From Planctomycetota bacterium (GTDB lineage: Bacteria; Planctomycetota; UBA1135), in contig JAJFFB010000170.1 of NCBI GenBank assembly GCA_021776925.1, positions 42,115 to 106,114 of the forward strand: a DNA stretch of 64,000 nucleotides, written 5' to 3'. Positions 1 to 64,000 of the stretch are shown in pieces (position 1 is the stretch's first letter; each line of letters begins with the position of its first letter). Position numbers and translations under genes: made by a program. The notes under the pieces were generated by a model. That model ran no database searches. It saw only the letters and a list, made by a program, of their open reading frames with translations, and was not told the DNA's origin.

Positions 1-299
1 CCTTCACTGCCCACCAGCGGTTGAGCGACTTCCTCGATCAAGGTCTCGTTGCCCATCGCTTCTTCCTCCAGCGCCGCCCGTGACGCCAGGATCTGCAGCA
101 GGCGGAAGGGGTCGGAAGAAACTTCCGGACTTGCATCGCCCGCGCTTTCCTGGATCATGGTCGGGTCGAGCTCAGGCAGCAGCTTGGTCACCTGGTCGAT
201 CATGGTTCCGCCGGCCACCAGCCGGGCCGAATTCAAGCCCAGATAGGCGACGCCCATGGCGGTGGCCAGAAAACAGTGCTTCTTGATCTTGCCGATCAT
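1..299 (-). CDS. Partial ORF (3' end outside window), probably the next gene in the type IV pilus operon
   Basis: Open minus-strand frame from the ATG at 297-299 to the window edge (MIGKIKKHCFLATAMGVAYLGL...); ATGA overlap with the PilO-like gene stop. No stop in window. Confidence 0.45.
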   Translation of the reverse strand, partial: MIGKIKKHCFLATAMGVAYLGLNSARLVAGGTMIDQVTKLLPELDPTMIQESAGDASPEVSSDPFRLLQILASRAALEEEAMGNETLIEEVAQPLVGSE

Positions 300-922
300 G
301 CTCCGCCTCCCATCGCCACCTCTTCGTCCATGATTTCATCGAACTCCTCGGGCTGACCCATCATCTGTTCACGCATCTGATCAAAGGTTGTGCCGGATAA
401 ACAGTTCACCTTGCAATTGAGAATGATGCCGCCGTTGGCCGGATTGAATCCGAGGTCCAGTTCATCGACGCGCAGATAGCGGCTGCCGCGTTCGATCAGA
501 TCGAGGAAGCGCACCAGGTGTCCGTAATCACCCATGACGCGGACCTCAAAGGATTCTCGCCGGTAGTTGCCATAGGACTCGGCTTCCAGCGGGGCCACGG
601 TCAGCATCTGCACTTCGGCCCGGCGGATCGCGTCCATCAAGTAGTTGTGCCAGGTCAGTTCGGCCTTGAGCGGGGTCAGCCGCCTGCCGAAAGTCTTCGA
701 CTGATCCTCAAGATGGCGCACCTCCGCCACCATGGCGTGCATCTGCGCCAGGCTTTCCTGCTGCTCGTGGGCGGTGGCGAGGCGGCCGCTGAGCGGCTTG
801 ATGACGGCCAGCCAGGCAATCAGGAAGAATCCTGCGGCGACCGCCGCGCGGTAGCCCTCTTTGGTAGAGGTCCACTCGCGGTAGCTTGCACGCAGCTTGA
901 CCAGATCTTCCTTAATGCCCAT
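296..922 (-). CDS. PilO-like type IV pilus assembly protein
   Basis: 208 aa; single N-terminal TM helix followed by coiled-coil and ferredoxin-like region; sits between a PilM/N-like gene and a further pilus-operon ORF. Confidence 0.6.
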   Translation of the reverse strand: MGIKEDLVKLRASYREWTSTKEGYRAAVAAGFFLIAWLAVIKPLSGRLATAHEQQESLAQMHAMVAEVRHLEDQSKTFGRRLTPLKAELTWHNYLMDAIRRAEVQMLTVAPLEAESYGNYRRESFEVRVMGDYGHLVRFLDLIERGSRYLRVDELDLGFNPANGGIILNCKVNCLSGTTFDQMREQMMGQPEEFDEIMDEEVAMGGGA

Positions 923-928
923 TGCTGA

Positions 929-2425
929 TCATCCTCCGGGTGGGCGACAGTAGACCTTGATCGTCATTTCCCGGGCTGCACCATCGCCGGTGGTGTTGGT
1001 GCTGGGCTCGTTGATCATGGGGAACAATTTCGAGATGACCAGCGATGCCTTCAAGGCGGCGGTCAGCTGACGCGCCTCGACCGGGGTGCGCAAAAGTTCC
1101 GGAACCTTGACCTGACCGGTCAGATTGACCCAGCGGAGACCGGGCTCAGGACCTTCTTCCTCTTCATCCTCTGCGTCTCCCATGTCACCGTAGTGCGGGG
1201 TGTAGGAGAATGGGTAGCGGCCTTCGACCTGGGTCAGGCTGAGAGCATCGGGGACCAAAGACGGCACTTCGGTGAGGATTTCCGACCAATAGACCCGGTC
1301 CATGAGAAAGGCTTCTGCCAAGCTGATTTCAATCATCATTCCGTCGCGGGCATCCACCAGATCCTCGCGCGAGATCTCGCGTTCGGCACAGATTTCATCC
1401 ACGTCGGTCTCCATGTCCGACACCTGGGCGAGCAAGGTATTTCCCTGCATCCACAGCCACACGCCCAACCCGGCGATTCCAGCGGCAAGCGGGAGCGCCT
1501 CGCGCAGCGGGAATGCGGGTCGGTCGCTCTTCGGATTGACCACCGAGTCCAGAGCCAGCGGGCCGCCCTTGCCGAATTTTCCGTTGGCCAGAACCGCCGC
1601 CAGATAGGCGGGATCAAAAGGAATTTCCGCGGCGCGCAGAAGGGCAACGGAGGTCCCCTCGGTGCAGCCGCCAAGCGCCGCGGTGAAGTCCTCGTTGGCG
1701 TGCAGGATCACGCCGCCCAACGGCCCGAGGTTGAATTCGTGCTCCGCCAGCGTGGCCAGACGCTGGATCAGGGAACGAGCCTCAGGGCCAGGGTTCTCTT
1801 TGTGCAAAGGGCTGGCCAACCGCGCCAGGACCGTGCCTTGGTGGACCAGCAGCGCAGCCATTTCCTGGCGGCCAACGACCAGGCGTACCTCGTTCTTCCA
1901 CTTGCGCGGCGCCGCCTTGTTTTTATTGCAGCGCGAGACCAGGGCGTGTGAGGTAGATACCAGCGAAAAACGGCCACGGTCCAGCTGGGACATCGCCTTG
2001 AGGACTTCCACGCCGATCCGGCGCGGAAAGAGCACCAGGCTCTTCACTTTGACCGGACTCTGCGCAACCGGGTTCACGCACGAGGCCACGCCGCCGGGTA
2101 GGCGTTCGCCCAATCGTTCTGCCAGCTGTGCCTGGGCCTGGAGCTGCTCGGGATCATCCGCGCGTGCGGTGGAAATCACGTCCAGGGCGGGATCCAGACC
2201 GAGCGTCACACGGCCACCGATGGCGCCGCTTTGCAGCAGTTCATCGAGCACCTTGGCCAGCTGGCCGGGCTGATACTCCACTTCCTGCAGGTCGCCTTTG
2301 CCACCAGGCGCATTCTTGAGGCTGCCGCGATAGATACGGACACAATCCGAACTGATCACCACGCCGGTCCTCACCGAAGACCGGGTGGATCGAGGTCGGC
2401 TTCCGTTCTTGTTGTTGCGGATCAT
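929..2425 (-). CDS. PilM/PilN-like (GspL-like) type IV pilus assembly protein, possibly a fusion
   Basis: 498 aa; N-terminal actin-like-type region, central TM (LPLAAGIAGLGVWLWM), C-terminal PilN-like region; adjacent to PilO-like gene and pilins. Confidence 0.55.
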   Translation of the reverse strand: MIRNNKNGSRPRSTRSSVRTGVVISSDCVRIYRGSLKNAPGGKGDLQEVEYQPGQLAKVLDELLQSGAIGGRVTLGLDPALDVISTARADDPEQLQAQAQLAERLGERLPGGVASCVNPVAQSPVKVKSLVLFPRRIGVEVLKAMSQLDRGRFSLVSTSHALVSRCNKNKAAPRKWKNEVRLVVGRQEMAALLVHQGTVLARLASPLHKENPGPEARSLIQRLATLAEHEFNLGPLGGVILHANEDFTAALGGCTEGTSVALLRAAEIPFDPAYLAAVLANGKFGKGGPLALDSVVNPKSDRPAFPLREALPLAAGIAGLGVWLWMQGNTLLAQVSDMETDVDEICAEREISREDLVDARDGMMIEISLAEAFLMDRVYWSEILTEVPSLVPDALSLTQVEGRYPFSYTPHYGDMGDAEDEEEEGPEPGLRWVNLTGQVKVPELLRTPVEARQLTAALKASLVISKLFPMINEPSTNTTGDGAAREMTIKVYCRPPGG

Positions 2426-2497
2426 CCAATTCGCTTATCGGGGATTCGAAAGGCCGCGCTTGAGCAAGCCCAGTGGCTCCGGGGCTGCGCTCGGGGG

Positions 2498-2929
2498 TCA
2501 GAATTGAACCGGAATCAGTTGTGCCGGGATGGAACTCTGCCGGTGCACAAATCCCTTCTGATTCCAGGCGACCACGTATTTGCCGAAACCACTCGAGGGC
2601 CCTTCCCGGGTCAGCAGGATCTGCCATTTGTCCTGCCATCGAACCGAAGTGAAGCGGCCCACGCGGAAGAACTCAGGCGACGGCAGATTCACGTCGAGGT
2701 CGTCAAGCTTGCGCGCGTAGTGGCCGGTTCGAGCACTGTAGGCCTGCTGCGCGCGTTCAACCTGGGCGAGCCAGTGAAACGCCTCGGAGGCCTTGGAACG
2801 CTCAACCGCGGTTTGATAGCGCGGCACTGCCAACAGCGAAAGAACTCCCAGAATGACCACGACTATGGTCAGTTCGACGAGAGAAAAGCCGCCGTGCAGG
2901 CGGCGCTGGCCGGGTGGATGGTGGTGCAT
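2498..2929 (-). CDS. Type IV pilin / pseudopilin
   Basis: Class III prepilin signal GGFSLVELTIVVVILGVLSLLAVPRYQ after a short basic leader; start assigned at ATG 2927-2929. Confidence 0.85.
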   Translation of the reverse strand: MHHHPPGQRRLHGGFSLVELTIVVVILGVLSLLAVPRYQTAVERSKASEAFHWLAQVERAQQAYSARTGHYARKLDDLDVNLPSPEFFRVGRFTSVRWQDKWQILLTREGPSSGFGKYVVAWNQKGFVHRQSSIPAQLIPVQF

Positions 2930-3022
2930 GGAAGGATTGGTATGGGGTGGAATTAGGAATGCGCCCGCAACATCTCCCCATGTCACGGGCGCTTTCCCCT
3001 AACTCGAATCTCTCAGATTCTC

Positions 3023-3451
3023 TTAGTTGACAGGAATCAATTCGTCCTTGATGGAGCTGCGGCTCCGAGCGAAGCCGTCTTGGTTCCAGGTCACGGTGTA
3101 CCTGCCGTAACCACTGGAGGCACCTTTGCGGGTCAGCTTAAGTTCCCAGCGGGTCTGCCAGTTGTAGGAGGTGAAGTTGCCAGTCGAGAAGAACTCGGGG
3201 TTCTGGAGATCCAGATCCAGGTCTTTCATCTTTTTGGCGAACTGGCCGTTGCGCGAGTTGTAACGCTCTTGGGCGGACTCGACTTGAGCAAGCCAGGCGA
3301 AAGACTCAGACGCTTTGGAGCGCTCGACGGCGGTTTGGTAACGCGGCACGGCCATCATCGCGAGCACACCGAGAATGACGACGACAATGGTAAGCTCGAC
3401 CAGCGAGAAACCGGCCTTGTCGCGGCCGTGGTTCGATTTGAGGGATTTCAT
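3023..3451 (-). CDS. Type IV pilin / pseudopilin, paralog of the neighbour
   Basis: MKSLKSNHGRDKAGFSLVELTIVVVILGVLAMMAVPRYQTAVERSKASESF; start at ATG 3449-3451. Confidence 0.87.
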   Translation of the reverse strand: MKSLKSNHGRDKAGFSLVELTIVVVILGVLAMMAVPRYQTAVERSKASESFAWLAQVESAQERYNSRNGQFAKKMKDLDLDLQNPEFFSTGNFTSYNWQTRWELKLTRKGASSGYGRYTVTWNQDGFARSRSSIKDELIPVN

Positions 3452-3613
3452 TGCTATTACTTCGTGGTCAGGACCCCTCGTTTGAGGGGGTGGAAAGGCT
3501 AGGGAGAGTGGACCCCGCGCCGCATAGACCATCGTCCGCGTGGATTCCCATTCTTGAGCCCGACCAGAAAAAATTTCTGGCAAAGCTCCTGGGGACGGCT
3601 TTATCCCGGCCTG

Positions 3614-5068
3614 CTAGACCCTGACCGAGGCTCTTTCGGCCGCCAGGGCCTCTAGGTGCTCGGCGGCGTCGGCGGTCGGATAAACGCCGGTGAAACAGCC
3701 GCTGCAGAATTCTTGGATCGCTTCGTTGCCCACCCGGGCCGCCGCCACCATGCGCTGGTGGTCGAGGTAGACCAGGTGGTCGGCGCCGATTTCATCACGC
3801 ACCTCATCCACCGATCTCCCACGAGCGATGAAATCGTTCTTGGTCGCCATGTCGATGCCATAGGGGCACGCGGCGATCAGCGGCGGGGAAGTCGAGGCGA
3901 AATAAACACGCTTGGCCCCCACTCCGCGCGCCGCTTCGATAATGCGGCGCGAAGTGTTGCCGCGTACGATGGAATCGTCGACCAGAAGCACGTTCTTGCC
4001 CTCGAACTCAAGCGGGATCGGATTCAGCTTGCGCCGGATCGACGACTTGCGCACATCTTGGTTGGGCATGATGAAGGTGCGCCCGATATAGCGATTCTTG
4101 ATGAAGCCTTCGCGATAGGGCTTGTCGAGCGCATTGGCCATGCTCAATGCGGCGTCCCGCGCGCTGTCGGGAATCGGAATGACCACGTCGGGCTCCGGCG
4201 CACCGCTGGACACCCACTGCTCGGCCAAGGCCTCGCCGAATCGCCGGCGGGTTTTGTACACCGAGATTTCGTCGAGGAAGGAATCGGGCCGGGCGAAATA
4301 GACCAGTTCAAAGATGCATGGGCGGTGCTCCTCATGGCCGACCTGGATCCACACCGGGTCCTTGCCCGGTTCGACCAGGATCGCTTCGCCGTTGCGCAGA
4401 TCGCGCACGCGCTGGAAACCGAGGATGTCCAGAGCCACCGATTCGCTGGCCACCGCCCATTCAGGACCGTCTTCGGTGTCGCGGCGCCCGACCACGCACG
4501 GCTTGATGCCGGCCGGATCGCGGAAGGCGAAGAGAACGCCCTCGGACAAAATACCGACCACCGAATAGGCGCCTTTGGCGGTTTCGAAAGCGCGCGCGAC
4601 CGCGGCGCGCACCCGCTCCTGGAGCGGCGGTTCGAGGCCCGCGTCACGTAGACCGCTGGCAAAGGCGTAGAGGATCGCCTCGACGTCGCAGGAGGACTCG
4701 AGCGTGATATTGTTTTGCGGATACATCCGCGACTTCAGGTCCAACCAGTTGGTGAGGTTGCCGTTGTGGGTCATGCCGACCCCGAACGGGAAGTTGATAT
4801 AGAAGGGTTGGGCGTCTTGTTCGCTGCCCATGCCGACGGTCGGATAGCGCACGTGCGCGATCGCCAGATTGCCCGTCAGGCGCTGCATGTCGCGGGCGGA
4901 GAAAATATCCCGCACCATTCCGTTCTGCTTGCGCAGATGGAACATGCCGTCGAAAGACAGGATGCCGGCGGCGTCCTGGCCGCGATGCTGCAGGGCGATC
5001 AGGCCCTCGTAAAGCTCAGGAGCTACGTCCTTGCCGGGTAGGCCGGCAATGCCGATGAATCCGCACAT
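3614..5068 (-). CDS. purF: Amidophosphoribosyltransferase
   Basis: MCGFIGIAG N-terminal nucleophile Cys; HRGQDAAGI; PRPP motif VLLVDDSIVRGNTSRRII; 484 aa. Confidence 0.97.
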   Translation of the reverse strand: MCGFIGIAGLPGKDVAPELYEGLIALQHRGQDAAGILSFDGMFHLRKQNGMVRDIFSARDMQRLTGNLAIAHVRYPTVGMGSEQDAQPFYINFPFGVGMTHNGNLTNWLDLKSRMYPQNNITLESSCDVEAILYAFASGLRDAGLEPPLQERVRAAVARAFETAKGAYSVVGILSEGVLFAFRDPAGIKPCVVGRRDTEDGPEWAVASESVALDILGFQRVRDLRNGEAILVEPGKDPVWIQVGHEEHRPCIFELVYFARPDSFLDEISVYKTRRRFGEALAEQWVSSGAPEPDVVIPIPDSARDAALSMANALDKPYREGFIKNRYIGRTFIMPNQDVRKSSIRRKLNPIPLEFEGKNVLLVDDSIVRGNTSRRIIEAARGVGAKRVYFASTSPPLIAACPYGIDMATKNDFIARGRSVDEVRDEIGADHLVYLDHQRMVAAARVGNEAIQEFCSGCFTGVYPTADAAEHLEALAAERASVRV

Positions 5069-5115
5069 GGAAGGTCGGGTGATGGAGGGGCCGCCGCTGG
5101 GCCAGATAAACCATT

Positions 5116-6261
5116 CTACCGCCTTGGCCTTGCGGACTGCCGACGCAGCTCCTCCAGGCGCGCGTTCAATTCCGGCGAGCCGAGATCGAACTCTGCCAGC
5201 CAGTCGCGGCCGCGCTCGTCCCGCCGGTAGAGCGGATCGTAGTGGAGTTCGAGCAGGTCGCGCACCGCCGCGCGCCACTCCCCGCCGCGGATCTGTTGCT
5301 GCATGGCGTCGACCACCGTGCCGCCGAGTTTCTTGCGCAGACCCTGCAAAGCGGCGGCGGTCTGCTCGAGGCTGCCGTCTTCGACCAGATAGTCCTGCCC
5401 GAGCTGCTCGATGCGCTGCTCCATACCGGCGCACAAACGCACCTGGGCACCTGCGGTCATGGCCTGGAATAGCGGCGCCGGCAGCACCACGTCGCCAACC
5501 TTGCGGCTCTCCCCTTCCACCCACCATGGTCCCTCGGCGTGCGCACCCGCTGCCAGCTGGTCGATCCGCTCGATCAGGCCACCCTCGAAAGCCCCCTGAG
5601 TGACCGGCTGCAGACCGACCGCCCCCAGCACCGAGGAACGATGTCCGGCCAGGCCCTCCAGATCGAGGGTGGTGCCGGGGTGGTCACGCTCCAGAGCGCG
5701 CAAGATCAGGGTCTTGCCGACCCCGGTCTGACCACGCAGAACCAGGAAGGGAAGCTCAGCCGGAATCGCAGCCACCCGTTGCATCACCCACTGCCGGTAG
5801 GCCTTGTATCCGCCCCTGAGCAGCACCGCCTGGTCAAAGCCGATCGCCCGCAGCAACAGCACCACCGACTGCGAGCGCAAGCCGCCGCGCCAGCAGTTCA
5901 GGATCAGCGGCTGCGAACCGAAGGAGCCGAGCGAGGACACCGCGGTCTGCAATGGCCGAGTCTGCGCCGGGTCGGCGCGCAACTCGACGGCGAGGCGTTC
6001 AAAGGCACTGGCCCATCGCTCAGGCTCGACTTCGACCCCGAGGATCTGATCCAACAGCCGGCCCAGCCGCTGGCGCGTCAGGCTCAGCCCTTTCTCGAAG
6101 GCGGCCGCTGGCGAGACCTGCTTGAACAGGGTGCCGACCAGGGCGCGCTGATCGTCTTCGAAGAGCGGCACGTTGAGCGCCCCGGGCAGGTGGTCGCGGG
6201 CGAACTCGGACGGACTGCGCAGGTCGACCAGCCGCGGCCGCAGCTGCACACCGCTCGGCAT
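5116..6261 (-). CDS. mnmH: tRNA 2-selenouridine synthase (rhodanese domain plus P-loop)
   Basis: Rhodanese part LVDLRSPSEFARDHLPGALNVPLF, NCWRGGLRSQS, P-loop LRGQTGVGKT; start uncertain because the upstream ORF extension overlaps the transaldolase start. Confidence 0.92.
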   Translation of the reverse strand: MPSGVQLRPRLVDLRSPSEFARDHLPGALNVPLFEDDQRALVGTLFKQVSPAAAFEKGLSLTRQRLGRLLDQILGVEVEPERWASAFERLAVELRADPAQTRPLQTAVSSLGSFGSQPLILNCWRGGLRSQSVVLLLRAIGFDQAVLLRGGYKAYRQWVMQRVAAIPAELPFLVLRGQTGVGKTLILRALERDHPGTTLDLEGLAGHRSSVLGAVGLQPVTQGAFEGGLIERIDQLAAGAHAEGPWWVEGESRKVGDVVLPAPLFQAMTAGAQVRLCAGMEQRIEQLGQDYLVEDGSLEQTAAALQGLRKKLGGTVVDAMQQQIRGGEWRAAVRDLLELHYDPLYRRDERGRDWLAEFDLGSPELNARLEELRRQSARPRR

Positions 6262-6397
6262 CGGGAGGACGCCCGGTTCATCGCCTGGCTCTACACCCGG
6301 TCCCCTGCCAGGGCTGGAGCCCAGGCTGGAAATCAGGTCCGGATAGGTGAGGGTGGGAAGACGCACGCCGGTCCGGGATTCTAGAATCCTGGGGCCG

Positions 6398-7657
6398 ATG
6401 ACCGATTCCCCCGCAATCGCTTCTTCCCAGCTCGCAGCTCTGATCCGCGAAGGCGTGTCCGAAGAGCTGCTGCACGCCGAATCCAATCCGCATTGGACCG
6501 CACTCAAGGCGGCCGGAACCGAGCCGTGGCTCGACACCGGCGACATGGACGAAGCCGCGCGGCTGTGGTCGCATGAGTTCACCGCCTTGACCACCAACAA
6601 CTCGCTGCTCAACAAGGAAATCCAGAAAGGCCTGTACGACGACTGGATCCCGAGCGCCGCCGCCGCGGTCCGGGCCGACCACCCCGGCATCGGCGTCGAA
6701 GAGCTGATTCTAGAAATCGCCTTTGCACTGAACGCTCGCCACGGCCTGCGCCTGGTCGAGCGCTTCGGTGCCTACGTCTCGGTCGAGCTGCACACCGATC
6801 TGGCCCACGACGTCGAGCGATCCCTTTCCTATGGGCGCCGCTATGCCGCCTTGTGTGACAAGTTCATCGTCAAGGTGCCGCTGAGTCCCGCCGGGCTGGT
6901 GGCGGCGCGCCGCCTCGAGGAAGAAGGCATTCCGGTCAACTTCACCCTCGGCTTCAGTGCGCGTCAGAATCACCTGATCACCTGCGCCGCGCGGCCGAGC
7001 TGGCTCAACGTTTTCCTCGGCCGGCTCAACGCCTACGCCGCCGGCGAAGGTCTGGGCGATGGCGACTGGGTTGGCGAGCGCGCGCTGATGGCGTCACAGG
7101 CCACGGTGCACGAACTGCGCCAGCAGCTGGGAGTTTCGACCCGCCAGATCGCGGCGAGCATGCGCACCGGCGAACAGGTCAGCACCCTGGCCGGGGTCGA
7201 TGTCTACACCATGCCGATCGCCGTCGCCGAAGGCTACCTGGCGCAGGCGGGCGACCCCGCCGAACTGCGCGACCGCACCGCCGAGGACTACCAGCCGCAG
7301 TGGGCCGAGGGCATCGACCCGAGCGCCGAAGGAGTCGAAGCCCTGTGGGAAATCAGCCCAGCGCTGCGGGCGGCGTGCGCCGAAATCGCTGAGGTCAATC
7401 CTGCCGATTTGAGTGCGGAGGGCATTCTCAGCACCCTGCACGCAGCGGGCTGCGACGACATCTTCCCGCAATTGAGTGAGGAAGAGACCGGCACCCTGAT
7501 CGCCGAGGGCAAGGCACCGCGGCGCGAGACCTGGCGCGACGCCTTGGCCAGCGGTCGTTACGGCCTGGACAGCCTGTTCACTCTCGCAGGTTTTTACGCC
7601 TTCGCCCAGGACCAGGCCGCTCTCGACGAACGCATCCGCCGCTTCCTGCAGGATTGA
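6398..7657 (+). CDS. Transaldolase family protein
   Basis: 420 aa; TNNSLLNKEIQKGLYDDWI, KFIVKVPLSPAGLVAARRLEEEGIPVNFTLGFSARQ typical of transaldolase. Confidence 0.85.
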   Translation: MTDSPAIASSQLAALIREGVSEELLHAESNPHWTALKAAGTEPWLDTGDMDEAARLWSHEFTALTTNNSLLNKEIQKGLYDDWIPSAAAAVRADHPGIGVEELILEIAFALNARHGLRLVERFGAYVSVELHTDLAHDVERSLSYGRRYAALCDKFIVKVPLSPAGLVAARRLEEEGIPVNFTLGFSARQNHLITCAARPSWLNVFLGRLNAYAAGEGLGDGDWVGERALMASQATVHELRQQLGVSTRQIAASMRTGEQVSTLAGVDVYTMPIAVAEGYLAQAGDPAELRDRTAEDYQPQWAEGIDPSAEGVEALWEISPALRAACAEIAEVNPADLSAEGILSTLHAAGCDDIFPQLSEEETGTLIAEGKAPRRETWRDALASGRYGLDSLFTLAGFYAFAQDQAALDERIRRFLQD

Positions 7658-7714
7658 ATCGGCTCGTGCGGCGTCCCCCGCCGCCGCCGGCCAGCAAACC
7701 GGTCAGGGCCGTAC

Positions 7715-8722
7715 TCAGCGGCGCCAACCGCCGCCGCGTCGACCACCGCCGCTGCGCTCGCGCTCCGGAGGAGGCCCTCCGCCGGGTGGTGGCGGCGGCA
7801 CCGCGCCCTCCTTTCCTTCCGGTGGTGGGCCATGACCGGGCCCGCGGCGTCCGTTGCGCCCCTGCCAACCGCGCCGTTCGGGCCGCGGCAGCAATCCTTG
7901 AATCATGAACTCGCGCATCTTCTGGAAGAACTCGCGCGGCGCTAGCTGCTCGATCCGGGCGCGGTCCTTGGGTGGAATCTGGTTCTTGGTCCAGAAGCCG
8001 GTCTGGTCGAGTTCCTGGAGTTTCTTCCATACACGCACCAGTTCGATCTGCGCCCACATACGGTCGGCGCTGCCCGATTTGACCAGCTGCTCGACCGCGA
8101 CCTTGCCGAGCCACCCTTCTTCGACGTAGGCGTTGAGCTTTTCGATGCCGTAGCTCAGCCGCCGTTCGCTGTAGTTGCTACGGGCGATGGCCAGCCGCTC
8201 GTCCAGCGGCAACTGACGGTAGCGCTGCCAATCCTGGGGACTGCGCTGGCGAAAATCCTTGGAGCGCTCATCGAAATGCTTGCGCATCAGGCGCTGGATC
8301 GCCCGCCGCTGTTCGTGAGGAGGCAGTGCTTCGATGCGCTTGCGTTCTTCCTCAGGAAGCTGGGCCAGCGCCGCTTCGGCTTCCTTTTGAATGCGTTCGG
8401 CACGCCGCTGCATTTCTGCCTGGGCCTCGGGATCGAGATCGCGAAAGCGATCCATGCGCTTGCGGAAGTCGTGCTTTTCCTGGTCGGAAAGTTTCTCCCA
8501 CCATGCGCGCCACTCCCTGTCGGTGCGCTGCGGGGGTTCTTGCTTGTTTTTCTTGGTCTTGGCTGAGGGGGCGGGTTCTTGCTGGCTCTGTTCGGTCTTG
8601 GCGGTCGGCGGCACATCGGCATCCACCTGTCCCACATGTCCCACATGTCTCACCTGTCCCACATGCATTGGCAAGGGCGGCAACGCAGAGGGCACCAGCA
8701 TGAGCAAAGCGGTGACCAGCAT
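7715..8722 (-). CDS. Hypothetical secreted or anchored protein rich in charged helices with Pro/Gly/Arg-rich tail (DUF3106-like character)
   Basis: 335 aa; N-terminal hydrophobic segment; WWEKLSDQEKHDFRKRMDRFRDLDPEAQ... and tail PPPPPGGGPPPERERSGGGRRGGG; coupled to sigma/anti-sigma genes. Confidence 0.6.
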   Translation of the reverse strand: MLVTALLMLVPSALPPLPMHVGQVRHVGHVGQVDADVPPTAKTEQSQQEPAPSAKTKKNKQEPPQRTDREWRAWWEKLSDQEKHDFRKRMDRFRDLDPEAQAEMQRRAERIQKEAEAALAQLPEEERKRIEALPPHEQRRAIQRLMRKHFDERSKDFRQRSPQDWQRYRQLPLDERLAIARSNYSERRLSYGIEKLNAYVEEGWLGKVAVEQLVKSGSADRMWAQIELVRVWKKLQELDQTGFWTKNQIPPKDRARIEQLAPREFFQKMREFMIQGLLPRPERRGWQGRNGRRGPGHGPPPEGKEGAVPPPPPGGGPPPERERSGGGRRGGGWRR

Positions 8723-9168
8723 CAGTCTTCTTCGGCGAGCTCGGGGTCGTCCTGATGGAAGAGGAATTCCAACTGATCGTCGGTGGCCAGCTCCCAGGTC
8801 TCGAGGATCTCGCGGTTGCGGAAGATCTCTTGGATGTCGGAGACCGCCAGATCGCCGCCATCGTCGACCTCGATCACGGCGAAACCGGAGCCCTCGCCAG
8901 CGCCGAGCCAGTAGCCACCGGTGATCAGCAGCAACGCGGCGGCGGCGGTCAGGCCGGCCTGGGCCAGGCGCTTGCCGAAGCTCAGCCGCCAGATTGGAGC
9001 CAAGCCGGTGCGTGGCATGTCCGCCAAGCCGGTGCAGGGCACCTCGGCCACACCGGGGTCATCGTGTTGCAGACGCTGGTGCAGCCGTTCGGCGAATCCC
9101 TCGGGTACCTCGGCACCCGGGCACTGGTCGAGCATGTCGTCCAGCCAGAAATCGTTATTGTTCGGCAT
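8722..9168 (-). CDS. Putative transmembrane anti-sigma factor
   Basis: 148 aa with central TM (LAQAGLTAAAALLLITGGYWLG); directly downstream of and overlapping the ECF sigma gene. Confidence 0.55.
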   Translation of the reverse strand: MPNNNDFWLDDMLDQCPGAEVPEGFAERLHQRLQHDDPGVAEVPCTGLADMPRTGLAPIWRLSFGKRLAQAGLTAAAALLLITGGYWLGAGEGSGFAVIEVDDGGDLAVSDIQEIFRNREILETWELATDDQLEFLFHQDDPELAEED

Positions 9169-9784
9169 CCCGGTACGGCTGAAGTGAGTCGCGCAGATGA
9201 GTGCGCGCGCGATGTAGGAGTGATTTGACGGCTTTTGGGCTGATTCCGAGGATTTCTCCGATTTCGGTCAGATCCAGCCCATCGTAATGCTGAAACACCA
9301 GCGCGGATCGCTGGTTCTCCGGTAACTCTGCCAGGGCGTTGGCCACCAGCCGCGCCCAATTCCCCTGGTCCAACGGAACATCTGGAGTCAGGGAGTCGGG
9401 GTTTTGCAGGCCAACGTCGCGGCCCTGGTCGTCGACCGGCAGCGCGGACAACTTGTTGCGCTTGTCATCCCGCGAGCGGTTCAGCGCCAGGTTGTAAGTG
9501 ATTCGGTATAGGAAGGTGGTCAGCTTGCCGCGCGGCTGGTAGCGCTCGCGCGCCCGATAAAGGCGCACGAAGGCCTCTTGGGCGAGGTCTTCGAGCAGAG
9601 CGTGCGGCCCGAGCAGGCGCCGCAGCATGTGGAAGACCGGCCCCTGGAACTCCTCGACAATCTGGTCGAAGGCGGCGTTGTCCCCTCGCTGGAAGGCGAG
9701 CATCAGCTGCACCCCGCGGTCGTCGTGCTCAGCCACCGCTTCCTCCGGCGTCGGCTGCTCCGTGGTCGGGCTCGACGTCGTCAC
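9155..9784 (-). CDS. ECF (sigma-70 family) RNA polymerase sigma factor
   Basis: Region 2 DLAQEAFVRLYRARERYQPRGKLTTFLYRITYNLALNRSRD; region 4 ALAELPENQRSALVFQHYDGLDLTEIGEILGISPKAVKSLLHRAR. GTG start at 9784 proposed. Confidence 0.85.
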   Translation of the reverse strand: MTTSSPTTEQPTPEEAVAEHDDRGVQLMLAFQRGDNAAFDQIVEEFQGPVFHMLRRLLGPHALLEDLAQEAFVRLYRARERYQPRGKLTTFLYRITYNLALNRSRDDKRNKLSALPVDDQGRDVGLQNPDSLTPDVPLDQGNWARLVANALAELPENQRSALVFQHYDGLDLTEIGEILGISPKAVKSLLHRARTHLRDSLQPYRDAEQ

Positions 9785-10289
9785 GCGCTCCGGGATCGGC
9801 TGCAGAAGCTCGCCGCCAGGGCCAGATGCGTCCGACCACCCGCCGCCGCAGATCGGCGCGGGGGACGGGCCCGTAGTGGCGGGAGTCGTGGCTTGCCGCG
9901 GAATGGTCACCGACGAGGTAGAAATGTCCAGCAGGGAGGCGTGCGCTTTCCCTGCCGACGGAACCCCAGCGGGTGACCGAGGTGACGACCGGATTGCGCC
10001 CGTTTTCGGCTCCCGTTGAGCTGCTCAACAAGTCGGGAGCCTGCCCGGGCAGCCCGGCCACGCGCTTGAGCACGGTGCGGCGGCTGCCGGGCTCGTGCAT
10101 CAGCACGCAATCGCCCTGCTGTGGTCCGCTCCAGATCGGCGCCGTGATCAGCACATCGCCCGGCCGGTAGGTCGGCAGCATCGAAACGCCCTCGACGCGC
10201 ACCGGGCGAAACCAGATCGCCAGCAGCAGGCCGCCACCCAGGCCGAGCCAGCGCAGGCGGCGGCGCCGGCGCAAACGGCGGTCCGACAT
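9729..10289 (-). CDS. lepB: Signal peptidase I (S26)
   Basis: TM then GVSMLPTYRPGDVL, RRTVLKRVAGLPG, GHFYLVGDHSAASHDSRHYGPV (SPase I motifs with Ser and Lys). Confidence 0.87.
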   Translation of the reverse strand: MSDRRLRRRRRLRWLGLGGGLLLAIWFRPVRVEGVSMLPTYRPGDVLITAPIWSGPQQGDCVLMHEPGSRRTVLKRVAGLPGQAPDLLSSSTGAENGRNPVVTSVTRWGSVGRESARLPAGHFYLVGDHSAASHDSRHYGPVPRADLRRRVVGRIWPWRRASAADPGARDDVEPDHGAADAGGSGG

Positions 10290-10300
10290 AGGGGGCGCGG

Positions 10301-10945
10301 TCAAGAGATCAGCAGAAAATGTGCGGTCAGGAAGAAGATGACCACCGCCGAAAGGTCGGAGACCGCGATCATCAAGGGCCCGGAGACCACCGCCGGGTCG
10401 CCGCCGAGCGCCTCGGTACCCATGGCGATGCCGCTGGCGACGGTGGTGGTCCAGGTCATGGCGATGACCAGCGCCAATCCCAACGCCGACCCGATGGCGA
10501 TGGAATCGGTGAACAGCGCCGCCGTAGGCACCGCGATGATTCCGCACAGGAGTCCGAGCAGGGCTCCGACCTGCACCTCGTTGAGGAAAACGCGGGTTCG
10601 TCTGCCCTCGGATATCTGCCCCACGGCGAAACCTCGCACCAGCACCGCGGAGGTCTGCATGCCGACCGTTCCCGATAGCGCCAGCACCATCGGGATGAAG
10701 CCGATCACCGTGCTCCACACGGCGGGCTGCGCCTCGCCGAGCGGGCCGCCGTTGTCGCCGAGGAGCGCGGCGGCGGCAGGAGCGAAATGATCGACCACCC
10801 GCGACATCAGCAGACCGGCGACCACCGGGATGGCCAGCATCGGCGCGCGACTGATGACTTTGGACCTCACGGTTTCAGAAGCGTCGGCCTCGGCGCCGGC
10901 GCCGGCCAGCAGCAGGGCGTCTTCGGAACCCTCTCCTTCGAGCAC
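10301..10945 (-). CDS. MgtE C-terminal (transmembrane) half of interrupted magnesium transporter
   Basis: GLLMSRVVDHF..., GFIPMVLALSGTVGMQTSAVLVRGFAVGQ; begins with the GTG codon immediately after the TAA ending the upstream half, in the same frame. Confidence 0.85.
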   Translation of the reverse strand: MLEGEGSEDALLLAGAGAEADASETVRSKVISRAPMLAIPVVAGLLMSRVVDHFAPAAAALLGDNGGPLGEAQPAVWSTVIGFIPMVLALSGTVGMQTSAVLVRGFAVGQISEGRRTRVFLNEVQVGALLGLLCGIIAVPTAALFTDSIAIGSALGLALVIAMTWTTTVASGIAMGTEALGGDPAVVSGPLMIAVSDLSAVVIFFLTAHFLLIS

Positions 10946-11710
10946 TTAGAGGGCGTCGTCGGCGGTGACGATGCCGACCACCAGGCCGCGCGCGTCGACC
11001 ACCGGGATCGCCGACAGGTTGTAGTGCAGGATACGGTGGGCGACGTCTTCCTGGTCTTCGTCGACCTTGGCCAGGATCACGTCCGGGACCATCAGTTCGC
11101 GCACCTCCTGGTGGATCCCGCCCTCGATCAGCTCACGCGAGCTGACCACCCCGCGCAGACCGCCCTTGGCATCGGTGACGTAGATCGAGTGGATGGTCTC
11201 GGCCTCGTCGTCGGCGCGGCGGATGCGCTTGAGCAGGTCGCCGACTCGTTCATCCGGGTCGGCGGTGATGAACTCGGTGGTCATCAGGCCGCCGGCGCTG
11301 TCCGCAGGGTATTCGGACAGATGGCGCAGATCGGAGGCGTCGTCCGGCTCGACGAAACACAGCACCTGGTGGCGCACCTCGTCGGGCAGTAGATCGAGGA
11401 GGTCGGTGCCGTCGTCGGGGGGAATATGCTCGAGCAGGCGCGCGATGACCTCCGGACCCTGGCCCTCGAGCAGCGTCTCGGCCAGTTTGGGCTCGGCCTC
11501 GGCGAGCACGCCGGCCTGGTCTTCCTCGGGCAGGCTGGCCCACAGCAGCCTGGCCTGGTCGCGTTCGAACTCGAACCACAGCACGTCGGCGATATCGGCC
11601 GCGTGATGCCCCTCGTCAGGCTTGAACGCGGTGCCCCCTGGTTGCTCCAGGTGCTGCTGCAGAGCCTGGAGAACCTGATGTCGCATCTCGCGCCTGCGGT
11701 TCCGGGGCAT
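10946..11710 (-). CDS. MgtE N-terminal half (MgtE_N plus CBS pair) of interrupted magnesium transporter
   Basis: DIADVLWFEFERDQARLLWASLPEEDQAGVLAEAEPKLAETLLE, YPADSAGGLMTTEFITADPDERVGDLLKRIR, ends VVGIVTADDAL-stop. Confidence 0.87.
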   Translation of the reverse strand: MPRNRRREMRHQVLQALQQHLEQPGGTAFKPDEGHHAADIADVLWFEFERDQARLLWASLPEEDQAGVLAEAEPKLAETLLEGQGPEVIARLLEHIPPDDGTDLLDLLPDEVRHQVLCFVEPDDASDLRHLSEYPADSAGGLMTTEFITADPDERVGDLLKRIRRADDEAETIHSIYVTDAKGGLRGVVSSRELIEGGIHQEVRELMVPDVILAKVDEDQEDVAHRILHYNLSAIPVVDARGLVVGIVTADDAL

Positions 11711-11777
11711 GGACCGTATGTTAGCGGACGCCATGGCCCGATCCCGGCGGCGCACCTAGAATCAAGAGGCCGCCAAT

Positions 11778-12839
11778 ATGGAATCCGCATCCTCGCTCGA
11801 CCGCCTGCTGATCTTCCTGGATCGCCTGCGCGATGTCCACGATCGTGCCGCTGGCGGCACCGTCGCCGCCGATGATCGCGCCAGCCTGGCCGATGAAGCC
11901 AGCACCCTGGCCGAACACGTATTGCCGCAGCTGCCCGGCCTGTGCCGCGAGGACGGCCGCGAACTGAGCGCGATCGAGGTCTTCCTGCTCGCCTTGTTCT
12001 TCCATCGCCGCACCAGCGGGCGCCGCGAAGCCATGCTCGGTTCTGAACTGGTCGGCCATCTACATCTGGTCGGGATCGATCGCAGCGAAGCGCTTGCCGC
12101 TCTTGCTCCCGAAAGCCGCCTGCGCAACGCCAAGTGGTTGCGGCAGAAACGCCTGCGCGACGGGCACGATCCGCTCGACTGCGCCTTCGCCCCCTGCGCC
12201 CGCGCCCTCAATCTTTTCTGGAGCGCGCAGCCCGCCGATACCGAGGGGTCTGAACCCTCCACCGCCGAGCCGCCTTTGTCGGGGGAAGGCCCCTACGCCA
12301 GCGAAGAGGAATATCTTTGGGATCTGTTCGCCTGGCGCAACCTGTGCCTGAAGCGTTGCCAGGCGCTGATTCCAAACGAGGGCACGCCGCCTGCGGCCTC
12401 GCCCGAGTTGGAAGGGGCCTGCCAGCAAGCAAGGGCCGCACAACTGCAGATCCGCGCGCGCCTGGGAGCGAGCGTCGGTGGCCGCACCTTCGCCCTCGAA
12501 GCCTTCCGCCGCGAGCACGCGCTGGGTCAGGATCATTTACTGGTGTTGGTACACCTGCTGGCCAGTGAAGTGCTCGAAGCCGAGCCCTATCTGGCGGCGT
12601 TGGAGTGTCTGCGCCTGGTTTGCGAAACACGCAACGATCTATTCCTGAAACGCAGTCTGTTCCGGGCCAAAGGCCGGCTGCGCCATCGTGGCATCGTCCT
12701 GGCTGATGGCCCAGACGACGACAAGGCGCTGACCGCGAGTCTTTCGCTGTCGGAATGGGCCACCGAGCAGCTGCTCGCCGGCGTACTCGCCGGACCACGC
12801 ATCCGCGACGACGCGCTCGACCGCTTCTTGCGCGATTAA
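11778..12839 (+). CDS. Hypothetical helical protein
   Basis: 353 aa intact ORF; no motif recognised with confidence; region near LKRSLFRAKGRLRHRGIV...SLSLSEWATEQLLAG vaguely resembles N-terminal domains of some AAA proteins but no AAA domain follows. Confidence 0.6.
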   Translation: MESASSLDRLLIFLDRLRDVHDRAAGGTVAADDRASLADEASTLAEHVLPQLPGLCREDGRELSAIEVFLLALFFHRRTSGRREAMLGSELVGHLHLVGIDRSEALAALAPESRLRNAKWLRQKRLRDGHDPLDCAFAPCARALNLFWSAQPADTEGSEPSTAEPPLSGEGPYASEEEYLWDLFAWRNLCLKRCQALIPNEGTPPAASPELEGACQQARAAQLQIRARLGASVGGRTFALEAFRREHALGQDHLLVLVHLLASEVLEAEPYLAALECLRLVCETRNDLFLKRSLFRAKGRLRHRGIVLADGPDDDKALTASLSLSEWATEQLLAGVLAGPRIRDDALDRFLRD

Positions 12840-12897
12840 CCGAGCTTCCGCCGGAATCCACCTTGGCGGCTGTGCCCAGAGCAGCGAAAATAGCTGG

Positions 12898-14112
12898 GTG
12901 GAACGCAGCGAACTGATTTACGACTGGGAAGAGCACGGCCCGCGCAAGCTTCCCGACCCGGAGTTTCCCGTTCAGCTCGACGACGAGACTTTGCGCGACG
13001 GCTTGCAATGTCCATCGGTGGTCGACCCGCCACTGGACAAAAAGTTGGAGCTGGTCCACTTGATGGACAAGCTCGGCATCAACACCGCCGACATCGGCTT
13101 GCCCGGCGCTGGAGCCCATGCGCGTGAGCACATTCTCACGCTGGCGCGCGAGATGGCCTCGCTGTCGATCACCCCCAACGTGGCCTGCCGCACCGTGGTC
13201 TCGGACATCGAGCCGGTGGTCGACATGACGCAAGAAGTCGGCGCGCCCATCGAGGTGTGCGCCTTCATTGGTTCCAGCCCGATCCGTGCCTACGCCGAGA
13301 GCTGGGATCTGGAGCGCATGCTGACCTCGGTGCGCGAGGCGGTCGGCTTCGCCCACCGCAACGGCCTGCCGGTGATGTTCGTCACCGAGGACACGGTGCG
13401 TTCCACTCCCGAGACCTTGCGCGCCTTGTTCCTGACCGCGCTTGAAGAGGGTGCCGACCGCGTTTGCCTATGTGACACCGTCGGCGCCGCGACGCCATCT
13501 TCGGTGCGCAATCTGGTCAAGTGGACACGTGAGTTCCTGGCCGAACAGGGCGCCAGCCACGTCGGCATCGACTGGCACGGCCACCGCGACCGCGGCCTCG
13601 GCCTGATCAATACTCTCGCCGCGATCGCCCAAGGGGCCACGCGCGCCCACGCGTGTGCGATGGGCATCGGCGAGCGCGCCGGCAACACCGAGATGGACCT
13701 GCTGCTGGTCAACCTCAAGCTGGCCGGCTGGATCGATCGTGACCTGACCGCGCTGGGTGATTACGTGCGCCTCGCTGCCGCAGCGGTCGGCCGCCCGCTG
13801 CGCCGCGAGTATCCGGTGTTCGGCGACGACGCCTTCGAAACCGGCACCGGCGTGCACGCCGCCGCGGTGATCAAGGCCTTCCATAAGGGCGATACCTGGC
13901 TCGCCGACCGGGTCTATTCCGGCGTGCCGGCGGGCGAATTCGGCCTTGAGCAGAAGATCTCGGTCGGCCCGATGAGCGGCAAGTCCAACGTCATCTGGAC
14001 GCTGGAGAAGATGGGACTGGAAGCGAGCGAGGAACGCATCCAGGCGGTGCTCGACCGCGCCAAGAACTCGGACCGCCTGCTTACACAGGAAGAGATTCTG
14101 GCGGTTTCCTAG
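12898..14112 (+). CDS. DRE-TIM metallolyase family enzyme (2-isopropylmalate/homocitrate synthase-like)
   Basis: QLDDETLRDGLQCPSV, DWHGHRDRGLGLINTLAAIAQGATRAHACAMGIGERAGNTEMD, TGVHAAAVIKAF; GTG start. Confidence 0.85.
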   Translation: MERSELIYDWEEHGPRKLPDPEFPVQLDDETLRDGLQCPSVVDPPLDKKLELVHLMDKLGINTADIGLPGAGAHAREHILTLAREMASLSITPNVACRTVVSDIEPVVDMTQEVGAPIEVCAFIGSSPIRAYAESWDLERMLTSVREAVGFAHRNGLPVMFVTEDTVRSTPETLRALFLTALEEGADRVCLCDTVGAATPSSVRNLVKWTREFLAEQGASHVGIDWHGHRDRGLGLINTLAAIAQGATRAHACAMGIGERAGNTEMDLLLVNLKLAGWIDRDLTALGDYVRLAAAAVGRPLRREYPVFGDDAFETGTGVHAAAVIKAFHKGDTWLADRVYSGVPAGEFGLEQKISVGPMSGKSNVIWTLEKMGLEASEERIQAVLDRAKNSDRLLTQEEILAVS

Positions 14113-14332
14113 TGTAGATCATCACGTAGCGGTGGCAGGCGTCTTGGGCGCAGCCGTCGCAGGAGCGTTCGAAGTCGGCCGGGGCGAGCGGAGCGGCGCA
14201 GACTTCGAGACCGAGCGAGCGATAGATCGAAGTCGCTTCCTTGAGGCGCTCGGGATCGGCTAGGAATCGCGGCTCCCAGCCGGCCTGGATCAGGTCGGGG
14301 TCGGCCTTGGGAGCCTTGGGCGCGGTGCTCAT
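14081..14332 (-). CDS. Small cysteine-containing hypothetical protein
   Basis: 83 aa; FERSCDGCAQDACHRYVMIYTRKP (CxxCxxxxC); convergent 32 bp overlap with the DRE-TIM gene; downstream of the dehydratase operon on the same strand. Confidence 0.5.
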   Translation of the reverse strand: MSTAPKAPKADPDLIQAGWEPRFLADPERLKEATSIYRSLGLEVCAAPLAPADFERSCDGCAQDACHRYVMIYTRKPPESLPV

Positions 14333-14374
14333 GGAAGGGTTGTACGCACGCTCACGACCGTGGGGTGCGCACGC

Positions 14375-15193
14375 TCACGCGGTCTCTGCGGCGAGTTTCT
14401 GCAGGCGGCGCTGGCCGAGCACGGCGGCGCCGAGTGCGGTCACCAGTTGCGGCATGTTGTCGCTGCCGTTGCCGGGTAGATTGACCTCGCTGCCCAGACG
14501 TTCGCGCACGGTGCGCGGCATGGTCGGGAAACGCATGATGCCGCCGATCAAGGTGAACTCGGCCTCGGCCTTGGCGCGTTTCATCAATTGCACCGAACGA
14601 CCGGTCAGCGACTCGATCGCGCCCTGCATGATTTCGGACGGCGGAGTGCCCAGCGAGAGCTGGTTGATGACTTCGGACTCGGCGAACACCGCGCACACGC
14701 CGGAGATCTCGACCGGCTCGCGCGAGGTCATCAAGAGCGAACCGATGTCCTCGGTCTTGTAGCCCATGTAACGCGCGGTCTTTTCCAGGAACGCGCCGGT
14801 GCCGGCGGCGCACTTGTCGTTGAGACGGAAGGATTTGACCTTGCCGTCTGCTTCGATGCGCACCGCCTTCATCGTCTGTCCGCCGACGTCGAGCACGGTA
14901 CGCGTCTGCGGAAACAGCAGGTTGGCGCCGCGCGCACTGGCGGTCAGGTCGGTGACGTGCACGTCTTTGAAATCGACCTGGTGACGGCCGAATCCGGTGG
15001 CGATGACGTAGCTGACCTGGTCAGGGCGCAGGCCGGCGAGCTCGAGCACGGTGTCGAAACTGCGGCGCGCGACCTCGGCAAGCTTGAAGCCGGTGGGCTC
15101 GACGTGGCTGTGCAGCATGTTGCCGCCTTCGTCGAGCAGAACCGCCTTGGTATAGGTCGACCCGACGTCGATTCCTGCGGTGATCGTGGTCAT
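14375..15193 (-). CDS. BadF/BadG/BcrA/BcrD-type ATPase (activase subunit 2)
   Basis: 272 aa; [67 protein letters not shown]. Confidence 0.93.
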
Positions 15194-16008
15194 GGCGAAA
15201 CCTCCTCGGTGCCGGCCGCAGTACGGCTGGCAAGAATGTGATCCATGGCGAAGAGTGCGGCGCCGAGCGCGCCCATGTAATGGCAGTCGTCGCTGACGTT
15301 GAGCTTGTGGCCGAGTGCGTCTTCGAGCGCCTTGACCATGGCGACGTTGCGCGAGACGCCACCGGTGAAAGTGATCTCGTCTTCCAGACCGACACGCCGC
15401 ATCAGGCCGAGGGAGCGGGTGGCGATCGATTCGTGTACTCCCCAAAGGATGTCGTGCACCTTTTTGCCCTTGCCCAGCCAGGCGAGCACTTCGGATTCCG
15501 CGAAGACCGTGCACGTGGTGCTGATGCGAACACCCTTATCCGACTGCAGGGCAGTGTCACCGAGGTCGTCGAGCGGGATGTCGAGCGCCGCGGAAGCAGC
15601 ACCGAGGAAACGCCCGGTGCCGGCGGCGCACTTGTCGTTCATGCAGAAATCCTCGATCTGACCGCCCGGCGAAACGCGGATTGCCTTGGTGTCCTGGCCA
15701 CCCATATCCACCACCGTGCGCGTTTGCGGAAAAAGGTGCGAGGCGCCACGCCCGTGGCAACTGATCTCGGTCACCTGGTCGTTGCCGAAGGTCACCCGGT
15801 AACGGCCGTAACCGGTGCCGATGACCCACTCGACCTCCTCTTCCAGGATGCCCTTGCTCTCAACCGCTTCCTTGAAGGCCTTCTCCGCCGCCTGCACGAC
15901 GTTGGCGCCGGTATCAAGCAACGAGCGCGCGATGATGTTGCGCTCTTCGTCGATGATCACCGCCTTGGTCTGGGTCGAACCGACGTCTACTCCTGCTGCG
16001 TATGCCAT
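15190..16008 (-). CDS. BadF/BadG/BcrA/BcrD-type ATPase (activase subunit 1)
   Basis: 272 aa; [92 protein letters not shown]. Confidence 0.93.
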
Positions 16009-16061
16009 GTTTCTGTTCCGTGTATGCCGCTGTGATTTGCTTGCGAAAGGTCTGGTGTTGC

Positions 16062-17357
16062 CTAGGACTGGATGGCGGCTTGCTTGCGCCGTGATGCCAG
16101 ACCCTCGAAGAAAGCGTCGGCCCGGTTCTTGAGCTGGGCTTCCGACACCACGCGGCGGTCCATCATGTCTGACTCGATGAACAGACTGGCGATGTCCTGA
16201 CGCTCGGACAGGGCGCGCCGTCCATCGGCGAGCCCGGTCGACACCGTGCGACAACTCTTGATCGGGTGGTAGACGATGCCGTCGACCTGGTACTCCTCGA
16301 GCATCGACTCGACCACGCTGTCGTGGTGGAACATGCTGTCCATTGCGTCGCGCACGCTGACCAGGGTGCCCTCAGCGAGACTGGCGATCGGATCGGACAG
16401 GTCGTACTGGAAGCCGCGGTTGGAGCCGCCGGAGGCGAACCACAGGTAGGTCGAGTGAACGAAGGTGCCGTTCCACTCGCTGAACAATTCATTGAAGCGA
16501 CGGAAGATCGGATAGCACGGCACGCCGACGAAGACCAGGCGGTATTCCTCTTCGGTGATGGTGCCGATGCCGTGTTCGACCTTGTATTCCATCTCTTCGA
16601 CCAGATCGGCGAAGTAGCGCGCCCCGGCCTCTTCTCCGCGGAAGCCGTTGGCGACGCCGAGGTAGATGGTGCCGTCGGTGAGCGCGTTGAACACCGACGG
16701 GCGGTTGGCGTTGAGCTCCAGCAGTCTCTTCCAGCCGCTGCTGATGCCGTTGGCGTGGCCCATGACCTCGCGCAGCCGGTCGATGTCGAACTTCTTGCCG
16801 CTGACCTCTTCGCAGGTGCGGATCAGTTCGCGGATCTGCATTTCCACGTAGTTGCGATCATTTTCAAAATCACGGTCGCCGCGCCAGGTCTGGCCGCCGA
16901 GCTGGCGCGTACCAGGAACGTCGAGGGTGACCACCGGCATCTGGTACATCCGCTCCCATGCTTCTGCCCACTTGATGTAGGTGTTGCAGGCGTTGGTCAG
17001 CACGGTGAGCGCGGGCTTCGGGATCTGCCCCATCGGATGCTGACCGCCGCGCAACTGCGTGGCGATGTCGGCCTTGACGTAGCCACAGATGTCGGGCGAA
17101 TAGCCGTAGTCCTCGGCTTCTTCGAGGTATTCGTTGGCAACCCGCCGCACCGCGGTCTGCAGCGAGTTGATCTCGGGGAACACCACCGGGAAGTCAAAGG
17201 ACTTCAACACTTCGTTGAAGCTTCCCATGACGAACACATAGGCGGCTTGTTCGCCGCGCTCGGAACAGCCGTTCAGTTCCTCGAACCATTCGCGGAACAT
17301 GCGCGCGCCATCGTTGTTGCCGCGCCCGACGATTTCATCTTTGAGGGTGTTGCTCAT
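16062..17357 (-). CDS. Benzoyl-CoA reductase / 2-hydroxyglutaryl-CoA dehydratase family subunit (BcrB/BzdO/BadE-like)
   Basis: 431 aa; [76 protein letters not shown]. Confidence 0.9.
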
Positions 17358-17370
17358 GGGTGGTTCAGGA

Positions 17371-18537
17371 TCAGGCGAAGAGGAGGTTTTCCATGAAGGT
17401 CTCGAGTTGCAACTCGAGGTCCGAGAAACTGGTCATGCGTTCTTCGAACTCGCTGACGAAATAGGGAATCGCCTTGGCCTCCAGGGCGTGGATATAGGCG
17501 ACTTGCTCTTCGAGCCCGGGCTCGCACATCTTCGCTGCAGTAACGATCACCGCCCCGGCGCCGCTGGCGCGCACGCGTTCGATCAGCATGTCCTCTTTCG
17601 GTTTGCGCAGATCGTGCTGCACCGGACTGTAGGAAGAGTCTTCGATGTAGGCGTGGGCCAGATCCTGCAGCGGGTCTTCGCCTTTGGGCACGTCGCCGAG
17701 CAGCCAGCGCAGTCCGATCAGGAAATCGTCGTCGACGACGTAGGTGGCGCGGCCGATCATGCGCACCAGATCGAGCGGCGGTTGTTCGCAGAAGGCCCCT
17801 TCATAGACCACCCGGATGCGGTCTTCGGCCTTGGCGGTGCGCGCTTCGATCAGGGGCAGCACGTACTGCATCAAGGCGTTGTGCTCCTCGCGCGGAATCA
17901 TGCCGGCGACCGCGACCAGCGCGTAGGCGTCTTCGGCGGCGATCTTCCAAGGTTCTTCGCGCTTGATCTGGTAGAGCTTGCGCAACAGGCGGCGGTTCTC
18001 GTTGAAGACGCCGATCGACTGGCGCAGGGATTGTTCGCTGACCTCACTACCGCAAACCTCTTCGATCTGGCGCATGATGCGGTCGTATTCGCCGCGCAGA
18101 TAGGTCACGCTATGGCTTGAATTCGGATTCTGCGGCAGGTACAGAATCTGGCACGGATAGTCGTGGTTGCGCGCCCAGATCGCGCTAAGGTTGCGCGCCG
18201 CGTCGCAGATCGGATGCGACACAAACATGTCCAGTTCGACCTTGCCGCCGAGAGAGAGTTCCAGCGAAGTCTTCAGGATCGAACACAGATAAGAACCGAA
18301 TCGCGAGTCGGACTGGTCAGGTGCCAGCGTCGAGCCGCGCAGTTTCAGCGGCAACATGCCAGCGGCGTGGGCGATCTCTTCAGGGAAGTAGACCTGGAAA
18401 TGGCCGAGGACCTTGCCGCCCTGTTCACGCCAGCGCGCTACGGTCGGATAGTCAGGATCCTCTGTCAGATCGCGGCACTGCAGCAGCACCTCTTCCAGAG
18501 GCTGATCGATCCAAGTATCAAAGACGGGGGTGTTCAT
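17371..18537 (-). CDS. Benzoyl-CoA reductase / 2-hydroxyglutaryl-CoA dehydratase family subunit (BcrC/BzdN/BadD-like)
   Basis: 388 aa; VYFPEEIAHAAGMLPLKLRG, GSYLCSILKTSLEL, VSHPICDAARNLSAIWARN, TAAKMCEPGLEEQ: three conserved-position Cys for an FeS cluster. Confidence 0.9.
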   Translation of the reverse strand: MNTPVFDTWIDQPLEEVLLQCRDLTEDPDYPTVARWREQGGKVLGHFQVYFPEEIAHAAGMLPLKLRGSTLAPDQSDSRFGSYLCSILKTSLELSLGGKVELDMFVSHPICDAARNLSAIWARNHDYPCQILYLPQNPNSSHSVTYLRGEYDRIMRQIEEVCGSEVSEQSLRQSIGVFNENRRLLRKLYQIKREEPWKIAAEDAYALVAVAGMIPREEHNALMQYVLPLIEARTAKAEDRIRVVYEGAFCEQPPLDLVRMIGRATYVVDDDFLIGLRWLLGDVPKGEDPLQDLAHAYIEDSSYSPVQHDLRKPKEDMLIERVRASGAGAVIVTAAKMCEPGLEEQVAYIHALEAKAIPYFVSEFEERMTSFSDLELQLETFMENLLFA

Positions 18538-19145
18538 GCTTCCTTACCTCGGGTCGGCGCCACCGCGGCGCCTTCGAAAAAGAGCTTGATCAGGTGGTCG
18601 AGTTTTTCCTCGACGGAGGGCATCACGGTATTGGCGTAAGGCACCAGCAGGGTCTCGACCAGGGCGACGTATTCCCACGACAACAGGCGCGGATCCGCGG
18701 CTTTCAATTCGTGGCGCTCCATGCCGACGTTGAGAATGGCCTGCACTTGTCGCGGCAGGGCTTCCTGGTAGGCGCGGATCAGGCCGAGCCGCACGTCGCC
18801 GGCGAAGACGTTGATGTCGCGCCGCACCAGCAGGATGGTGTCGCGCCGCTGCGCAGGCAGGCGCAGGAAGTCGGAGGTCAGCCGGCGTAGGCGCTGGCGG
18901 CAATTGCCTTCGGATTCCACCGCGTCGCGGAACAGCTCGCGCTTTTCGGCCAGGTCGAAGTGCATCATCGCCAGATAGAGCTCTTCCTTGCTGGCGAAGT
19001 GATGGTAGAGCGCGCCCTTGGTGACCTCGGCGGCCGCCGCGATCTGATCCATGGTGACGTCGGCGTAGTTGCGTTCCAGGAAGAGATCGCGGGCCTCGGC
19101 GAGCAGGCGCTCGGCGGTCCGGATCCTGGGAGCAGAGGTTGACAT
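18534..19145 (-). CDS. TetR/AcrR family transcriptional regulator
   Basis: RTAERLLAEARDLFLERNYADVTMDQIAAAAEVTKGALYHHFASKEELYLAMM; first gene of the dehydratase operon. Confidence 0.93.
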   Translation of the reverse strand: MSTSAPRIRTAERLLAEARDLFLERNYADVTMDQIAAAAEVTKGALYHHFASKEELYLAMMHFDLAEKRELFRDAVESEGNCRQRLRRLTSDFLRLPAQRRDTILLVRRDINVFAGDVRLGLIRAYQEALPRQVQAILNVGMERHELKAADPRLLSWEYVALVETLLVPYANTVMPSVEEKLDHLIKLFFEGAAVAPTRGKEA

Positions 19146-19150
19146 CAATC

Positions 19151-19170
19151 CATACCGACTGGTCGGTATG
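19151..19170. promoter_or_regulatory. Palindromic operator, probable TetR-family binding site
   Basis: CATACCGAC-TG-GTCGGTATG: 9 bp perfect arms, 2 bp spacer, 5 bp upstream of the tetR start codon. Confidence 0.8.
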
Positions 19171-19262
19171 TCCACCATAACCCATCAGAGCGCCACGTCA
19201 AGGGCCTCCACAACCCCAATTAATTGTTTACGAAGCCCTGAACCCTGCTGGCGGGGCCTGCG

Positions 19263-20978
19263 TCAACCGCGGACCGCCGGCCACGCGAGGCGTAGCAGAT
19301 TGGTGGTCGTGGCCCTGCTCTCGTAGGCCAGCCAGCGTTGGCCCAAAGCCCTTAAATTGCGAAATCCAGGCTGCCACACCCATTTGAGCACCGGGCGGAA
19401 CGGCCCGCGCAGGATCGACTTTTCAATCGGACGACGCAGCGTGGTGTTATGAACGACGCCGGACCCGGATTGGATGTCTTCTGGCGGATGTCCGGGGTAG
19501 GCGCCCCAGCTGGTCTGGCCCATTCCAAAAATCAGGCCGGCCCAGACGTTGACCCCGATTCCGCCGTAACGCAAGCCATCCAATGCCTGCTCCAGCGCCG
19601 GCCGCGGCGTGTGGGGGGGGGCGATCACGGTGCACGACAAAGTGCCGTGCACATGGACGTTGACCGCCGCGGTGGCCGCGGGCAGGAAGTCTTCAGGGTG
19701 GCGGCAGTCCAGGGAGGTCTCGGCGACCACTCCGCAGAAAGCTTCGACCGTGCACGCCATTTCGCCTTGCATGCAAGGCACGTCGGGGATCAAGGTCCAG
19801 GGAAGTTCGGCGTCGACGGACAGCTTTTCGGCCTGAGGGTAGTGGTCGACGAAGGACTGCCAGCGCTGCTGCGCACCGGGGTACCACGGTGCCCGCGCCG
19901 GCGTGGCCGCCAGGGCCTCGCGGAAGCAGTCCATGAACTCTTCGCGCTGCGGCCAGCCGCGCGCGGTCACCACCAGCTTGACCGCATTGCAATTGAAGGA
20001 ACCATTGTGTGCAACCATTCCAGCCAGATTGCGAGCCTGGCGGCGCAGGTCGCGGCGCCCCCAGCGCCCGGGCACGATCAATGCCGGGCTGACCGCGCCG
20101 AGCTCCGCAGTCACCGCCTTGTTAAGAGAGCGCTTGCCAGCTTGTTTGCGCTCGACAATCAGGCGGCCGCGCTCGACGGGGTCGGCCGGGTCGCCGGGAC
20201 GGCCCCAGACCACCGCGTCGTAGGTGGCTTCGCTGCCGGTGATGTGAACGTGAGTCACGCGAGGATCGGCGACCAATTCCGCTCCGGCCGCGGCGTCGCC
20301 ACGTTCAAAGGCGAGAAAACCGCGCTCGACCAGCGGGGCGAACACCTCGTTGAGAGGCTCCACCAGGTAATCATTGACCGGGTTGAGCTTCACCACCGCA
20401 ACGTGGTCAAACAACAGCAGCATGGCGAGGCCATCCAGCGGCGGGATCGAATTGATGTTGCCCGCCCCAAGGACCGCCGCCACTCCCCCGGTGCCGCCGG
20501 TGCGGCCAGCGTCACGATTGTCGCCAACGTCACCAGCATCGCCAGCGTCACCAGGGTCGCCGGCTGGCATGAGGCGGAGTTCGCCTTTCAATCCCGGGAA
20601 CATCAACGCGTCTTTGAATCCTTGCGGAAAGACCGCGACGCGTGAAGACGTGCCATTTTGGGGAACCGGCGCCGACGCAGCATCCACGGGGGAATCGCGC
20701 CCTCGCTTCTCCAGGGTTTCGGCATAGAGCCGCAGATGACGCGCGGTCACCGCTGGCCCACTGATCCACTCTTCGCCGGCGAGCGAGCTGTCCGGATCAA
20801 TCCCCTTGGCCTGACAAGAAAGCCGCACCCATTGCGCGGCGCACCCGCTCAGCCTGGCGAGGCAGGCGCGCAACAGGGCCGCCCGCTCCTTGGGGCCAAG
20901 GCCAACCCATTCCTGGGCCTTGGCCGCCGCCCGATCAACGATCGGGTCGAAGCTCACGGGCGCCGTCGTCAACGACAC
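19263..20978 (-). CDS. Aldehyde dehydrogenase family protein
   Basis: VAAVLGAGNINSIPPLDGLAMLL, VAVVKLNPVNDYLVEPLNEVFAPLVERG, VTHVHITGSEATYDAVVWG, AELGAVSPALIVPG, HNGSFNCNAVKLVV; GTG start proposed at 20978. Confidence 0.8.
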   Translation of the reverse strand: MSLTTAPVSFDPIVDRAAAKAQEWVGLGPKERAALLRACLARLSGCAAQWVRLSCQAKGIDPDSSLAGEEWISGPAVTARHLRLYAETLEKRGRDSPVDAASAPVPQNGTSSRVAVFPQGFKDALMFPGLKGELRLMPAGDPGDAGDAGDVGDNRDAGRTGGTGGVAAVLGAGNINSIPPLDGLAMLLLFDHVAVVKLNPVNDYLVEPLNEVFAPLVERGFLAFERGDAAAGAELVADPRVTHVHITGSEATYDAVVWGRPGDPADPVERGRLIVERKQAGKRSLNKAVTAELGAVSPALIVPGRWGRRDLRRQARNLAGMVAHNGSFNCNAVKLVVTARGWPQREEFMDCFREALAATPARAPWYPGAQQRWQSFVDHYPQAEKLSVDAELPWTLIPDVPCMQGEMACTVEAFCGVVAETSLDCRHPEDFLPAATAAVNVHVHGTLSCTVIAPPHTPRPALEQALDGLRYGGIGVNVWAGLIFGMGQTSWGAYPGHPPEDIQSGSGVVHNTTLRRPIEKSILRGPFRPVLKWVWQPGFRNLRALGQRWLAYESRATTTNLLRLAWPAVRG

Positions 20979-21177
20979 CGAAAATGCTTTCCTTGTCGCC
21001 GCCGAGCATGATGTCGTGGTGGCGATAGAGGCTGTGGTCCGGACCAAATTCTTCGTCCTGGACGTTGAGTTCGCCTGCGTTGTGGTGCTCCGCGCCCGTG
21101 CATCCGGCGAGGGCAACGAGAATCAGGAGTCCGAACAGGTACTTCACCGGCTTTTGCAGAGAAGGAGAAAGGGTCAT
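20935..21177 (-). CDS. Small predicted lipoprotein
   Basis: 80 aa; signal and lipobox LFGLLILVALAGC; overlaps the start of the ALDH gene by about 44 bp. Confidence 0.6.
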   Translation of the reverse strand: MTLSPSLQKPVKYLFGLLILVALAGCTGAEHHNAGELNVQDEEFGPDHSLYRHHDIMLGGDKESIFGVVDDGARELRPDR

Positions 21178-21238
21178 GACCGCCCAAGTCTACACATCCC
21201 GCCCCCCCGCGAGAGACCCTTTGCCGCAGACTCCGGCT

Positions 21239-21691
21239 TCAGCGCACCGTGCCGCCGACTGCTCCTTGGATGCGCTGAATTTCGCGGTCGATGCGGATCA
21301 CAGCGGCTTCGTTGTCGGCATAATCGCCGCGCAGCGATCGCAGTTCCTCAAGAGCCGGCAACAAGGCTTTGGCGAGATCTTCTTTCTCGCGGCGGAAATG
21401 GAGCGGATCGCCGCCCTCCTCCTCGTGCCAGCGGTACAGCTCGATCGCCCGCTCCACCCCGGAGTTGGCGACCGGCAGGGCCCGCAACCAGCGCTCGTCG
21501 GCCTGCCAGATCAGTTCCGCGGGCAGCATCGGGCCCACCTCGACGGGTTGCGCGACCTCGGCCGGAGCACCGTCGACCACTACTGGAACGGGCTGATTGG
21601 CCGGGTCGGCCCGGTCGGCCCGTTCCAGGTAGAACCAATAGGAGACGCACGCGGCGAGGCCGAGCACCAAGATCTGGATCAGGCGAAGCAT
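21239..21691 (-). CDS. Hypothetical membrane-anchored protein, paralog A of GGDP-motif pair
   Basis: N-terminal TM; WQADERWLRALPVANSGVERAIELYRWHEEEGGDPLHFRREKEDLAKALLPALEELRSLRGDYADNEAAVIRIDREIQRIQG. Confidence 0.7.
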   Translation of the reverse strand: MLRLIQILVLGLAACVSYWFYLERADRADPANQPVPVVVDGAPAEVAQPVEVGPMLPAELIWQADERWLRALPVANSGVERAIELYRWHEEEGGDPLHFRREKEDLAKALLPALEELRSLRGDYADNEAAVIRIDREIQRIQGAVGGTVR

Positions 21692-22515
21692 GGGATACCT
21701 AGGGAGCGTGCGAACTGGATCGAGGCTGGACCCAGCTGATGGAAACGGTGGGAATCTCGGCTCAGCTCGAAGCAGGCCGGCAACTCGGCGGGCAGCTCCG
21801 CTATCACCGCAGACAGCGAGGGCCAGTCGACTTCTCCTTCGCCGGGAGCCAGGTGATGATGCTCGCCGCGGCGCATGTCGTCGAGCTGGAGATTGACCAG
21901 CGCCGCAGCGAACTGGCTGAGGAGTGACGCTGGATCGCCCTCTTGATTGGCCAGGATATGGCCCACGTCGAGGGTCAGCGCCACGGCAGGGCCGACGCGA
22001 TCACGCAGGTCGCTCCAAGAATCGAGCGTGTTGATCAGGTGGCCGGGTTCGGGCTCAAGGCCGAGGGCGACGCCGCGCGCCGAGGCGATGGGACCAAGAT
22101 GCTCGAAGGCGGCCTGCAATCTACCCAGCGCCGCGGCCTGATCCTGATCACCGGGCAGCGTGCCGCTCCAGAAGGAGAGCACCGGTGAGCCCAGCCGGTC
22201 ACACCAGTCCAGCATGCGCTCGAGGAAATCCAGGCGCACCCGGTGACTGGAATCGGCCTCGAGCAGATTCGGACGGTGCTTGCGCCGCGGATCGAGCACG
22301 TAACGCGCACCCGTCTCGACCACCACGTGCAGGTCAAGCTCACGGCACCGCGCCCCGACCCGGTCGAGCTCATCCGGATCGGTTTCGGCAGGGTCAAGAC
22401 AACCGACATCGGGAGTGATCGCCACCGCGCGGTAGCCAAGCTCTGCCAGCCACGCCAAGGCGTCGTCCAGACGGTGGCTACGAAAGCCGTTTGAGTTGTA
22501 ACCCAGGCGCACCAT
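21679..22515 (-). CDS. Sugar phosphate isomerase/epimerase-type TIM barrel protein
   Basis: MVRLGYNSNGFRSHRLDDALAWLAELGYRAVAITPDVG, LGLEPEPGHLINTL, LTLDVGHILANQEG, xylose-isomerase-like barrel. Confidence 0.8.
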   Translation of the reverse strand: MVRLGYNSNGFRSHRLDDALAWLAELGYRAVAITPDVGCLDPAETDPDELDRVGARCRELDLHVVVETGARYVLDPRRKHRPNLLEADSSHRVRLDFLERMLDWCDRLGSPVLSFWSGTLPGDQDQAAALGRLQAAFEHLGPIASARGVALGLEPEPGHLINTLDSWSDLRDRVGPAVALTLDVGHILANQEGDPASLLSQFAAALVNLQLDDMRRGEHHHLAPGEGEVDWPSLSAVIAELPAELPACFELSRDSHRFHQLGPASIQFARSLGIPCFA

Positions 22516-22526
22516 GAAGCGGACTC

Positions 22527-23060
22527 CTACTTCTTGTTGCGCGGCGTTTTGCCTTCGAAGTGAGCAATCCAGCGATCGATCTCGCCGACGGCCACGGCGT
22601 CGCCCTGGAAATCGGCGCGCAACTGCTTCAGCTGGGTCACCGCCTGAGTCACCTTCTTGGCCGCTTCGGCAATCTGGTTGCGATAGTAGAAAGGGTCTCC
22701 GCCCTGCTTGATGCGGAATTCTTCGGCGGCCTCGGCTTGCGCGATTCCTGCCTTGCCGAGTCCGAGCGCCGCAGCCCAGCGGGCATCGGCTTCCCAGGCC
22801 TTGGTCGATGAGATCGGGGGCGCCGTGCCAGCTTCGCCCTGGTTCCCCTTCTCGGCGTTCGCTCCAGAGGCTGAACCCACGGAGTCGCCCGAGGTGGGGT
22901 CGACCACCGCCGGGTTTTCGGCTGACGCCCCGCCAGAACCTGGTTCATCGCCGGATTCCGCGCCCTGGCCCAGGGAGGTGAACAGCCACAGAGCCAGAAC
23001 CGCGCCCGCAGCCAAACTGCCAGCGAAGGTGCCACGATCAACCCAGGGAGATTTTTCCAT
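22527..23060 (-). CDS. Hypothetical membrane-anchored protein, paralog B of GGDP-motif pair
   Basis: N-terminal TM, Ser/Gly/Glu-rich linker, then WEADARWAAALGLGKAGIAQAEAAEEFRIKQGGDPFYYRNQIAEAAKKVTQAVTQLKQLRADFQGDAVAVGEIDRWIAHFEG. Confidence 0.7.
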   Translation of the reverse strand: MEKSPWVDRGTFAGSLAAGAVLALWLFTSLGQGAESGDEPGSGGASAENPAVVDPTSGDSVGSASGANAEKGNQGEAGTAPPISSTKAWEADARWAAALGLGKAGIAQAEAAEEFRIKQGGDPFYYRNQIAEAAKKVTQAVTQLKQLRADFQGDAVAVGEIDRWIAHFEGKTPRNKK

Positions 23061-23074
23061 CAGAATCAGGCCTG

Positions 23075-24451
23075 TCAGGACTCTGGAACCAGGATAGCGG
23101 CAAAACCCCCGGAGCGCAGACCGTCGGGTTCAAAGGTCCGCTGTTCCTCGATGCGGTAATTCGCTTGACGCGCGAAGCGGGCAGTCATGTCCTGGTTCTC
23201 TTCGGGCTCGAGGGAACAGGTGGTCCACAGCACCCTGGGCCGACAGCCCTGTTTGAGCAATTCCTTGATCAGACGCTTGCGGATCAGATTCTGCTGCGTG
23301 GTGGCCCGGTGCACCTCGTCGGCTCGAAAGCGCGAGCGGGCTTCGAGACGCTTGTGCAGTACGCCCGTATTAGTGCACGGAACGTCGAGCACCACCAGGT
23401 CGAACGGCCCCTCCGGCAATCCGCTGCCATCTTCTGCCAACAGGTGGGTGCGCAGTTCATGGCCCAGGCGCTCGGCTTCGGGCTGGATCTGGGCCAGACG
23501 CTGCGCGGACACGTCGCAGGCCACGATTTCAGCCTGGCCCGCGGTCAATTCAGCGAGGGCAAAGGACTTGCCGCCGGGTGCGGCGCACAGATCGAGGATG
23601 CGCTCTCCGGCAAGCGGCTGCGCCAGCTCCACACTTTCGAGGGACGTGCGGTCCTGAACTGCCCACTGCCCCTGTTGGAAACCGGGCAACTGATCCAGGC
23701 TACGCCCGGGACGGACCAGCCGCAGCAGACGTGGATGGTCGCAGTCATGCACCTCCAGGCCCTCGGCCTGGAATAACTTCAGCAGCTCATCTTTGCTGGT
23801 GCGAGCGAGTTGGACCCTTAGCCAGATTGGAGGAATCTGGTTCAACGAGTGCATGCGCGCCAAGGCCGTTTCTTCGCCGACTTGATCAAACCAGCGCCGC
23901 ACCAAGGGGGGTGGGAAGGCAAGTTCGATCGCCCAGTGCCCGACCGGGCGAATCGCCGGGTCGTGGAAAAGCGGCCGATCAAAAAACCAGGAGCGCCGCC
24001 CCACCACCAGGCGCTTGCGCGAGAAGGCCTCTTGCATCGGCTGCTCGGCTTGAGCGGCCTTGGTCAACGCGCGCAGCACAGCATTGGCGAAACCCAACCG
24101 CTCGCGCAACAACGGGCGCGCGGCCTGCAGCGTGGAATGCACGGCAGCGTGGGGCGGCACATTGGAGAGGAAGAAAAGCTGCAGCACCCCGAGGCGCAAG
24201 GTCCAGGTCAGCGCGTCGTCTTGAACGCGGCGGCTGCAATACGGCTGGTAGATCGCGTCGAGACGCGGGGCCCAGCGCAATGCCCCGGCCAACAGCTGAC
24301 GGGCGAGGCTGCGGTCTCGGTCCGGCAGGCCCGCGCGCTGCGCGTACTCACCAAATTGGCGGGTGGGGTAGTCGCTGCGGCTGAGGAGCAGATCGAGCAC
24401 CACCCGGCGCAGGTCGGGAGTCTTGGGTTCGGCGGTGGTCTGGTCGTTCAC
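23075..24451 (-). CDS. rsmB: 16S rRNA (cytosine-C5) methyltransferase, RsmB/NusB-domain type
   Basis: NusB-like N-terminus; ILDLCAAPGGKSFALAEL; LVVLDVPCTNTGVLHKRLEARSR; LWTTCSLEPEENQDM; GTG start overlapping fmt stop. Confidence 0.9.
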   Translation of the reverse strand: MNDQTTAEPKTPDLRRVVLDLLLSRSDYPTRQFGEYAQRAGLPDRDRSLARQLLAGALRWAPRLDAIYQPYCSRRVQDDALTWTLRLGVLQLFFLSNVPPHAAVHSTLQAARPLLRERLGFANAVLRALTKAAQAEQPMQEAFSRKRLVVGRRSWFFDRPLFHDPAIRPVGHWAIELAFPPPLVRRWFDQVGEETALARMHSLNQIPPIWLRVQLARTSKDELLKLFQAEGLEVHDCDHPRLLRLVRPGRSLDQLPGFQQGQWAVQDRTSLESVELAQPLAGERILDLCAAPGGKSFALAELTAGQAEIVACDVSAQRLAQIQPEAERLGHELRTHLLAEDGSGLPEGPFDLVVLDVPCTNTGVLHKRLEARSRFRADEVHRATTQQNLIRKRLIKELLKQGCRPRVLWTTCSLEPEENQDMTARFARQANYRIEEQRTFEPDGLRSGGFAAILVPES

Positions 24452-25401
24452 TGCAGTCGGTCCCCGACCTTGAGAGAAAAGCCATGCAGAAAATCGGCGC
24501 TGGACAAAGCTGCCTTGCCCGGGCGCTGGAGTTGATCGATGCGATAAACGCCCTCGGCACAGGCAACCACAATACCCCGGTCCTGGCAAAGCACGGTGCC
24601 CGGAGCCTGGCAGTGCTCGGAACCCAGGGTCGAAGAGGATTCGGCCAGGGCGAGGCCATCGAGCAACCGCACCTCTCCCCCCCCAGGCAGCTGCGCCTGC
24701 GCCCAGGGCCAGCCGGCGTAGGCGCGCACCTGGCGGTCGATCTGGGCGGCAGTTTGATTCCAATCCACGCATCCATCTTGACGACGCAGCTTGCGGCAGA
24801 AAGTGACTTCACTTTCATCCTGTTCTTTGCCAGCCGGGAGCGGTCCGTCGCCCACCTTTTGCAGAAAGTCGGTCAACAGCTCGGCACCACACTCGGCGAG
24901 TTGTCCGAAGAGCTCGTCGGCGCGCACGCGCGCAGATAAAGGAAGGCGTTTTTCGGCCAGCACCGCGCCGGCATCCAGTTCCAGGACCATGCGCTGCAGA
25001 CACACCCCGCTCACCTCGTCGCCCGCCAGGATGGCCGCCTGCACCGGACTGGCCCCGCGCCAGCGCGGCAACAGCGAGCCGTGCAGATTGATGCACCCCT
25101 GTTGCGGCAGGTCGAGCAGCGACTGCACCAGAATCTGTCCGTAGCTGACCACCAGACCGAGATCGGGCTCGAATGCCTGTAACTCTCGCCGGAACGCAGC
25201 GTCTTTTGCACTGGAGGGACGAAGTTGCGGGATGCCCGCTGCTTCCGCCAGCCGCACCAATGGGTTTTCCGCCACCTTCCGTCCCCGCCCTGCCCGCCTT
25301 GGCGGTGCAGTCACCAGCACCACGGGCGCGGTCCCCCGCTCCAACAAGAGTTGGAAGGGCCGCAAGGCAAAGGGCGGAGAGCCAAGAAAAGCCAGTCGCA
25401 T
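24448..25401 (-). CDS. fmt: Methionyl-tRNA formyltransferase
   Basis: MRLAFLGSPPFAL, QGCINLHGSLLPRWRGASPVQAAILAGDEVSGV. Confidence 0.95.
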   Translation of the reverse strand: MRLAFLGSPPFALRPFQLLLERGTAPVVLVTAPPRRAGRGRKVAENPLVRLAEAAGIPQLRPSSAKDAAFRRELQAFEPDLGLVVSYGQILVQSLLDLPQQGCINLHGSLLPRWRGASPVQAAILAGDEVSGVCLQRMVLELDAGAVLAEKRLPLSARVRADELFGQLAECGAELLTDFLQKVGDGPLPAGKEQDESEVTFCRKLRRQDGCVDWNQTAAQIDRQVRAYAGWPWAQAQLPGGGEVRLLDGLALAESSSTLGSEHCQAPGTVLCQDRGIVVACAEGVYRIDQLQRPGKAALSSADFLHGFSLKVGDRLQ

Positions 25402-25454
25402 GGCAGCGGATTCCAGCTCCAAATGGGCTCAGAACGCGAGTGGCCCCAGTACCT

Positions 25455-25778
25455 CTAAAGGTGGGGCGAGACCAAGGCCTTCAAATCATCAAAACTCATG
25501 TGGCCCATGCGCCGGCCGACTTCTTCGCCGCCCTTGAAGACCACAAAGGCAGGAATCGCCATGATGCCGTAGTTGGTCGCGATGCCAGGGTCGTCCTGGG
25601 TGTTGTGCTTCACAACCTTGATCTGGTCGGCCAGTTCTTCCGACAGCTGGTCCACGGCAGGTGCCATGGCCCGGCAGGGCCCACACCAGGGGGCCCAGAA
25701 ATCCACCAGAACGGGCTTGTCCGATTCCAGGACTTCGGCCTGAAAGGTATCGTCGTTGACTTCGAGTGCGTTAGACAT
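25455..25778 (-). CDS. trxA: Thioredoxin
   Basis: 107 aa; VLVDFWAPWCGPCRAMAPAVDQL, YGIMAIPAFVVFKGGEEV. Confidence 0.96.
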   Translation of the reverse strand: MSNALEVNDDTFQAEVLESDKPVLVDFWAPWCGPCRAMAPAVDQLSEELADQIKVVKHNTQDDPGIATNYGIMAIPAFVVFKGGEEVGRRMGHMSFDDLKALVSPHL

Positions 25779-25781
25779 GGT

Positions 25782-26753
25782 TCAGCTTTGGGGCTCGGAA
25801 AGTGGCTCCGTTTCGGTCAGGAGGTCATCGACCTCGGGCTCACTTTCGTCAGGGTTCTCATCAAAATGTTCGTCGATGGCATCCAGGTCGAACATCTCAC
25901 CGGCTTCGCTGCGCAAGACGTGGATGTCATCAAAAAAATCCGCTTGTTTCAGGTCGACCTGCTGTTGCTTGGCGAGTTCCAACAAGGCCACCAAGTAGTA
26001 GGCGGCGTCGGCCTTGCCTTTCTTGCCATCGCGCAGCAAGGCCAGGAGCGAGGTTTCGGGCAGAGCCTGGAGTTTCTCCCAGACCTCTTGTACATAGGCC
26101 CTGAGCGGCCGCCCGGCAGGGCGGATCTGGTGTGGGCGTAGGAATCCGGTCTCCTGATTCAGCCGCGTGATGATCTTGAGCAGATCCCAGATCGAGATTT
26201 CACCGAGGTCCCACTCCTCTTCTTCCTCGTCTTCTTCGAGCTGGTACTGGCCAAGCCAGCGCCCGCCGGCAGGCAGCCAGCGGCTGCGCTGCTGCCAGCG
26301 ATCGGCGAGATGGTCGGCGGCCTTGCGCAGCTCCTTGTACGCCAACAGCTGGTGCACCAATTCCTCGCCCGGGTCGAAGGGGTCCTCTTCGCTGTCGATC
26401 TCGTCGGTGGGCAGCAGCGAGCGGCTCTTGATCGCCAGCAGGGTGGCGGCGATCACCAGGAAATCGGCCGCCTGATCGACGTCGACCACCGGCAGCTGGC
26501 GTACGTGGCTGCAATAGGCGTCGCACACCTGAGCCAGCGAAACCACATGGATTTCCAATTCTTTGTCGCGCACCAAATGCAGCAAGAGATCGAGCGGCCC
26601 ATGAAAAACACGCTCCAGGTGCACCGTGAAGTCGGCCTGGTCGGCCGACGACTCCACACCATCCAGGCCCGCCGCCTCGACCGCTGGGCGCGCCGGCGGG
26701 AGTTGTTCGGGATGGGCGGGTTCAATCATGGGGTTCAGCGGGTGCCGAGGCAC
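25782..26753 (-). CDS. scpA: Segregation and condensation protein A
   Basis: FHGPLDLLLHLVRDKELEIHVVSLAQVCDAYCSHV, AADFLVIAATLLAIKSRSLLP; alternative start at 26729. Confidence 0.92.
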   Translation of the reverse strand: MPRHPLNPMIEPAHPEQLPPARPAVEAAGLDGVESSADQADFTVHLERVFHGPLDLLLHLVRDKELEIHVVSLAQVCDAYCSHVRQLPVVDVDQAADFLVIAATLLAIKSRSLLPTDEIDSEEDPFDPGEELVHQLLAYKELRKAADHLADRWQQRSRWLPAGGRWLGQYQLEEDEEEEEWDLGEISIWDLLKIITRLNQETGFLRPHQIRPAGRPLRAYVQEVWEKLQALPETSLLALLRDGKKGKADAAYYLVALLELAKQQQVDLKQADFFDDIHVLRSEAGEMFDLDAIDEHFDENPDESEPEVDDLLTETEPLSEPQS

Positions 26754-26756
26754 ATC

Positions 26757-27446
26757 CTAGCCGAGGTCCGAGAACAGAATCTTGAACCAGTTCCCCTCCG
26801 GATTCAGCAGGAACAGCCCCCAGAAGGCGTCCATGACCGGAACGACAAAGGTCAACAGGAGCCACGAAAAGAAGCCTTGCGCCATGAACAAGATGGCCAC
26901 CAGGATCAAGAAGCCAAAATTCTCCAAGCGATGGTAGGCCTCAAGGGCCGGTCCGCGCAAGAAGTACTGCACCACGCGCGATCCGTCGAGCGGTGGGATC
27001 GGCACCATGTTGAACACCGCCAGAAAAATATTGATGAAGGCCGCGTAGCCCAGGATCTGGACTCCAGAAGCATCCGCGCTCCACAGTCCGGTATGGACAA
27101 ACACCGCCAGGAGTCCAACCAGCAACAACGCGATCAGAATGTTGCTGACCGGGCCGGCCAGCCCGACCAATGCCCAGTCCCGACGCATCTTGCGCAAATT
27201 CAACAGATTGACCGGCACCGGTTTGGCGCCACCAAAGACCACGTTCGAGCCCGACAGGAGCAGGACCGCGGGCAGGATCACGGTCATGAAGGGGTCGACG
27301 TGCGGCAGCGGATTGAGCGTGATCCGCCCCATCCGTCGCGCGGTGTCGTCACCGAGCCGGTCGGCCACCCAGGCATGGGCCACCTCGTGCGTGGTGACCG
27401 ACCACACCACGATCAAAATCGTCAACACAAAAGGGATGGGTTCCAT
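26757..27446 (-). CDS. Site-2 protease (M50) family membrane metalloprotease
   Basis: THEVAHAWVADRLGD (HExxH-type), NIFLAVFNMVPIPPLDGSRV. Confidence 0.9.
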   Translation of the reverse strand: MEPIPFVLTILIVVWSVTTHEVAHAWVADRLGDDTARRMGRITLNPLPHVDPFMTVILPAVLLLSGSNVVFGGAKPVPVNLLNLRKMRRDWALVGLAGPVSNILIALLLVGLLAVFVHTGLWSADASGVQILGYAAFINIFLAVFNMVPIPPLDGSRVVQYFLRGPALEAYHRLENFGFLILVAILFMAQGFFSWLLLTFVVPVMDAFWGLFLLNPEGNWFKILFSDLG

Positions 27447-27531
27447 TTGGATCGGCCATTCTCGCAGCCGCGGCCGGCTCCTACAATAAGCCGGAGTTGC
27501 CCAGGTTTCCCGGCCTGGAGCGATCTTCGCC

Positions 27532-28539
27532 ATGGTTTTCGACCAGCAAATCGCCCGCGAGCGGGGTCTCGAAGTCCTGCGGCTCGAAGCCGAGGCTCTC
27601 GACGCCCTTCATCGGCGCCTGAGCAACGCCGAGGCCGACTCTCTCGGCGAGTGTTTCCCGGCCGCCTGCGAGATCTTGCTGAATTGCGGCGGGCGCGTGG
27701 TGGTGACCGGCATGGGCAAGGCCGGCCTGGTCGGACAGAAGATTTCGGCCACCCTGGCCAGCACCGGCACCCCCAGCCTGTTCCTGCATCCCGGCGAGGC
27801 TCTGCACGGCGACCTCGGCCGGGTGCGCCCGGAAGACGTGTTGCTGGCTCTGTCGAAGAGCGGTGACACGCGCGAACTGATCAAACTGGTGCCGGCGGTA
27901 CGCGCCTTGGGGGCGCAGATCATCGCGCTGTGTTCGTCGGCGCAGACCCTGCTCGGCGAGCACGCCGATCTGGTCCTGGAACTCGGCGAGGTGCCCGAAG
28001 CCTGCCCGCTCGGGCTGGCGCCGACGGTCAGCACCACCCTGATGCTGGCGCTCGGCGACGCACTGGCGATGGCGGTGCAAGAAGGCCGCGACTTCACCCG
28101 CGAAGAATTCGCCCGCTATCACCCGGCCGGTTCTCTCGGCCGCGAGCTGATGAAGGTGGCCGAGATCATGCGCAAGGGAGCTGAGATTCCCCTGGTCGGA
28201 CAGGATGACAGCCTCGCCGCCACTCTCGGCGTAATGAGCCGCACCCCGGGGCGCCCCGGCGCGGCCTTGGTGGTTCAGGATGTGAGCGATCCGGTTTTGC
28301 TTGGAATCTTCACCGACGGCGACTTGCGGCGCATGGCCGAGGCCGGATCGATTCCGGTCGACGACCCGATCCGCGACCACATGGCGCACGCACCGCGCAC
28401 TCTGGATCGTGAAGAACTGGTCGGCATGGCGCTGCGCCGCTTTCGCGACAGCCACGTCGACCAGATGCCGGTGGTCGACGCTGAAAACCGGGTGGTCGGA
28501 CTGGTCGACGTGCAGGACCTGCTGGAGGTGCGTCTTTGA
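27532..28539 (+). CDS. kdsD: Arabinose-5-phosphate isomerase (SIS plus CBS, KpsF/GutQ)
   Basis: VVVTGMGKAGLVGQKISATLASTGTPSLFLHPGEALHGDLG, GDALAMAVQEGRDF, C-terminal CBS pair. Confidence 0.95.
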   Translation: MVFDQQIARERGLEVLRLEAEALDALHRRLSNAEADSLGECFPAACEILLNCGGRVVVTGMGKAGLVGQKISATLASTGTPSLFLHPGEALHGDLGRVRPEDVLLALSKSGDTRELIKLVPAVRALGAQIIALCSSAQTLLGEHADLVLELGEVPEACPLGLAPTVSTTLMLALGDALAMAVQEGRDFTREEFARYHPAGSLGRELMKVAEIMRKGAEIPLVGQDDSLAATLGVMSRTPGRPGAALVVQDVSDPVLLGIFTDGDLRRMAEAGSIPVDDPIRDHMAHAPRTLDREELVGMALRRFRDSHVDQMPVVDAENRVVGLVDVQDLLEVRL

Positions 28540-29078
28540 TCCCCGCCGGCATGACACCCAAGGGCGGGGTGGTCGCCGCCGAGCTGCTCACGCGTGCGCG
28601 CCGCATCCGCTTGCTGGTCAGCGACGTCGACGGTTGCTGGACCGACGGACGCATCTGGATCGACGCCGACGGCCGCCAACAGGTGGCCTTTCACGTACAC
28701 GACGGGCTCGGTGTGCAACGCCTGCGCGCCGCCGGCGTCGAGGTGTGCCTGATCTCCGGTCGCGACAATCCCGCGGTCGCCGCCCGCGCCCGCGCCCTGG
28801 GCCTGACCGAGGTCTTCCTCGGCATCGACGACAAAGCCGGGTGCGTGCAGCAGGTGCTTGAACGGCTTGGGCTAGAGGCGCAACAGGTCGCTGCCTTTGG
28901 TGACGACCTCCCCGACCTCGAGCTCTTCGCCGCGGCCGCCCTGCGTTGCGCTCCGGCCAATGCGGTGGCCGCGGTGAACAAGGCCGCCGACCTGGTGACT
29001 TCCCGCCGCGGCGGGCATGGCGCCTTGCGCGAGCTGTGTGATTGGCTGCTGAACGTGCAGGGCGTTCCCTCCCAATGA
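28536..29078 (+). CDS. kdsC: 3-deoxy-D-manno-octulosonate 8-phosphate phosphatase (HAD)
   Basis: IRLLVSDVDGCWTDGRIW, CLISGRDNPAVAARARALGL, AFGDDLPDLELFAAAALRCAPANA. Confidence 0.93.
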   Translation: MIPAGMTPKGGVVAAELLTRARRIRLLVSDVDGCWTDGRIWIDADGRQQVAFHVHDGLGVQRLRAAGVEVCLISGRDNPAVAARARALGLTEVFLGIDDKAGCVQQVLERLGLEAQQVAAFGDDLPDLELFAAAALRCAPANAVAAVNKAADLVTSRRGGHGALRELCDWLLNVQGVPSQ

Positions 29079-31447
29079 GTGCGCGGCGCATCGGTAACGG
29101 GATCATCGTCATAACGCTGCTGGTGCTGCTGATCGACTGGCTTGTGCGCCTACAAGGTCCAGCCACCACCGAGCTGCGCGGGCCGGCCGGTTTTCCATGG
29201 CCGACCAATGGCCTGGGGCGGGTCGAAATTGGCATCGAGGGCGCCTTCACCATCGATATGGAAGAAAGCCTGGCCAACGCGGACGGCGGCGCGCAACGTC
29301 TTCCTGAAATCCGTATCGAAGGGCGCGACCCGCGTCCCAAGGATCAGGGCATGAGCATGCAGCAGGCCGTGATCACCGGATTCGCGATCAGCGCCGAAGG
29401 CGCCAGCGCGGAATCACGGGTGCAAGTGATCGCCCGCGCCCCCACCGCCTGGGCCGCGTTGAAGGAAGTCGCAGGGGCGACGCATTTCGACCGCGACCAA
29501 TTGTGGCGGTTGATTTCGCCGGTGGTTGATTTCCCAGGTCTCGCCGCAGGCCAGGACTTTGTTCTTGAGGCCGACGCCGCATTATTCAACCCGACGACCA
29601 ACGAGATCCATTGTCCCGATCACTTCCTGCTCCATTCACCGGCGATGAAGATCGACGGTTTCGGTCTCAGGTTGGATCCGGCCCAGGGAACCATCCGCTT
29701 TGGTGAAACAATCGGCGCCGTGGACTGGGAGCTGCATCTGCAGAGCGGCGGAGTGGTCAAGGGCTACGCCGACTCGGGCGGCAGCCTCATGCCAACCGAA
29801 GATGGCTTGCACGAGTTGCGGCTCAACGCCAGCAAGACCTGCCGCACCGACGTTCCCGCCGAAGCAGGTCTGCCGGGACGGCTCGAGACCAACGGCCTGC
29901 GTTTTTTGGTCGAAGCCGTGGAGGGCTCCTGGTTGCCGCGCGAATGGCATGGCCTGCAGCCGAGTTCTTGGGCCGGTGCCGAGATGTTCCTCTCTGGCCA
30001 AGATAGTTTTGCCTCGTGGGAAGGCGACGAGATCCAAAGGGTCATCATGGATGGCCCGGTCTTTGGTCACATCATGGCGCCCGAACAGGCCTGGGTCGGC
30101 GCCCAGGGGGGGGCTTGGATCGACGCTCTCCAACAGCAGGTGCATTTTCACCGGCTGGTCACGCTACACCGGAGCGATGGCGTGCTGCACACCTCGCGCG
30201 CCGAATTTCACCAGGACGGTTTTTGGCAGGCTGGGGGGGGGGTCCACATCAGCGGGCCGAGCGGGCTGGCCATCGCGGAAACCGCCTTCGCCGCGGCGCC
30301 TGAGCCGGGCGGACGCCGCGGCATGCACGCCTTGGGCGCGGTCCGTTTCCTTCCCAGTGCGCCTGAACTTGATCTGCTCACCGGCCCCGAGGTGCAGGTG
30401 GCGGTCGACGGCAGCGCGCGGCTCGGGCCGGGTTTCGTCGCTCGCGGGATTCACCCGCAAGGCCTGTGGGAACTCCAGGGCACCGAAGTTTCGACACGAC
30501 GTCGCGGTGACCGCCGTCTGACCATCGCTCACGGTGACGTGGTATGGGAGCGCAGCGACCTGAAGCTGGTCGGCGACCGCTTCGAACACGATGACCTTGG
30601 CCAAGGAACTCTGCACGGCCGCCCGGCCAAAGCCTTCATGCAGCTCCCCGAAGGAGAGGCCATCGCCAGCTCGAATTCGCTGGTGCGTGCCGGCGAGCGA
30701 TTGGTCACCCGCGGCAAGCCTCGATTCGACCTGCCCGCGGCGGCGCTCGGCCTCGCCGGCGACCGCGTGCTCATCTATAGCGATCATCTGCACCGCTCTG
30801 AAGACGGCGTCTGGCACGCGCGCCAGAACATCCGTCTCGAGGGAGCGCTGAGCGGTGGCGCGCGCGCTGCCGACTGGGAGCCCGGAGGTGCCTTGGTGGT
30901 ATGGACTTCACCCGAACACCCGCCGCTGGTCGGCACCACCGCCGAGGGCGCCGAATTTCGCGGCAAGGCACGCGTGTGGCGTCTGTTTGCCGACGGCAAC
31001 ATTGAAGCAGAAGGCGAAGTCGACGGCGACTACCAACCCGCTGACCGCAGCACCCCGTTCCACGTCACCGGTGAGCGCGGGCAATTCCTCGAGACCAGCG
31101 GTTGGATCCAGGGTGGGGTGGCGATCGACGCCGAAGGCGTCCACGCCACCGGTCGCCGTGCCGACTGGCACGCGGATGCGCGCGGCGAAGGCTGGGTCAT
31201 CACCATGCTCGGACCCGCCACCTTTACCCACGAGAAAGCCAGTGGCGAGGCGGCGCGCATGATCTATGACCTCGCCGGACCTACGCTGCAGCTCTTCGAA
31301 GGCCGGGATCCCGCCACACTGCGCCTTAAGGACGGGCGCAACGTGCACGCCGAATGGATCGAGGTAGACCCTGATCGCATGACCTTCTCCTCTCGCAACG
31401 GCGTGGTCCGGCAAGTTCCGATTGAGAACGACGACGACGGCTCATGA
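29075..31447 (+). CDS. Large LptC/LptA-like LPS export protein
   Basis: 790 aa; single N-terminal TM; OstA-like repeats (VNTRL-type beta-jellyroll phrases); ATGA overlap with kdsC and lptD-like neighbours. Confidence 0.65.
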   Translation: MSARRIGNGIIVITLLVLLIDWLVRLQGPATTELRGPAGFPWPTNGLGRVEIGIEGAFTIDMEESLANADGGAQRLPEIRIEGRDPRPKDQGMSMQQAVITGFAISAEGASAESRVQVIARAPTAWAALKEVAGATHFDRDQLWRLISPVVDFPGLAAGQDFVLEADAALFNPTTNEIHCPDHFLLHSPAMKIDGFGLRLDPAQGTIRFGETIGAVDWELHLQSGGVVKGYADSGGSLMPTEDGLHELRLNASKTCRTDVPAEAGLPGRLETNGLRFLVEAVEGSWLPREWHGLQPSSWAGAEMFLSGQDSFASWEGDEIQRVIMDGPVFGHIMAPEQAWVGAQGGAWIDALQQQVHFHRLVTLHRSDGVLHTSRAEFHQDGFWQAGGGVHISGPSGLAIAETAFAAAPEPGGRRGMHALGAVRFLPSAPELDLLTGPEVQVAVDGSARLGPGFVARGIHPQGLWELQGTEVSTRRRGDRRLTIAHGDVVWERSDLKLVGDRFEHDDLGQGTLHGRPAKAFMQLPEGEAIASSNSLVRAGERLVTRGKPRFDLPAAALGLAGDRVLIYSDHLHRSEDGVWHARQNIRLEGALSGGARAADWEPGGALVVWTSPEHPPLVGTTAEGAEFRGKARVWRLFADGNIEAEGEVDGDYQPADRSTPFHVTGERGQFLETSGWIQGGVAIDAEGVHATGRRADWHADARGEGWVITMLGPATFTHEKASGEAARMIYDLAGPTLQLFEGRDPATLRLKDGRNVHAEWIEVDPDRMTFSSRNGVVRQVPIENDDDGS

Positions 31448-33798
31448 TCCCCGCCTGCCTGCACGTCGCCGCACTGCTCCTATTCCCTATCGCCCAAGCG
31501 GGAACGCAGCAGCAAGAAGCCACGATCCTGAATTACGGCTCGGTCGCATCCGAACCGCTCGCCAACGGCGAGGTTCTCTATCACCTGCGCCAGATCGATC
31601 TGCGCTCCCCCACCTTGACCTTGCGAGCAGATCGTGGCCGGGTGCGTTTTCACGGCGAGCGCTACAGCGAAACCGCGCAAGGCACGCGCCTGATTGGCGA
31701 CATAGGCGCCGACCTTCTCGGCAGCCCGGGCCAGCCGGTAAAGGAACCCTTGATCCTGGAAATCCAGCTCGAGGGCAACGTCTACATGGAGACTCCTGAG
31801 CGGATCGTGGAATGCGACTGGATGGTGCAGCTTCCTGGCGAGGGACGCGCCACCCTGCACCGCGCCAAGATCACGATTCCCGGAGACATCGGTCCCAACG
31901 GCTGGCCCTGGCGTCTGCGCGCCGACGTGCTCGAAGAAGCTGCGGATGGTTCGCTGTTTGCGCGTAACGCCGCGGTGACCGCATGCCACCTGACCGACCC
32001 GGCCTACGCGTTGACCATGCGCGAGTTGCGCGCGACCCTGGACGAGAACGGCGCATACATCTGGTCCCCCGCCTCGACCTGGTTGTCGGTGCGCGATCAA
32101 CGCGTGCTGCCGATGCCGTCTTTCGATTTCCAGGCCGGTAGCGGAGACAGCGGTTTCGGGGTTCGCAGTCTGCGCATGTCCAGCGGCAGACAGCTTGGAA
32201 CCGCGTTGGAACTGGGTATGTCCTACAAGACCCACTACGGTGACGATCCATTCGAGCTCAGTCTGCTGCCCTCTTATTCCACCCGGCGCGGCACCCCGCT
32301 GCGCACGCGGGCAGAATACTCCAGTGACCGTTTGAGCACTTCGTGGGATCTGTTCTATCTGGCCGATGGCGCCACCGACGTCCATGCTCTGAGCCGCTTT
32401 GTCGGGCGTGGCAGCGACCAGCGCTGGCGGCTTCGTTCCGACACGCGCTACGAGCTCTCCGATTTCTGGCGGCTTGACGTCGACCTCAACCTGACCAGTG
32501 ATCCACTGGTCGATCCCGAATTCTTCCGCCGCGAATGGACCGATGCGCGCGACTCCTTGAACGAGCTGTACCTGCGCCGGGTCGACGCCCAAAGCCTGTT
32601 CACAGTGACCGCCGACTACCGCCTCGACGACGTCGGCTTCACCCCGATCGAAGGCTATGGCGCGCGTGGTGGTGCCGCTCCGCAGCAGTTGGATCTGTTG
32701 CCGCGTTTGCGCTACGAAAAATTCTCCACCACCATCGCCAGCTTGCCGGTGGGCGCGCTCGGTGGCCACGACGGCCGGGCGCCGGTGAATCTGAGCTGGG
32801 GCGCCGATGCCGGGCGTTTTCGGTTGCGCGAGCTCGAACTGACCCCGGCATTGGCGTCGCTTCCATTCACGCCGAGCGGTGACGAATCGCGTGACCGTGC
32901 CCAAGCTTGGATCGAAGTGGTGGCACCGATGAACTGGCGCGGCCTGACGCTGAGTCCGGGCGTGCGCGTGGAAGGCGGTGCGGTCAGTGACCCCGGAGCC
33001 CTCGGCGGCAGCGACGCGCAGGCCTCCACCGAGGTTTTTCTCGAAGCCAGCTCGGTTTTCGAAAGGCGCAGTGAAGACGGCTGGCTTCACCGCCTGCGAC
33101 CGGCCGTGCGCCTGCGCAACCTTGAGGTCCTTGACCGCCCGGGCGCCGAGTGGTTTCCTTTCGAGGCCTTCGATCAACGGCGCTCGGGCCAGGCGGCAGA
33201 ATTCTCCTTGCGCCAGTTCTGGTACGGCGAGGCCTCCAGCCAGCCGTGGCTCGACGTCAATCTGCTCGTCCCCTATTACCCGAGTCCTTCCGAGGCGCTC
33301 GCCGATGGTGTCTTTCCTGGTTTCCGGTCCGGCCAGCGGACCAGTTCCTGGGGCCCAGCCGAAATGCGGGTGGTGTGGACCCCTGGGGTAGAACGAGGCC
33401 TGTTGCGCGGGGTGCGTGCCACCACCAACCTGCGCCAGAATTTCCGCGAAGGCGAGCTGGAGGAGATCTTCTCCAGCCTGTCGGTGTCGCCCAATCCGAA
33501 CTGGCGGGTGGCCACCTGGCTGCGCAGCCTTTCCGATACCGCGATCACCGATGCCTTTGCCAGTTCGGGCTTCCGCGTCTCGTGGCGCATCAATGAGACC
33601 TGGTCCTTCGAGGCCGGCCAGACCTTCACCCAGCGCGGCGATTCGGCGACCAACTCCCGCTACGGATTTACCTACCACGGGCACGGTTTCGCCTTCGAAC
33701 TCTCGGCGAGCCGCAACGAGGCCACCGGCGAATCGCGCTACTCCTTCAATCTGCTTCCCTGCTTCCTGACCGAGCCCTATTACGGGGCGAACCTCTAG
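31444..33798 (+). CDS. LptD-like outer membrane LPS assembly protein
   Basis: 784 aa; signal peptide; OstA-like N-terminus, then beta-barrel-like alternating strands and terminal YSFNLLPCFLTEPYYGANL. Confidence 0.7.
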   Translation: MIPACLHVAALLLFPIAQAGTQQQEATILNYGSVASEPLANGEVLYHLRQIDLRSPTLTLRADRGRVRFHGERYSETAQGTRLIGDIGADLLGSPGQPVKEPLILEIQLEGNVYMETPERIVECDWMVQLPGEGRATLHRAKITIPGDIGPNGWPWRLRADVLEEAADGSLFARNAAVTACHLTDPAYALTMRELRATLDENGAYIWSPASTWLSVRDQRVLPMPSFDFQAGSGDSGFGVRSLRMSSGRQLGTALELGMSYKTHYGDDPFELSLLPSYSTRRGTPLRTRAEYSSDRLSTSWDLFYLADGATDVHALSRFVGRGSDQRWRLRSDTRYELSDFWRLDVDLNLTSDPLVDPEFFRREWTDARDSLNELYLRRVDAQSLFTVTADYRLDDVGFTPIEGYGARGGAAPQQLDLLPRLRYEKFSTTIASLPVGALGGHDGRAPVNLSWGADAGRFRLRELELTPALASLPFTPSGDESRDRAQAWIEVVAPMNWRGLTLSPGVRVEGGAVSDPGALGGSDAQASTEVFLEASSVFERRSEDGWLHRLRPAVRLRNLEVLDRPGAEWFPFEAFDQRRSGQAAEFSLRQFWYGEASSQPWLDVNLLVPYYPSPSEALADGVFPGFRSGQRTSSWGPAEMRVVWTPGVERGLLRGVRATTNLRQNFREGELEEIFSSLSVSPNPNWRVATWLRSLSDTAITDAFASSGFRVSWRINETWSFEAGQTFTQRGDSATNSRYGFTYHGHGFAFELSASRNEATGESRYSFNLLPCFLTEPYYGANL

Positions 33799-33811
33799 AA
33801 TGGAAGCGACC

Positions 33812-34201
33812 ATGCCCTTCGGCTTCATCGGTGGGACGGAAATCTTCTGGGTGATCCTGATCGGCCTCATGCTGTTCGGCGGCAAGCTGCCGGACGTCGC
33901 CAAGGATCTCGGTCAGATTTTTTTCCGCGCAAAACGGACTTTGCACGAAGTCCGCAAGGAAAGCGGCATCGACGATGCCTTGAAGGAGATCCGCCGCGAA
34001 GCCCAAGATCTGCAACGCGAAAGCCAGGCGGTCGACCGCAGCTTCCGCGAGGCTGCTACGGTGGCTGAAGCCAAGGCCAAGGCGCTGGATCTAAGCGCTG
34101 GCCCAGGCGGCAAGGAAGAGGTCGAAGACGTCGAAAACGAGAAGGATTCCCCAACAGAATCTGAGGCCGATTCTCAAGAAGCCTCAGACCCAGAGGCCTA
34201 A
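33812..34201 (+). CDS. Twin-arginine translocase TatA/TatB family protein
   Basis: FIGGTEIFWVILIGLMLFGGKLPDVAKDLGQIFFRAKRTLHEVRKE. Confidence 0.9.
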   Translation: MPFGFIGGTEIFWVILIGLMLFGGKLPDVAKDLGQIFFRAKRTLHEVRKESGIDDALKEIRREAQDLQRESQAVDRSFREAATVAEAKAKALDLSAGPGGKEEVEDVENEKDSPTESEADSQEASDPEA

Positions 34202-34285
34202 GTCTTTTAAAAATAGTGGCTTAAGGGCTATTCCCTAGACTTTCCACAAGGCTGGGCACTGATTTCCCCCAGTTATCCACACGGT

Positions 34286-34837
34286 TCACATGCGCGCGAA
34301 CAGAGCCGGAAAGGAGCAAGGTTTGGTGCGATGGTCCAACTGCGGCAGGATGATCTCGTCGAGGGCCAGCCGGCAGGCGCCGATAGAGCCGGGCAAAGCC
34401 CAAAGCAATTTCCCGGAAACCACCCCCGCGGTAGCTCGGGACTGGATGGTTGAACTGCCAATCTCTTGGTAGGACAGGCTGCGGAAGAGTTCGCCGAAGC
34501 CTGGCAGCGCTTTGTCGTAGAGGGCCTCTACCGCCTCCGGAGTGACGTCGCGCTGGGTCACGCCGGTGCCACCGGTCAGGATCAGGGTGTGGACCTCGGC
34601 CCTCGCCGCCCAATGGCGCACCTGTTGCTGAATCGAAGTCTGGTCATCGGCCACCACCAACCGCTGCAACAAATGGTGCCCGGCAGCGGTCAATTTCTCT
34701 TCGATCAGCAGGCCGGAACGATCACTGGCCAGATCGCGGGTATCCGAGACCACGATGACCACCGCCCCGAGCGGGCGGAAGTCACGCGTGTCCTGCTGGT
34801 GGGCGGCGTCGGGTTCAGCGGGTTGCACAGGATTCAC
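34286..34837 (-). CDS. moaB: Molybdenum cofactor biosynthesis protein MoaB-like
   Basis: AVVIVVSDTRDLASDRSGLLIEEKL, HTLILTGGTGVTQRDVTPEAVEAL, LLWALPGSIGACRLALDEIILPQL. Confidence 0.9.
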   Translation of the reverse strand: MNPVQPAEPDAAHQQDTRDFRPLGAVVIVVSDTRDLASDRSGLLIEEKLTAAGHHLLQRLVVADDQTSIQQQVRHWAARAEVHTLILTGGTGVTQRDVTPEAVEALYDKALPGFGELFRSLSYQEIGSSTIQSRATAGVVSGKLLWALPGSIGACRLALDEIILPQLDHRTKPCSFPALFARM

Positions 34838-34862
34838 TGGGTTTGGAGCAGGCGCCCACCGG

Positions 34863-35780
34863 TCAGGAAAGGGCCCGCTGCACGTTGCGGAAATGGGTTT
34901 TGGCCACCTCTCCTAGAGCCTCGGCCCCATGGATCTGGAGGAAGCGGCGCAGGGCCGGGGGCACCGGGGCGCCGCTGCCGAGCGGCAGATCGATCGCCCA
35001 CTGATCAGAAAGACGCCCGATCATGGAGAGGAAGGCATCTCGCGCCAGGATCGAAGCTGCAGCCACCGCCAGGTAGCTTTCGGCACGCGGGACCTCGACC
35101 ACCTTGAGCCCCGGCGCGCTCCCTTTCAATGCTCGCGTCACGGGCAGGTTGGAACCAAAGCGATCGACCACCGCCAGTGGAATCCCGGTGCGCTCATGAA
35201 GCTCACCGATCAGATCGCGGTGGAGCTGGGTGAGCAAGCGATTGACGTTACCCGCCTGCGCCTGCGCCTGGTTGTAGGCGGCTGGCTCGAGCACGCGTTC
35301 GGCGCAGATGAAATCCTGGCGCAGCCACGCGGCCAGCACCGGGATGCGCTTGTCCGAGACCCTTTTGGAATCGGCGACGCCGGCTTCACGGAGTTCCGTC
35401 ATGTTTTCCGCGGCGAGCGCGACTGCGGCCACCGTCAGCCCGCCGAAGGAGTCGCCTTTGCCCGCTTCGTCGGAACCGAGGTGCGGCTGGCCATCGAGAT
35501 CGGGCCGGTCCGCGTTTTCCGCCGTGTCGCCGGAAGCGCCCTTCTCTTTACTTGGATTCGGTTCGTGCTCGGGCAGGTACTGCAAGGCAAAGGCCTGCGC
35601 CTGCCGCCCTTGCACCACCAGCTTGCCGCTGCGGTACATGCTGGCGATCACTCCCTCGCCGCGCGCCTGGTAGCGCGCGTGGGCGAGCGATTGGAACTGA
35701 TAACCGGCCGCGGTCAGGCGTTCGGCGAGGCGCTCGGCCTGTGCCGGCGCCAATTTGTACACCAGGGTCTGATGGCTCAT
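34863..35780 (-). CDS. rnhC: Ribonuclease HIII
   Basis: HLGSDEAGKGDSFGGLTVAAVAL, GVADSKRVSDKRIPVLA, AESYLAVAAASILARDAFL. Confidence 0.92.
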   Translation of the reverse strand: MSHQTLVYKLAPAQAERLAERLTAAGYQFQSLAHARYQARGEGVIASMYRSGKLVVQGRQAQAFALQYLPEHEPNPSKEKGASGDTAENADRPDLDGQPHLGSDEAGKGDSFGGLTVAAVALAAENMTELREAGVADSKRVSDKRIPVLAAWLRQDFICAERVLEPAAYNQAQAQAGNVNRLLTQLHRDLIGELHERTGIPLAVVDRFGSNLPVTRALKGSAPGLKVVEVPRAESYLAVAAASILARDAFLSMIGRLSDQWAIDLPLGSGAPVPPALRRFLQIHGAEALGEVAKTHFRNVQRALS

Positions 35781-36571
35781 GGCGTGCTCACCCCGAGCTC
35801 GGTGTGAGCACGCAGGTTGGCGAATTCGAAGGCCGCTTGCAAGCGTTGTTCCCACACCATCAGCTGTTGCGGATCGCGCGCCGCTGCCTTCGGCACCACC
35901 AAGGGAGCTGCGTAAACCACTGCGACGCGCGCGAATAGTTTAGGGAAGATCATGCGGTCCCAGGATTTCGCCCGGCGGCGGCGTGAGGCAGCAAAGCCAA
36001 CCGCCACCAGTGGGCGGCCGGTCATGGCCGCCAGAAATAGAGCTCCTGGCGCCACGCTGTGGGCGGGTCCGCGCGGCCCATCCGGCGTCATGACCAGGCC
36101 GCTGGGCTCGGCACCGAGGCGCAATAACTCGCGCAAGGCCTTCACTCCTCCGCGGCTGGTCGAACCGCGCACCGTGCGGTAGCCCTGGGATTCGATGATG
36201 CGGGTGATCAGCTCGCCGTCGTTGTGGCGGCTGATCAAAACGGTCAGCCCACGGTTGCGGTGGCAGGTCGACCCGGTCGGAATACTTTCGTGCCACATCG
36301 CGTAGACCGGATGCTGTCCGTCCACGCCGCGGCAGTCGAAGTTCTCGACGTCGTAGCGCTGCACCCGCCAGGTACGCCCGATCCAACGAAAGAGCGGCGG
36401 ACCAAGCCGCGCTGCCAAGAATTGGAACAGCTTGCGCCTGGCCCGCCGCGAACGTGGGCGTGATGCCCCGTCGGCGCGGTCGCCCGCCCCGCTATTCGAT
36501 GGAGATGTCGTCCCCTTCGCCGTTTTCGTCGACGCCGTTTTCGCCGACGGAGTAGAGCGCGAAGCCTTCAC
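35777..36571 (-). CDS. Lysophospholipid acyltransferase family protein (DUF374)
   Basis: VYAMWHESIPTGSTCHRNRGLTVLISRHNDGELITRIIESQGYRTVRGSTSRGGVKALREL, VMTPDGPRGPAHSVAPGALFLA; N-terminal about 25 codons overlap the neighbour, start uncertain. Confidence 0.85.
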   Translation of the reverse strand: MKASRSTPSAKTASTKTAKGTTSPSNSGAGDRADGASRPRSRRARRKLFQFLAARLGPPLFRWIGRTWRVQRYDVENFDCRGVDGQHPVYAMWHESIPTGSTCHRNRGLTVLISRHNDGELITRIIESQGYRTVRGSTSRGGVKALRELLRLGAEPSGLVMTPDGPRGPAHSVAPGALFLAAMTGRPLVAVGFAASRRRRAKSWDRMIFPKLFARVAVVYAAPLVVPKAAARDPQQLMVWEQRLQAAFEFANLRAHTELGVSTP

Positions 36572-38678
36572 CTGTCAATTTGTACACGAAGGCATTGCCC
36601 CATGCATCGGTGCCGATGCCGTGGCCAGGGTTTTCGATGTAGTAGGTGCCGTCGTCGCTCTTGCCGAGAATGGCGTGCAGCTCGGCCGGAAGTTTGCTGT
36701 TGGCGAGTTCGTAGAGCAGCACCCCGGTCTGCAGCCGCGCCAGATCGTTGAAGGTCTGCGGGACCGGATCGTCGTAATGGGTGTCCTCGACCGGCGGCAT
36801 GTGCTCGACGTCGAACCCGGGCGCCATGGCGCCAGTTTTCATCGTTGTAAACCACATCGCCCCCGCCGGCAGGCAGTATCCGGCCATCGCCATGAGATCG
36901 GCGAGGCCGAAGCTGCCGCGCGACCACGAGTGGATTCCGTCTTCGGCCATCCACATCACCGACTCGGAGGTGCGCATGTGCTGGGTGAAACTACTCGGGC
37001 CGGGCAAATCGGCCGGATCGAAGGGCAGCGGAGCCACGCCCGAAAGCAGGCCGAGGCCGAGCTGCGCGAAGCCAACCATCTGCGCCACGCCCGGACGCGG
37101 ATCGGACCACCCCAGACGCGAAGCGCCCGTGGGCACGCGGCCGAGGAAGTCGGCGGCCTCTTCGTTTTCCTGGATCGAGTGTTCGGCCTTGACCACACCG
37201 CCGCGGATCACCGAACGCACCTGGCTGCGCGAGAAGCTGCCGATCATCCAGCCGTCGGGATGGATGGCGAAACTCGGCTCGAAGCTGGTCAGGAAAGCGG
37301 CGAACTGCTGGATTTCGGGTGGCAGAACCTCGGCCTTGAGACGCAGGTAGTAGACCGGCACCTTGAGGTCAGGACGATCACGCGGGTTTTCGCGCTTGGC
37401 ACGAATCGAAACCGGCAACTCGAAATCGTCGAGCGCTTGCGCCAAAGTTTTCATCAGCGGCGTGACCGCGGCCTGCAGGGCTTCGGGGTCGGTCAGCTCG
37501 ACGAACATGCGCGCACCCGTCGGGGTGGAATAGGAGAACGAGCGCGAGCCGAAGGCGCTCAAGGCCTTGTCGAGCAAGGGGCGGTTCTCGCCAGCAATCC
37601 AGGAGTGACTGACTGGTTCGTACTCCTGCCACACGGCCAGGTTCTGCTGCATGTCCTGGTCGGCAAGAACGCGGTCGAGGCCGGCGAGCATGCGTTCGGT
37701 TCCTTCGGAGTTGCCGACTCCGGTGATGGTGAAGGAGGTCGCGTCGGCCGGGATGTATTCGACCAGCGACTGGTCGGCGGGCGGCGCGCGGAAGGCCCAG
37801 CCCGGTTCTTCGCCACCAAAGCCGATGAAGCTGGTGTCGATGCTCTCGCCGTTTTTCCAACCGCTGGCGAAGCTGATCGCCTGGGCGTTACCGACTGCCT
37901 CTTCGGAGAAGGTGAGCACGGTATTGGTCAGCGAACTCAAGCCTTCGTCCATCTCACCGAGGCGCAAGAAGGAGCGCTGCATGGCGAGCGTGGCCTGCGG
38001 GTTGTAATAGCCGAAGGTGGCCATGCCCTGGGTCATCAATTGCGCGCGCGCGGTGGTGTAGGCGCGGTTCGCCGCCAGCGTCGGGAAATTGCCGGCCATG
38101 TTGTGCCGCACCACCAAAGTGAGGTGGTCTTGGACGCGGCGCAGGCTGAAAGTGGTGGCACCGTCGTCGTCGGTTCCGGAAAGCAGGCTCTGGCTTTCGC
38201 CGCGTTCGATGTTGATCGTTGCGCCGCCATCGACCGAAGCCATAGAGGCGATCATTTCAAAGGCGGTAGTGCCCAACCCCGGGCCGAAGCCGATCGAAGC
38301 GGCGACGGTGACGCCGGGATCCGGGCCCTGTTGGCCCTCGCCCATGGCGAAACCGAAGGCCAGGCTGCGGAAGGCGTCCCACGAAAGGAATTCGACCGGC
38401 ATGCCGCCCTCGGCGGCCTGGCCGAGCACCATCTGCCACTGGCCCATGCCCATTTCGACCATTCCGGAGGCAAATTGCTGTACTCCCGGGTCATGGTAGA
38501 TCCGGCCCATCGAAGACTCCGCGAGGCCATCGCGCAGCCCTGGGACGTCAGGGATTTCGAAGTAGAAAAGTGTGCTGGCCGGAAGTTGCTGGGCCAGGTC
38601 TTGGCTGGCACCTCCACTTCTTTGGGCAGCGACGGGGGTCGCCAGCAGCAGGAGCAGGGAGAGGGTCTTCAGTTTCAT
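36492..38678 (-). CDS. Secreted hypothetical protein with C-terminal GspG-like pseudopilin head domain
   Basis: 728 aa; signal MKLKTLSLLLLLATPVAAQ; C-terminus HAILGKSDDGTYYIENPGHGIGTDAWGNAFVYKLTGEGFALYSVGENGVDENGEGDDISIE. Confidence 0.7.
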   Translation of the reverse strand: MKLKTLSLLLLLATPVAAQRSGGASQDLAQQLPASTLFYFEIPDVPGLRDGLAESSMGRIYHDPGVQQFASGMVEMGMGQWQMVLGQAAEGGMPVEFLSWDAFRSLAFGFAMGEGQQGPDPGVTVAASIGFGPGLGTTAFEMIASMASVDGGATINIERGESQSLLSGTDDDGATTFSLRRVQDHLTLVVRHNMAGNFPTLAANRAYTTARAQLMTQGMATFGYYNPQATLAMQRSFLRLGEMDEGLSSLTNTVLTFSEEAVGNAQAISFASGWKNGESIDTSFIGFGGEEPGWAFRAPPADQSLVEYIPADATSFTITGVGNSEGTERMLAGLDRVLADQDMQQNLAVWQEYEPVSHSWIAGENRPLLDKALSAFGSRSFSYSTPTGARMFVELTDPEALQAAVTPLMKTLAQALDDFELPVSIRAKRENPRDRPDLKVPVYYLRLKAEVLPPEIQQFAAFLTSFEPSFAIHPDGWMIGSFSRSQVRSVIRGGVVKAEHSIQENEEAADFLGRVPTGASRLGWSDPRPGVAQMVGFAQLGLGLLSGVAPLPFDPADLPGPSSFTQHMRTSESVMWMAEDGIHSWSRGSFGLADLMAMAGYCLPAGAMWFTTMKTGAMAPGFDVEHMPPVEDTHYDDPVPQTFNDLARLQTGVLLYELANSKLPAELHAILGKSDDGTYYIENPGHGIGTDAWGNAFVYKLTGEGFALYSVGENGVDENGEGDDISIE

Positions 38679-38950
38679 CACGCCGGATTGCTTTGGGAAT
38701 GGGGCGCCGGACCAGCCCGTTGGAACGTGGGGCACAGGCGCCTGGCCATGCTTACGGCCTGGGGGGCCAGGACGACAGCTTATTCCCCCAATTTCCCTGG
38801 CACGCCCCCCTAGCCAGAACCACTTCCCGGCGCGATAATCACGCCGGAAGGGCGGTTTTGCGTCAGGCCGAGCTTGCTCAAAGGCCCGCGCCGACCTTGT
38901 CACTACGCCTTAACCTTCTTCGTCTAAAGTCTTTAGGCGCAAATAACAGC

Positions 38951-39877
38951 ATGAATCGCGACGACTCCCTGAGCTGGCTGCAAGAAAACCGCCGCTTCCT
39001 TCTCCTCCTTGCCGCGGTCATTTTGGTCGGTGGCGGACTCAATTGGTATCTGCCGCGGGCCAAGCGCGCCCGGCTGCAGGAATCGTGGGAACTGCTGGCA
39101 GCCGTTTCGCAAGACATCAACAGCGCTGAAACCGGCTCCGAATACAACAACGCGCTGGCCGCGGCCAAAGACGATGACCGCACCTACCCTTGGGCTCTGA
39201 CCCACGCCGTGGCGATGGCGGCGGCCCGCAACCACAACGAGGCACTCGAGACTCTGTCTGGCTTGGTCAACGAATTGGGAGAGGACGGTTTCGGCCTGTC
39301 GGTCTACGAAAACGGCCAGGCCATCCCTTTCGGGGCTTCCTTGCGCAACCGGATCGAGGGCTTTCAACGGACCGGCGAACTCGAACCGGAATCCGTTGCG
39401 CCCACCGGACGACGCGTTAAGGTGACCCTAAGTCAGGGCTCTGAAAAGTCTTACGAACTTATCTATGGACTTTACGAAGAGCAGGCGCCGATTACTACGG
39501 CCTATTTCCTATCGCTGATCGAATCCGGCGCTTTCGACGCCTGTGAAATCGCCCCCTACGCCACCTTCGGCCTCAAGGTGAGCAAGTTGGCCGACGAGGT
39601 GGTTGAGCCTCTGATGATCGAAAAGGCCTGGGGCTGCTTCCATGACCTGGGCTGTCTTTCCACCGATCTCGACCCAGGAGCCGAGCCAGGCTCCCAGTCG
39701 GCAGCCAGCTTCACCCTATTCACCAGGGAAAGCTGGACCCAGGATGGGACCACCACGGTATTCGGCAAAATCGTCGAGGGCGAGGACCACCTGGCCGAAC
39801 TCCTGGATCTTCCTCGCGACGCCGCCGGCACCCAATTTGAGCCGGCCATGACCCTCAAGGTCGAACTGCTGCCCTAG
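38951..39877 (+). CDS. Membrane-anchored cyclophilin-type peptidylprolyl isomerase-like protein
   Basis: N-terminal TM; YEEQAPITTAYFLSLIESGAFD, SAASFTLFTRESWTQDGTTTVFGKIVEGEDHLAEL; active-site residues divergent. Confidence 0.6.
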   Translation: MNRDDSLSWLQENRRFLLLLAAVILVGGGLNWYLPRAKRARLQESWELLAAVSQDINSAETGSEYNNALAAAKDDDRTYPWALTHAVAMAAARNHNEALETLSGLVNELGEDGFGLSVYENGQAIPFGASLRNRIEGFQRTGELEPESVAPTGRRVKVTLSQGSEKSYELIYGLYEEQAPITTAYFLSLIESGAFDACEIAPYATFGLKVSKLADEVVEPLMIEKAWGCFHDLGCLSTDLDPGAEPGSQSAASFTLFTRESWTQDGTTTVFGKIVEGEDHLAELLDLPRDAAGTQFEPAMTLKVELLP

Positions 39878-39902
39878 GAGGCCGTGGATAAAGGGCCTGC
39901 GC

Positions 39903-40796
39903 TTATCCCTGGAGGAGTTCGCTGGACTCGTCTTCCAACTCTAGGCGTTGGGAGAGGGCGTCCAGGTCGTCCATTGTGGAAAAGTGGAGAACCAGGCGGC
40001 CTCCGCCATTTCTGCGCAGCGTCAATTCACTTTTGACCCCCAGCCGACGCTGGAGCTTCTCCTGGAATTCCAGGGCCCAGGCGGGCTTTTTGGGCCGCGC
40101 CTGATGGCGGACAGCTCCCCCGCCGGTGGCGACCCGCTTGCACGTAGCTTCGGCCGCCCGCACCGAAAGCCCATCGTGGAGAACTTGTTGAAAGACTGCC
40201 TCCTGGCTTTCCAGGCCATTCAACCGCAGCAAAGCCCGGGCGTGCCCGGCGCTGATTGTTTCACGTGAAACAGCCTCTTGGATGGGACCTGGCAGCTCCA
40301 GCAGGCGCACCAGGTTAGCCACTGTGGACCGCTCATAACCCAAGCGCTCGGCAACTTGTTCCTGCGTCAGGCCGTGCTCTTTGATGAGTCTATGGCAGGC
40401 TAGGGCGCGCTCGATCGGATCCAGGTCTTCGCGCTGGATGTTCTCGATCAGAGCCAGCTCAAGGCGCTCCGCCTCGGATCGGACCGCGGCCCTCACGATG
40501 ACCGGAACCTTTTTCAGGCCAGCGAGCTGAGAAGCTCTCCAGCGTCTTTCCCCGGCCAGGATCTGGTATTGACCATCGGGCTTCTGGGTGACAATGATGG
40601 GCTGCATGATGCCGTGCCGGCGGATGGACTCCGCCAGGCGGTCAAGGCCCTTTTCTAGGTTTTGTCGCGGCTGCTGGCTGTTGGCGGTGAGCTGTTCGAT
40701 GCCCAGCCATAGCGGGGCGCCCATCTCGCCGCCCTCGCTGGCGTGATGCGCCGACAAGAGGGAATTCAGTCCTTTTCCGAGCTTTCTGGAGGCCAC
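39903..40796 (-). CDS. parB: Chromosome partitioning protein ParB
   Basis: LGKGLNSLLS, GIMQPIIVTQKPDGQYQILAGERRWRASQLAGLKKVPVIVR, LIENIQREDLDPIERA, HTH LTQEQVAERLGYERSTVANLVRLLELP. Confidence 0.96.
   Translation of the reverse strand: MASRKLGKGLNSLLSAHHASEGGEMGAPLWLGIEQLTANSQQPRQNLEKGLDRLAESIRRHGIMQPIIVTQKPDGQYQILAGERRWRASQLAGLKKVPVIVRAAVRSEAERLELALIENIQREDLDPIERALACHRLIKEHGLTQEQVAERLGYERSTVANLVRLLELPGPIQEAVSRETISAGHARALLRLNGLESQEAVFQQVLHDGLSVRAAEATCKRVATGGGAVRHQARPKKPAWALEFQEKLQRRLGVKSELTLRRNGGGRLVLHFSTMDDLDALSQRLELEDESSELLQG
40257..40272. promoter_or_regulatory. parS: parS centromere site inside parB
   Basis: TGTTTCACGTGAAACA, exact match to the 16 bp consensus palindrome. Confidence 0.95.
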
Positions 40797-40871
40797 CGTT
40801 TCAATCTCCTATGATCCTGATGGCTCCAGGCTATCCGCTGGGCCCTCTCACCTGCAAACGAAAGCAATACG

Positions 40872-41606
40872 ATGCGAAAAATCGGAGTGCTCGGCGACTT
40901 GCACGCCAATTTGTCCGCCCTTGAGGCGGTTGCGGCCCTGATGGAATTAGAGTCGGTCGACTCCATCTACTGCGTAGGGGACTTGGTAGGCTATGGCGCC
41001 CGCCCCAACGAGACGCTCGAACTGCTTCGTCAGCTAGGTGTTCGGTCCGTTGCCGGGAATCATGATTGGGCCCTGCTGGGGCGGATTCCGTCCGATTCCT
41101 TCAATCCCTACGCCACCGCGGCCCTGGAATGGACGCGCGAACGCCTGACCAAGGAAAACACCGAATATCTCGCCGAGCTGCCCCTGCGTATCGATGAACC
41201 GGAGTGCTGTCTGTTCCACGGAGCCCTGCCCCAGCCGGAGGAATTCCACTATCTGCAGTCCTTTCCGTCCGCGCTGGCGACCTTGGCCGACTTTGAAGCC
41301 CCGGTAGGGTTCTGTGGCCATACCCACGTGCCGATGAATTTTATCCAGTCGCCCAACCGCTCCGAGCTCGATTGGCATTTTCAGGTCGACTGGGTCCTCG
41401 CCGAGGGGCAGAGGGCGGTCGTCAATGTCGGCAGCCCGGGACAGCCGCGCGACGAGATTCCGACCGCGCCGGCAATGGTTTACACCCCTGTGGAGCGGCG
41501 CATGCAATTGCTGCGCACGCCCTACAACATTGCTGCCGAACAACGGCTGATCCGCAAGGCCGGCCTGCCGACCATCCTCGGCGACCGCCTGCAACACGGC
41601 ATCTAG
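40872..41606 (+). CDS. Metallophosphoesterase (calcineurin-like)
   Basis: IGVLGDLHANLSALEAV, YCVGDLVGYGARP, VAGNHDWALLG, GFCGHTHVPM, VVNVGSPGQPRD. Confidence 0.92.
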   Translation: MRKIGVLGDLHANLSALEAVAALMELESVDSIYCVGDLVGYGARPNETLELLRQLGVRSVAGNHDWALLGRIPSDSFNPYATAALEWTRERLTKENTEYLAELPLRIDEPECCLFHGALPQPEEFHYLQSFPSALATLADFEAPVGFCGHTHVPMNFIQSPNRSELDWHFQVDWVLAEGQRAVVNVGSPGQPRDEIPTAPAMVYTPVERRMQLLRTPYNIAAEQRLIRKAGLPTILGDRLQHGI

Positions 41607-41654
41607 TCCGCCATCCAGTGGACCCAGCGCGCGGGCCAGAACGCGGTCGCTGAC

Positions 41655-41711
41655 GGGGGTGACCCGGGGGCCTGGCGAGGACCCGGGGGCCTGGCGGGGG
41701 CCTGGCGGGGG
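41655..41711 (+). repeat. Short G-rich repeat with five G5 tracts in a convergent intergenic region
   Basis: G5 tracts at 41655-41659, 41666-41670, 41685-41689, 41696-41700, 41707-41711; unit GGGGGCCTGGC. Confidence 0.85.
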
Positions 41712-41725
41712 CCTGGCGGCCTGGG

Positions 41726-43072
41726 TCAGGAACGCCCGGCGCGAAGATAGTCCAGTTCGGCAGGGAAGCGGTCGGTGCCGTCTTCGCCCATCCGCGCAGC
41801 AAAAAGGAGTTCGATGTCACGCAGCGCCGGTGCGTCCCCATAAAAGGTGTATTTCCTTTCCCCTGGGTGACTTCCGGCAAGAACCAGAAGCTGCATGATG
41901 GAGGCGCCGGAGCATTTTTGCCCGCCCGTTTCGACCTCTAGCGGAGTGCCGTGGTGCTGGGCGATGCCGACCAATAGAGCCAGCGGCCGGGCATGCAGGC
42001 TCAGGCCTTCGGGCAGCTCCACCTCAATCCGGTCGTCGACGGTGAGCTCCTCAATAACCGCTCTCGCGACCGGGAGCGCCTTGCGAAGACTCTCGTAAGC
42101 CCAGAAAATACAACCATTTACGATTGCATCAAGGAGCGAGGCCTCGTCAACGGTGCGGCTGAAGAGCGAACGCGTCTCGCCATTGCGCTCGTAGACGTCG
42201 TGGCGCTCATAGAGGTGGGCCAGGGCGGTCACCGCCTCGAGCAGATGCAGCATCTGGCTGGCCGCGCCGCGCAACCGCGGCAGGTCCGGGTACTGCTCCT
42301 CGTCCGGGGTGCCCGCGACCAGGGTGTCGTAGGTGCATTGCAGATTGTGTGCGCGCCCCTCGACGCGGCGCGCCAGCGACTCGGTGCAGTGCCGCTCCAT
42401 AAATGCGCGCAACTCCTCCAGACCTTCGACTCCACCGCATGCTACCGAGGACCAGGCCTGGCCGAAGCGCAAGAAGTGGTTGGCCAGCCGCGCGGTGTCG
42501 GAGGACTGGCTGGCGCTGGCAGGGGAGTCCTGATCGGCACCCAGGCGGTCGTTGGGCAGCTGCTTTTGGGCACTGCCGGGGGCCAGCGAATCGACCCGCA
42601 GAGCCCCGTCTGGCCACGCCAATCCGAGCTTAAGCCATTGCTGGCGCAGCTCTTCGGTGCATTTGTTCAATTCGGCGCCAAGCTGAAGCGCGGTTTTGCG
42701 CACCGCCGGGGCAAACTCCTTGCGCGTCCAGTCCGGGTCCGGAACCTGGTAGTGGGGGAGACGCCCATGCACGTGGATCAGACACGACAAGGCGTAGGAG
42801 AACCAGCGCACCATCGCCACCATTTCGCGCAGCGGATAGAAACTTTGATTTCGTTTGGCGCCAAAATCGTCGAGAAAGGTCTCGACCTCGGTCGCCGACC
42901 GATAGAGATGGAAGAGTTGACGCTGAGTCCACTGCTCCGGCGTGGTCTCGAGGATGCCATTGCTGATGCGGGCGAAATCTCGCGCCTGGCTGGTCAGTAA
43001 CGGGCGGAACTTGTCCTCGGTGATAAAGGCCTTGGACGGCCTGCGCTCTGACCAGGGGGAGGGACTCGACAT
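41726..43072 (-). CDS. Hypothetical helical protein with C-terminal HPr-like domain
   Basis: C-terminus IEVELPEGLSLHARPLALLVGIAQHHGTPLEVETGGQKCSGASIMQLLVLAGSHPGERKYTFYGDAPALRDIELLFAARMGED matches HPr fold pattern including the LHARP His. Confidence 0.75.
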   Translation of the reverse strand: MSSPSPWSERRPSKAFITEDKFRPLLTSQARDFARISNGILETTPEQWTQRQLFHLYRSATEVETFLDDFGAKRNQSFYPLREMVAMVRWFSYALSCLIHVHGRLPHYQVPDPDWTRKEFAPAVRKTALQLGAELNKCTEELRQQWLKLGLAWPDGALRVDSLAPGSAQKQLPNDRLGADQDSPASASQSSDTARLANHFLRFGQAWSSVACGGVEGLEELRAFMERHCTESLARRVEGRAHNLQCTYDTLVAGTPDEEQYPDLPRLRGAASQMLHLLEAVTALAHLYERHDVYERNGETRSLFSRTVDEASLLDAIVNGCIFWAYESLRKALPVARAVIEELTVDDRIEVELPEGLSLHARPLALLVGIAQHHGTPLEVETGGQKCSGASIMQLLVLAGSHPGERKYTFYGDAPALRDIELLFAARMGEDGTDRFPAELDYLRAGRS

Positions 43073-43155
43073 CGCGTAGCTCCAGCCTACTTCAGCCCTT
43101 GGCGCCACCTAGCCGAAACAGCAGGACGGGATCACCCGCCCTGTCCACAATCTCC

Positions 43156-44076
43156 ATGGCATCCGACCGCTGTCTCGAAACCTACCTGCGAGAAATCGAC
43201 GAGGTGCCTTTGCTGACCGCGAAGGAAGAAGTCGAATTGGGCCGCAGGATTCAAGGCGGCGATCCGTCGGCACGCGAGCACATGATCCGCGCCAACCTGC
43301 GCCTGGTGGTCAGCGTTGCCAAGCGTTTCCGCAACCGTGGCCTGACCCTTCCAGACCTGATCGCAGAAGGCAATTTCGGTTTACTCAAGGCGATTGAAAA
43401 GTTTGATCCTGAAGCTGGCTTCCGCTTCTCTACTTATGCCACCTGGTGGATCCAGCAGACCATCCGCCGTGGTTTGATCAACACCGTGAAGACCGTGCGC
43501 ATCCCTTCGTACATGGTCGAGATCCTGACCAAATGGTCGCGCACCGCCACGACGCTCGGACAAAGCCTTGGCCGTCAGGCCACGCCCGAAGAGATCGCCA
43601 AGCACCTGGGGCTGTCGAACAAGAACCGCAAGGTCATCGAACAGACCCTGAATACCAACTCGGGCCGGGCCGACATCGGTGATGAAGCGCTGCAAAACGT
43701 CTCTGCGCACAACCACGACGGCAACCTCGACCGCCTGTCACCGGACGAGATCGTGCTGCGCAGTGATGCACTGCAGACGATGCGCGACATTCTCGAACTG
43801 ATCGAACCGCGCGAAGCCGCGGTGCTCAAACTGCGCTACGGCATCGAGCAGGACAGTCCGGCGACGCTGGACACCATTTCCAAGAAGTTGGGCATCTCGC
43901 GCGAGCGGGTGCGCCAGATCGAACGCAACACACTGCGTAAACTGCACGCCTATGTGGTCGAAGGCGCCCAACCGGAAGACATCCTCCCGCCCCAGTCGGC
44001 GCGCGAGGTGCGCCGCCGCAGATCCGCTTCCCGACGCAAAGACCAAGGCGGCGACGGCAAGCGACGCGCCCAGTAA
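43156..44076 (+). CDS. Primary-type RNA polymerase sigma factor (RpoD/SigA-like)
   Basis: LRLVVSVAKRFRNRGLTLPDLIAEGNFGLLKAIEKFDPEAGFRFSTYATWWIQQTIRRGL, region 4 TLDTISKKLGISRERVRQIERNTLRKL. Confidence 0.93.
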   Translation: MASDRCLETYLREIDEVPLLTAKEEVELGRRIQGGDPSAREHMIRANLRLVVSVAKRFRNRGLTLPDLIAEGNFGLLKAIEKFDPEAGFRFSTYATWWIQQTIRRGLINTVKTVRIPSYMVEILTKWSRTATTLGQSLGRQATPEEIAKHLGLSNKNRKVIEQTLNTNSGRADIGDEALQNVSAHNHDGNLDRLSPDEIVLRSDALQTMRDILELIEPREAAVLKLRYGIEQDSPATLDTISKKLGISRERVRQIERNTLRKLHAYVVEGAQPEDILPPQSAREVRRRRSASRRKDQGGDGKRRAQ

Positions 44077-45304
44077 CGCAACGGGTCCTGCTCTGCCTGG
44101 TGACGCGCAAGCAAGCAGCGCACCGCAGCCGGCCCCTAACCCTGGGGGGGGGCTAAAGGACAATGGCGTCTCGCTTTACGTGCACCTGCCGTTCTGCGTG
44201 TCGAAGTGCCGCTACTGCGACTTCAATTCCTACGCCTGGAGCGGGCAGAGCCTGAGCCGTCACGTCGACGCGGTTCTTGCCGAAGCGCGCCTGCGCGCAC
44301 CCGGACTGCAACCGCAGACCCTCTTCATCGGCGGCGGCACGCCGAGCCTGCTGCCGCCGGACCTGCTCGCGCGCCTGCTCGAAGAACTTGACGCGATCAC
44401 TGGCTTCCGCGCCTCGTCGAAGGAAAGCACCCTGGAAGCCAACCCTGAATCATGGGACGCCGCCACCGCGGCCGCGGCCATGGGGGGGGGCCTGAACCGG
44501 GTGTCGGTGGGCGTGCAGTCGCTGCGCAAAGAGGTGCTCGCGGCCTACGACCGCGTGCATTCTCCGCAGCAGGCGCTCGCCGCGCTGCAGGTCGCCAAGC
44601 AGGCTGGCTTCGCGCGTTGGAGCGCCGATCTGATCTTCGCCTTTCCGGGACAGGATCCGCTGGCTTGGCAGAAGGAACTGGCCACGGTGCTGGAACTGCG
44701 GCCGGCCCACCTCTCGTGTTATGAGCTGAGCTACGAACCTGGAACCGCGTTGACCCGCTTGCGCGACGCCGGCCGTTGGCAGGAACAGGACGCCGACGTC
44801 GCCGAGCAGCTCTTCCATCAGACCGCCACCCAGTGCACCGCCGCCGGCCTGCGCCGTTACGAGGTCTCCAATTTCAGTCGGCCCGGAGAGGAGTGCCTGC
44901 ACAACCTGGCCTACTGGCGTTCCTACGACTGGATCGGCATCGGCGCCGGTGCCGGCAGCTGGCAGGCGCGGCAGCGCCGCTCCAACCTGGCGCGCCCCGA
45001 TGAGTATGAAAACGCCATCCTCGCCGGCCGCGATCCGCTCGCTGCGGTCGAAGCCTTCGACGCGCGGCGCACCCTCTTCGATGTCTTCATGATGGGGCTG
45101 CGGCTGGTCGACGAGGGGGTCGACCTGGATCGCGCCACGCTCCTCAGCGGTCTCGACCCGCGGGTGGAATGGGCCACCCCGCTGCGCCAGCTGCAGGACG
45201 AACAGCTGCTCACCGTGGCCGCTGGCCGCGCCCGGGTCAGCGCGCGCGGACTGCTGCTCTTGGACAGCGTGCTGCACAGATTGCTGCCTGACCGCGAGCT
45301 ATAA
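43952..45304 (+). CDS. hemW: HemW-like radical SAM protein
   Basis: SLYVHLPFCVSKCRYCDFNSY (CxxxCxxC), TLFIGGGTPSLLPPDLL, GVQSLRKEVLAAYDRVHSPQQAL; the true start is probably downstream of 43952. Confidence 0.9.
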   Translation: MWSKAPNRKTSSRPSRRARCAAADPLPDAKTKAATASDAPSNATGPALPGDAQASSAPQPAPNPGGGLKDNGVSLYVHLPFCVSKCRYCDFNSYAWSGQSLSRHVDAVLAEARLRAPGLQPQTLFIGGGTPSLLPPDLLARLLEELDAITGFRASSKESTLEANPESWDAATAAAAMGGGLNRVSVGVQSLRKEVLAAYDRVHSPQQALAALQVAKQAGFARWSADLIFAFPGQDPLAWQKELATVLELRPAHLSCYELSYEPGTALTRLRDAGRWQEQDADVAEQLFHQTATQCTAAGLRRYEVSNFSRPGEECLHNLAYWRSYDWIGIGAGAGSWQARQRRSNLARPDEYENAILAGRDPLAAVEAFDARRTLFDVFMMGLRLVDEGVDLDRATLLSGLDPRVEWATPLRQLQDEQLLTVAAGRARVSARGLLLLDSVLHRLLPDREL

Positions 45305-45329
45305 TCCGCCAGCTTCGTCCGCTTGTTTG

Positions 45330-46091
45330 ATGGCAAAAAAACGCCGCAATCCTCTGGTCGGCCTTTTCGTGCGCGGAAGCGCGCTGGTCCTGCCGCTCGC
45401 ACTGACTCTGTTTTTGTTGGTGTGGGTGTGGCGCATCCTGCGCGAGTCGCTGGTGCGTCACGTCGCCGCGGCGGTGAATTGGGCGGTCGAGCGCCTGGGC
45501 ATGGAGCCGATCGGCGCCGCCGTCAGCAATGTCATCGCGGTGGTGCTGGTGCTGGTTTTCATCCTGATGATCGGCGCCTGGTTCTCCGGCTTCATCGGCC
45601 GCGGCATCTTCCGCCTGCTCGAACGCACCCTCGGCCGCATCCCGGTGGTGGGGGCGATCTACCCGCACATCAAGCAGCTCACCGAGTTCTTCCTCGGCGA
45701 CGAGAAGAAGATCGAATTCCAAGGAGTGGTGGCGGTCGAATACCCGCGCCTGGGCATGTATTCGCTTGGCTTCCTCACCGGCAGCAGCTCGACCACGATC
45801 AATCAGGCCGCCGGCGGCGAAATGCTGTCGATCTTCATTCCCTCGTCGCCGATGCCGGTGACCGGCTACACCATCTTCGTCGCCGCCGACGAGATCCTGG
45901 AGCTGTCGATGACCGTGGACGAAGCCCTGCGCACGGTGATTTCCGGCGGCGTGCTGTTGCCCGACGAGGACCGCGCCGAGCTCGACGCCGAATCGCTGGT
46001 GGAAATGGCGCAGCGCGCCGCCAGCCAGCGCACTGCCGACGCCGATAACTCGGCCGACCCTTCCAAACCCGGCAACCCTGCCGAAGAATGA
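45330..46091 (+). CDS. DUF502 family membrane protein
   Basis: GLFVRGSALVLPLALTLFLLVWVWRIL, GRIPVVGAIYPHIKQLTEFFLG, GFLTGSSS, TVDEALRTVISGGVLLP. Confidence 0.85.
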   Translation: MAKKRRNPLVGLFVRGSALVLPLALTLFLLVWVWRILRESLVRHVAAAVNWAVERLGMEPIGAAVSNVIAVVLVLVFILMIGAWFSGFIGRGIFRLLERTLGRIPVVGAIYPHIKQLTEFFLGDEKKIEFQGVVAVEYPRLGMYSLGFLTGSSSTTINQAAGGEMLSIFIPSSPMPVTGYTIFVAADEILELSMTVDEALRTVISGGVLLPDEDRAELDAESLVEMAQRAASQRTADADNSADPSKPGNPAEE

Positions 46092-46996
46092 GAACTTTCT
46101 CCGAGCGCCTTTGGCAAGCCGTCGACGCCAAGAAAACGCCGGCCATGGTGGGGCTGGACCCGCGTCCCGATCATTTCCCGGAACCCTTTCGCAGTGCCGC
46201 TGCCGCTGGCGAGGCCGAGGCGGCGCGCGCCACCGCCGACTTCCATCGCGAACTGCTCGACGTGCTCGCGCCCAAAGTTGCGGTGATCAAACCGCAAGCG
46301 GCCTTCTTTGAAGTGCTCGGCGCAGCCGGTTTCGCCGCGCTCGCCGACGCCGTCGAGGCGTGCCGCGAACGCGAGCTGTTGGTGGTCATGGACGCCAAGC
46401 GCGGCGACATCGGGTCGACCTCAACCGCCTACGCCGACGCCTTCCTCAATCCCGACACCCCCTTTCCGGCCGCCGACGCGCTGACCGTCAATCCCTATCT
46501 GGGTGAAGACGCGTGCCAGCCCTTTCTCGAAGTCGCCGACCGCGTCGGTGCCGGACTGTTCTTCCTGGTGCGCACCTCGAACCCGGGCGCCGGCCTGTTC
46601 CAGGACCTCGGTCAGCCGAGCCTCTCGGAACACGTCGCCGCCGCCGTACACCGCTGGGGCGAATCCCGTCGCGACGCCCACGGCTGGTCGTCGGTCGGCG
46701 CGGTGGTCGGTGCCACGCGGCCCGCCGAGCTCGCGGACTATCGCGCGCGCATGCCGCACACGCCCTGGCTGCTGCCCGGTTTTGGCTTTCAGGGCGGCAC
46801 CGCCGAGGGCCTCGAGGCCGCCTTCGACGCGCACGGCCACGGCGCGGTGGTCAACTCCAGCCGCGGCATCCTGTGGGCGCACGAGCGCCAAGACCTGCAG
46901 CACCTGGGCGATTGGCAGGCGCGCACCGACTGCGCAGTCGACGAGATGATCGCCGCGTTGCGCCCGGTGCAGGATGCGGCCCGCGCCGCGACGTGA
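46088..46996 (+). CDS. pyrF: Orotidine 5'-phosphate decarboxylase (type 2)
   Basis: PAMVGLDPRPDHFPE, VVMDAKRGDIGSTSTAYADAFL, FFLVRTSNPGAG, AVVGATRPAELADYRARMPHTPWLLPGFGFQGG. Confidence 0.94.
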   Translation: MRTFSERLWQAVDAKKTPAMVGLDPRPDHFPEPFRSAAAAGEAEAARATADFHRELLDVLAPKVAVIKPQAAFFEVLGAAGFAALADAVEACRERELLVVMDAKRGDIGSTSTAYADAFLNPDTPFPAADALTVNPYLGEDACQPFLEVADRVGAGLFFLVRTSNPGAGLFQDLGQPSLSEHVAAAVHRWGESRRDAHGWSSVGAVVGATRPAELADYRARMPHTPWLLPGFGFQGGTAEGLEAAFDAHGHGAVVNSSRGILWAHERQDLQHLGDWQARTDCAVDEMIAALRPVQDAARAAT

Positions 46997-48092
46997 GCGC
47001 ATGCCCGGCCAGTCTCCGCAGCAAGACCGCACATGCGGCCGGCGCCTGATCCTGCGCCAGGCGCCGGCTTTCGCCGGAGGTTCCTTGGGCATGCTCAACC
47101 GCTGCCTGTGGTTGCTGCACCGCGCCGCCAAGGAGAATGCATCTGCGCTGCTGGTGCTCGACGAGTCGTGCGCCGCCGACGGCGATGACACCTTGCGCGC
47201 CCTCGACGCCAAGGGCAATTGGCTGCGCCTGCCGGGCACGCCCGCGCTCGGCTGCAGCGCCGCCGAGCGCGCCGCCCTTTTCGCCGCCGCCCTCGACCGC
47301 ATGCCCGGGACCGCCGAAGCCGGTCCCGCCCTCGAACGCCTGCTGCCCCCTGCCGGCATGCCCTGGCTCGACGCCGCAGTCGCCCTGTGGTCGCAACTGC
47401 TCGGCGGCAGCGGCGGGAAAAGTGACCGCAGGGATAACGGAGGCCGCAGCGGGGGGGGCGGCGGCAGCAGCAGCGGAACTGCGGGCGGCGGCGGCGGCTT
47501 GAGGGTTGTGCGAGCCGGGGATTTCCAGGCCAGGCCCGAAGATCGCGCGCTGGACCTCACCACGATGCCGACGGTGGTGTGGATGGGCCCGCGACACTTC
47601 CAGGCGCTGGCCGAACTAGGCCTCGAGGCCGGCGACGCGCTGGCCGGAGAGGACGCGCTGCTGCACAAGGTGAAGCAGCGCGATGGCAGCCGCACCCACC
47701 TGGCCGGCGCTGCGCTGGCCGCCGATTTCGAGCGCGGTCTGGCGCAGTTGCGCCAGGCGATCCTGAGCGAAGGTCCCGGCCTGCTCGGCTCGTGGGCGCG
47801 CCTGCGCCGCACTGGCAAACGCGCGCTGCGCGATCATCAGCACGCCGCCGAGCGCTTTCACCGCAACCGCCGTGGTATCCGCGGCAGCCGCGTGCACGCC
47901 CTGGCGCAGGCGGTGCGGCCGGGCGGCGGGGTGCAGTCCGAATGCCTCGGCCTGGTGTGCGCCGCAGCCTTGTTCCGGCTGGATCTTGACCGCCTCGTGG
48001 AACACTGCCAATTGTTTCACGGCGCCGGCCCACAAGACACCGTCATAGTGAATGCCGAGAGTGGGATTTGCCTATGCCAATCGCTATCCTGA
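46974..48092 (+). CDS. Hypothetical protein, possibly a divergent BshC-like (bacillithiol synthase) C-terminal region
   Basis: 373 aa; C-terminal AERFHRNRRGIRGSRVHALAQAVRPGGGVQSECLGLVCAAALFRLDLDRLVEH loosely like the BshC C-terminus; internal poly-Gly/Ser linker. Assignment weak. Confidence 0.4.
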   Translation: MRPAPRRERMPGQSPQQDRTCGRRLILRQAPAFAGGSLGMLNRCLWLLHRAAKENASALLVLDESCAADGDDTLRALDAKGNWLRLPGTPALGCSAAERAALFAAALDRMPGTAEAGPALERLLPPAGMPWLDAAVALWSQLLGGSGGKSDRRDNGGRSGGGGGSSSGTAGGGGGLRVVRAGDFQARPEDRALDLTTMPTVVWMGPRHFQALAELGLEAGDALAGEDALLHKVKQRDGSRTHLAGAALAADFERGLAQLRQAILSEGPGLLGSWARLRRTGKRALRDHQHAAERFHRNRRGIRGSRVHALAQAVRPGGGVQSECLGLVCAAALFRLDLDRLVEHCQLFHGAGPQDTVIVNAESGICLCQSLS

Positions 48093-48096
48093 TCTC

Positions 48097-49029
48097 GTGC
48101 AGGTCATCTCCGTGATCAACCAAAAGGGCGGGGTCGGCAAGACCACCACCGTTTCCAATCTCGGCGCCGCGCTGGCCCTCGCCGGCCACCGCATCCTGCT
48201 GATCGACCTCGACCCACAGGCGCACCTGTCGATCGCTTTCGACCGCATGCCGGATCCGGGCGACCCCTCGGTCTACACCATGCTGGCCGGCGCCCACAGC
48301 CTGGTCGACGTGATCCAGCCGACCTCGATCGAGGCTTTGTCGATCGCGCCGACCAACCTCGACCTGACCGGCTCGGAACAGGAGTTCTCGGCCGAGATCG
48401 GGCGCGAGATCCTGTTGCGCGACGCCTTGTACAAGCTCGAGGAGCTTGAAGACCCGCCCGAAGTCGTGCTGCTCGACTGCCCTCCGGCGCTGGGCCTGCT
48501 GTCGCTCAACGCACTATGCGCTTCCAAGTCGGTCATTATCCCGGTACAGGCCGAGTTCTTCGCTCTGCAAGGGATGGCGCAATTGCACGACGTGCTCGAG
48601 CGCGTCAAGCGGCGCCTGAATCCGGACCTCGACCTGGTCGGCATCCTGGTTGGCATGTACACCAAACAGCGCAATCTGTCGCGCGAGGTGGTGGCCGAGC
48701 TGCGCAATCACTTCGGCGAGGTGGTCTTCGACACGCTGGTGCGGGTCAACGTGCGCCTGGCCGAGGCCCCCAGCCACGGCATGACGATCTTCGAGTACGA
48801 CCGCAACTGCGCCGGCGCCGAAGACTTCCGTGCGGTCGCCGCCGAGCTGGCGGTGCGCCTGGGCCTGAGCGCCCGCAGGCGCCAGGCCAGTGCAGACGAG
48901 GCCCCGCCCGCAATCGTCGAACTGGTCGACCACGTGCTCAAGCCGCCCATGCCACCGCAAGTGGTGCCGCCCCTTGAGGCTCCGTCGACGGCCACCGAAA
49001 CCGTGGGGGACCGCGGTGGCGAAGACTAG
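48097..49029 (+). CDS. parA: ParA/Soj chromosome partitioning ATPase
   Basis: VISVINQKGGVGKTTTVSNLGAALALAGHRILLIDLDPQAHLS, VLLDCPPALGLLSLNAL; GTG start. Confidence 0.95.
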   Translation: MQVISVINQKGGVGKTTTVSNLGAALALAGHRILLIDLDPQAHLSIAFDRMPDPGDPSVYTMLAGAHSLVDVIQPTSIEALSIAPTNLDLTGSEQEFSAEIGREILLRDALYKLEELEDPPEVVLLDCPPALGLLSLNALCASKSVIIPVQAEFFALQGMAQLHDVLERVKRRLNPDLDLVGILVGMYTKQRNLSREVVAELRNHFGEVVFDTLVRVNVRLAEAPSHGMTIFEYDRNCAGAEDFRAVAAELAVRLGLSARRRQASADEAPPAIVELVDHVLKPPMPPQVVPPLEAPSTATETVGDRGGED

Positions 49030-50206
49030 CCTTTATTTCGACGCCAACGCCGACACCGTGGTGCGCCCGGAGGCGCTCGCCGCGCTGATCCAGGCGGAAC
49101 GCGAGACCCCCTACAACCCGGCGTCGCTGCACCGGCCGGGGCGCCGCGCGCAGGGCGTGCTCGAAGACGCGCGCACCCAGGTCGCGCGCCTGCTCGGCTG
49201 CGAGGACCGCGACGTGGTCTTCACCAGCGGCGCCACCGAAGCCTGCAACCTGGCCCTGTTCGGCATGGTGCGCGGCCAGGCCGCCGCGGCCGCCGCGCCA
49301 CTGCGTCTGTTGAGCAGCCCGAGCGAGCATCCGGCGGTGCTCGGTCCGCTGCGCATGCTGCAGGCCGAAGGGCACCACCTGCAGCTGCTGCCGGTCGACC
49401 GCCATGGGGGCGTGCCCCAGGCCGCGCTGAGCGAGGCCCTGGAAGCCGGCGCCGACCTCGTCGCTCTGCAGTGGGCCAACAACGAGACCGGGGTGGTGCA
49501 GCCTCTCGAGGTGGTCGCCGAGCACGCCGCATCCGCCACCAACTTCTTCTGCGACGCCGTGCAGGGGCTCGGCAAGCTGCCCTTGCCGGCGGCATTGCAG
49601 AGCGCCGACTGCTATGCGCTTTCTGGACATAAGTTCGGTGCACCAAAGGGGATCGGCGTGTTGATCGAGCGCGGCAGCGGCCTCCTTGAGCCGCTCCTTG
49701 GGGGCGGCGGACAGCAACGTGGGCGACGCCCTGGCACCGAGGCCCCGGCTCTGGCGGCGGCCTTCGCCTGTGCGCTGGACCTGGCACTCGCCGAGCAACA
49801 GTCCTATGCCACCACCGCCCGCGCCTGCGGCGAGGCCTTCTGGCTCGCCCTGACCGGCGGCCTGCACAGCGCCTGCCCAGGCGCTCCGCGGCCGCTCGCC
49901 AATCATCCGCAGGGGCCAGAACGAGCCTTGCCCAACACCCTGTGCATCAGTTTTCCAGGGCTCGACGGGCGCCTGCTGATGCCCGCCTGCGACGCCACAC
50001 GAATCGCCGTATCGACTGGTTCGGCCTGCTCTTCGGGCGCTCCCACCCCCTCCTCCGTGCTCCTCGCTGCGGGCCTTAGCGAAGACCTGGCACGGGCCAC
50101 TTTGCGTATTTCCATGGACCACCTTTGCACCCCGGCCTATGCCCTTGAGGGGGGGGCTCGCCTGGCCGGCGCGGTCGCGCGCCTTTACGAACTTGCAATT
50201 GGTTAG
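49016..50206 (+). CDS. Cysteine desulfurase (NifS/IscS family)
   Basis: LYFDANADTVVRPE, NPASLHRPGRRAQ, VFTSGATEACNLALFG, ALSGHKFGAPKGIGVL, ISTGSACSSG-type VSTGSACSSGAPTPSSVL; GTG start. Confidence 0.93.
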   Translation: MAKTSLYFDANADTVVRPEALAALIQAERETPYNPASLHRPGRRAQGVLEDARTQVARLLGCEDRDVVFTSGATEACNLALFGMVRGQAAAAAAPLRLLSSPSEHPAVLGPLRMLQAEGHHLQLLPVDRHGGVPQAALSEALEAGADLVALQWANNETGVVQPLEVVAEHAASATNFFCDAVQGLGKLPLPAALQSADCYALSGHKFGAPKGIGVLIERGSGLLEPLLGGGGQQRGRRPGTEAPALAAAFACALDLALAEQQSYATTARACGEAFWLALTGGLHSACPGAPRPLANHPQGPERALPNTLCISFPGLDGRLLMPACDATRIAVSTGSACSSGAPTPSSVLLAAGLSEDLARATLRISMDHLCTPAYALEGGARLAGAVARLYELAIG

Positions 50207-50239
50207 GCTTGCTCAGAGCGTGTTTTAGAGCAAGCCTAA
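50203..50239. repeat. Perfect 12 bp inverted repeat upstream of dnaA
   Basis: TTAGGCTTGCTC (50203-50214) and GAGCAAGCCTAA (50228-50239), 13 nt loop. Confidence 0.9.
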
Positions 50240-50351
50240 AAAAACTTGCTCGTCGCTTCGGCGACGGAGGGATAGGGTGTCCGGCACCTGACTTACGCCC
50301 CAAGTCATTTTCTTTTCGCTAGTTACACCCCCCCCCTCCCCTTCGTAGCTC

Positions 50352-51740
50352 GTGGCCAACAACTCCAACATTGACGACCTGCGCCTGGTTTGGGCCGAAG
50401 CCCTACCGCAACTGGAAAAATCCATTGGCTTCCCCGCCGTAGACAGCTGGCTGAGAAGCACCGAGCTCGCCGAACTCAAGGTGGAGCAAGCCACCCTGGT
50501 GGCGCCGAGCAATCTGCACGCCGAGCGGATTCGCAAACAATTCATCGACCCGGTGCGCAAAGTCCTCGGCGTTGCCTCGCTGATGGTGCGGGTCAAAGAG
50601 GGCCACGAGCCGACCAGGTTGCCGGCCGAGATCGCACCCGCGCGTAAGCACAAAAAAGCGGCGCCCACAGAGGTCGCGCCGGCCCCCTTCCGCGACGGCA
50701 ACGCGCCGGTCCTCAACAGCGATTACCACTTCGACCACTTCGTCGTCGGCCCGTGCAATCGTTTCGCTCACGCCGCCTGCCTGGGCGTGGCTGATCGGCC
50801 GGGAACCGCGTTCAATCCGCTGTTTCTGCACGGTTCGGTCGGTCTTGGCAAGACCCACCTGATGCAGGCTGTTTGTCACCGGCTCTTCGATGACGACCAG
50901 AATCTGTCCATCCTCTATCTCTCCTGCGAGCAGTTCATCAACCACTTCATCGGTTCGCTGCAGCAAGGTGACTTCGACGGCTTCCGCAACCGCTATCGCA
51001 GGGCCGACGTGCTGATCATCGACGACATCCAGATGCTCGCCAACAAGGACCGCACCCAGGAAGAATTCTTTCACACTTTCAACGCGCTGCACAACGCCCG
51101 CAAACAGATCGTTCTGTCGAGCGACGCGCCGCCCGAGGACATTCCTTCCCTACAGGAACGATTGGTCAGCCGCTTCAAGTGGGGCCTGGTCGCCGAGATC
51201 GAGCCGCCGTGCTTCGAGACGCGGGTCGCGATCCTCAATTCCAAGGCCGATTACATGGGCCTGGTGCTGCCCGATCCGGTGCTCAAGCTGATCGCCGAGC
51301 ACATCGAGAACAACGTGCGCGAACTCGAGGGCACCCTGACCAAGATCCAGGCGATGGCGGCGCTGACCAACCGCACCATCGACCTCGGCCTGGCGCGCGA
51401 GGTCATGGGCGCCACCCTGCGCCGCGCCAACCGACCGGTGCGCATCGACGACATCATCGATGTCACCACCGAGCGCTTCGGCGTCAAGCTCAACGAGCTG
51501 CAGTCGAAGACCCGACGCCATTCGGTGGTCTTTCCGCGCCAGATCTCAATGTTCCTGGCCCGCCAGTTGACCACCTTGTCCTACGCCGAGATCGGCGGCT
51601 TCTTCGGCGGCCGCGACCATTCGACCGTGGTCTATTCCTTCGAGCAGATCGAAGCAAGGCGCCGCGTCGACGCCGACTTCGCTATGACCGTGGCCGAACT
51701 CATCCGCGCGGTGCGCCAGCAGGCCGGATCGCATGACTGA
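50352..51740 (+). CDS. dnaA: Chromosomal replication initiator protein DnaA
   Basis: FVVGPCNRFAHAACLGVAD, LFLHGSVGLGKTHLMQAV, VLIIDDIQMLANKDRTQEEFFHTFNAL, domain IV LARQLTTLSYAEIGGFFGGRDHSTVVYSFEQIEA; GTG start. Confidence 0.97.
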   Translation: MANNSNIDDLRLVWAEALPQLEKSIGFPAVDSWLRSTELAELKVEQATLVAPSNLHAERIRKQFIDPVRKVLGVASLMVRVKEGHEPTRLPAEIAPARKHKKAAPTEVAPAPFRDGNAPVLNSDYHFDHFVVGPCNRFAHAACLGVADRPGTAFNPLFLHGSVGLGKTHLMQAVCHRLFDDDQNLSILYLSCEQFINHFIGSLQQGDFDGFRNRYRRADVLIIDDIQMLANKDRTQEEFFHTFNALHNARKQIVLSSDAPPEDIPSLQERLVSRFKWGLVAEIEPPCFETRVAILNSKADYMGLVLPDPVLKLIAEHIENNVRELEGTLTKIQAMAALTNRTIDLGLAREVMGATLRRANRPVRIDDIIDVTTERFGVKLNELQSKTRRHSVVFPRQISMFLARQLTTLSYAEIGGFFGGRDHSTVVYSFEQIEARRRVDADFAMTVAELIRAVRQQAGSHD

Positions 51741-52129
51741 TGCGCGCTCGAAACACCGCGCGCCGACCCCGGCCGCGCCCTCAAAAAGGGGTGCGGCCGC
51801 TCGCTTTTTCGGTGGAAAACACGTGGATTATCTGGGCAGGATGGGAGAGGAATCGGGGTACAAATCCAGCCTTTTCCACGGCCGATTCGCGACTGCGGCC
51901 AGCCTGTGGAATACTGGCATGGTTCTCCCCCGTTTGTCCCGCACCGCCCAACCGCCCGCCAACTGCGGAACGCCCCTCACCGCAATTCGTAAACCCAGAA
52001 CAACCATAGGCTTACGGTCCCCATTCGCAGCGTTTTCCGCAGCTTGGGCCGGCCTATACTGTGATGACGAACTCAGTTCATAGACCTTCCATCAAGACTT
52101 CGCCCCAGGCCCCCGGTACGGCCAGCGCC
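51741..52129. other. Candidate oriC (dnaA-dnaN intergenic region)
   Basis: 389 bp gap with degenerate DnaA-box-like sites GGTGGAAAA (51811), CGTGGATTA (51822), TTTTCCACG (51872), TGTGGAATA (51905). Confidence 0.5.
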
Positions 52130-53263
52130 ATGAAATTCCTGATCGACCGACTCGCCTTCCGCGACGCTCTGCAGCGCGTGGAAATGGCCATCGATCGGAA
52201 GCCCACGCGGCCGGCGCTTGGCGGGGTCCTGGTCGAGGCCAACAACGACTCGGTGCTGCTGATGGCGAGCGATCTCGACATCGCCGTGCGCTACCGCGCC
52301 GATCAGGTCCAGGTCGACCGCACTGGCTGGGCGGTGATCCCCGGCCGCGAGCTGGTCGAAATCGTCAAGGACCTCGAGGCCGAGACCGTGCAGGTCGAAC
52401 TGACCGAAGACAACCTGTGCAAGCTCAGCGCCGGCGAAGACGTGTGCCGACTGGTCACCCTGGAAAGCGGCGAGGCGCCCAACGAAGGCCCCGAGTCCTT
52501 CCCGGCGATCCCCGATCTCGAGGGCGAGGCGAGCTTGACCATCGACAAGAACGATTTCTTGCTGATGGTCCACTCAACGCGTTTTGCCACCTCGCGCGTT
52601 CACGACAGCCGCTTCGCCACCGAGGGCGTGCTGATCGACATGCAGGGCAACGAGGTCACCCTGGTGGGCACCGATGGCCGTCGCCTGGCGTGCATCCGGC
52701 GTACTTCGCTGACCCACCAGGAGGACCGCCAGCGCGCAGTGCTGCTGCCCAAGGTGCTCGATCAGCTCGCGCGCTACGGCCAGGACGAAGAGGGCGACGA
52801 GCTCGAGGTCTTCTTCCTCGGCAACCTGATCGGTTTCCGCATCGGCAAGCTGCAGTCCTTCGGCCGCGTGCTCGACCGCGAGTTCCCGAGCTACGACAAC
52901 GTGATTCCGAAAGAGGGTCGCCACCGGGTGCGCGCGCACCGCGAATCCTTGTCGAAGAAGCTGCGTCTGGCCAGCCACCTGACCCAGGACGCCGCCGCGG
53001 TGGTGCGCTTGAAGGTCTCTGCCGATCGCATGGAGGTGCTGGCCGAAAGCGAGGGGCGCGGCCGCGCCAATGCGGCGCTCGAAGTCGATTACGTCGGCGA
53101 AGGTCTGAGCGCGGCGTTCAACCCGGCCTTCCTGCTCGAGGGTCTGAAGGCCGCGCATAGCGAGCAGGTCGAACTGCAGATGGAAGACGCCAACCGGCCG
53201 GCCAAGTTCGTGCTCGGCGATGGTTTCGATTACGTGGTCATGCCGTTGAGCACGGCGAACTGA
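52130..53263 (+). CDS. dnaN: DNA polymerase III beta subunit (sliding clamp)
   Basis: MKFLIDRLAFRDALQRVEMAIDRKPTRPALGGVLVEA, LLMASDLDIAVRY, TDGRRLACIR, C-terminal DYVVMPLS. Confidence 0.96.
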   Translation: MKFLIDRLAFRDALQRVEMAIDRKPTRPALGGVLVEANNDSVLLMASDLDIAVRYRADQVQVDRTGWAVIPGRELVEIVKDLEAETVQVELTEDNLCKLSAGEDVCRLVTLESGEAPNEGPESFPAIPDLEGEASLTIDKNDFLLMVHSTRFATSRVHDSRFATEGVLIDMQGNEVTLVGTDGRRLACIRRTSLTHQEDRQRAVLLPKVLDQLARYGQDEEGDELEVFFLGNLIGFRIGKLQSFGRVLDREFPSYDNVIPKEGRHRVRAHRESLSKKLRLASHLTQDAAAVVRLKVSADRMEVLAESEGRGRANAALEVDYVGEGLSAAFNPAFLLEGLKAAHSEQVELQMEDANRPAKFVLGDGFDYVVMPLSTAN

Positions 53264-53264
53264 G

Positions 53265-56076
<2,812 letters not shown>

Positions 56077-56109
56077 CCGCGCCCGGGGTGACGGGGTTGG
56101 GCGGCTGGA

Positions 56110-57237
56110 TCACCAGGTGACGACGAAGGGTGGCATGACCTGGTCGACGCTGTTCTTGCGCAGCGGCCACTCGTTGCGCGTGGTAGTGCGGATCGGCTCG
56201 TAGTCGAACAACGCCAGGTTGCGCCCGTCGATGCTGCGGAAGGTGCCGGCGCTGAAGTGGACGAAGTTGGGGCCGTCCCAGCCGACGAAGTGCGACGCGT
56301 ATTCCGAGGCGATGTAGCGCCCGATCTCGACGCCGTGCTCACGGAACAGGCGGTGCGCGGAACGCGCGCGCAGCGGCCGCAGCAGTTCCGGCAGCAGTCG
56401 CTCGCCGTCGGGGTCGAGGTCGGCGGCGCGCATGATCCAGGCGAAGGGGATCACGTCGTGGTCTTGGTATTCGGCGCGCACGCACATTTCGTGCAGCCCT
56501 TCCAGGCCGATGCGCTCGACGATGCGCAACACCAGAAAGGTGCCGAGCCGTTGCAGGCCGGCGCGCAGCTCAGGGTAGGGGCCGATGTCGAGCAGGCCGA
56601 GGTAGAAGGGCAGGTCGCTCGGCTGCCAGATCTGTTCGGGCGAGTTGCCCTTTTCGCCCAGCCACTTCATTTCGATCTGGTCGTCTTCCTGGCGTTCGGC
56701 GCGGGCGAAGAACAGACCGGCCTGGTCGTAGCCGTAGAGCGCGGCGGCGCCCATGTGCACCTGCAGCATGCGCACCGGCTTGAGCTGCGGCGCCGACAGC
56801 GACCCCATGTACTCGCACAGCCCCTCTTCGAGCACGCCGCCGAGGGTGTTCCATTCGGGGCCGAGCAGCGCGTGGGTCAGCTCGTGCGCCAGCACCCAGT
56901 CGAGCTTGTGGGTGTCGGGCACCTGGATCAGCTTGGCGTCGCCGCCGACGCTGTAGGTGATGCCGCCCATCGGGTGGCCGATGTTGAAGGGGTCGGGGAT
57001 TTCGTCCTGGTCGACCAGCCAGATGTCGACGCGTTCGTCCGCTTTGGAGCCGGGCAGGCCGAGCTGGATCGAGGGCGCGATGCGCATCCAGCTGTCGACC
57101 AGGCGGCTGGCGGCGTCGGGCGAATTGCCGAAGGCGGTGCCGAGCGGCGTTTGTAGCGAATGCTCCGGCGCCGCAGGCATCCAGGTGCTGCAGCTGCCGA
57201 GCAGCAGGAGGACAGGCAGTAGGTGGCGCACGCTCAT
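56110..57237 (-). CDS. Predicted lipoprotein with HExxH metallopeptidase-like motif
   Basis: MSVRHLLPVLLLLGSCSTW lipobox; VLAHELTHALLGPEWNTLGGVLEEGLCEYMGS (HELTH plus downstream Glu). Confidence 0.75.
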   Translation of the reverse strand: MSVRHLLPVLLLLGSCSTWMPAAPEHSLQTPLGTAFGNSPDAASRLVDSWMRIAPSIQLGLPGSKADERVDIWLVDQDEIPDPFNIGHPMGGITYSVGGDAKLIQVPDTHKLDWVLAHELTHALLGPEWNTLGGVLEEGLCEYMGSLSAPQLKPVRMLQVHMGAAALYGYDQAGLFFARAERQEDDQIEMKWLGEKGNSPEQIWQPSDLPFYLGLLDIGPYPELRAGLQRLGTFLVLRIVERIGLEGLHEMCVRAEYQDHDVIPFAWIMRAADLDPDGERLLPELLRPLRARSAHRLFREHGVEIGRYIASEYASHFVGWDGPNFVHFSAGTFRSIDGRNLALFDYEPIRTTTRNEWPLRKNSVDQVMPPFVVTW

Positions 57238-57338
57238 TCCCGTACGCACCCTATCGTCCATAGTCGCAGGAAGTTTCAAGCACTCCGGAGACGGTCGCTG
57301 ATGGGGGGGGTGTTCTTGGGCCGCGGCCACGCCGCCGG

Positions 57339-59204
57339 TCACAGGGCGATGCGATAGGTCACAAAGGCGGCCAGCCACGCCACCACCGACATGTAGCCGA
57401 GCATGAACAGCGGCCAGCGCCAGGAGTTGGTTTCGCGCCGCACCACCGCCAGCGTCGAAATGCACAGCATCGCGTAGACGAAGAACACCATCAGCGACAG
57501 ACCGGTGGCGAGGCTGACCGGGGCCTCGCCGGTGGCCGGGTCGGGGGTGGTGATGCGCTCGGACATGCCGGCGTATTCCTGATCGCCGTTGCCCTCGTAG
57601 GCGTAGACCTGCGCCAGCGTCGACACCATCAACTCGCGCGCGGCAAAACTGCCGACCAGGCCGACGTTGATGCGCCAGTCGTAACCCAGCGGCTTGAACA
57701 CCGGCTCGAGTGCGCGGCCGAGGTCGGCGCCGTAGCTCTGTTCGATCACCCACGCCTGACCCTCGCCCTCGCTCATGCCCGCCGGCGGATCATTGGCGGG
57801 GAAATGCAGCAGGAACCACAGCACAATCGAGCCGGTCAGGATCACGCGGCCGGCGCGGCTGATGAACATCTTCACCCGCCGCCACACCTGCAGGCCGAGG
57901 CTGGTGAAGGAGGGGAAGCGGTAGGGCGGCAGCTCCAGATAGAAGGGCAGGCTGGCGCCGCGCAGCATGCCGCGTTTGAAGATCGCGGCGAAGACCACTG
58001 CCGATAGCGCGCCGAGCAGATACAGCCCCATCAGGGTCAGCCCCTGCCAGGTGATCGGGCCGAGCACCTTGTCGGCCGGGATGAAAGCCGCGATCAGCAG
58101 CGCGTAGACCGGCAGCCGCGCCGAGCAGGTGGCGAAGGGTGCGACCAAGATGGTGGCGAGGCGGTCCTTGGGGCTGGGGATGCTGCGCGTGGCCATGACC
58201 CCGGGCACCGCGCAGGCGTAGGAACTGAGCAGCGCGATGAAGCAGCGCCCCTCGAGACCGATCCAGCCCATCATGCGGTCGACGACGAAGGCCGCGCGCG
58301 CCATGTAACCCGACGCTTCGAAGAACAGGATCAGCGCGAACAGCAGCGCGATCTGCGGGATGAACACGAACACCGCGCCCACCCCGCGGATGACGCCGTC
58401 GGCGAGCAGGTTTGTGAACCAGCCGCTCGGCAGGGTGGCCTGGGTGGCTTCGGCGAGGCCGTCCATGGCGCCGGCGAAGAAGTCCATCGCCGGGCCGGCC
58501 CAGGTGAAGATCGCCTGGAAGAAGAAGGTGACGAAGGCGAGGAAGGCCAGCCCGCCGAAGAAAGGGTGCAGCAGGAAGTTGTCGAGCCGGCGGGTGAGGG
58601 TGCTTTCCGAAAGGGGGTGGCGGGTGACGCGCTCGAGCAGGCGGTCGGCCCAGGCGAAGCGCGACTCGGTGTCGCCCTCGGGCAGTTCCTTGGCCGGCGA
58701 CCACTGTTCTGGCTCCGGCAGACGGTCGCGCAGATCGCCGACACCGAGGCCACGGTTGCCGACCACGCCGATCACCGGCACGCCGAGCGCGCCCTGCAGT
58801 TTGAACAGATCGATGTCGCCGCCGCGCGCCTTGAGCTCGTCGACCATGGTCAGCGCGAGCAGCGTGGGGCGGCCGAGCAGCAGCACCTCGGCGATCATCG
58901 GCAGGCTGCGCTCGAGAGTGGTTGCATCTGCAACGATCACCACGCCGTCCGGCGCGGGCTCGCCTTCGAGCTCGCCTTTGAGCACGCGCACGGCGATCGC
59001 TTCGTCCTCGGAAATCGCGTGCAGGCTGTAGGTGCCGGGCAGGTCGGTGAGTTCGATGGTCTCGCCCTCGACCACCAACCGCCCCTGGCGCCGGTCGACG
59101 GTGACCCCTGGGTAGTTGCCGGTCTTGGCCCGCAGCCCGGTCAGGGCGTTGAACAGCGTGGTTTTGCCCGCATTCGGGCTGCCGACCAGCGCAATGCGCT
59201 TCAT
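57339..59204 (-). CDS. feoB: Ferrous iron transporter B
   Basis: MKRIALVGSPNAGKTTLFNALTGLRAKTGNYPGVTVDRRQG, ELTDLPGTYSLHAISEDE, FFEASGYMARAAFVVDRMMGWIGLEGRCFIALLSSYACAVPGVMATR. Confidence 0.97.
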   Translation of the reverse strand: MKRIALVGSPNAGKTTLFNALTGLRAKTGNYPGVTVDRRQGRLVVEGETIELTDLPGTYSLHAISEDEAIAVRVLKGELEGEPAPDGVVIVADATTLERSLPMIAEVLLLGRPTLLALTMVDELKARGGDIDLFKLQGALGVPVIGVVGNRGLGVGDLRDRLPEPEQWSPAKELPEGDTESRFAWADRLLERVTRHPLSESTLTRRLDNFLLHPFFGGLAFLAFVTFFFQAIFTWAGPAMDFFAGAMDGLAEATQATLPSGWFTNLLADGVIRGVGAVFVFIPQIALLFALILFFEASGYMARAAFVVDRMMGWIGLEGRCFIALLSSYACAVPGVMATRSIPSPKDRLATILVAPFATCSARLPVYALLIAAFIPADKVLGPITWQGLTLMGLYLLGALSAVVFAAIFKRGMLRGASLPFYLELPPYRFPSFTSLGLQVWRRVKMFISRAGRVILTGSIVLWFLLHFPANDPPAGMSEGEGQAWVIEQSYGADLGRALEPVFKPLGYDWRINVGLVGSFAARELMVSTLAQVYAYEGNGDQEYAGMSERITTPDPATGEAPVSLATGLSLMVFFVYAMLCISTLAVVRRETNSWRWPLFMLGYMSVVAWLAAFVTYRIAL

Positions 59205-59515
59205 GCGGTGCGTTCCTCGTCGTCGGGCTGGTAGCCGCGCAGCCTTGTGGATGGAGAACCCTGCATATCGCCGGGGCTCACCACCTCGACCAGAAGCGCC
59301 TCGGACGTGCGGATACAAAGCTGGTAACCGCGTAGACTTACCACGATCGGCCCGGCCAGGGGGGCCTGCCGCACGAAACACACCTCGGTGCCGGGGGTGA
59401 AGCCCAGCTCGCGCAGCCGCTCGGCCGTGGAGCCCTCACCGACCACGCGCTGCACCCGCGCCACGCCGAAGCGGCGCAGGTCAGCGAGGGTGAGGGTGCC
59501 GACGGGTGGATTCAT
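59201..59515 (-). CDS. feoA: FeoA domain protein
   Basis: RLRELGFTPGTEVCFVRQAPLAGPIVVSLRGYQLCIRTSEALLVEV; ATGA overlap with feoB. Confidence 0.93.
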   Translation of the reverse strand: MNPPVGTLTLADLRRFGVARVQRVVGEGSTAERLRELGFTPGTEVCFVRQAPLAGPIVVSLRGYQLCIRTSEALLVEVVSPGDMQGSPSTRLRGYQPDDEERTA

Positions 59516-59600
59516 CCTTGCGGGTCTTTATTGAGACTCGGTCGCAAAAGCCTGAGTGAGTATAGGTCCTGAAGAGGGGGTTCGCTAGGCTATTCCTTCG

Positions 59601-60668
59601 ATGAAACGGCTCGGAATGCTGGGGTTCGGTCGATTCGGGGCAGCCTTGGCGGGCCTGGCCGGGGAGGCGGGTGTCGCGGTGCGGGCCTGGGATCCGAGGG
59701 CGCAGATTCCGCCCGAGCAGGCCGCAGCTTCGCTGAGCGACCTGGCCGAGGGTTCCGATCTCCTAATCCTCGCGGTGCCGATCGACAAGATTGCCGCCGC
59801 GGCGACCGAATTGCGGCCCTTTTTGCGCCCCGATCATCTGGTGCTGCACGTCGCCAGCGTGCAGGACGGCCCCGGCTACGCGCTGGCCGAGGTGCTCGGG
59901 CCGGATCATCCGTGGATCGGCACCCACCCCTTGTTCGGCCCATCGAGCATCGTCCTGGGGGAACGCCCGCTGCGCGCGGTGGTGTGCCCCAACGAGCAGC
60001 ACCCGGCCGCCGCCGAGGAGGCCGCCGCCCTGTATCGAGAGCTCGATTGCGAAGTCCTGCTCGAAGACGCCGCCAGCCACGACCGCTGCATGGCCTACAG
60101 CCACGCGCTGGCCTTCTTCGTCGCCAAGGGCATGCTCGACCTCGGCGAGCTCGAGCGGCTGAGCTTCTTCCCGCCGTCCTTCCGCGCGATGATGACCACC
60201 ATCGAGTCGGTGCAGGAAGACGCCGGCCACCTCTTCCTGTCGATCGAGCGCTCCAACAGCTACGCCGCCGAGGCGCGCCAGAAGCTGCTCGAGGCGCTCG
60301 AGTCGGTGCACCAGCAGCTCGAATCGGCGCCCGACGACCAGGCGCTGTCGGAAGAGTTGTTCCCGATCCCGGCGCTGGCCGAGCGCGCGCCCGAGCTGCA
60401 GGAAACCCGCGAGCTGATCGACACCCTCGACGAGGAGCTGGTCGCGCTGCTCGCCCGTCGCGCGCTGCTGGCCCGTAGAGCCGGCGCGATCAAAGCCGGC
60501 CACGGCCACGGCGTGCGCGACCCCGGCCGCGAACGCGCCCTGCTCGACGTGCGCCGCCAGCTCGCCGAAGCCCGCGGCCTCGACCCCGACGGCGTCGCCC
60601 GGGTGTTCGAAGCCGTGATGCGCTTCTCCCGCGACCTGCAACAGGCCGACGGCACCGCCCCGGCGTAG
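59601..60668 (+). CDS. Bifunctional prephenate dehydrogenase (N) - chorismate mutase (C)
   Basis: Rossmann MKRLGMLGFGRFGAALAGLAGEAG, HPLFGPSSIVLGERPLRAVVCPNE; C-terminal LQETRELIDTLDEELVALLARRALLARRAGAIKAGHGHGVRDPGRERALLDVRRQLAEARGLDPDGVARVFEAVMRFSRDLQ (AroQ type). Confidence 0.88.
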   Translation: MKRLGMLGFGRFGAALAGLAGEAGVAVRAWDPRAQIPPEQAAASLSDLAEGSDLLILAVPIDKIAAAATELRPFLRPDHLVLHVASVQDGPGYALAEVLGPDHPWIGTHPLFGPSSIVLGERPLRAVVCPNEQHPAAAEEAAALYRELDCEVLLEDAASHDRCMAYSHALAFFVAKGMLDLGELERLSFFPPSFRAMMTTIESVQEDAGHLFLSIERSNSYAAEARQKLLEALESVHQQLESAPDDQALSEELFPIPALAERAPELQETRELIDTLDEELVALLARRALLARRAGAIKAGHGHGVRDPGRERALLDVRRQLAEARGLDPDGVARVFEAVMRFSRDLQQADGTAPA

Positions 60669-60749
60669 CCCCGCGGTTGGCTGCCTACCGGGAGTTGCGG
60701 CCCGCGGGGCGCTGCGAAAGAGTTGCTCGCGCGGGTAAACTACGGCCCG

Positions 60750-61463
60750 ATGAGCACCGCGACTTCCGCCAAGAACGCAGCCGGTGTGGCCGCCGCAGCC
60801 TTGGTCGAAGACGGCATGAAGCTTGGGCTGGGCACCGGCAGCACCGTCGCCTACTTTCTCGAGGCGCTGGCCGAGCGCATGCGCGCCGACGGCATCGAGG
60901 TGGTCGGCGTACCGACCAGCACCGCCACCGCAGACAGGGCGCGCGAGCTTGGCATTCCGCTGAGCGACCTCGACGAAACTCCGCAGCTGGATCTGGTGAT
61001 CGACGGCGCTGACGAGGTCGACCCCGAGTTCCGCCTGATCAAGGGTGGGGGGGGTGCGCTGCTGCGCGAGAAGATCGTGGCCTCGTGTTCCAAACGCGTG
61101 GCGATCATCGTCGGCGGCAACAAGCAGGTCGAAAAACTCGGCTCGACCTTCCTGCTGCCGGTCGAGGTGCTGCCCTTCGGCGCAGAAGCCACGCGCCGCA
61201 AGGTGGCCGCGTTGGAGTGCCAGCCCTATCTACGCACGCTGGAAAACGGCGAGGCCTTCGTTACCGACAACGGCAACCACATCCTGGACTGCCGCTTCCG
61301 TTTCGGCATCGAAGACCCGGAAGCTCTGCACGCAGCATTGGCACAGATCCCCGGCGTGATCGAGGTCGGCCTGTTCCTGGGCCTGTGCGACCTGGTCATC
61401 GAGGGCCGCGCCGACGGCACCGCGGTCACCCACCACCGGCCGGAAACTGCTCCGGCCACCTGA
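60750..61463 (+). CDS. rpiA: Ribose-5-phosphate isomerase A
   Basis: GLGTGSTVAYFLEAL, VIDGADEVDPEFRLIKGGGGALLREKIVA, TDNGNHILDCRF, GVIEVGLFLGLCDLVIEG. Confidence 0.97.
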   Translation: MSTATSAKNAAGVAAAALVEDGMKLGLGTGSTVAYFLEALAERMRADGIEVVGVPTSTATADRARELGIPLSDLDETPQLDLVIDGADEVDPEFRLIKGGGGALLREKIVASCSKRVAIIVGGNKQVEKLGSTFLLPVEVLPFGAEATRRKVAALECQPYLRTLENGEAFVTDNGNHILDCRFRFGIEDPEALHAALAQIPGVIEVGLFLGLCDLVIEGRADGTAVTHHRPETAPAT

Positions 61464-61476
61464 ATTTCGCGCCACC

Positions 61477-62070
61477 ATGGATTCTCTGCAGAACCTCGAT
61501 TCTGATGCGCTCGCCGAACGCCTGCTGGTTTCGGTGGGCACCAGCACGTGGCCCCCGGTGCACACCGCGGTCGAGTGGGCCAAGGAAAAGCACCACGGGC
61601 AGCTGCGCCGCGATGGCAGCGACTTTCCTTGCCACCCGCTGCGCGTGGCGGTGATTCTGCACGAGTTCTGTGGTCAGAACGACGCCAACGTGTTGTGCAC
61701 CGCGCTGCTGCACGACCTACTCGAAGACACCGAGGTCGACTACGACGACATCGCCGAGGTCTTCGGCAACAAAGTCGCCGACGAGGTGCGCTCGCTGACC
61801 CTGCAGGAACCGCGCGATGGGCAGTCGAAGTACGACCGCAACATCAGCCACTTCGAAACGCTGCGCTGGGAAGGCCGCGACGTGCAGATCGTGCGCAGCG
61901 CCGACCGCCTCGACAACATCATGACCTTGCCCGAGGCCGAGGTTTACCCGCGCCGCGACGAATTCCTGCGCGAAACCCGCGAGGGCCTGCTGCCGCTGAC
62001 CCTCGCCGTCAACACTACTCTGTACCACGCGCTCGATGGTGCGTTGGCTGCAGCTGGTTGTCCTGCCTGA
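61477..62070 (+). CDS. HD-domain hydrolase of the SpoT/MESH1 type
   Basis: HHGQLRRDGSDFPCHPLRVAVILHEFCGQNDANVLCTALLHDLLEDTEVDYDDIAEVFGNKVADEVRSLT; no synthetase domain. Confidence 0.85.
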   Translation: MDSLQNLDSDALAERLLVSVGTSTWPPVHTAVEWAKEKHHGQLRRDGSDFPCHPLRVAVILHEFCGQNDANVLCTALLHDLLEDTEVDYDDIAEVFGNKVADEVRSLTLQEPRDGQSKYDRNISHFETLRWEGRDVQIVRSADRLDNIMTLPEAEVYPRRDEFLRETREGLLPLTLAVNTTLYHALDGALAAAGCPA

Positions 62071-62081
62071 AAATTGAAACG

Positions 62082-63177
62082 ATGAAACTCCTCCTCGACC
62101 GCGCCGCTGAGATCGAACGCCGCCTGCAGCAGATCGGAGGCCGGCTTTGACTACGCCGGTAATCTGAAACAAAAGGAAGAACTGGAAGCCGCGATGGCCA
62201 AGCCGAGTTTCTGGGACAACCAGGAACGGGCGCAGGGGGTCATCAGCAAGATGAAGCTGGTGCGTGCGGTGGTCGACCCGATCGACGAGGCGCGCGCCGA
62301 GCTCGAGGACATCCGAGCGCTGGGCGAACTCGGCGAGGAGATGGGGGAAGAGGAAGTCGAAGCCGACCTCGAAGTGATGGTGCTCGACGCCGAAAGCCGC
62401 ATGGAGAAGCTCGAGTTCCAGGTCATGCTCGGTGGTGAGAACGATCATCGCAACGCGTTTCTGACCGTTCAGGCCGGCGCCGGCGGCACCGATGCCGCAG
62501 ACTTCGCGCTGATGCTGCAGCGCATGTACCTGCGCTGGGTCGAGCGTCGCGGTTTCGATGCCGAGCTGATCGAGATCACCGAGTCGGACGAAGGCGGGAT
62601 TCGCCACTCGACCTTCCTGATCAAGGGCCCCTACGCCTACGGCTACTTGAAGGCCGAGCGCGGGGTGCACCGGCTGGTGCGCATCTCGCCCTACGACGCG
62701 CAGGCGCGGCGGCAGACCTCCTTCGCCGCGGTCGAGGCGACACCCGAGTTCGACGCCGACGCGCCGATCGAGATCAACATGGACGAAGTGCGCGTCGACA
62801 CCTACCGCGCCGGCGGCGCCGGCGGGCAGCACGTCAACAAGACCGACTCGGCGGTGCGCATGACCCACGAGCCGACCGGCATCGTGGTGCAGTGCCAGAA
62901 CGAACGCAGCCAGCACAAGAACCGCGCCACCGCCACACGCATGCTGATGTCGAAGCTGTTCGAGCTGCGCGAACGCGAGCGCGACGACGAGCTGAAGAAG
63001 ATGTACGGGCAGAAGGGCGAGATCGCCTGGGGCTCGCAGATCCGCTCCTACGTGCTCAACCCCTACCAGATGGTCAAGGACCACCGCACCAATCACGAGA
63101 CCGGCAACACCCAGGCCGTGCTCGACGGTGACCTCGACACCTTCATCGAGGAATACCTGCGCTCGAAATCTTCGTAG
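62082..63177 (+). CDS. prfB: Peptide chain release factor 2 with programmed +1 frameshift (join 62082..62147, 62149..63177)
   Basis: ATG at 62082, in-frame GGAGG...CTT TGA C at 62136-62151, then +1 frame [24 protein letters not shown]...; [37 protein letters not shown]. Confidence 0.95.
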
Positions 63178-63179
63178 TG

Positions 63180-64000
63180 ATGACTTCCCCGCAGACCCAA
63201 GCCCCGACCGAGCCTTCGGCCCTTAACGAACCCCGCACCATGTCCGAACGCACCCCGGTCCGTCGCGCGCTTCTTTCCGTGTTCTACAAGGATGGGGTCG
63301 TCGACCTCGCGCGTGCCCTGGTCGAACAGGGCGCCGAACTGCTGTCGACCGGCGGCACTATGAAGGCGATCGCCGACGCCGGCCTGCCGGTCACCGAGGT
63401 GGCCGAGTACACCGGCTTCCCCGAGATGATGGACGGGCGCGTGAAGACGCTGCACCCGATGATTCACGGCGGGCTCCTGGCGCGGCGCGACGACGCGGCG
63501 CACCTGGCGGCGATGGAAGAACATGGCATTGGCGCGATTGATCTGGTGTGTGTGAACCTCTACCCATTTGAGGAGACGGTTGCGGCGGGCGGAAGTTACG
63601 ACGAGATCATCGAAAAGATCGACATCGGCGGCCCGAGCATGCTGCGCTCGGCGGCCAAGAACTTCGCCTCGGTGGCGGTGGTGTGCGATCCCGCCGACTA
63701 CCCGCGCGTGGCCGCGGAGCTCGCCGCCGGCGGCACCACTGTGGAGCTGCGCAACGAACTCGCGCGCAAGGTGTTCCAACGCACCGGCGCCTACGACCAG
63801 GCGATCGGCCGCTGGTTCCAGCGCGAAGCCGGCGCCGGCCTGCGTTACGGCGAGAACCCGCACCAACAGGCCGCCTTCTACCCCGACGCCAGCGGTCTCG
63901 GCCTCGGCGGCGCGCGCGTGCTGCCCGGCGGCAAGGAGCTGTCCTACAACAACTGGCTCGATCTCGACGGCGCGGTCGGCGCGGCCAAGGACCTGCCGGC
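63180..64000 (+). CDS. purH: Bifunctional AICAR formyltransferase / IMP cyclohydrolase, 5' part (runs off window)
   Basis: [89 protein letters not shown]. Confidence 0.95.

Follow-up and report, generated by a model that had tools for sequence, protein, structure and literature searches.

The MgtE magnesium channel (TIGR00400) combines an N domain (PF03448), a pair of CBS domains and a transmembrane domain (PF01769), and Asp250 of Thermus thermophilus MgtE has been placed in the Mg5 sensing site, which links the CBS domain to the plug helix (PMC5882242). Transmembrane-only versions are known as SLC41-like proteins and as constructs of the isolated domain, which has been crystallised (PMC5529423; PDB 4u9l and others). 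Removal of the N domain from other MgtE proteins disturbs gating or uptake: in one case it made E. coli hypersensitive to cobalt and nickel (PMC5529423), and in another the vertebrate cells used as a test grew poorly (PMC3435302). A second described system relevant here is the termination-reinitiation coupled gene pair, in which a stop and a possible start adjoin on one message; pairs spaced 0–6 nt apart are found, and coupled restart can operate over very short gaps, the common layout being an overlap of 4 or 1 nt (PMC10666635). Here, we compare both systems with a planctomycete mgtE gene that is interrupted by one stop codon, located in a 64,000-nucleotide stretch of DNA (the window) from a draft genome (4.59 Mb, 203 contigs, estimated to be 87% complete).

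An in-frame stop divides a collinear mgtE frame

The mgtE gene (10301–11755, minus strand) reads in one frame throughout, with a likely ATG start at 11686 and the longest frame opening at GTG 11755. A single in-frame TAA at 10948–10946 (minus strand; 10946..10948) interrupts it, and no further stop is present from 11755 to 10304. Around the stop, the minus strand reads GTC GGC ATC GTC ACC GCC GAC GAC GCC CTC TAA GTG CTC GAA GGA GAG, such that a GTG (10943..10945) follows the TAA directly, in frame, at distance 0 and without overlap. The upstream half (10946..11755) contains the MgtE_N domain (residues 51–152) and two CBS domains (best stretch 218–269) by Pfam, whereas the plug helix and the MgtE transmembrane domain (PF01769) lie after the TAA in the downstream half (10301..10945). 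All of these domains are collinear and score above Pfam cut-offs, but the TAA divides them between two open frames. Since GC at third codon positions is high in both halves (0.87 before the stop and 0.84 after, similar to the nearest relative, L003), the coding pattern is kept across the stop, and the frame did not arise simply by chance.

When read through, the product (484 residues) has the domain order and length of MgtE, aligns end to end with the T. thermophilus protein and is up to 69% identical to its relatives, although its score against TIGR00400 (229.8) falls slightly below the equivalog cut-off of 232.75. What sets it apart from the described channel is the in-frame TAA at the Asp250 column (2yvx chain residue 273 minus a 23-residue tag, counted from the alignment). 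An initial sequence-only reading had described two otherwise intact halves, collinear with a full MgtE and separated by one TAA with a GTG directly after it at the junction between the CBS domains and the plug helix; the sequence, the domain order and the alignment bear out this description, and the assignment of Asp250 to the Mg5 site makes the placement at the junction right.

Close relatives encode glutamate at the stop site

The codon at the stop site is GAA or GAG (Glu) in all 24 other family genomes with a close full-length MgtE, and the two nearest relatives (69% and 68% identical) both have GAA. This agrees with the earlier suggestion that a single G-to-T change from GAA could yield the stop. 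The codon after the glutamate encodes valine in all 24 relatives and is written GTG in five of them (L003, L012, L016, L019 and L024); the GTG is thus an inherited Val codon of intact genes and, as a candidate restart codon, needs no special explanation.

Wider searches covered 154 class genomes and 394 phylum genomes (overlapping sets), with roughly the best 150 matched places listed for each, and no other class or phylum homologue among the matches listed has a stop at the mgtE TAA site. Another species of the class (L035, G071:C35) has an internal TAG in mgtE near residue 154 of the match, in the part that separates the N domain from the CBS region. This TAG is an unrelated, independent one-off, and a sporadic nonsense codon in mgtE is accordingly rare and not unique, with no recurrence at the present site among the matches listed. 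Four further flagged stops (G005, G348, G175 and G506) fall among the first dozen matched residues, upstream of the likely start, and leave the protein uninterrupted. A scan of the whole-genome collection returned two loci only, both in Planctomycetota MAGs and both from close relatives in the 24-genome comparison, and the plasmid collection gave no match.

Because no relative has a stop at the same position, the most likely explanation is that the copy broke recently or that the sequence is in error, ahead of a natural two-piece channel. We consider it very probable that the TAA is an isolated single-base substitution, GAA to TAA on the coding strand, and that this full-length mgtE is normal in other respects; the substitution would be either a young null allele or a consensus error. 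The position of the stop speaks against such a chance origin, as it lies near the border between two domains with a possible start codon next to it, just as a functional split would look. However, one base change would turn any of 86 of the 484 mgtE codons into a stop, four of them within the 19-codon junction, which makes the position only mildly unusual.

Both halves of the frame appear constrained

Of the columns invariant in other family members, mgtE keeps 41/42 before the stop and 44/44 after it (stop column excluded). Nei-Gojobori estimates of dN/dS against L003 are 0.239/0.702 (~0.34) for the upstream half and 0.278/0.885 (~0.31) for the downstream half, and the terminal branches of mgtE are ordinary, not long for the family. 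Judged from these substitution patterns, both halves appear to be still evolving as parts of one constrained protein, which makes the nonsense change young, if real. Two functional halves would likewise stay constrained, so that constraint by itself is also compatible with a split; the pattern nevertheless suits a substitution that is very recent or erroneous. An old mgtE pseudogene in decay would account for one disabling stop, but the retained invariant residues, dN/dS near 0.3 in both halves, the ordinary branches and the lack of a second stop or frameshift make such decay highly improbable.

Decoding and restart signals at the stop

Programmed or tRNA-suppressed readthrough of the TAA would deliver a full-length MgtE, and the intact frame beyond the stop is what such decoding would leave. 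The genome argues against it: none of 94 domain matches (44 ABC and 50 sulfatase) contains an internal stop, and the 39 tRNA genes found all have ordinary anticodons with no UUA among them, an absence that is not absolute at 87% completeness. The genome accordingly shows no sign of TAA reassignment, and TAA also terminates several predicted genes within the window. Shuffled sequences fold as stably as the RNA surrounding the stop (z 0.72) and, as the stop is not conserved either, readthrough has very little probability in our assessment.

Another alternative, also proposed in the sequence-only reading, is a two-polypeptide MgtE. Ribosomes would stop at the TAA and restart at the adjoining GTG, and the N-CBS part would become a soluble sensor, with the plug and pore made as a protein of their own. 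The in-frame GTG at distance 0 suits the short spacing at which coupled restart is physically possible (PMC10666635), and a small amount of the pore half might be made by this route; the crystallised transmembrane domain also counts in favor of a pore half standing by itself. The local signals point the other way. No Shine-Dalgarno sequence precedes the GTG; the 20 bases upstream give a duplex energy of +0.4 kcal/mol with the anti-Shine-Dalgarno, which is among the weakest values in the window (rank 50/54 of its predicted gene starts, some of which are mechanical guesses). Unlike described termination-reinitiation pairs, mgtE also lacks the usual 4 or 1 nt overlap, its stop is found in 0/24 close relatives and its start is an ancestral internal valine. 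If made, the downstream half would resemble a transmembrane-only MgtE, although we found no evidence for its production here, and the reported effects of N-domain removal weigh against a free pore. Taken together, we regard a split channel as improbable. We give slightly less credence still to the bolder proposal that the magnesium channel of this lineage has just come apart, with the CBS sensor set free and the pore translated separately by stop-GTG reinitiation, which would make the channel unclamped or regulated in trans.

When the window was scanned naively for interrupted frames, antisense frames of the GC-rich DNA dominated the output. In a retrained gene set, inspected by eye, no further pair of neighbours in the window shared a frame in the manner of the mgtE halves.

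The window also contains several other features. The release factor 2 gene prfB, at 62058–62200 (plus strand) with PCRF and RF-1 domains in 62194–63177, has a textbook +1 programmed frameshift site, a GGAGG-like element followed by CTT TGA C at ~62145–62151. At 14375–18537 (minus strand), two BcrAD/BadFG ATPases adjoin two proteins of the HGD-D type (2-hydroxyglutaryl-CoA dehydratase D) and form with them a cluster of the 2-hydroxyacyl-CoA dehydratase or benzoyl-CoA reductase type. Two neighbouring pilin-like genes at 2498–2929 and 3023–3451 (minus strand) have a nearly identical N-terminal methylation motif (FSLVELTIVVVILGVL); at the cut-off used, Pfam N_methyl matches only the second gene.

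Discussion

Of the four origins first put forward for the mgtE stop, a recent nonsense mutation from GAA and a sequencing error fit all of the evidence, including the GAA or GAG codons of the relatives, an outcome that the sequence-only reading had itself named as one that would count against a designed restart. The two-polypeptide and readthrough options gained nothing from the analysis: relatives lack the stop, the adjoining GTG is inherited and has no Shine-Dalgarno sequence, and neither a suppressor tRNA nor another in-frame stop in the sampled domain matches was detected. Within the favored explanation of an isolated substitution, it is somewhat probable that the assembled cell or strain population carries a young loss-of-function mgtE allele; a consensus or assembly error at the stop base, in a genome this fragmented, is distinctly less likely but has a fair share of the remaining weight. 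The stop, its absence from relatives at this site, the conservation of both halves and the intact corA are direct observations, from which we infer the direction of change (GAA to TAA), its youth and the loss of function.

If the stop is real, translation would terminate after the second CBS domain and the transmembrane pore would be made little or not at all. No PF01769 gene besides the interrupted mgtE was detected in this 87% complete draft, and an intact corA is present on another contig; magnesium uptake would then rest on CorA, which could cover it. Poor regulation would be expected of a pore half produced by itself. No Rfam family was found in the window, so no listed magnesium riboswitch is present there.

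With glutamate in all close relatives and an inherited GTG, the mgtE stop appears ordinary, and the comparison removes the novelty of a split gene. Its importance lies in little beyond annotation: the two open frames should be annotated as a single mgtE that contains a nonsense codon, real or erroneous, and not as two genes. For similar cases, the lesson is that a start codon adjoining a stop may be a mere inherited sense codon.
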